DNA of 21,486 nt from positions 1 to 21,486 of the IMG/VR virus record IMGVR_UViG_3300020202_000223. One strand, 5' to 3'. Below are positions 1 through 21,486 of this stretch, one piece after another (position 1 is the stretch's first letter; each line of letters begins with the position of its first letter). The notes beneath the pieces are model-generated. The model was not told the origin of the DNA. It ran no database searches and was given only the letters and a program-made list of their open reading frames with translations. The stretch is from a virus. Both the position numbers and the translations under genes were made by a program.

Positions 1-214
1 TATAAGGCGAATTGCGGGTTTTTGGCCCTCGTCCCCGCTCTTATACCAAGTGCCTGTCCTATAAGATGAATCAGGCTCGCCATGCGGTAAAACTGCGGGT
101 CTATTGCGGGTCGATTCGCCACCCTTTCGCATACCGCCAGCGCATAAGGCAGCGCACGCCAACAACCGCACGCGACCATGACATAACGGGTCAACCGAAC
201 GAAGGCACAAGCGA
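1..214. other. Gene-poor left edge with short repeats
   Basis: I see no convincing gene here. The heptamer TGCGGGT occurs three times (13-19, 94-100, 105-111). Two [CG]TATAAG words, one per strand (40-46 minus, 59-65 plus), belong to a motif that recurs across the window. A short open frame on the plus strand has neither a ribosome binding site nor recognisable protein features. The stretch probably holds control sequence for the gene starting at 215, but no clear -35/-10 pair is visible. Confidence 0.4.
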
Positions 215-727
215 ATGAAGGCGCACATCGTCACCCTGTTTCTTCGGCACCGGCGCACGAAGATCCTCGAGAAGCACGTTTACCTGGCGCTGGCCCAAAG
301 CGAGGAGGTCGCGCTGAAGGAGGCACTGAAAGCGGCCCGCTTCAACCAAGGCAAACCGCACACGCGGGATTACGTCCACCACGAGATCCACGCCTACCAC
401 GAGCACTGGCAGGCGTGGAAAACAGCAGAGGGCACAGCGTCGGTCGGCGAATACCATCAACTGAAGGAGACGCTCGGCACCGATTTGGACACGCTCGTCG
501 ATACCCTGACCAGCGACCAACCCGGAAACGAAGGCACCGAGCCGGCCAAGATCAGACCGATTAACCACCCCGGCTCGCCAGCCCTGCACAAGAACCTGAA
601 GGCGCTGCTGAACTACGTTCCAGAGGGACACGTGGCGTGGCCCTGCCCGGAATGCACCACCGCGTCCATGTGCAAGCTCAATGGCGTGTGTAGGGTGTCA
701 GCGGATAGGAGGGCGACCAACTTATAG
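215..727 (+). CDS. Hypothetical protein with C-terminal four-cysteine cluster
   Basis: A 170-aa protein of no family I recognise. The start at 215 has GAAGG nine bases upstream. Residues 1-45 form a basic N-terminal segment with a probable beta strand followed by an Ala/Leu/Glu-rich helix; a His-rich stretch (about 48-66) follows. Near the C-terminus C144, C147, C153 and C159 (CPEC-x5-C-x5-C) could bind a zinc ion. The 52-aa product at 1444 has a loosely similar strand-then-Ala/Glu-helix start, but the resemblance is too weak to call homology. It is the first gene of the rightward early block and is followed by 520 gene-free bases. Its stop codon lies within one of the recurring CTTATAG words (721-727). 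Confidence 0.65.
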   Translation: MKAHIVTLFLRHRRTKILEKHVYLALAQSEEVALKEALKAARFNQGKPHTRDYVHHEIHAYHEHWQAWKTAEGTASVGEYHQLKETLGTDLDTLVDTLTSDQPGNEGTEPAKIRPINHPGSPALHKNLKALLNYVPEGHVAWPCPECTTASMCKLNGVCRVSADRRATNL

Positions 728-946
728 GTGGACTATTTGCTGAAGGCTCGCGGCGCGCACGTCTGACATTGCGCGCTCGCCATTCACGCAAAAACTTATA
801 GGCAATCCCCGGCGGGCCTCCCATATTCGGCTGCAGGGCCATCTGAGCAGCTTTCCACGGCTCGAGACCCATCTGGCACCGGCGATCGTCCATCCTGGTG
901 TTCGGCTGACCGGCAATGTGTCCAAGGCGCTGTCGTCAGGGAGCTA

Positions 947-969
947 TCCAAGGCTCGAGCTGCCTTGGA
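947..969. repeat. Perfect 8-bp inverted repeat
   Basis: TCCAAGGC (947-954), loop TCGAGCT, GCCTTGGA (962-969). It would form a stable hairpin if transcribed. No T-run follows, so it is not a typical intrinsic terminator. Confidence 0.55.
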
Positions 970-1126
970 AGGTCGCCCTCCAGCTATCAGCGCCATATAA
1001 GGGCGGGCACCATAGAAAGCATGAAGCGAGAATATTGAAGCGCGCCGGGTCCTGCCCGGTCTCCAAAACCACATCGCTTTCCCGGTAGTGGAGGGGGAAT
1101 CTGGCCCGAGCCATTCCTCGAGCTGT

Positions 1127-1167
1127 CCAAGGCGCGGTCCTTGGCGGGCCACACCCCGCCCGCCAAG
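1127..1167. repeat. Two mutually exclusive hairpins
   Basis: CCAAGG (1127-1132) can pair with CCTTGG (1139-1144). Alternatively CTTGGCGGGC (1140-1149) can pair with GCCCGCCAAG (1158-1167) across an 8-base loop. The arms overlap at 1140-1144, so only one hairpin can form at a time. The structure ends about 80 bases before the start codon at 1250. It resembles an attenuator or switch, but no ligand or partner is evident. Confidence 0.5.
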
Positions 1168-1249
1168 AACGTCTCCAGACTCCTCGCGCACGTGCCACCT
1201 ACCGGACCCGATCATGTGACTGCGGGCATGTGCCCGATCGGAGAACAAG

Positions 1250-1447
1250 ATGGCGGACCACTGCGGCATCTGCGACACCCGGCGTCCGGAAGGCGGCACG
1301 AATCATCTGGTGCTGAACGGGGGCGACCTGTGGATCGAGTTCTGCGCGCCCTGCGGGGAGAAAACGGAGCTCACCAACCCGGACACGGGCGAGGTCATCA
1401 CGGTCAAGGCGCTCTTCGACCGCTGCGAGAAGAAGGAGGGCACATGA
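1250..1447 (+). CDS. Small zinc-ribbon-like protein
   Basis: A 65-aa protein with two CxxC knuckles: CGIC at residues 5-8 and CAPC at 32-35, spaced as in small zinc ribbons. A third cysteine lies near the C-terminus. This predicts a Zn-binding fold used for nucleic-acid or protein contacts; no specific function can be assigned. The start ATG has GGAGA at good spacing (about 1240-1244). It is the first gene of a coupled run of four: its stop overlaps the next start in an ATGA at 1444-1447. Confidence 0.75.
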   Translation: MADHCGICDTRRPEGGTNHLVLNGGDLWIEFCAPCGEKTELTNPDTGEVITVKALFDRCEKKEGT

Positions 1448-1602
1448 GGCAGTTCTACCGCTTCACGAGGCTGCACCTGTTCCCGCTCGCGGAGCACCAC
1501 GTCGAGGTCTACGCGGCGAGCTACGCGGAGGCGAGGGCAGAGGCGAAGAAGATCACCGGCGGCGGGTTCCTGCTGTTCTTTCGTGGCGCGAGCGATGTAT
1601 AA
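1444..1602 (+). CDS. Hypothetical small protein
   Basis: A 52-aa protein of unknown function. The start ATG overlaps the previous stop (ATGA), and GAGGG just upstream serves as ribosome binding site, so translation is probably coupled. The sequence reads as a beta strand rich in aromatic and His residues, an Ala/Glu-rich helix (about 26-37), then a hydrophobic strand (GFLLFF). This resembles a small cytoplasmic alpha/beta protein. Its end overlaps the next gene by 8 bases. Confidence 0.65.
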   Translation: MRQFYRFTRLHLFPLAEHHVEVYAASYAEARAEAKKITGGGFLLFFRGASDV

Positions 1603-1750
1603 GGTCGGCGACGTTTACTGCGAGACGATGGACACGGCGCTCACAGAGCATTGCTCGAGTGGCGAGCCCATCAGGAAGGCGGACGGCTCGCTCATCACGC
1701 CCACAGAGCACGCGGCGTTCGAGGATCTCGCGTTTGGCGGGCAACCGTGA
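1595..1750 (+). CDS. Hypothetical small protein
   Basis: A 51-aa protein beginning MYKVGDVYCETMD, unrecognised. It starts 8 bases inside the previous gene, and its stop overlaps the GTG of the next gene (GTGA, 1747-1750). It has two cysteines and mixed charge with no membrane segment. I call it from its place in the overlapping run and the uninterrupted frame; there is no strong ribosome binding site of its own, so coupling is likely. Confidence 0.5.
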   Translation: MYKVGDVYCETMDTALTEHCSSGEPIRKADGSLITPTEHAAFEDLAFGGQP

Positions 1751-1887
1751 GCGGCAGCTACCTCTGGCTTGGCAAGCGCGGGCACCCTGGCACCAAGCGG
1801 CGCCCGCCCATCCCGGCCGGCCAGCGGCACCGCGACCGCAAGAACGACTACCGGCGCAGCCCCAAGCACAAGAAGGCACCCGAGTAG
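1747..1887 (+). CDS. Small, highly basic hypothetical protein
   Basis: A 46-aa protein with many Arg and Lys residues, few acidic ones and several Pro/Gly, so probably nucleic-acid binding or unstructured. The GTG start is chosen because it overlaps the preceding stop (GTGA); the frame has no internal ATG. It ends the four-gene run begun at 1250. A different reading frame is also open across this stretch, so the call is moderate. Confidence 0.5.
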   Translation: MSGSYLWLGKRGHPGTKRRPPIPAGQRHRDRKNDYRRSPKHKKAPE

Positions 1888-2051
1888 TGCATCGGCGCTG
1901 ACTGACGCACGGCTGACATGCGTGTCAAGTTAGGCTGCGAAACGTCGCCTGTGGCCGACACGTAAAACGGCCACTTTGAAAAGGCGCTGTCACCAAAAAC
2001 TCTACACTCGGCCCTCGCCGGTTCGGCAATCAAGAAAGGCAGGGGAGGCAG

Positions 2052-2339
2052 GTGGAGTCAGAGAACGCAAGGCGTGTGCGGCTCACCGTCGAGGACCATG
2101 ACGGTGCCGAGTATCAAATCCTGGTGGTGAGCGACATTCCGAAGCCCATGTGGAGCGAGCACGCGCAGCGCGTGGTCCAGGGCCTTCTGGCGCGCGAGGG
2201 GCTGCGGCTCACGATGGTGCGGCGCGTGGAGGAGATCCTGCACGAGATCCAGCCGGCGAAGCATCAGTCGGCGCTTATCACGCCCCTGCGGGCGATCCTT
2301 GGCGCGGTGTTCCCGCCGCGCCTCAAGAAAGCGTCCTAG
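2052..2339 (+). CDS. Hypothetical protein
   Basis: A 95-aa protein of unknown family. The GTG at 2052 follows a strong purine tract (AGGGGAGG, 2041-2048) only three bases away, so the true start could be the in-frame GTG eight codons downstream. Residues 8-27 read as a beta hairpin (VRLTVEDHDG, QILVVSDI), followed by two amphipathic helices and a Lys-rich end. No cysteines or membrane segments. A strong GC hairpin follows the stop. Confidence 0.6.
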   Translation: MESENARRVRLTVEDHDGAEYQILVVSDIPKPMWSEHAQRVVQGLLAREGLRLTMVRRVEEILHEIQPAKHQSALITPLRAILGAVFPPRLKKAS

Positions 2340-2356
2340 AAAGTGTCCACGAGCCG

Positions 2357-2382
2357 CGCGCCCGGTCCACACACCGGGCGCG
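2357..2382 (+). terminator. GC-rich hairpin after the gene at 2052
   Basis: CGCGCCCGGT (2357-2366), loop CCACAC, ACCGGGCGCG (2373-2382): a perfect 10-bp stem. The tail (ACTCTCTCGTT) is pyrimidine-rich but is not a true T-run, so it may be a weak terminator or an mRNA-stabilising structure. Confidence 0.5.
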
Positions 2383-2418
2383 ACTCTCTCGTTGCAGTCA
2401 CAACAACGGGAGATCCAG

Positions 2419-2610
2419 ATGCTCAAGCTTGTGAAGAAGGCGCTGCAGATCAAGAAGTCGTTCGGCACCTACCGCGCGGCCCGCTACCTCGCCAAGCGCG
2501 GGGTCTCGTGCGATGCGGCGGTGGGGATTCTCGCCACGCCGGTCTATGAGCGCATGGTGAGGATCGACGAGCAGGCGAAGATGCTCGCCTACGCGGGGGC
2601 GTTTCAGTGA
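2419..2610 (+). CDS. Hypothetical small basic protein
   Basis: A 63-aa, Lys/Arg-rich, mostly helical protein (MLKLVKKALQIKKSFG...), unrecognised. GGGAG lies eight bases before the ATG. The stop overlaps the next start (GTGA, 2607-2610). The N-terminal 15 residues would form an amphipathic basic helix. A DNA-binding or membrane-surface role is possible, but no motif supports a choice. Confidence 0.65.
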   Translation: MLKLVKKALQIKKSFGTYRAARYLAKRGVSCDAAVGILATPVYERMVRIDEQAKMLAYAGAFQ

Positions 2611-2792
2611 ATCTGGCGCAGGTCGGGCTGGTTCAGGCTGACCCCTCTCGCCCTTCGTGGCGGGCGGCCCTCTTCAACCTCGGCGTGCGCGAACTCGGCG
2701 ACATGGAAGGCATCGTGGTGCCACCCTACATCGCCAACAACGTGACCGGCGCCCGCACGCACAAAGGCGGGGAGGACGTAGATGCTGAGTAA
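2607..2792 (+). CDS. Hypothetical small protein
   Basis: A 61-aa protein of unknown function. The GTG start is coupled to the preceding stop by a 4-base overlap. No cysteines or membrane segments. Its end (GGTGGGGAGGACGTA region) carries the ribosome binding site for the next small gene and overlaps it by 11 bases. Confidence 0.55.
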   Translation: MNLAQVGLVQADPSRPSWRAALFNLGVRELGDMEGIVVPPYIANNVTGARTHKGGEDVDAE

Positions 2793-2901
2793 CGGCCGGC
2801 TCCGTTCGCTCTGCCCGCGGCATGGAGCACGCTCGCCAGGGGGCTGGCGAGCTCTCCTTGCTGCCTGGTCGGGCGCGCAGGTTTCCAAGCGATGCGCGTG
2901 A
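2782..2901 (+). CDS. Very small Arg-rich protein
   Basis: A 39-codon frame beginning MLSNGRLRSLCPRHGARS. The ATG has an excellent ribosome binding site (GGGGAGG, seven bases upstream, inside the previous gene), which is the main reason for the call. The protein is basic with two cysteines and two tryptophans; no family is recognised. Confidence 0.4.
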   Translation: MLSNGRLRSLCPRHGARSPGGWRALLAAWSGAQVSKRCA

Positions 2902-2932
2902 CCTGCCAAAGCGCGGTGCTCACCATCGAAGT

Positions 2933-2948
2933 TGTGCGTAAACGCACA
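2933..2948. promoter_or_regulatory. Palindrome TGTGCGT-AA-ACGCACA
   Basis: Perfect 7-bp arms with a 2-bp centre, 22 bases before the start at 2970. The same palindrome with a TT centre and longer arms recurs at 5609-5628. Two exact copies of a 14-base dyad in one window suggest an operator for a dimeric regulator. The regulator is not identified. Confidence 0.55.
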
Positions 2949-2969
2949 CATTTCGATGAGGAGGTCAGA

Positions 2970-3158
2970 ATGAATCGGCGTTTGCAGGGTAGGGAAGCCC
3001 CACCGGAAGCGGTGGAGCTCGAGATCGAGGAGGCTCGGGCTCGCCCTGCCAACGCCCATTCGTTCCGCTACCCGATCATCGTGCCCGCGGAAGACGTGGG
3101 CGGACGCATCGGCATGAAGCACCGAGCGCGGCGCAGGCTCGGTGAGGAGTGGGACTAG
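2970..3158 (+). CDS. Hypothetical small protein
   Basis: A 62-aa protein rich in Arg and Glu, unrecognised. The frame is open further upstream to 2892, but the ATG at 2970 has a near-perfect GAGGAGG at ideal spacing, so I start it here. The upstream palindrome (2933-2948) then falls in its leader. It is followed within 40 bases by a good intrinsic terminator, so it ends this early transcription unit. Confidence 0.65.
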   Translation: MNRRLQGREAPPEAVELEIEEARARPANAHSFRYPIIVPAEDVGGRIGMKHRARRRLGEEWD

Positions 3159-3192
3159 GGTTTCGCCGCAATCTCCGTTGTTTGTCTGATTC

Positions 3193-3220
3193 GGCCGGGC
3201 TTCAACGCCCGGCCTCTTTT
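3193..3220 (+). terminator. Intrinsic terminator
   Basis: GGCCGGGC (3193-3200), loop TTCAAC, GCCCGGCC (3207-3214), then TCTTTT. Perfect 8-bp GC stem and T-rich tail, 35 bases after the stop of the gene at 2970. It ends the rightward small-gene unit. Confidence 0.8.
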
Positions 3221-3666
3221 GTTCGGCTGCCCTCCAAGGCTGATGTTCGGCTGGTCAGCAATGTAGGCATGGATGTTCGGCTGGGGAGGTATATGGACGG
3301 CGCCATACCGGGAGCCCGCTACATGGCGAGCCACCGGCCTGCGGCCTGCCGCGTTTCGCCAGGCCGACCGCCAAGGCCCGTTCGGCCAGGCCAATTGGCA
3401 AGGCCCCAAGCGGGCGCCGGGCACATGCCTTGGCCCGGGCATGCCGCATGCCCGCTGCCGCTTCGCCAACGCCAGCCTCGCCAGGCCAAATGCGCCGCGC
3501 GCCACGTCGCCGCGGGCACGGTCCATGACGCCTGCCAAGCCGCGTGCCCGCCACGTTGACGTGCCGAGCAAGCCTCGCCAGGCCGAATGCCTCCTTGACG
3601 CCGGGTAGACGCGCCAGCTATTCGCGTGCGGGTGCGCCTCCAGGTATGCGCCCCACGAAAAGATCA

Positions 3667-3678
3667 GTCAGCGGTGAC
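3667..3678. promoter_or_regulatory. Operator-like palindrome GTCAGCGGTGAC
   Basis: GTCA-GCGG-TGAC, an exact copy of the motif found in the divergent region at 9620-9631 (opposite orientation) and close to those at 16451 and 19001. It lies about 110 bases before the gene at 3789. No convincing -35/-10 pair brackets it here. Confidence 0.6.
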
Positions 3679-3720
3679 GATTTCGCAGAGCGAAACTGAG
3701 CCGGTGCGACGCGCATAGAC

Positions 3721-3755
3721 TTGCATACGTGCTAGTATGTGCATGTCGTATGCAA
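3721..3755. promoter_or_regulatory. Inverted repeat TTGCATACG / CGTATGCAA
   Basis: Perfect 9-bp arms (3721-3729 and 3747-3755) 17 bases apart. Inside lies GCTAGTATG (3731-3739), which recurs at 6926-6934 beside the promoter of the ribbon-helix-helix gene. The site is 34-68 bases before the start at 3789, so it is likely an operator for that gene. Confidence 0.5.
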
Positions 3756-3788
3756 TCACGCTACGACTCACACTATAAGAGGGATGAT

Positions 3789-4541
3789 ATGCAAAACGTC
3801 ATTACGAAAGAGATGATCGCTGCTGCTTACGACCGCGCGAATGCTGCGTATGTCGCGCGCAAGGGCGCGAGCGCGAACGTCAACAAATCGGGCGTCAATC
3901 CCGACATCGCGAAAGGTCTGAAGGTCTGGTCGGGCATGAGCGATGCGACCTTCAGCGCGGTCATCGCGCTGTGCGACGGTATCGCGCTGTGCGATGCGAT
4001 CGCGGGCACGACGAATACCAAGAAAGCGATGCGTCTCCCGATGTTTTTGTCGTTTATCGTCAGCGGTGACGTGCGCGATCTGAAAGGGTCTGCCCGCACT
4101 GCGTTTCTTGAACTCTGCGCGCTCGTGAACGGTGCGACCAATCGCGACTCGCTGATGTTCGCTGCGACGGGCACCGCGAAAGAGGGTGAAAACGTGAACC
4201 TGCGCGATACGTCGCTCGCGCGCAAGCTTCGCATGCTCGCGGGCAGCGTCAAACCCTCGACCGAACAGACGCAAAACAGCGTCACGTTCAGCGCGGGCGG
4301 TATCGCGCAGACGCTGGGCATTGCGTCGAAAGACTCGCGCAAATCGCATCCCGTGGTGAACAGCGACAGCCCGATTTTGCGGGCGATGCTCGACCGCATC
4401 AATCGCACCGCAGAAAGCACGCTCTTTGAACTGACCAAGAGCGAAGAGGGCGCGACGGTCGAGAGCACCGCGACCGATGCCCCCGCCCCCGTCGAGGGCG
4501 AGAGCAAGAGCGAGAAGAAAAACCGTAAAGGGCGCAAGTAG
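3789..4541 (+). CDS. Hypothetical 250-aa protein
   Basis: I do not recognise a family. The frame is open from 3729, but the ATG at 3789 has AAGAGGG six bases upstream, so I start there. The body is mixed alpha/beta without membrane segments. Short near-repeats occur around residues 58-67 (ALCDGIALCDAI). The last 35 residues are low complexity: Ala/Pro/Glu, then a Lys-rich tail (KSEKKNRKGRK). Codon choice (heavy GCG, CGC, AAA, GAC) differs visibly from the neighbouring genes, hinting at a different origin or expression level. The gene contains an exact copy of the 12-base operator motif at 4060-4071. It leads a short unit with the two small genes at 4595 and 4753. The elaborate upstream region and strong ribosome binding site suggest high, regulated expression. 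Confidence 0.8.
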   Translation: MQNVITKEMIAAAYDRANAAYVARKGASANVNKSGVNPDIAKGLKVWSGMSDATFSAVIALCDGIALCDAIAGTTNTKKAMRLPMFLSFIVSGDVRDLKGSARTAFLELCALVNGATNRDSLMFAATGTAKEGENVNLRDTSLARKLRMLAGSVKPSTEQTQNSVTFSAGGIAQTLGIASKDSRKSHPVVNSDSPILRAMLDRINRTAESTLFELTKSEEGATVESTATDAPAPVEGESKSEKKNRKGRK

Positions 4542-4552
4542 CGAACCGGGAA

Positions 4553-4574
4553 AGGGCGCCCGCAAGGGCGCCCT
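4553..4574 (+). repeat. Hairpin after the 250-aa gene
   Basis: AGGGCGCC (4553-4560), loop CGCAAG, GGCGCCCT (4567-4574). Perfect 8-bp GC stem but no T-run, so it is more likely an mRNA-processing or stability element than a strong terminator. Confidence 0.5.
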
Positions 4575-4594
4575 AACCGAACGGGAAACGCGAC

Positions 4595-4750
4595 ATGAAA
4601 ACCATGCAGACCAATACCAAGGGCGCAGTGCGAAACCTGCCCGATGACGTGCCCGAGCTAGAGCATGACGACGCGGGCGACATTCTCCCCATCGTGCACG
4701 ACATGACCGACGATAGCAGCGCGTTCTTCGCGCTGCGCATGGGAGAGTAA
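4595..4750 (+). CDS. Hypothetical acidic small protein
   Basis: A 51-aa protein with an acidic Asp/Glu-rich middle (DDVPELEHDDAGD), unrecognised. ATG preceded by GGGAAA at good spacing. An alternative ATG lies three codons in. The Asp-rich, negatively charged composition would fit a DNA-mimic or inhibitor peptide, but nothing specific supports this. Its end (GGGAGAGTAA) supplies the ribosome binding site for the next gene two bases downstream. Confidence 0.6.
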   Translation: MKTMQTNTKGAVRNLPDDVPELEHDDAGDILPIVHDMTDDSSAFFALRMGE

Positions 4751-4752
4751 CC

Positions 4753-4866
4753 ATGCGGGCACTGATTACGGTAGCGTGCATCGTCATCACCGCATTGCTC
4801 ATGCTCAACGTGGTAAGCAGCGCGCAGCGCATGACCATGAACGTGCAAGCAAAGACCAACTACTAG
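4753..4866 (+). CDS. Single-pass membrane peptide
   Basis: A 37-aa peptide: residues 3-23 form one hydrophobic segment (ALITVACIVITALLMLNVV) after MR, then a short polar tail. This is typical of small phage inner-membrane proteins. It starts two bases after the previous stop and uses its GGGAGAG as ribosome binding site. A signal peptide is possible (VSSAQ resembles a cleavage region), but the mature part would be only about 12 residues. Confidence 0.6.
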   Translation: MRALITVACIVITALLMLNVVSSAQRMTMNVQAKTNY

Positions 4867-4878
4867 GGAGGGGAACGT

Positions 4879-4914
4879 GCCCGGTCTTAGAACCGGGCTG
4901 CATTCGGGAAGCCC
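4879..4914 (+). promoter_or_regulatory. Overlapping alternative hairpins before the gene at 4918
   Basis: GCCCGGT (4879-4885) pairs with ACCGGGC (4892-4898), or GGGCT (4895-4899) pairs with AGCCC (4910-4914). The second hairpin would end three bases before the GTG at 4918 and hold its weak GGGAAG ribosome binding site. Translational control is possible; no ligand class is recognised. Confidence 0.4.
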
Positions 4915-4917
4915 CTC

Positions 4918-5064
4918 GTGAAAAAAATCCTCCAGTTTCTCGAGGGTCCTTATACCGCCAGCCAGGCCAGGCGCCAGGCGTTCCTTATGGGGCCGAATCT
5001 TGCGAAGAAGAGTGCGGAAATACACACCCCAGCTTCACTTTCGGACGGAAAAGCAAACCTATGA
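4918..5064 (+). CDS. Hypothetical small basic protein
   Basis: A 48-aa frame starting GTG (VKKILQFLEGPYTASQARR...). The Lys-rich start resembles other phage small proteins. The call rests on the start context, the 4-base ATGA overlap with the next frame and natural-looking composition. The ribosome binding site (GGGAAG) is only fair. A recurring CTTATAC word (4949-4955) lies inside it. Confidence 0.45.
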   Translation: MKKILQFLEGPYTASQARRQAFLMGPNLAKKSAEIHTPASLSDGKANL

Positions 5065-5237
5065 CAGCCCGGTTTCAGGTCCCCGGGGCATACTACTCAC
5101 GCCTTATGGGAGGTCCAAGTATTGAAAAGAGACAGGCGACACCAGCGATGGACCTGGCGACTCGCTTACTCGCGCCACTCGATATGGTTGCGCAAGGGCA
5201 GCTACGCTATCGGGGGACCTGTCCGTTCCTCACGTGA
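5061..5237 (+). CDS. Hypothetical small protein
   Basis: A 58-aa frame whose ATG overlaps the preceding stop (ATGA). It has no recognised domain; residues 30-45 would form a hydrophobic helix. It is the last rightward gene before the leftward block, and its 3' end overlaps the 3' end of the convergent gene at 5207 by 31 bases. The call is moderate because both the gene and its upstream partner are short. Confidence 0.45.
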   Translation: MTARFQVPGAYYSRLMGGPSIEKRQATPAMDLATRLLAPLDMVAQGQLRYRGTCPFLT

Positions 5238-5479
5238 AGGTGACGAGGCACGATCACGCGCGGGATCGCGTAAAAGTGCTTATTCAACCACCGGATCAAC
5301 CCGGCGCGGTCGTCGGGGATAACACAAGTCTCGATCTCGATTTCAGGCGGGCGTAGCTGCGTCTTGCGGTAGTGCTCGCGAATCTCCTTCGCGCGCTGAC
5401 CTGCCTCGACCTTCGAGCCGCACCAGAAGAGCTGAGATCCGTGGGTGGGATCTGTCCACTTTACTCGGGTGACTCGCAC
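5207..5479 (-). CDS. Hypothetical protein, end of the leftward block
   Basis: A 90-aa protein, unrecognised. I start it at the GTG at 5479 because GGAG lies at good spacing and a strong -10 (TATACT, 5518-5513) places the transcript start just upstream. The frame is open to a TTG at 5536, which would give 109 aa but would lie upstream of that inferred transcript start. Two cysteines; basic; an N-terminal beta strand (VRVTRVKW), a helical middle and a C-terminal segment with LIRWLNKHF. A 170-base gap separates it from the previous leftward gene, so it has its own promoter. Confidence 0.65.
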   Translation of the reverse strand: MRVTRVKWTDPTHGSQLFWCGSKVEAGQRAKEIREHYRKTQLRPPEIEIETCVIPDDRAGLIRWLNKHFYAIPRVIVPRHLHVRNGQVPR

Positions 5480-5512
5480 ATGACTCCACTCGAAAAATTT
5501 ACCCTTTCGTCG

Positions 5513-5518
5513 AGTATA
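5513..5518 (-). promoter_or_regulatory. -10 hexamer TATACT for the gene at 5479
   Basis: Reading leftward, TATACT matches the sigma70 -10 in five of six bases. The -35 region (around TGACGT, 18 bp away) is poor. The inferred transcript start near 5506 leaves a 26-base leader that contains the GGAG ribosome binding site. Confidence 0.45.
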
Positions 5519-5608
5519 GACAGGACAACGGGGCAAACGTCATGCCTTGCGCGAACCGGCAGGGGCAGGCGCTATAGCCTGTAACAGTGCCCAGCCTTTC
5601 GTTCAGAA

Positions 5609-5628
5609 GGTGTGCGTTTACGCACACC
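5609..5628. promoter_or_regulatory. Palindrome GGTGTGCGT-TT-ACGCACACC
   Basis: Perfect 9-bp arms. The inner 7 bp of each arm are identical to the dyad at 2933-2948. It lies in the intergenic gap upstream of the leftward gene at 5479, about 95 bases before its -10. Likely an operator bound by the same regulator. Confidence 0.6.
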
Positions 5629-5648
5629 CCGCGGACAGGAAATCCCCT

Positions 5649-5876
5649 TCACCCCAGGCACAGGGCGCGCATCTTCCAGTCGTTGATGATAGAGCGCATG
5701 AGGATGTCGTCCTCGAGCTTGACCCGGCCGGCGATCCAGTCGTCGATGAGCGCGAGCTGGATCACGCTCACGTTGCCGTCCAGTGTCGGGAAAACCAGAT
5801 GCGGGTCCGGCCGGAAAGTCGCCAGCTCATAGACCGTGGCGGTGGTCTGTGTAGGGTTTTCCGTATCGTTCACCAT
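5649..5876 (-). CDS. Hypothetical protein
   Basis: A 75-aa protein, unrecognised. Its ATG overlaps the end of the upstream gene by 7 bases (ATGGTGA), so translation is coupled. It contains a probable beta region (ATVYELATF, HLVFPTL) followed by two helices (IQLALIDDWIAG; DDILMRSIINDWKMR). It is the last gene of a four-gene leftward unit starting with the ribbon-helix-helix gene at 6905. Confidence 0.65.
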   Translation of the reverse strand: MVNDTENPTQTTATVYELATFRPDPHLVFPTLDGNVSVIQLALIDDWIAGRVKLEDDILMRSIINDWKMRALCLG

Positions 5877-6202
5877 GAGCCCGCGTCCTCACTGTCGGTG
5901 TTGGGCTTGTCGTCGGGCGTGTGCCCGGCGTCGCTCTTGCCCTCATGGGCTAGGGCCTTGGGCTTCTCGCGATCGTAGAACGGTCGATCATTCGACAAAG
6001 CCGTCTCGCGCAGCAGCCGCTCGATCTCGTCGGGCGGGTCGGTCTCGGCGTCGTCGATCATGTGCTCGGCGCTCACCGGGACAGCGGTGCCGCCTACGAT
6101 CTTGAAGCCGCGGCGCCGACGCTTGGGCTCGGGGGCGGGTGTCAGCTTGCCGTCGGGCGTGAGCAGCTCGTCGAGAGGGTCGGTGGGCTTGTCCATGTTC
6201 AC
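5870..6202 (-). CDS. Hypothetical low-complexity protein
   Basis: A 110-aa protein with mostly disordered composition: Pro/Asp/Glu/Lys-rich, an RRRR cluster near residue 30 and an acidic C-terminus. GTG at 6202 overlaps the upstream stop (GTGA); an ATG two codons in (6196) is an equally good start. A helix around residues 58-70 (DEIERLLRETAL) is the only ordered element apparent. Function unknown; perhaps an adaptor or a structural accessory protein. Confidence 0.65.
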   Translation of the reverse strand: MNMDKPTDPLDELLTPDGKLTPAPEPKRRRRGFKIVGGTAVPVSAEHMIDDAETDPPDEIERLLRETALSNDRPFYDREKPKALAHEGKSDAGHTPDDKPNTDSEDAGSW

Positions 6203-6651
6203 CAGGTCTTGAAAGAGGGGTCGTCCTTCATCTCCTGGCTCGGCTGCTCCTTCAGCGCGTGGAACTTGAACGCCCGCGGGTCCCAGCCGGCGGCGAGCAG
6301 TCGCTTCTCGATCGTGTCCTTGAGCTCGCGCGCGGGCATGGTGCGCGCCTGGTCGAAGATGAACTTCTTGAAGTTCGTGAGCGCCTTCTCGGTGAAGCCG
6401 AACGTGCGGAGATTCTGTCGCTGCTTCTGCTTGTCCGGCATCACGAAGTTGTGCTGGCGGTCCTCGGGGTAGTCGAGCGGGTTCGGGATGAACTCGTAGA
6501 TGTCGACTGCCAGCACGATCGCCGCGGCGTCAGCTTGGCTGCGGTCGCGGCCCCAGTCTGGAAACGCCTTCGTCATGGCCGCGCCCACGAGCGGGTCGAA
6601 ACCGTCGACCCACGTGAGGAAGTCCTGGGTCTGTGAGAGGGACACGATCAT
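6199..6651 (-). CDS. Hypothetical 150-aa protein
   Basis: I do not recognise this protein. It is mixed helical with conserved-looking aromatic residues (WVDGFDPLVG, FPDWGRDRSQ, IYEFIPNPLDYPEDRQHNF), a basic central helix (DKQKQRQNLRTFGFTEKAL) and no cysteines or membrane segments, so a soluble cytoplasmic protein. The ATG overlaps the upstream stop (ATGA) and has GGAGAA just before it. It lies between the probable ribbon-helix-helix gene and two small unknowns in one leftward unit. Confidence 0.7.
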   Translation of the reverse strand: MIVSLSQTQDFLTWVDGFDPLVGAAMTKAFPDWGRDRSQADAAAIVLAVDIYEFIPNPLDYPEDRQHNFVMPDKQKQRQNLRTFGFTEKALTNFKKFIFDQARTMPARELKDTIEKRLLAAGWDPRAFKFHALKEQPSQEMKDDPSFKTW

Positions 6652-6905
6652 TTCTCCAGCTTGGCGAGCAGCTTCTTCGCTTCGGCGGGCTTGCTGCGCG
6701 CAAGGGCGATCAGATCCTCCTCGACGCGCTTGCGCTCGGTGATGAAGTCGGTCACTCGCTTCAGGGCGAGCGGCTCTTCAGCCACCCACCAGATGAAGCT
6801 CTCGATGAAGTTGGATTGGGAAGTGCTCGCGTCGTTCGCGAGCTCGGCGAGCTTCTTCGCTCCGTCTTTGGTGAGCGAGATGCCAAGGCGCGTCAGGTCT
6901 GCCAT
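6648..6905 (-). CDS. Probable ribbon-helix-helix DNA-binding protein
   Basis: An 85-aa protein. Residues 5-40 fit a ribbon-helix-helix (Arc/MetJ/CopG-type) pattern: a strand TRLGISLT, helix KDGAKKLAELAND, then a turn and helix TSQSNFIESFIWW. A Lys/Glu-rich C-terminal helix follows (about 47-85). Such proteins bind DNA as dimers through the strand. GGAGAA at ideal spacing supports the start. Immediately upstream are a perfect leftward TATAAT (6947-6942) and GTATGC/ATGCGC half-sites around the transcript start. An autoregulated repressor is a reasonable inference. The fold call is by pattern only. Confidence 0.6.
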   Translation of the reverse strand: MADLTRLGISLTKDGAKKLAELANDASTSQSNFIESFIWWVAEEPLALKRVTDFITERKRVEEDLIALARSKPAEAKKLLAKLEK

Positions 6906-6918
6906 GTGTTCTCCGGTT

Positions 6919-6947
6919 ATGCGCAGCTAGTATGCGAACTTATTATA
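6919..6947 (-). promoter_or_regulatory. Leftward TATAAT promoter with GTATGC half-sites
   Basis: The -10 TATAAT (6947-6942, minus strand) is a perfect consensus; no good -35 is seen at 16-18 bp. GCTAGTATG (6926-6934) is identical to 3731-3739, and ATGCGC/GTATGCG lie around the expected transcript start, a usual place for an operator of a self-regulating gene. Confidence 0.5.
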
Positions 6948-6964
6948 GCGCGCACCGGGAAACC

Positions 6965-7201
6965 TTACTCGTCGGGGTCTTCGTCCTCGAGATCAGCGGT
7001 GAAGCCGATGCTGCGGCCGCTGCCGCCGTCTGCATCAGTGGTGCCGCCGTGGGGCTGGTTCCAGAGAAGCATCGGGATCTGCGGCATGAGCAGCAGCCCG
7101 AGCAGGGCGAGCGGGTTGCTCGTGAAGATGATGAGGATGATGACGACGGCGATGATGCCGGCCATCTGCAATGCGACCAACCAGGAGGGGAACTTCGGCA
7201 T
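6965..7201 (-). CDS. Small membrane protein with two transmembrane segments
   Basis: A 78-aa protein. Residues 7-27 (WLVALQMAGIIAVVIILIIF) and 30-47 (PLALLGLLLMPQIPMLLW) are strongly hydrophobic with a short turn (TSNP), followed by a polar, acidic tail ending DLEDEDPDE. The topology is like small holins or other phage inner-membrane proteins, but no endolysin or spanin gene is nearby, so I do not call it a holin. AAGGGG seven bases upstream supports the ATG. A 95-base gap with two palindromes (7215-7232, 7260-7278) precedes it, suggesting its own regulated transcription. Confidence 0.7.
   Translation of the reverse strand: MPKFPSWLVALQMAGIIAVVIILIIFTSNPLALLGLLLMPQIPMLLWNQPHGGTTDADGGSGRSIGFTADLEDEDPDE
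6993..7002. other. TCAGCGGTGA core inside a coding region
   Basis: An exact match to the operator core, lying in the C-terminal part of the membrane-protein gene. The flanks are not palindromic beyond the core. It could be chance. Confidence 0.25.
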
Positions 7202-7214
7202 GGCACACCCCTTA

Positions 7215-7232
7215 GATCAGCGAAAACTGATC
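7215..7232. promoter_or_regulatory. Inverted repeat GATCAG-CGAAAA-CTGATC
   Basis: Perfect 6-bp arms, 14 bases upstream of the start of the leftward gene at 7201. It is related in outline (TCAG...CTGA) to the window-wide TCA-N4-TGA motif but has a wider spacer. It could be an operator or a leader hairpin. Confidence 0.45.
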
Positions 7233-7259
7233 CTACCACGTTTGTTCAGTAATCGCTGA

Positions 7260-7278
7260 TGTTCACGAAACGTGAACA
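7260..7278. promoter_or_regulatory. Palindrome TGTTCACG-AAA-CGTGAACA
   Basis: Perfect 8-bp arms with a 3-bp centre, in the gap between two leftward genes and 59-77 bases upstream of the start at 7201. Size and symmetry are typical of a repressor operator (HTH dimer). Only one copy was seen in the window. Confidence 0.6.
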
Positions 7279-7296
7279 AAATCAATACCTGAACGC

Positions 7297-7509
7297 TTAC
7301 CAGGTGTTGTAGCCGACCGTGCCGAGATACTCGATGTGTTTCCAGAGCCGGTCAAACTCGTCCACGAGCGGCGCCTCGCTGTTGATGCGATACCCGGCGA
7401 GCTTCGCCGCCTTCGTGTAGAGGTCGTAGGCGAGCAGACGATCGGCGTCCGCCGGGATGAGCTCCGGCGGGCAGGTGAGGAGCTTGTGAAGAAACGTCTC
7501 GGCCAGCAT
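7297..7509 (-). CDS. Hypothetical small protein
   Basis: A 70-aa, mainly helical protein, unrecognised (MLAETFLHKLLTCPPELIPADADRLLAYDLYTKAAKLAG...). The start could be ATG at 7509 (TGATG overlap) or GTG at 7512 (GTGA overlap with the upstream stop); both imply coupling. There is no separate ribosome binding site. It is third in the leftward operon headed by the helicase. The 95-base gap after it marks the end of that unit, although no T-tailed hairpin is seen. Confidence 0.65.
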   Translation of the reverse strand: MLAETFLHKLLTCPPELIPADADRLLAYDLYTKAAKLAGYRINSEAPLVDEFDRLWKHIEYLGTVGYNTW

Positions 7510-7838
7510 CACGACGCCGGCGGGTTGTCGCGACGATCCGCGAGCGCGCGGTAGAGCGAGTAGAGCGCCACGTAAACGTCCATGTAGGTCATCGTCATGC
7601 CCGGGATGACCTCGTCGGTCTCCGGGTTGCGGAGCGGAAACGTCTTCGCCGGGTCGTCAAAGGGTTCATGGATGAAGCCCGCACCCTTCTCGATCGTGGT
7701 GCCGTCGCCGAGAAGGGTGTGCTCCGCCTCGTGGAAGATGATGCCCTTCGTGGCGAGCGCGTAGGGATTGTTGATCTCGACGCGGTGGCAGCGGCGCCAG
7801 CGCGTCCCGACGATTTGCTGTTCCTGGTAGTTCGGCAT
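7509..7838 (-). CDS. Hypothetical protein
   Basis: A 109-aa soluble protein with beta-rich N-terminal half (WRRCHRVEINNP, KGIIFHEAEHTLL) and a helical end (YMDVYVALYSLYRALADRRD). HEAEH resembles HExxH, but it lies in a probable strand/loop without other metal ligands, so I do not claim a protease. The ribosome binding site is very strong (AAGGAAG, with the same GAAAGGAAGCAG context as the major capsid gene), suggesting high translation. It lies 18 bases after the helicase stop, in one operon with it. Confidence 0.65.
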   Translation of the reverse strand: MPNYQEQQIVGTRWRRCHRVEINNPYALATKGIIFHEAEHTLLGDGTTIEKGAGFIHEPFDDPAKTFPLRNPETDEVIPGMTMTYMDVYVALYSLYRALADRRDNPPAS

Positions 7839-7856
7839 GACTGCTTCCTTTCGTGG

Positions 7857-9584
7857 TTATGCGGCCTTCTTGAAGACCGAGTAGTCGAAGTCGGTGACGA
7901 TGCCCTCGGCGAAGCCAGGGGTCGTCTCGATGATCTGCCGGCGCTCGCGGGCGTGGTCCTTCAGGTGGTGGTTGAGCGGGTCGGTGAAGTCGACGATGAA
8001 CGCGACGTTCGGGCCGGCCTTCTTCGCGCGCAGCCCGCGGCCGATCCGCTGGCGGCTCGCCACCTCCGCCTTGCCGGCCGACGCGATGATGACCATCCCG
8101 ATCGCGGGCACGTCGACGCCCACGTCGAGAATCGTCGAGCCGATCAGCACGTCGATGCGCCGCTCCTTCAGGGCATTGATCGCGGCCGCGCGCTCGGCCT
8201 GGTTGTGCTCGCCGAAGATGTAGGCCGACTTGATGCCCGCGTTCGCGAACATCGTGTTGAGCAGGGTGCCGTGAAGCTTCTGCTGCACGAGCACCATGAC
8301 GCTCAGACCGTGCTCGACCGCGCGCTTCGCTTCGGTGACGACCGCCTCGTTGCGCAAGCGGTTCTTGGTCACCCCGATCTCGTAGGCATCGGGCCAGGGC
8401 GTCGAACGGTAGAGCTTCACCGGGAACTCACGCTCGACCTTGCCGGCCGGCGTCTTCACCTTCCGCACCTCGCGGAACTCCTGGTAGGTGGGGATCTCGA
8501 TGAACTTGAAGTAGGGCCGCGCAAGGATGCCGGCTTCGATGAGCTGCTTCTCGGTGACCGTGATCGCCACGGGACCGCTTACCGCCTCGAGGCGCAGATT
8601 CGCCTCTTGGCTGTCCTTCATGTTCGGGGTGGCGGTGAGCGAGAGCCGGTAGTGGGCGCGCGTGCAGGCGCTCGCCACCTCGAAGAAGCTGTTCCCCGAC
8701 GCTTCGTGCGCTTCCTCGAGGATCAGAAGCTCGAACTTGGCGAGCAGATCGAGCCACCAGCCGCGCTTGGCGTTGTGCTTGTTGCATCGCTCGAGCACGA
8801 GCTTGGCGAGCTCCTTGGGGTCCTTGCGCAGCTCGGCCAGGCGCCGGAGGAGGGCGGTGCATTGCGCGTCCACCTCGCCCGAGTCGACACCCTCGGCCTC
8901 GAGGCGGGTGCGCAGCTCATCGGCTTCCCGCAGCTCGGCCGCCTCGCGGTTCTTCTCGAACCGCTCATACTCGAGCACCGGGTCCTGCAGCTCGATCGCC
9001 TGGGCAAGCGTCTGGACCATGCCGACGTTCATGCCGGCCAGGTGCGGCTTGATGATTCCGTCGCCGATCACACCGACGCGCTCGCCCATCGCCACGAACG
9101 AGTCCTTCATCTGGTGCATGAGGATGCCGCGGGTGGTCAGGAAGAGGGTGGGCCGGCCGATGCGACGGTAGCAGATCCGGGCGATCCGGGACTTTCCGCC
9201 GCCGGTCGCCACCTTGGCGACGATCTGCTGGTGGGTGACGAGCTTGTCCGCGGTGTGGAACTGATAGGCGTATTCGGGCGTCTCGCCGAAGCTGTCGACC
9301 TTGGGGCGCGCGGGGCCAAGCGGGGGCGGGGCCGGGACGCGGTTGGCGAGCACCCGGTAGCCGTTCTGTGTGAGGACCTTGATGACCCGGTAGTAGAAGC
9401 CGGCGGGGAAGGTATCCTTGGTGAAGTCGTAGAACGACATGCGGCCGTCCCACTTCCCGCCGGCGAACTGCGCCCCTTCCACCAGGTAGGAGAGCTCCTT
9501 GTGGATGAGCAGCTTGGCCGCGCGGTCGCCGCTCACCACCTTGGCGAGCACGGGACCGGCGACGATGCGAACGGGTTCTTTCAT
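7857..9584 (-). CDS. SF2 DEAH-type helicase, UvsW-like
   Basis: A 575-aa ATP-dependent DNA/RNA helicase of superfamily 2. Visible motifs: Walker A ATGGGKS (126-132); motif II LEEAH (289-293), where the usual Asp of DEAH is Glu; motif III SLTATP (315-320); motif VI QRIGRGLR (512-519). Residues 1-100 form an N-terminal domain before the Q-like region (YQFHTADKLVTHQQ). A charged helical insertion (about 203-275) sits between motifs I and II. The family as known in T4 (UvsW) unwinds branched DNA and remodels forks during recombination-dependent replication; a similar role here is inference. The start ATG has only a weak, distant AAGG. It is the first leftward gene, divergent from the ParB-domain gene with an operator between them. 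The phage replication genes are otherwise absent from this window. Confidence 0.9.
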   Translation of the reverse strand: MKEPVRIVAGPVLAKVVSGDRAAKLLIHKELSYLVEGAQFAGGKWDGRMSFYDFTKDTFPAGFYYRVIKVLTQNGYRVLANRVPAPPPLGPARPKVDSFGETPEYAYQFHTADKLVTHQQIVAKVATGGGKSRIARICYRRIGRPTLFLTTRGILMHQMKDSFVAMGERVGVIGDGIIKPHLAGMNVGMVQTLAQAIELQDPVLEYERFEKNREAAELREADELRTRLEAEGVDSGEVDAQCTALLRRLAELRKDPKELAKLVLERCNKHNAKRGWWLDLLAKFELLILEEAHEASGNSFFEVASACTRAHYRLSLTATPNMKDSQEANLRLEAVSGPVAITVTEKQLIEAGILARPYFKFIEIPTYQEFREVRKVKTPAGKVEREFPVKLYRSTPWPDAYEIGVTKNRLRNEAVVTEAKRAVEHGLSVMVLVQQKLHGTLLNTMFANAGIKSAYIFGEHNQAERAAAINALKERRIDVLIGSTILDVGVDVPAIGMVIIASAGKAEVASRQRIGRGLRAKKAGPNVAFIVDFTDPLNHHLKDHARERRQIIETTPGFAEGIVTDFDYSVFKKAA

Positions 9585-9660
9585 GTAAGGGCTTGCCTTA
9601 TACGGCGCTTTCGGATACAGTCACCGCTGACTTATTCATCATAGCACCTATAAGGCCCTC
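9585..9660. promoter_or_regulatory. Divergent control region with central operator
   Basis: AGTCA-CCGC-TGACT (9619-9632) sits midway between the helicase (leftward) and the ParB-domain gene (rightward). Flanking it, facing outward, are GTATAAGG on the minus strand (9603-9596) and CTATAAGG on the plus strand (9648-9655), each just before a start codon. No textbook -35/-10 pair is seen; CTGTAT (minus) and CATAGC (plus) are weak -10 candidates. One regulator probably controls both units. Confidence 0.6.
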
Positions 9661-10308
9661 ATGCACTACGTCGAGCAGCGCGTGGCACCGGAGCACCTGC
9701 AGCCGAACCCCTGGAACACCAACGTCGTCTCCCCGGAGAACGAACAGCGAATCGAGAACGGCATCAAGGAATTGGGCTTCGTGCGCCCGATCCTGGCGCG
9801 CGAGCTCGAGGACGGGAGCCTGCAGATCATCGGCGGCGAGCACCGCTGGCAGATCGCGCAGCGCCTCGGCTATGGGGAGGTGCCGGTCTGGAATTTCGGG
9901 CGCATCGACGAGAAGACGGCCAAGAAGATCGGCCTCATCGACAACGCCCGCTACGGTCAAGACGACGCTCTTCAGCTTGCGGATCTCCTGAAAGGGATCG
10001 GCTCGCGCGACGAGATTGCGAACATCCTGCCCTACAACGACGCCGATCTCACTGCGCTGCTCGATGCGTCGAGTATAGCGGGCGCTGATCTGGACCTTCC
10101 CGGGACGGGCGCAGAAGCAGCAATCCCCGAGCGCCCCGCGCCGACGCATCAGATCATGCGCTTCAAGGTCCCTGTCGAGGACGCCGCCTGGGCCTCCGCG
10201 CTGCTCGAGAAGGTCATGCGCGAGCAGAACTTCACCTCCGACGATTCGATGACGAACGCCGGGCATGCACTCATCCACCTGCTGAACAAGGAGAGAACGG
10301 CGTCGTGA
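9661..10308 (+). CDS. ParB/Srx-fold nuclease-like protein
   Basis: A 215-aa protein. Residues 1-80 form a ParB N-terminal (Srx-fold) domain: strand VAPEHLQPNPWN, helix ENEQRIENGIKELGF, VRPILAR, and the signature IIGGEHRWQIAQRLG (56-70) with E60-H61-R62. The fold is known as a CTP-binding clamp in chromosomal ParB and as a nuclease or phosphotransferase-like domain in phage proteins. There is no ParB HTH of usual type, so it is probably not a partition protein. The C-terminal half is helical and unrecognised. AAGG six to nine bases upstream serves as ribosome binding site. It is the first gene of the rightward operon, followed by a Cys-rich protein and a second ParB-fold protein. Confidence 0.85.
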   Translation: MHYVEQRVAPEHLQPNPWNTNVVSPENEQRIENGIKELGFVRPILARELEDGSLQIIGGEHRWQIAQRLGYGEVPVWNFGRIDEKTAKKIGLIDNARYGQDDALQLADLLKGIGSRDEIANILPYNDADLTALLDASSIAGADLDLPGTGAEAAIPERPAPTHQIMRFKVPVEDAAWASALLEKVMREQNFTSDDSMTNAGHALIHLLNKERTAS

Positions 10309-10496
10309 GCAAGTATTCGATCTGCCTGGACTGCTACTACAACCACCGCGAGCCGGCGATCTGTGAAGGGTGCGCCAACGGCAGCGAGTTCGAGCCGAAC
10401 GTGGGCACCGCGGCCGAGGCGGTCGCCGGCGGCGGCAGCAAGAAGATCATCCCGCTGAAGCAAATCAAGGTCATGAAGAAGCGAGACACCCTATGA
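10305..10496 (+). CDS. Small Cys-rich, zinc-ribbon-like protein
   Basis: A 63-aa protein with CLDC at residues 7-10 and CEGC at 20-23, spaced like a treble-clef or zinc-ribbon knuckle. A Gly-rich linker and a basic end (KKIIPLKQIKVMKKRD) follow. GTG start overlaps the ParB-domain stop (GTGA), and its own stop overlaps the next ATG (ATGA). It is probably an accessory nucleic-acid or protein-binding subunit for the two ParB-fold neighbours; this is inference. Confidence 0.7.
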   Translation: MSKYSICLDCYYNHREPAICEGCANGSEFEPNVGTAAEAVAGGGSKKIIPLKQIKVMKKRDTL

Positions 10497-11143
10497 ACAT
10501 CCAGAAGGTCGCCATCGACAAGGTCAAACCCTACGACCTGAACTCGAAGAAGCACCCCAAGGACCAGGTCGCCGGGATCGCCGAGTCGATCAAGAAGTTC
10601 GGCTGGGACCAGCCGATCGTGGTCGATCGGGACTTCGTCATCATCAAGGGCCACGGCCGGCGCCTGGCCGCCATCGAGCTCGGCATGAAGGAAGTGCCGG
10701 TCCTGGTGCGCGACGACCTCACGCCCGAGGCGGTGAAGGCGGCGCGGCTCGCCGACAACCGCACGGCGCTCTCCGACATCGACACCGAGATGCTGCGGCT
10801 CGAGATGGCCGACATCAACAAGGATCTCCTGAAGGGGATCTACACCGACAAGGAGCTCGACTACGCGGTGGCGGACCTCGGCGCCATGTCGCAGGGCGCC
10901 TTCATCGACGACGTGGACGCCGCGGTGGAGAAGCAGGACCAGGAAACGAAGGAGCGCGTCGAGAAGCTGCAGGTGGCGCGCGTCCCGCTCGTCAAGGTCC
11001 TCGGGTTCAAGGACGTGCAGGGCGCGGACGAGATCTACTACTCGCGCTTCATCGCGCGGGCGGAAGAAAAGACCGGGCTCAAGGGCGAGCAGGCCGTCAC
11101 GGCGTTCGTGAAGGAGCTGGTCGGGCCGGTCAGTCAGGGGTGA
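10493..11143 (+). CDS. Second ParB/Srx-fold protein
   Basis: A 216-aa protein starting at the ATG that overlaps the preceding stop (the frame is open further upstream). Residues 1-75 are a ParB-like domain with IIKGHGRRLAAIELGMKEVPV (50-70), where KGHGRRLAA is the equivalent of GEHRW in the gene at 9661, followed by RLADNR (85-90), a pattern common in phage ParB-like proteins encoded next to DNA methylases. No methylase gene is present here. The C-terminal part (110-216) is helical and charged. Two divergent ParB-fold proteins in tandem suggest a heteromeric complex or separate roles in a DNA-modification or DNA-handling pathway. Confidence 0.85.
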   Translation: MNIQKVAIDKVKPYDLNSKKHPKDQVAGIAESIKKFGWDQPIVVDRDFVIIKGHGRRLAAIELGMKEVPVLVRDDLTPEAVKAARLADNRTALSDIDTEMLRLEMADINKDLLKGIYTDKELDYAVADLGAMSQGAFIDDVDAAVEKQDQETKERVEKLQVARVPLVKVLGFKDVQGADEIYYSRFIARAEEKTGLKGEQAVTAFVKELVGPVSQG

Positions 11144-11146
11144 CGT

Positions 11147-11593
11147 ATGGCTCTCAACTTCCGACTGCAGAAGGTCGATGCAGACGATCCGGCCGTGTGG
11201 GCGCGCATCGTCGCAATGGACGCGAAGTGCTTCGAGAAAGGCTTCGCACCGGCGCTCTCTAGCAACGACGGCGCCTGGTGGATCGCGACGGTCGACGGCA
11301 TGGACGCCGGCTACTGCGGGATCAAGGAACACGAGCCAGGCGTTGCCTACCTCTGCCGCGCGGGCGTCATCCCGCGGTTCCGCGGGGGCGGGCTGCAGAA
11401 GCTCATGATCCGCCGCCGGCTCGCGTGGGCGCGCAAGGAGGGCTTCAAGAGCGTCGTTTCTGACACGTGCGACTCGCCCGCGTCCGCCAACTCCCTTATT
11501 GCCTGTGGCTTTCGCATGTTCTCGCCGGCGAAGCCCTGGTCGTTTGAATACGCCTGCTATTGGCGACTTCTCCTCCTTCCAAAGACCAAATGA
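11147..11593 (+). CDS. GNAT-family N-acyltransferase
   Basis: A 148-aa protein with GNAT pattern: strand WWIATVDGMDAGYCGIK (44-60), strand VAYLCRAGVIP (66-76), then acyl-CoA pyrophosphate loop RFRGGGLQKLMIRR (77-90, matching R/Q-x-x-G-x-G/A), helix WARKEG, strand SVVSDT and SPASANSLIACGFRMF (110-125). GNAT enzymes move an acyl group from CoA to an amine. The substrate here is unknown. The context (ParB-fold, ABC ATPase and a second GNAT-like protein) suggests nucleic acid or protein modification rather than metabolism. It begins 3 bases after the previous stop, and its own stop overlaps the next start (ATGA). Confidence 0.85.
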   Translation: MALNFRLQKVDADDPAVWARIVAMDAKCFEKGFAPALSSNDGAWWIATVDGMDAGYCGIKEHEPGVAYLCRAGVIPRFRGGGLQKLMIRRRLAWARKEGFKSVVSDTCDSPASANSLIACGFRMFSPAKPWSFEYACYWRLLLLPKTK

Positions 11594-12300
11594 GCGACCT
11601 CTACACGATCAACAAACGCTTCGAGACGCGCGTCTACCGCAGCCAGCGCGTGCTCGAGATCGCCGAAGCCTTCGGCCTGGGCCTGGACGACAAGGAGTTC
11701 GTCATCTTCGACAACCTCGAGCTCACGGTGCCGCAGGGCTCGATCGTCTACATCACCGGCCAGTCGGGCTCGGGCAAGTCGCTGCTCCTGAAGGAGCTCG
11801 AGAAGCAGATGAGCGAGCGCGGCAAGAAGGTCGTGAACCTAGACCGCGTCGCGCTCGACAACGAGAAGACCCTCATCGATCAGATCGGCACGTCGACGAA
11901 CGACGCGCTGCGCATCCTGTCGATCGCCGGCCTGAACGACGCCTACCTCTACATCCGCCGGCCGAACGAGCTCTCCGACGGCCAGCGTTACCGCTTCCGG
12001 CTCGCGAAGGCGATCGAGTCAGGTGCCGACGTGTGGGTGGCAGACGAATTCATGGCGGTGCTCGACCGCACCGCGGCCAAGGTCATTGCCTTCAGCGTCC
12101 AGAAGACCGCGCGCAAGGTGGGCGCGACCGTGATCGTGGCGACGACCCACACCGACATGGTGCCCGACCTGCAGCCCTCGCTCTACATCGAGAAACGCTA
12201 CCGCGAAAAGCTGCGCGTCGAGACCGCGGAGCAGATCAAGACCCGCCTGGGCGACCTCACGGCCGACCAGGTCTATCGACACCTCCTGGAGATCCTCTGA
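11590..12300 (+). CDS. Stand-alone ABC-type ATPase
   Basis: A 236-aa soluble ABC ATPase with no membrane partner nearby. Walker A GQSGSGKS (57-64), signature LSDGQ (128-132, usually LSGGQ), Walker B VWVADE (148-153) followed by FMAVLDRTAA, and H-loop THTD (186-189). The ATG at 11590 overlaps the GNAT stop. The LSDGQRYRFRLAKA and DEF..VLDR pattern resembles the ABC ATPases that in bacteria are fused to, or encoded beside, GNAT acyltransferases; that recollection is family knowledge, not a search result. It likely provides ATP-driven remodelling or gating for the flanking GNAT proteins. Confidence 0.88.
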   Translation: MSDLYTINKRFETRVYRSQRVLEIAEAFGLGLDDKEFVIFDNLELTVPQGSIVYITGQSGSGKSLLLKELEKQMSERGKKVVNLDRVALDNEKTLIDQIGTSTNDALRILSIAGLNDAYLYIRRPNELSDGQRYRFRLAKAIESGADVWVADEFMAVLDRTAAKVIAFSVQKTARKVGATVIVATTHTDMVPDLQPSLYIEKRYREKLRVETAEQIKTRLGDLTADQVYRHLLEIL

Positions 12301-12539
12301 TGCGCAACCGTTACGACGTTCCCAAGAAGCAGTGGAAAAAGTTCGGCCCGATCGGCCAGCGGGTTTTCAACGAGGTCTACAGCGCGATGGTCAACAACCA
12401 GCGCCTCTTCCTGCATCTCGACGCGACACCCACCAAGCGCGAGCACTGGCGCGTGACGTGCTGGAACGCAGCCTGGACGGCGGCCTTCGAAGCGAAGTCG
12501 GCCGGCGGCGCCCGCTACGAAGTCACCGCGCGAAGCTAA
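12300..12539 (+). CDS. Hypothetical small basic protein
   Basis: A 79-aa protein, unrecognised: basic N-terminus (RNRYDVPKKQWKKFG), an aromatic/His-rich middle and several tryptophans. Its ATG overlaps the ABC ATPase stop by one base (TGATG). The intact frame and the coupling support it. It probably belongs functionally with the GNAT/ABC cassette, as it lies between the ATPase and the second GNAT-like gene. Confidence 0.65.
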   Translation: MRNRYDVPKKQWKKFGPIGQRVFNEVYSAMVNNQRLFLHLDATPTKREHWRVTCWNAAWTAAFEAKSAGGARYEVTARS

Positions 12540-12540
12540 C

Positions 12541-12903
12541 GTGAGCTGGCTGCCCGCCAACATTCTCCTGGTCGCCGTCGGCGTGCTGCTCGGGGCGCTG
12601 CTCGCCTATAAGCCTGGCGCCGCAGGCAGCACACAGCCTGCGGACGAGGTGCGCACGGAAGGCGGACTGCTGCCCGGCGGCGTCCGCAAGATCGACTTCA
12701 CCATCGAGGTGCGTGAAGACGCCCCGGACGCCTGCATGGCGTGGCCGGGCATGAAAGAGCGATTGAAACCCGGGCACTTCTACCTCGGCTGCGCACGGTG
12801 GACACCCGATTTCCAGGCGTGCCACGTCATCTTTGCACCCGACGTAGATAACGCGACGGTGCGGCACGAGCTCGCGCATTGCCTGAAAGGACACTGGCAT
12901 TGA
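12541..12903 (+). CDS. Membrane-anchored HExxH putative metalloprotein
   Basis: A 120-aa protein. Residues 5-23 form one hydrophobic segment (uncleaved anchor or signal), followed by a periplasm-type domain with cysteines C65, C84, C94 and C114. The C-terminus ends in HELAHCLKGHWH (109-120): an HExxH zinc motif with further histidines five and seven residues after the second. The GTG start is two bases after the previous stop. A minimal zinc peptidase or a metal-binding virion/lysis accessory could fit. It is short for a full protease, so activity is uncertain. Its stop overlaps the next start (TTGA). Confidence 0.7.
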   Translation: MSWLPANILLVAVGVLLGALLAYKPGAAGSTQPADEVRTEGGLLPGGVRKIDFTIEVREDAPDACMAWPGMKERLKPGHFYLGCARWTPDFQACHVIFAPDVDNATVRHELAHCLKGHWH

Positions 12904-13844
12904 AGCTCGATTCCGACACGATCGTTCGCCTGGACGCCGGCGCCGGCCGGCGCCCGCTATCGCTCCTGAAGGACATCTTCGTCGAGCGCGGCACGCTCGA
13001 GGACTGGAAGCAGCTCCACGAGCTCCACTACAAGAGCTCGAACCTCGGCATCGGGCCGCGCTACATGCGCTGCGCGCTGAAAGACGACTCCGAGCACGGC
13101 CAGACGATCGGCGTCATGGTCTTCACGGTGCCCAAGCCGCTCGACAGCGGCCGGAACATCGTCTTCCCGCACCTGAAGCCGAACCAGAACGGCAAGGACA
13201 ACACCCTCATCAACAAGATGCGCATGATGTGGCTGAACAAGAACCTGATCCTCTCGAGCCGCACGGTGCTCGACACCATGTATCGCGGCGCCGGCATCGC
13301 CTACCGCTTCAAGGGCATCGGCTACCGGATGATGGGCTACCGCTACGTCGAGAGCCGCTCGAGCATGAGCCGCTACAACCCGTTCTCGATCAAGGCTGGG
13401 ATGAAGTTCGTGAAGCCGAAGCACGCGGCCGCGCTCGAGTCGGGTCTGCAGTTCTTCCGCCGGCACTTCGTCAGCCCTGCCTACGACTACGTGGCGATCC
13501 TCGCCGAGCTGAAGGCGATGCCCGAGGGCGTCCGGCAGCGCGTTCTGGCGGAGCTGCGCGCGTTCTACTACGACCACTCGAGCATGGAAAAGTCGGGCGA
13601 CAACCGCCTGAACGGGACGAGCCGCGTCGAGCAGATGGAGATCGGCTACCTGCTCAAGCAGACGCAGCAGCTCGTGTTCGGGCAGACGGTCTACGCCGTG
13701 TGGGAGAACCCGGACTGGGACCCGAAGACGCAAAAGATGCGGCCGCTGCCGCGGCGCATCCCGCTGCTCGCATTCGACAACCAGGGCGTCCATGAGCCGC
13801 TGCGCCTGGATCTGCTGCCCAAGGAGTATCAGCAATGCACCTGA
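12900..13844 (+). CDS. GNAT-like acyltransferase, larger form
   Basis: A 314-aa protein. I start it at TTG 12900, which overlaps the previous stop and has AAAGGA upstream; a TTG at 12879 is possible (321 aa). GNAT features: LHYKSSNLG (43-50), strand GVMVFTVP (71-78), ILSSRTVLDTMYRGAGIAYRF (117-137) with the acyl-CoA loop YRGAGIA, and YVESRSSMSRYNPFSIKAGMKFV (149-171). The pattern R-x-V-x4-YRGxGIAxR...MxRxNPFxxKAGM resembles acyltransferases paired with ABC ATPases in bacteria and is distantly Mom-like. The C-terminal 140 residues are unrecognised. With the GNAT and ABC ATPase upstream, a role in nucleic-acid modification is inferred. The end overlaps the next gene by 10 bases. Confidence 0.7.
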   Translation: MKLDSDTIVRLDAGAGRRPLSLLKDIFVERGTLEDWKQLHELHYKSSNLGIGPRYMRCALKDDSEHGQTIGVMVFTVPKPLDSGRNIVFPHLKPNQNGKDNTLINKMRMMWLNKNLILSSRTVLDTMYRGAGIAYRFKGIGYRMMGYRYVESRSSMSRYNPFSIKAGMKFVKPKHAAALESGLQFFRRHFVSPAYDYVAILAELKAMPEGVRQRVLAELRAFYYDHSSMEKSGDNRLNGTSRVEQMEIGYLLKQTQQLVFGQTVYAVWENPDWDPKTQKMRPLPRRIPLLAFDNQGVHEPLRLDLLPKEYQQCT

Positions 13845-14203
13845 CCCAAAAGCAACTCACGATCATGACCGTGGTGGTCGCCGGCGACGGAAAGGATGCC
13901 GCGGGCAACCTCATCCCGGTCGACATGGACCAGCTCCTCGAGCGCATCGACTACAAGACGACGAAGGAGAGCATGCAGTTCTCCATCCGCGCGCTCATCA
14001 AGAACGGGTTTATCTACAAGGGCGGCTTTCAAACGCGGCGCGGACGCACGCGGGTTGTCTTCTTCCCGACCGAGCTCGGCAAGCAGATGACGAAGCTTGG
14101 GGCTTCGACAAGCTACCTCGAGCCTGCAAAAGACGATGTCGAGGAGCTTCTGGAACCGAGCACACCCGCGGCCGAGGGCTTCGTTGTGGAGTCGAATACC
14201 TGA
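13835..14203 (+). CDS. Winged-helix DNA-binding protein
   Basis: A 122-aa protein with a winged-helix outline: helix 1 (LTQKQLTIMTVVVAG, 3-17), helix 2 (DMDQLLERIDY, 30-40), recognition helix (TKESMQFSIRALIKNGFI, 43-60), then a wing of two basic strands (YKGGFQTRRGRTRVVFFPTELG, 61-82). The C-terminus is acidic and flexible. AAGGAG at ideal spacing supports the ATG. It lies at the junction between the modification cassette and the head module, just upstream of an operator copy at 14342-14353. It is a candidate regulator of late transcription; alternatively a DNA-binding packaging accessory. Confidence 0.6.
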   Translation: MHLTQKQLTIMTVVVAGDGKDAAGNLIPVDMDQLLERIDYKTTKESMQFSIRALIKNGFIYKGGFQTRRGRTRVVFFPTELGKQMTKLGASTSYLEPAKDDVEELLEPSTPAAEGFVVESNT

Positions 14204-14212
14204 GGATTTTGG

Positions 14213-14317
14213 TCAACTTGGCAAAAGTGCCGTTTCCCTCTTTATATAACCCTTTTCAATAACTACTGATTTACAAAAGCCAAAGAACTAAGGGAAACGG
14301 GTGTTTTGCCAAGTTGA
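14213..14317. repeat. Long imperfect inverted repeat around AT-rich DNA
   Basis: Arms of 27 bp (14213-14239 and 14291-14317) match at 24 positions; the three mismatches are together in the middle. Arms begin TCAACTTGGCAAAA and end CCGTTTCCCT. The 51-base centre is only about 27% G+C and contains TTATATAA, in sharp contrast to the GC-rich surroundings. It lies between the early operon and the small terminase gene, where packaging (cos/pac) sites, origins or bidirectional terminators often occur. Confidence 0.75.
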
Positions 14318-14341
14318 GCGATTTAGTCGGGTATGGCATAG

Positions 14342-14353
14342 ATCACCGCTGAT
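14342..14353. promoter_or_regulatory. Operator-like palindrome ATCACCGCTGAT
   Basis: ATCA-CCGC-TGAT, whose reverse complement contains the core TCAGCGGTGA seen elsewhere. It lies just after the long inverted repeat and 27 bases before the leader ORF at 14380. A weak rightward promoter (TTGAGC 14314-14319, ATAGAT 14338-14343, 18-bp spacing) would overlap it. Confidence 0.55.
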
Positions 14354-14379
14354 TGACTTTTGAGATAGGAAAGCGCAAC

Positions 14380-14457
14380 ATGAAGGCTCGTCAGTTCTCC
14401 TCCTCCGAATGGGGTCTTAATCTCCCGGACCCCGCTTTTTTCCTGGTGCAGCCATGA
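14380..14457 (+). CDS. 25-aa leader peptide coupled to small terminase
   Basis: A 25-codon frame (MKARQFSSSEWGLNLPDPAF...). AGGAAAG lies seven bases before its ATG, whereas the small terminase start at 14454 has no ribosome binding site of its own. The stop overlaps that start in ATGA. A terminator-like hairpin (14411-14441) lies within the frame, an arrangement like transcription attenuation or translational coupling. The peptide itself matches no family I know. Confidence 0.5.
   Translation: MKARQFSSSEWGLNLPDPAFFLVQP
14411..14441 (+). terminator. Terminator-like hairpin inside the leader ORF
   Basis: GGGGTC (14411-14416), 11-base loop, GACCCC (14428-14433), then GCTTTTTT. The 6-bp stem with a T-run is a plausible intrinsic terminator or attenuator just before the small terminase gene. 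Confidence 0.6.
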
Positions 14458-15122
14458 CCGCGGTCGCGAAAGCGAGGCGGCTCACGGCGCTGCAGAAGAT
14501 CCAGGCGGCCGCCAAGTATTCGCTCGGCGGCATCACGGTCAAGCAGCTCGCCGCGGAATTCAAGGTCTCCGAGGACACGATGAGTCGCGCCCTGAAGAAG
14601 ATGGGCGTGGAGAAGGGCAGTCAGCAGTCGCTCGTCGAGGCGAAGGTCGCCGAGCGGCTCGCCAAGGAAGCCGAAGCCACGGCGGCCGACATCGCGCAGA
14701 AGGTCAAGGCCACCAACGACGAGACCTACCGAATGCTCTCGGCCTACCAGAAGCTCTCAGCCGAGTCGGTCGCGAAGGCTCGTTCGGGCTCTCACGCGAT
14801 CGGCACCACCATCAACGACGCAAAGGCCCTGGAGATCCACATCCGGGCGGTGCGACTCGCCCATGAGGGCCGACTGAAGGCGCTCGGGGTCAAGGACGAC
14901 GGCAACGGCGAGCGCGAGGAGCTGCCGACGCTCGGGATTCACGAGATGGACGCCGAGCAGATCCGTGCAGCGCGCGAGCAGCAGTCGAACGAAGACGGCG
15001 ACGCGGTCGGGAAGCTCGAGGGCACCCTCGAGCCGGCGGCCGCGCCTGCCGAGGACGAGAAGGTCTCCGAGGGCGACGACACCGGCGATGCCGAGCTCGG
15101 CACGGGGGCCAAGCCACAATGA
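14454..15122 (+). CDS. terS: Terminase small subunit
   Basis: A 222-aa protein that would recognise phage DNA and load the motor. Residues 9-48 contain a helix-turn-helix (LQKIQAAAKYSLGG, ITVKQLAAEFKVSEDTMSRALKKMG), typical of small terminases; a long helical region (55-150) suits oligomerisation; the C-terminal 60 residues are acidic and flexible and would contact the large subunit. It lies directly before the large terminase with an ATGA overlap, which fixes the role more firmly than sequence alone. The ATG lacks a ribosome binding site and overlaps a 25-codon leader ORF, so translation is probably coupled. The inverted repeat 14213-14317 just upstream could be its binding site. Confidence 0.82.
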   Translation: MTAVAKARRLTALQKIQAAAKYSLGGITVKQLAAEFKVSEDTMSRALKKMGVEKGSQQSLVEAKVAERLAKEAEATAADIAQKVKATNDETYRMLSAYQKLSAESVAKARSGSHAIGTTINDAKALEIHIRAVRLAHEGRLKALGVKDDGNGEREELPTLGIHEMDAEQIRAAREQQSNEDGDAVGKLEGTLEPAAAPAEDEKVSEGDDTGDAELGTGAKPQ

Positions 15123-16435
15123 TTCTGACGCCGGCGGCGGGTCCCATGATCTACACCTCCGCCGCCACCGCCACCCGCCCGGTCCTCTATCTGCACCCGA
15201 AGCAGATGGAGGTCCGTCGCGACCGCCACCGCTTCCGGTGCGTCGTCGCCGGCCGCCGCTGGGGCAAGACCCAGCTCGCCAAGATCGAGATCATCGGCGC
15301 CGCGACGGTGCCGAAGCAGCTCATCTGGTATGTCGCGCCGTCCTACCGGATGGCGAAGCAGATTATGTGGCCGGAGCTCCTTGATTCCATTCCGAAGAAA
15401 TGGATCAAGCGCATCAACGAGACGTTGATGATGATCGAGCTCAAGAACAAGACCAGGATCGAGCTCAAGGGCGCCGACAACCCCGACTCACTGCGCGGCG
15501 TCGGCATTCACTTCCTCGTCATGGACGAGGTGCAGGACATCGACCCCGAAGCTTGGACGAAGGTGCTGCGCCCGACACTGGCGAGCACGCGCGGCCGCGC
15601 GCTGTTCATCGGCACGCCCAAGTCCTACAACTTCCTCTACGAGCTCTACATGCTCGGCAAGCGGGGCGTCACCTACACGGACCCCCAGGGCGTCGTGCGC
15701 AACAACGTGTGGGCGTCCTGGCAGTTCCCGACGATCACCTCGCCGTTCATCAGCGAGGAGGAAATCGAGGCGGCCAAGGCCGACATGGACGAGAAGAGCT
15801 TCAACCAGGAATTCAACGCCTCCTTCGAGACGATGAGCGGCCGGGTCTACTACCCCTTCAACCGCCGCGTCCACGTCGGGCACTACCCGTTCAACCCGCG
15901 GCTGCCGATCTGGATCGGCCAGGACTTTAACCTCGACCCCATGTGCTCGGTCGTGCTCCAGCCCCAGGAAGACGGCAAGACGCTTTGGGCCGTCGACGAG
16001 ATCGTGCTCAAGGGCTCGAACACGGAGGAGGTCTGCGACGAGATCGAAAAGCGTTACTACCGCTGGATGAAGCAGGTCACGATCTTCCCCGACCCGGCCG
16101 GTCAATACCGCCAGCACGCCCGAGGCGAGTCGGACCTCGACATCTTCCGCCAGAAGGGCTTCAAGCGCCTGAAATACCGCCGGAAACACCCGCTCGTCGC
16201 CGACCGGGTGAACTCGGTGAACCGCATGCTGCGCGCGGCCGACGGCACCATCCGCCTCTACGTGAACGACAAGTGCGAGAACCTGGTGGAGTCGCTCGAG
16301 CAGACGATCTACAAGGCCGGCACGCGCGAGATCGACAAGGACGCGAACATCGAGCACATCACCGACGCGGTCGGCTACCCGATCGAGTATCAGTTCCCGG
16401 TGCGCAAGATTGTCGTGGTCGGAAGGTCTCTATAA
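15119..16435 (+). CDS. terL: Terminase large subunit
   Basis: A 438-aa ATPase-nuclease that pumps DNA into the prohead and cuts concatemers. Walker A-like AGRRWGKT (44-51), Walker B FLVMDE (132-137), coupling region LFIGTPKSYNF (162-172). The RNase H-like nuclease has D269 (WIGQDFNLDP), D325 (IFPDPAG) and D416 (HITDAVGYPIEY). Length and motif order fit a complete, active protein. The start is at the ATG overlapping the small terminase stop; a second ATG nine codons in is possible. Its stop codon lies in a CTATAAGG word, followed immediately by the -35 of the portal promoter. Confidence 0.95.
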   Translation: MILTPAAGPMIYTSAATATRPVLYLHPKQMEVRRDRHRFRCVVAGRRWGKTQLAKIEIIGAATVPKQLIWYVAPSYRMAKQIMWPELLDSIPKKWIKRINETLMMIELKNKTRIELKGADNPDSLRGVGIHFLVMDEVQDIDPEAWTKVLRPTLASTRGRALFIGTPKSYNFLYELYMLGKRGVTYTDPQGVVRNNVWASWQFPTITSPFISEEEIEAAKADMDEKSFNQEFNASFETMSGRVYYPFNRRVHVGHYPFNPRLPIWIGQDFNLDPMCSVVLQPQEDGKTLWAVDEIVLKGSNTEEVCDEIEKRYYRWMKQVTIFPDPAGQYRQHARGESDLDIFRQKGFKRLKYRRKHPLVADRVNSVNRMLRAADGTIRLYVNDKCENLVESLEQTIYKAGTREIDKDANIEHITDAVGYPIEYQFPVRKIVVVGRSL

Positions 16436-16438
16436 GGC

Positions 16439-16467
16439 TTGACAAGGTAAGTCAGCCCTGATTTAAT
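16439..16467 (+). promoter_or_regulatory. Sigma70 promoter with operator in the spacer (portal)
   Basis: TTGACA (16439-16444), 17-bp spacer, TTTAAT (16462-16467). The spacer AGGTAAGTCAGCCCTGA contains the palindrome TCAGCCCTGA (16452-16461) directly against the -10. The expected transcript start is near 16474, within CCTTATAGG, giving a short leader to the portal ATG at 16496. Confidence 0.8.
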
Positions 16468-16495
16468 CCCGACCTTATAGGACACCCCGCCCTGA

Positions 16496-18022
16496 ATGGA
16501 TAACGCCCAGCAGAAGAAGCTCAAGGACTTCGTCGCGCGTCGGCACCCGCTCTACGAAGCGATGGCCGCGCATTGGGACTTCCTCGAGGCGACCTACGAG
16601 GGCGGCCGCGCCTGGTTCGACCTCCACATCCATCGCTACGTGAAAGAGGGCGAGGACGAATACCTGAAGCGCGTCGAGCGCGCCTACCGCTTCAACCACA
16701 CCCGCGAGGTCGTGGATCTCGTCGACAAGCATCTCTTCAAGGTCCAGCCGCACCGAAACGACCAGGACGCCCCGAAGTCCGTGAAGAACTTCTGGAACAA
16801 GGCGACGCTGGCCGGCCTGGGCATGAGCGAGTTCGCGAAGCGGATCTCCAACCGTAGCTCGGTCTTCGGTCGTGTCTGGATCATCGTCGACTCGAACAAG
16901 ACCCCCGAGGTGCGCACCAAGGCGGACGAGAAGCTCACCGACGCCCGCACCTACGCCTACATCGTCACGCCGCGGCAGATGCTCGACATGAGCTTCGACG
17001 AGAAGGGCCAAATGAATTGGTGCCTGGTCTACGAGATCGAGCGCGACGACAAGGACCCCATCAACTCGAGCGGCAAGCTGAAGGACCGCTACCGCCTCTG
17101 GACGCGCGACTTCAGCCAGCTCTTCCGCGTCGAGCAGCAAGGCAACAAGAAGGTCATCGTCGTCGACGAGCCCATCATGCACAACCTGGGCGTGGTGCCA
17201 TGCGTGGCCGCCGACAACGTCATCTCCGACGAGCCCTACACGTCGCCGGCCCTGATCGCCGACGTGGCCTACCTCGACCGCGCGGTGGCGAACTACCTGT
17301 CGAACATCGACGCGATCATCCAGGACCAGACCTTCAGCCAGCTCATCATGCCGGCGCAGGGCGTCCTGCCGGGCGAGGACGCATACGACAAGCTCCTCGA
17401 GATGGGCACGAAGCGTCTATTCACCTACGACGCCGAGAACGGTGCGAAGCCCGAATACATCAACCCCGACCCGGCCCAGGCAGAGCTCATCCTGAAGGTC
17501 GTGAACAAGATCATCAACGAGATCTACCACTCGGTCGGCCTCGCCGGCGAGCGCACCAAGGAAGACAACGCGGTCGGCATCGACAACAGCTCGGGCGTGG
17601 CGAAAGCCTACGACTTCGAGCGGGTGAACTCGCTCCTGTGCTCGAAGGGCGACTCGCTGGAGATCACCGAGAACAAGGTCGCCTGGCTCGTCGCGAAGTG
17701 GCACGGCGAAGAGGCCGAGGTCGAACGGCTCGAGAAGCCGCTCGTGTCCTATCCCGAGAACTACGACGTGCGTGGCCTCTACGACGAGTTCGAGATCGCC
17801 ACGAAGCTCGCCCTCATCGAAGCGCCCGACGAGATGCGCCGGCGCCAGATGGAGCAGGTGATCGACAAGCTCTGGCCGCAGCTCCAGAAGGACCTGCGCG
17901 AGAAGATGGTCAACGAACTGAAGACCTGGCCGCCGAAGCTGGTGGTCGAGGAGCCTGGCGGCGGGCAAGGCCCGCTCGCGCGGGCGAAGAATTCCGCCAA
18001 GAACTCCTTGGCGAAAGCGTAA
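16496..18022 (+). CDS. Portal protein
   Basis: A 508-aa protein forming the dodecameric DNA entry channel at one capsid vertex. It lies between large terminase and scaffold and has portal-like composition: N-terminal helical/beta body with KHLFKVQPHR, an IIVDS strand segment, then long helices including AVANYLSNIDAIIQDQTFSQLIMPAQG (262-288), and a stem/crown-like region (LILKVVNKIINEIYHSVGLAGERTKEDNAVGIDNSSG, 334-370). Length is typical (about 450-550 aa). The C-terminus is Lys/Ala-rich. The exact portal family is not named, and the role relies heavily on position. The start has no good ribosome binding site (GGA is 13 bases away). The first gene of a promoter-led late unit. Confidence 0.85.
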   Translation: MDNAQQKKLKDFVARRHPLYEAMAAHWDFLEATYEGGRAWFDLHIHRYVKEGEDEYLKRVERAYRFNHTREVVDLVDKHLFKVQPHRNDQDAPKSVKNFWNKATLAGLGMSEFAKRISNRSSVFGRVWIIVDSNKTPEVRTKADEKLTDARTYAYIVTPRQMLDMSFDEKGQMNWCLVYEIERDDKDPINSSGKLKDRYRLWTRDFSQLFRVEQQGNKKVIVVDEPIMHNLGVVPCVAADNVISDEPYTSPALIADVAYLDRAVANYLSNIDAIIQDQTFSQLIMPAQGVLPGEDAYDKLLEMGTKRLFTYDAENGAKPEYINPDPAQAELILKVVNKIINEIYHSVGLAGERTKEDNAVGIDNSSGVAKAYDFERVNSLLCSKGDSLEITENKVAWLVAKWHGEEAEVERLEKPLVSYPENYDVRGLYDEFEIATKLALIEAPDEMRRRQMEQVIDKLWPQLQKDLREKMVNELKTWPPKLVVEEPGGGQGPLARAKNSAKNSLAKA

Positions 18023-18028
18023 GCAGTA

Positions 18029-18100
18029 ATGGTGGGCCGAGAGACTGGCCCGAGTGAAATCAACGCCCGAGAGACTGGGCATGTGAAAGGCATCGAATGA
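18029..18100 (+). CDS. Possible 23-aa leader ORF before scaffold
   Basis: A short frame (MVGRETGPSEINARETGHVK...) whose stop overlaps the scaffold start (ATGA). RETG occurs twice because the DNA holds two hairpins with the same loop. It has no strong ribosome binding site, and scaffold has its own (GAAAGG), so this may be a by-product of the repeated hairpins. Listed with low confidence. Confidence 0.25.
   Translation: MVGRETGPSEINARETGHVKGIE
18034..18080 (+). repeat. Tandem hairpins with identical GAGAGACT loops
   Basis: GGGCC-GAGAGACT-GGCCC (18034-18051) and GCCC-GAGAGACT-GGGC (18065-18080), 13 bases apart, in the gap between portal and scaffold. The stems differ in sequence but keep pairing, while the loop is exactly conserved: the pattern expected when RNA structure plus loop sequence is selected. 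Possible translational operator, RNase site or packaging signal. Confidence 0.6.
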
Positions 18101-18978
18101 ACTCGCAAGTGCAGTATCCGCTGAACCCGATCGTCACCGCCCTCCGTTGCATGGAGCCGACCCCCGAAGAACTCGCGGCCCAAAAGGCCAAAGAGGAAGC
18201 CGATGCCAAAGCCGCCGAAGAGGCGCGCAAGAAGGCCGAGGAAGATGCGAAGCGAGGCAAACCCTCCGACGCCGAGGCGAAGCTCCTGAAGGAAGTGATG
18301 GAGAAGAAGAAGGACCTCCAGACGGCGAACGAAGAGCTGAATCGAGTGAAAGAGCAGCTCAAGGCGTTCGAGGGCATCGACCCGAGCAAGGTGAAAGAGC
18401 TCATGAAAGCGCAGGAGGAAGCCGAGAAGGCCAAGAAGGCGGCCGAAGAGGCGAAGCTCCTCGCCGAAGGGAACTGGGACGCGCTGAAGAAGCAGATGAA
18501 CACCGCGCACCAGGCCGAGATCGAGCGGCTCCGCAAGGAAGCGGACGAGAAGGTGCAGACCGTCTCGACCGAGAACATGAGCCTGAAGAGCACGATCGCC
18601 GAGCTCACCGTGGGCAACGCCTTCGGCAACAGCAAGTTCATCGCAGAAGAGATGTCTCTCACGCCGTCCAAGACCCGCGTCCTCTACGGCTCGCACTTCG
18701 AGTTCAAGGACGGGAAGGTGGTCGCGTTCGACAAGCCCGCCGGCGCCAAGGATCGCACGATGCTGATCGACGGCAAGGGCGAGCCGCTCTCCTTCGAGGA
18801 GGCGATCAAGAAGCTCGTCGACAACGACCCCGACTCCGACCGGCTGCTCAAGAGCAAGCTGAAGCCCGGTGCCGGCTCCGGCACGCTGCCTGGCGGCGCG
18901 AAGCCGACCGGCGGCAAGGAATTGTCGGCGCGCGAGAAGATCGCGGCGGGTCTGACGGAGATGAGCAAAAAAAAGTAA
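18097..18978 (+). CDS. Head scaffolding protein
   Basis: A 293-aa, highly charged protein between portal and major capsid, the standard scaffold position. Residues 22-170 are an almost continuous Ala/Glu/Lys coiled coil (for example EELAAQKAKEEADAKAAEEA). A small beta-containing region follows (TRVLYGSHFEFKDGKVVAFD, about 197-216), then a Gly-rich linker and a Lys-rich C-terminal helix (SAREKIAAGLTEMSKKK) of the kind that contacts coat protein. Scaffolds guide prohead assembly and are then expelled or cleaved. No protease gene is seen next to it. GAAAGG six bases before the ATG supports the start. Confidence 0.85.
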   Translation: MNSQVQYPLNPIVTALRCMEPTPEELAAQKAKEEADAKAAEEARKKAEEDAKRGKPSDAEAKLLKEVMEKKKDLQTANEELNRVKEQLKAFEGIDPSKVKELMKAQEEAEKAKKAAEEAKLLAEGNWDALKKQMNTAHQAEIERLRKEADEKVQTVSTENMSLKSTIAELTVGNAFGNSKFIAEEMSLTPSKTRVLYGSHFEFKDGKVVAFDKPAGAKDRTMLIDGKGEPLSFEEAIKKLVDNDPDSDRLLKSKLKPGAGSGTLPGGAKPTGGKELSAREKIAAGLTEMSKKK

Positions 18979-18988
18979 CCTGACCCCC

Positions 18989-19017
18989 TTGGCAAAGTAA
19001 GTCAGCGGTGATATATT
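18989..19017 (+). promoter_or_regulatory. Sigma70 promoter with operator in the spacer (major capsid)
   Basis: TTGGCA (18989-18994), 17-bp spacer, TATATT (19012-19017). The spacer AAGTAAGTCAGCGGTGA differs at only a few positions from that of the portal promoter and contains TCAGCGGTGA (19002-19011) against the -10. It lies between scaffold and major capsid, giving the capsid gene its own strong transcript. Confidence 0.85.
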
Positions 19018-19064
19018 CTCGCCTGTCCGCTTTGCCGGAACCGAATAACTGAAAGGAAGCAGCC

Positions 19065-19967
19065 ATGCCCCTTCTGAAAGCCGAAGCCGAAAAGCTGTCC
19101 GCGAATCAACTCGCCGCGGGCGTCATCGAGGAGATCATCGAAAAGGATGAGCTCTTCGCCCTGATCCCCTTCATGGGCATCCAGGGCAAGGCGTATGTCT
19201 ACGACCGCGAGAACACCCTCGCGAGCGCGGACTTCCTCGACCCGAACGACACCGTCAACGAGGGTGCGTCGACCTTCACCGAGGTCGTGAGCAAGCTCCG
19301 CATCCTGATCGGCGATGTGGACGTGGACAAGTTCCTGCAGGAGACCATGTCCGACACCAACGACCAGAAGGCGGTGCAGATCGCCCTCAAGGCGAAGGGT
19401 CTCGCCAAGAAGTTCAAGGAGACCCTGGTGCGCGGCGACAACGGAGCGAACTCCAAGGAATTCGACGGCGTCAAGGTCCTCACCGTCGCCGGCCAGACGA
19501 TCGCCGCCGGCGCGAACGGCGCGGCCCTCACGCTCGCGATGCTGGACGAGCTCGCCGACATGGTGCCGAACGGCGCCGACTGCTTCGTGATGCGCGCCGG
19601 CACGATCCGCGCCTACCGCGCGCTGCTGCGCGCGACGGGCGGCACGGACGCGGCGATGATCGAGATCCCGAACTTCGGCGTCCCGGTCCTCGGCCACAAC
19701 GGCGTGCCGATCGTGCGGAACGACTACCTGCCCGCCACCGAGACGAAGGGCATGGGCACGAACCTGTGCTCGGTCTACGCCGCGCGCATGAACGAGCTCG
19801 ACGGCCTGCACGGCATCTACGGCGGCGCCGCCGCGGGCATCCGCGTCGAAGACGTGGGCACGGTCCAGAACAAGGACGCGACCCGCACGCGCCTCAAGTG
19901 GTATTGCGGCCTGGCGCTGAAGAGCACCAAGTCGCTGGCCCGCCTCGAGGGCGTCTCCAACACGTAA
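19065..19967 (+). CDS. Major capsid protein
   Basis: A 300-aa protein, probably the HK97-fold coat subunit. The call rests on position after scaffold, its length, its own strong promoter and terminator, and the excellent AAGGAAG ribosome binding site, all as expected for the most abundant virion protein. The sequence fits an HK97-type order: N-terminal arm helix (AEKLSANQLAAGVIEEIIEKDELFALIPFMGIQG), E-loop-like region (YVYDRENTLASADFLDP), spine helix (NDQKAVQIALKAKGLAKKFKETLVRG, 99-124), P/A-domain segment with LTLAMLDELADMVPNGADCFVMRAGTIRAYRALLRATGG, and a beta-rich end. No long cleavable N-terminal delta domain is seen, in line with a separate scaffold. Confidence 0.88.
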   Translation: MPLLKAEAEKLSANQLAAGVIEEIIEKDELFALIPFMGIQGKAYVYDRENTLASADFLDPNDTVNEGASTFTEVVSKLRILIGDVDVDKFLQETMSDTNDQKAVQIALKAKGLAKKFKETLVRGDNGANSKEFDGVKVLTVAGQTIAAGANGAALTLAMLDELADMVPNGADCFVMRAGTIRAYRALLRATGGTDAAMIEIPNFGVPVLGHNGVPIVRNDYLPATETKGMGTNLCSVYAARMNELDGLHGIYGGAAAGIRVEDVGTVQNKDATRTRLKWYCGLALKSTKSLARLEGVSNT

Positions 19968-19976
19968 TCCGAGGTA

Positions 19977-19990
19977 AGTCACGGCTGACT
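19977..19990. promoter_or_regulatory. Operator AGTCA-CGGC-TGACT beside the capsid terminator
   Basis: Perfect 5-bp arms. The AGGTAAGTCA context is the same as in the portal promoter, but the bases at the -35 (AATCCG) and -10 (CTCAAC) positions no longer look like a promoter. It is followed within five bases by the intrinsic terminator. Confidence 0.6.
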
Positions 19991-19994
19991 CAAC

Positions 19995-20025
19995 GGGGGT
20001 GCAGGCAACTGCACCCCCTTTGTTT
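19995..20025 (+). terminator. Intrinsic terminator after major capsid gene
   Basis: GGGGGTGCAG (19995-20004), loop GCAA, CTGCACCCCC (20009-20018), then TTTGTTT. Perfect 10-bp GC stem with a GNRA tetraloop and T-rich tail. It would end or reduce transcription after the capsid gene, consistent with making capsid in excess. Confidence 0.9.
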
Positions 20026-20054
20026 ATCGGCCCCATTTCAATCGAGGAGAAGTC

Positions 20055-20582
20055 ATGAAGATCCGCATCATCCAAGCAGGCTCCGAAAACTTCACGGGCG
20101 ACTTCGGCCCCGTTCCGTTCGAGAACGGCGTGTCGACGCGCGACGTGACCAACGTCGAGGCGCAGCGCCTCGCCGGCATCATCGCCGTCGAGACGGTCGA
20201 GGACACCCCGCGCAACCCGTCGATGGCCCAGGTCATCATCGACACGCACGAGACGCCGATGCACTCCGAGATGCTCTCGACCGCGCACAAGTCCATCCAG
20301 GACCCGGTCAAGAAATACACCGAGGGCGAGCTCATGGCGATCGCCGACAAGGACGGCATCGCCGGCCTGCGCCCGATCGGCGCGTCGATGCACGTCAAGT
20401 CGAACTCGATCCGCGGCCTGATCGAAGCGATCCTGAAGGCGCAGAACGGCCCGAGCGAGCCGGAGAAGACCGAGTCGAGCCTGGCGAAGAACGAGACCAC
20501 CCGTGTCGAGCTGCCGGCCGCGCCGGCGCCCGCCGCCGCCGCCGAGGCACCGGCGGACCCGTTCGATGTCGAGCCGGCGTAA
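20055..20582 (+). CDS. Head-associated hypothetical protein with HeH/SAP-like segment
   Basis: A 175-aa protein after the capsid gene. Residues 1-55 are beta-rich (MKIRIIQAGSENFTGDFGPVPF, TRDVTNVEAQRLAGIIAVETVED). Residues 88-131 (YTEGELMAIADKDGIAGLR...SNSIRGLIEAILKAQ) follow the helix-extended loop-helix pattern of HeH/SAP/LEM-type domains often found in phage head proteins; this is a pattern call only. The C-terminal 40 residues are Ala/Pro-rich and flexible. GAGGAGA gives a strong start. It lies 88 bases after the capsid stop, just beyond the terminator, so read-through or an unseen promoter must express it. Possibly a capsid decoration or head-completion protein. Confidence 0.65.
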   Translation: MKIRIIQAGSENFTGDFGPVPFENGVSTRDVTNVEAQRLAGIIAVETVEDTPRNPSMAQVIIDTHETPMHSEMLSTAHKSIQDPVKKYTEGELMAIADKDGIAGLRPIGASMHVKSNSIRGLIEAILKAQNGPSEPEKTESSLAKNETTRVELPAAPAPAAAAEAPADPFDVEPA

Positions 20583-20588
20583 CGAAGC

Positions 20589-21374
20589 GTGAAGGCGTTC
20601 CTCGACAACACCGCGGTCACCCTCCCGCTGTCCTTTGTGGACGGGGAGGGGAACGCCTTCAGCGCGACCGCCGCGCAGTATCGGTTGCTTGACGGCGCCG
20701 GCAACGAGCTGATCGCCAAAACCCCCATCCCTGGCTTTGCGCCGGGCACCAGTGCCTCCCTGGCGATTCCGGCCAACAAGAACCAGCTCGGGGCCGGCGC
20801 CGTGCGCGACTCGCGCGTCGTGGAGCTCTACCTGACCAACGCCTCCGGCGAGATCGGCCAGGTCGAGACCTACATGATCCAGAAGCTCGACCCGCTCGTG
20901 GTGCCGACGACCTCGTTCGTCACCTACGGCGGCGCCGAGTCGATCGCCTTCGGCCTGCCCAACATGAACGGGTGGGCGGCGGCGACCAAGGACCAGCGCA
21001 TCGCCGCACTACTCGAGGCGAAGGACCGGCTCGCGCGCCTGCGCTACCGGATCAACCGCGACGAGCGGGACATCGTCGAGCCGGAGTTCGCGGCCGGCGA
21101 CATGGAGACGATCACCCTGACCGACTGGGCGGCATTCCCCGACGAATTCAAGGCCGCGCTCGGCAAGGCCCAGCTCATCCAGGCCGACCGCATTCTTTCG
21201 ACGGACGTGCATTCGGAGATCCAGAAGCACCGGGAAGACGGTCTGATGTCGATGACCGTCGGCGAGAGCTCGCATATGTTCCGCCCCGGCAAGCCCCTGG
21301 TCCTCAACGTCTGCCGCGAGGCACTGCAGCACCTCGGGAAATACATCTCGTGGCGAAAGCGACTCGCGAGGTAA
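20589..21374 (+). CDS. Putative virion structural / head-tail connector protein
   Basis: A 261-aa protein starting GTG six bases after the previous stop. The N-terminal half (1-110) is beta-rich with an Ig-like alternating pattern (VTLPLSFVDGEGNAFSATAAQYRLLD; SRVVELYLTNASGEIGQVETYMIQ). The C-terminal half is helical (QRIAALLEAKDRLARLRYRI...AALGKAQLIQADRILS) and ends with GESSHMFRPGKPLVLNVCREALQHLGKYISWRKR, resembling connector/adaptor proteins in outline. No family can be named. The position after the capsid favours a head-completion or neck role. It overlaps the next gene by 25 bases. Confidence 0.65.
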   Translation: MKAFLDNTAVTLPLSFVDGEGNAFSATAAQYRLLDGAGNELIAKTPIPGFAPGTSASLAIPANKNQLGAGAVRDSRVVELYLTNASGEIGQVETYMIQKLDPLVVPTTSFVTYGGAESIAFGLPNMNGWAAATKDQRIAALLEAKDRLARLRYRINRDERDIVEPEFAAGDMETITLTDWAAFPDEFKAALGKAQLIQADRILSTDVHSEIQKHREDGLMSMTVGESSHMFRPGKPLVLNVCREALQHLGKYISWRKRLAR

Positions 21375-21486
21375 TCCTCGGCCTCATCGACGGCGCCGCC
21401 GAGCAGGCGGGACGGCACTACGAGGTCTACAACCTGGGGCTGGTGAATGCGTTCGCACGTGCGATCGACACGCCCCTCGTCGCCGA
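21350..21486 (+). CDS. Partial gene, likely head/tail completion protein
   Basis: An open frame from GTG 21350 running off the window (45 codons seen: MAKATREVILGLIDGAAEQAGRH...). GGGAAA lies upstream within the preceding gene, which it overlaps by 25 bases. Composition and position suggest another structural gene. Function cannot be judged from the fragment. Confidence 0.55.
   Translation, partial: MAKATREVILGLIDGAAEQAGRHYEVYNLGLVNAFARAIDTPLVA

Follow-up and report, generated by a model that had tools for sequence, protein, structure and literature searches.

The closest described counterparts of the locus analysed here are GNATs coupled with ABC ATPases and the Mom protein of phage Mu. PMC7824862, citing Iyer et al. 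(2013), gives acylation of a DNA base as the predicted activity of a GNAT that is coupled with an ABC ATPase, with phage pT24 as a named example, and the suggestion in the preliminary description of this DNA that the combination may be undescribed therefore does not hold. No experimental test of the predicted base acylation was found in the literature searched, and a full-text literature search for COG2401 gave no paper. Mu Mom itself matches PF25680; in the Mu locus only com adjoins mom, with neither an ABC ATPase nor a ParB gene.

The stretch of DNA that was analysed (the window, 21,486 nucleotides) is part of a phage or phage-plasmid of the SSU5/Nickievirus/RHEph10-like kind. An open reading frame (ORF) and coordinate check of the window gave eight coupled genes at 9661-13844 and a ninth overlapping from 13835, within the following features.

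7857-9584, minus strand: DEAD/DEAH-type helicase, divergently oriented and bounding the cassette on the left; in 62/62 relatives with more than 5 kb upstream, helicase annotation in relatives.
9661-10308, plus strand: ParB1, ParB N-terminal domain protein (phrog_723, E 1e-58; PF02195, E 7e-11); 62/62 relatives.
10305-10496, plus strand: 63-aa Cys-rich protein (CxxC...CxxC), semi-conserved accessory; clear homologues in 14/62 relatives (tblastn).
10493-11143, plus strand: ParB2, second ParB/Srx-type protein (phrog_930, E 2e-74; PF02195, E 1e-7); 62/62 relatives.
11147-11593, plus strand: 148-aa GNAT acetyltransferase (PF00583, E 8e-8), variable cargo in the ParB2-ABC slot; 0/62 relatives.
11590-12300, plus strand: stand-alone ABC ATPase (PF00005, E 9e-14; ABC fold in AlphaFold, pLDDT 85.7); 62/62 relatives.
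12300-12539, plus strand: 79-aa ORF (GC3 0.86), variable cargo in the ABC-acyltransferase slot; 0/62 relatives.
12541-12903, plus strand: 120-aa protein, variable cargo, with an N-terminal hydrophobic segment and a HELAH motif by sequence; 0/62 relatives.
12900-13844, plus strand: 314-aa GNAT-fold acyltransferase (phrog_886, E 8e-106; AlphaFold pLDDT 87.1; GNAT matches with Z about 10-11).
13835-14203, plus strand: 122-aa conserved protein (phrog_900, E 2e-20), ninth operon gene; 58/62 relatives.
14204-14453, no strand assigned: intergenic region holding an inverted repeat, whose best arms are 14213-14239 and 14291-14317; a candidate for cos/pac or for a regulatory role.
14454-16435, plus strand: terminase small (14454-15122) and large (15119-16435) subunits (phrog_867, annotation of relatives); TerL in 50/50 relatives with more than 6.5 kb downstream.

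The junctions between the eight genes are, in order, -4, -4, +3, -4, -1, +1, and -4 nt, and the ninth gene overlaps the eighth by 10. Every frame of the operon has a GC3 of 0.79-0.96, like the structural genes, compared with 0.49 for the competing long ORF at 11499-12539. If started at the TTG at 12297, the 79-aa ORF would be 80 aa. Pfam recognises the 148-aa GNAT, the ABC ATPase, and a ParB N-terminal domain in each of ParB1 and ParB2, where PF02195 is above the cut-off. All of the ORFs of the eight-gene coupled operon in the preliminary description are confirmed, with their features and coordinates. All eight do lie in the one operon, however the genes for the HExxH protein, the 79/80-aa protein, and the 148-aa GNAT fall outside the conserved cassette.

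This conserved cassette has a four-gene core in the order ParB, ParB, ABC ATPase, and 314-aa acyltransferase, followed by a small gene, TerS, TerL, and portal. The four core genes are found in the same order in all 62 relatives with enough sequence, and TerS, TerL, and portal adjoin the core in all relatives tested. In the phage collection the ABC ATPase and the acyltransferase share all of their 30 records (30/30), and the association between these two proteins that had been proposed from the window is thus conserved across neighbourhoods. The cassette occurs in about 900 plasmid records (905 records of plasmid-like relatives), in 30 records of phages, and in IMG/VR at 311 loci or more; among the carriers are phage-plasmids of Klebsiella, E. 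coli, Salmonella, and Acinetobacter. In IMG/VR, a single-sequence query returned two relatives only, whereas an alignment query returned at least 311 relatives of the 314-aa protein. The cassette is not named by PADLOC or Rfam. There is no PF01555 methylase in the records of ten relatives, and a DNA methylase domain was seen in one bacterial neighbour ORF. Beside the cassette, the geometry of the inverted repeat is conserved, and the linear record of SSU5 ends and starts within the interval equivalent to 14204-14453.

Between the core genes, the content of the operon changes. No match was found for the 120-aa HExxH protein in the phage or plasmid collections, nor for the 79/80-aa ORF in phages, and the 148-aa GNAT has one partial match in phages. 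The small GNAT, the 79-aa protein, and the HExxH membrane protein, which none of the relatives has, are cargo, locus-specific in the case of the HExxH protein. Since it is absent from 62/62 relatives, the HExxH protein was rejected as a core gene and ruled out as a part of the machine, and it does not make the combination unusual as had been supposed. Other HExxH proteins recur in the same cassette slots. The 63-aa Cys-rich protein, a putative zinc knuckle, belongs to a slot family clustered from 47 loci. In addition, Tad2-like and Acb2/Tad1 hairpin anti-defence genes occupy the same operon slots in 17 loci, and their recurrence makes the thioredoxins, HExxH proteins, and small GNATs of these slots candidate new anti-defence factors.

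The 314-aa protein has no Pfam match, its PHROG match is phrog_886, and its profile matched nothing among solved structures. The best PDB comparisons of its AlphaFold model are GNATs, with Z up to 10.9, and the structure prediction therefore agrees with the GNAT fold first proposed from the sequence. The CoA-loop motif R-G-x-G-x-A is present as R129-G130-A131-G132-I133-A134, corresponding to the GNAT Q/R-x-x-G-x-G/A loop; R129 and G130 are conserved in 58/58 sequences, G132 in 57/58, and A/G134 in 58/58, which argues for an active enzyme. Where the first GNAT helix region ends, 58/58 acyltransferases have a His-Tyr dyad, H43-Y44. The protein has no P-loop. The database name of the phrog_886 protein, 'ABC transporter ATP-binding subunit', is misleading, and some copies are unnamed.

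Both halves of the coupled system have counterparts in ABC-GNAT fusions. The stand-alone ATPase corresponds to the N-terminal half of the fusions (profile probability 99.7 %, E 4e-27) and the 314-aa family to the C-terminal half (96 %, E 3e-9; 90 % with a deep alignment). The 314-aa protein is an enlarged, stand-alone version of the C-terminal half of the COG2401-like ABC-GNAT fusion, which is widespread. The His-Tyr dyad is present in 150/151 fusions with the matched motif. In 70/76 viral loci the gene immediately upstream of the fusion is ParB, and 42 genome loci have ParB at position -1 in the same orientation. Among the large ORFs downstream of fusions, 38 of 88 (63 loci) match one TerL family, and several other TerL families are found there too. 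Phage pT24 is matched by the Jace fusion with 32 % identity (E 4e-48), in a frame split over two annotated genes; the pT24 protein cited with the published prediction is QAX98348.1. The cassette family thus appears to include phage pT24 and to match the published prediction, and the cassette is a split, two-ParB variant of the predicted ABC-GNAT system.

The ABC ATPase has the Walker A motif GQSGSGKS, the signature LSDGQ, the Walker B motif VADE, and a TH H-loop, and its catalytic motifs are invariant or nearly so across 41 homologues. Structurally it is closest to transporter nucleotide-binding domains, unlike the DNA-repair ABC proteins.

On balance, it is likely that the four-gene core is a DNA-modification machine that acylates phage DNA against host restriction. 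In favour of this are the constant core and its order, the pairing of ABC ATPase and acyltransferase, the GNAT fold with its CoA loop, the homology of both halves to the fusions, ParB next to the fusions, the inclusion of pT24, the fold match to Mom and the dyad seen there too, the anti-defence genes in the slots, and the methylase domain in the bacterial neighbour ORF. The ParB-like proteins would bind or load onto phage DNA, providing the targeting; the stand-alone ABC ATPase would consume ATP in engaging or remodelling the complex of DNA and protein; and the GNAT-fold enzyme, working like Mu Mom, would take an acyl-type group from a CoA donor and place it on a nucleobase. Progeny DNA would be marked at a late stage, and the base mark would shield the phage genome against restriction by the host. 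The reading first suggested, in which an acyltransferase coupled to an ATPase and associated with ParB modifies DNA as an anti-restriction measure, is the best-supported one. Membership of the Mom family is unsupported. Possible but doubtful is an elaborated multi-part hypermodification, unlike Mom, in which the two ParB proteins and the ABC ATPase load the acyltransferase onto replicating or about-to-be-packaged DNA near cos, the acyl group is placed on a base, and accessory thioredoxins and zinc-metalloprotease-like proteins add steps or counter-defence, the operon being a widespread anti-defence island of SSU5-type phage-plasmids. If the cassette does mark DNA, this would explain the passage of phage-plasmids between restricting hosts and would add a DNA modification of a further kind, and the 2013 prediction could be put to a direct test in a phage-plasmid of Salmonella or E. 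coli that is in culture.

Several points count against this reading: the fold match of the 314-aa model is general for GNATs, with Mom tied with them in Z; the profile comparison with Mom is negative for the 314-aa family and weak for the fusions; the ATPase is nearer to transporter-type domains than to DNA-repair ABC proteins; and proteins, tRNA, and small molecules are further substrates of GNATs. Proteins or amines are the substrates of most GNATs that the fold comparison listed, and PMC7824862 describes the phage GNAT Rac, which acetylates host RNA polymerase. Together with the terminase and portal genes adjoining the core and the TerL family downstream of many fusions, this would favour an acyltransferase that modifies a DNA-bound protein, be it terminase, ParB, a component of capsid or scaffold, or a host protein of defence or transcription; ParB and the ABC ATPase would supply targeting and energy in support of packaging or host takeover. 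However, ParB, ABC, and GNAT stay together next to terminases of unrelated families and also in large T4-like phages (PX29), therefore no single packaging partner is obvious, and a protein target is considered unlikely. The ParB homology, the many plasmid-like relatives, and the position beside the inverted repeat and the interval in which the linear SSU5 record ends and begins would suit a segregation, condensation, or packaging-initiation machine at cos/pac, made of ParB and ABC, in which the GNAT fold is structural or regulatory and no base is modified. This is rather improbable, as the same module is found outside phage-plasmids (P335-type phages, Streptococcus prophages, and T4-like phages), RHph_X66 has a separate ParA-like gene, and the conserved CoA-loop residues would favour an active enzyme. 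Plasmid partition as the sole function was rejected, the module being also in integrating temperate and T4-like phages.

Action on RNA, such as acetylation of tRNA or charged tRNA as by some phage and toxin GNATs, is very improbable; the fold matches do include TmcA/NAT10 and the AtaT toxin, but these rank below generic GNATs, and the steady linkage is to ParB-type DNA-binding proteins and packaging genes. The database names and the structural likeness of the ATPase to transporter domains point to a membrane transport system, which is scarcely credible: no core gene encodes a membrane domain, the supposed ATP-binding subunit has a GNAT fold and lacks a P-loop, and the ABC-GNAT fusion, which follows ParB, has the sequence of a soluble protein. 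An ABC transporter was accordingly rejected, there being no permease among the conserved core genes of the 62 relatives. Acylation of phage DNA remains the preferred reading; new here are the His-Tyr dyad in common with Mom, the packaging-proximal position, and the slots with Tad2-like and Acb2/Tad1-type genes.

Compared with known systems, the best sequence matches of both ATPase profiles are soluble ABC ATPases, namely component A2 of the methyl-coenzyme M reductase activation complex (8s7v) and PhnK; A2 is an ABC protein acting on a soluble enzyme, its partner differs from that of the cassette ATPase, and the ATPase alone is common to both. Mu Mom (8bv8), phage-encoded like the cassette, ranks fourth for the 314-aa model (Z 10.4, 3.0 Å over 139 aa), and the GNAT fold is common to both. 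Its His-Tyr dyad (H58-Y59 in 8/8 Mom proteins) resembles H43-Y44 of the cassette, a likeness of sequence motif, and a Mom-related gene in Antuna also follows a ParB gene. Direct membership of Mom was rejected for the 314-aa protein, which has no PF25680 match and a Mom profile comparison probability of 0.7 %, leaving the similarity in fold and dyad; for the fusions, the match to the Mom profile is weak (32 %, E 5e-4). The COG2401-like fusions with ParB (Gordonia Jace gp86, Tenacibaculum pT24) have the same ATPase family, a homologous GNAT domain, and ParB upstream, often near terminase. The cassette differs from them in its separate ATPase and acyltransferase genes, two ParB genes, and variable cargo slots, and in an acyltransferase about twice the length, with helices inserted after strand 3 and a helical region at its C-terminus. 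Lactococcus P335, Streptococcus, and Oenococcus phages carry ParB, ABC, and GNAT as three adjacent genes, located before terminase in P335 and MismyG; with one ParB and a small 130-aa GNAT of the fusion type, this is a split form separate from that of the cassette.

The preliminary description of a tightly spaced operon in the virus record (21,486 bases) is correct. The genes lie in one operon between a divergent helicase gene and the terminase genes, with junctions spanning -10 to +3 nt and a third-position GC of 0.79-0.96 throughout, therefore all of the frames look to be coding. Further support comes from matches to Pfam (ParB twice, GNAT, and ABC) and to PHROGs (phrog_723, 930, 293, 886, and 900).

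Genes of the operon, in order, and the gene that bounds it
7857-9584, minus strand: divergent helicase gene, bounding the operon on the side opposite the terminase genes
9661-10308: ParB1
63-aa Cys-rich protein
10493-11143: ParB2
148-aa GNAT
11590-12300: ABC ATPase
79-aa ORF
120-aa HExxH protein
12900-13844: 314-aa protein (acyltransferase)
122-aa protein

Core genes were separated from cargo using the 62 relatives whose upstream sequence exceeds 5 kb. The helicase, ParB1, ParB2, ABC ATPase, and acyltransferase are present in all 62, in an order that is never broken, and the 122-aa gene is kept in 58. TerL and portal genes were found in 50 of the 50 relatives with enough downstream sequence. 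None of the 62 has the 148-aa GNAT, the 79-aa ORF, or the HExxH protein of the window. Among phage records, the same 30 carry the acyltransferase and match the ATPase over its full length. Based on this conservation and these shared records, the machine is ParB-ParB-ABC-acyltransferase, and the HExxH protein, previously singled out as an unusual component of the cassette, is peripheral cargo. As far as could be checked, the split variant with two ParB genes, carried by SSU5-type phage-plasmids, and its invariance are newly noted.

The cassette block precedes TerS-TerL-portal-capsid in Pseudomonas phage hairong (Nickievirus), Salmonella SSU5, Rhizobium RHph_X66, and Stenotrophomonas BUCTxx99, and likewise in plasmid records of Cupriavidus metallidurans, Acinetobacter, Aeromonas, and E. 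coli. In total, the 314-aa protein is present in 30 phage records, 905 plasmid records, and at least 311 confirmed IMG/VR loci. The closest named relative is a C. metallidurans plasmid record (acyltransferase 67% identical); judging from the Cupriavidus match only, the host of the window phage probably belongs to the Burkholderiales.

For the 314-aa protein, an AlphaFold model was obtained from a 58-sequence alignment (pLDDT 87.1); the solved structures closest to it are GNATs (best Z 10.9). Mu Mom (8bv8) ranks fourth (Z 10.4, 3.0 Å over 139 residues), level with general GNATs. Across the 58 sequences the CoA loop R-G-x-G-x-A is invariant or nearly so, as are H43-Y44-K45, D35-W36, E151, S154, M156-S157, and N160-P161-F162. 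The RefSeq name of the phrog_886 proteins (NC_018843, NC_042091, and others), 'ABC transporter ATP-binding subunit', is wrong, as the fold is that of a GNAT and there is no P-loop. It has probably spread from COG2401, a family whose name describes an acetyltransferase joined to an ABC-type ATPase; the homologues of phages Cyrano and ST13-OXA48phi12.3 carry that wording. The 314-aa protein resembles only the second half of the family.

Two such fusions, with both domains in one protein, are Gordonia Jace gp86 and Leptospira LE3 gp17, each right behind a ParB gene. In profile comparisons, the window ATPase matches the first half of the fusions (99.7%, E 4e-27) and the acyltransferase the second (96%, E 3e-9; 90% with a deep alignment). 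At least 580 fusions were counted in IMG/VR and 408 in genome contigs. Of 76 viral loci, 70 have ParB directly upstream, and 42 of the retained genome loci have it at -1 and on the same strand. Downstream (63 loci), 38 of 88 large ORFs match TerL family phrog_2; other TerL families and portal proteins were also seen. In Streptococcus, Oenococcus, and Lactococcus phages, ParB, ABC, and a small GNAT are three separate genes. These surveys show that the module is widespread, comes in split and fused forms, and tends to lie immediately before packaging genes. In an Aminicenantes contig, the ORF adjoining the fusion (L118:3126-4445, minus strand) joins a ParB-like N-terminus to an N6/N4 DNA methylase domain.

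The genes in the slots between core genes are not random, but belong to recurrent families.

Slot families in relatives (counts are approximate, since ORFs were called mechanically and some clusters are wrong-frame artefacts)
Between core genes: Cys-rich knuckle proteins, 47 loci
Between ABC ATPase and acyltransferase: thioredoxins, 45 loci (e.g. L025:3642-3968)
Between core genes: phrog_1233 HExxH proteins, 30 loci, weak SprT-like/M78 similarity
Between core genes: phrog_1365 HExxH proteins, 4 loci
Between core genes: holin-like proteins, 14 loci
Between core genes: Tad2-like domain proteins (PF11195), 10 loci, one representative tested (E 4e-22)
Between core genes: Acb2/Tad1 hairpin proteins (PF24729), 7 loci, one representative tested (E 3e-12)

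The thioredoxin-slot gene of Cupriavidus L010 is annotated as a glutaredoxin domain. At least two families of HExxH proteins (phrog_1233 and phrog_1365) occupy the same slots in 34 loci (e.g. L008:6546-7270, L056:5500-5910, L098:7367-7948, and L012:5094-5540), with two phrog_1233 copies in the nearest relative, L008; sequence searches found no relationship between these families and the window's own HExxH protein. According to PMC12043709, the phage-encoded Tad1, Tad2, and Acb2 proteins sequester immune signals. With Tad2-like and Acb2/Tad1-type genes between the core genes of relatives (including L035:5503-5991, L004:7074-7364, and L048:3791-4066), the slots resemble an anti-defence island, a cargo that is new as far as could be checked.

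An inverted repeat lies before TerS in the window (14204-14453) and in two relatives (L008:9283-9421 and L031:9608-9709). In the window and L008, its arms measure 44 nt and are separated by 51 nt; in L031 they are 25 nt long and 52 nt apart. The arms differ in letters among loci with complementarity kept. Both ends of the SSU5 linear record fall in the equivalent interval, which may therefore be a cos region or regulatory element. Elsewhere in the window, a GC-rich stretch (3240-3600) contains imperfect direct repeats of 23 nt, spaced by about 96 nt, plus an exact repeat of 13 nt; this stretch might be an origin or resemble an iteron region.

Gene linkage, folds, and intact ATPase and CoA motifs are directly established. 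On this basis, we lean towards acylation of a DNA base. The ParB proteins would bring the complex to phage DNA, the ABC dimer would switch or remodel it by ATP turnover, and the GNAT would then acylate a base. Among solved structures, the ATPase is closest by sequence to component A2 of the methyl-coenzyme M reductase activation complex; this ABC protein works on a soluble enzyme. It is unlikely that the substrate is a protein, less likely again that the cassette is a segregation or packaging machine, and very improbable that it acts on RNA. For base acylation, the position of the cassette before the terminase, adjoining the interval that holds the cut ends of the SSU5 record, suggests that progeny genomes would be marked shortly before packaging and so resist restriction in the next host.

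Section 3.4.7 of PMC7824862 credits Iyer et al. 2013 (its reference 136) with the prediction that a GNAT coupled to an ABC ATPase places an acyl modification, as yet uncharacterised, on a DNA base. The acyl modification proposed in the preliminary description is largely upheld as the favoured reading, but had been predicted in print before. No experimental test of a ParB/ABC/GNAT system was found in the searchable literature, from which subscription papers are largely absent. The example named in PMC7824862, Tenacibaculum phage pT24, belongs with the fused family by match, its gene being split between two annotated frames.

In Microbacterium phage Antuna (L220:1469-2621), a Mom-related acetyltransferase gene comes right after a ParB-like gene, with no adjoining ABC ATPase. 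Profile similarity to Mom is insignificant for the 314-aa family and weak for the fusions, and the Pfam Mom model does not match the cassette acyltransferase; on present evidence, membership of the Mom family is rejected. A His-Tyr dyad is invariant across eight divergent Mom proteins and is present in 58 of 58 acyltransferases and 150 of the 151 fusions with a matched motif; so far as profile alignments show, it sits at the corresponding place, behind the first GNAT helix region. The acyltransferase may therefore work like Mom while not being a member of its family, and the dyad common to the cassette and Mom is new as far as could be checked.
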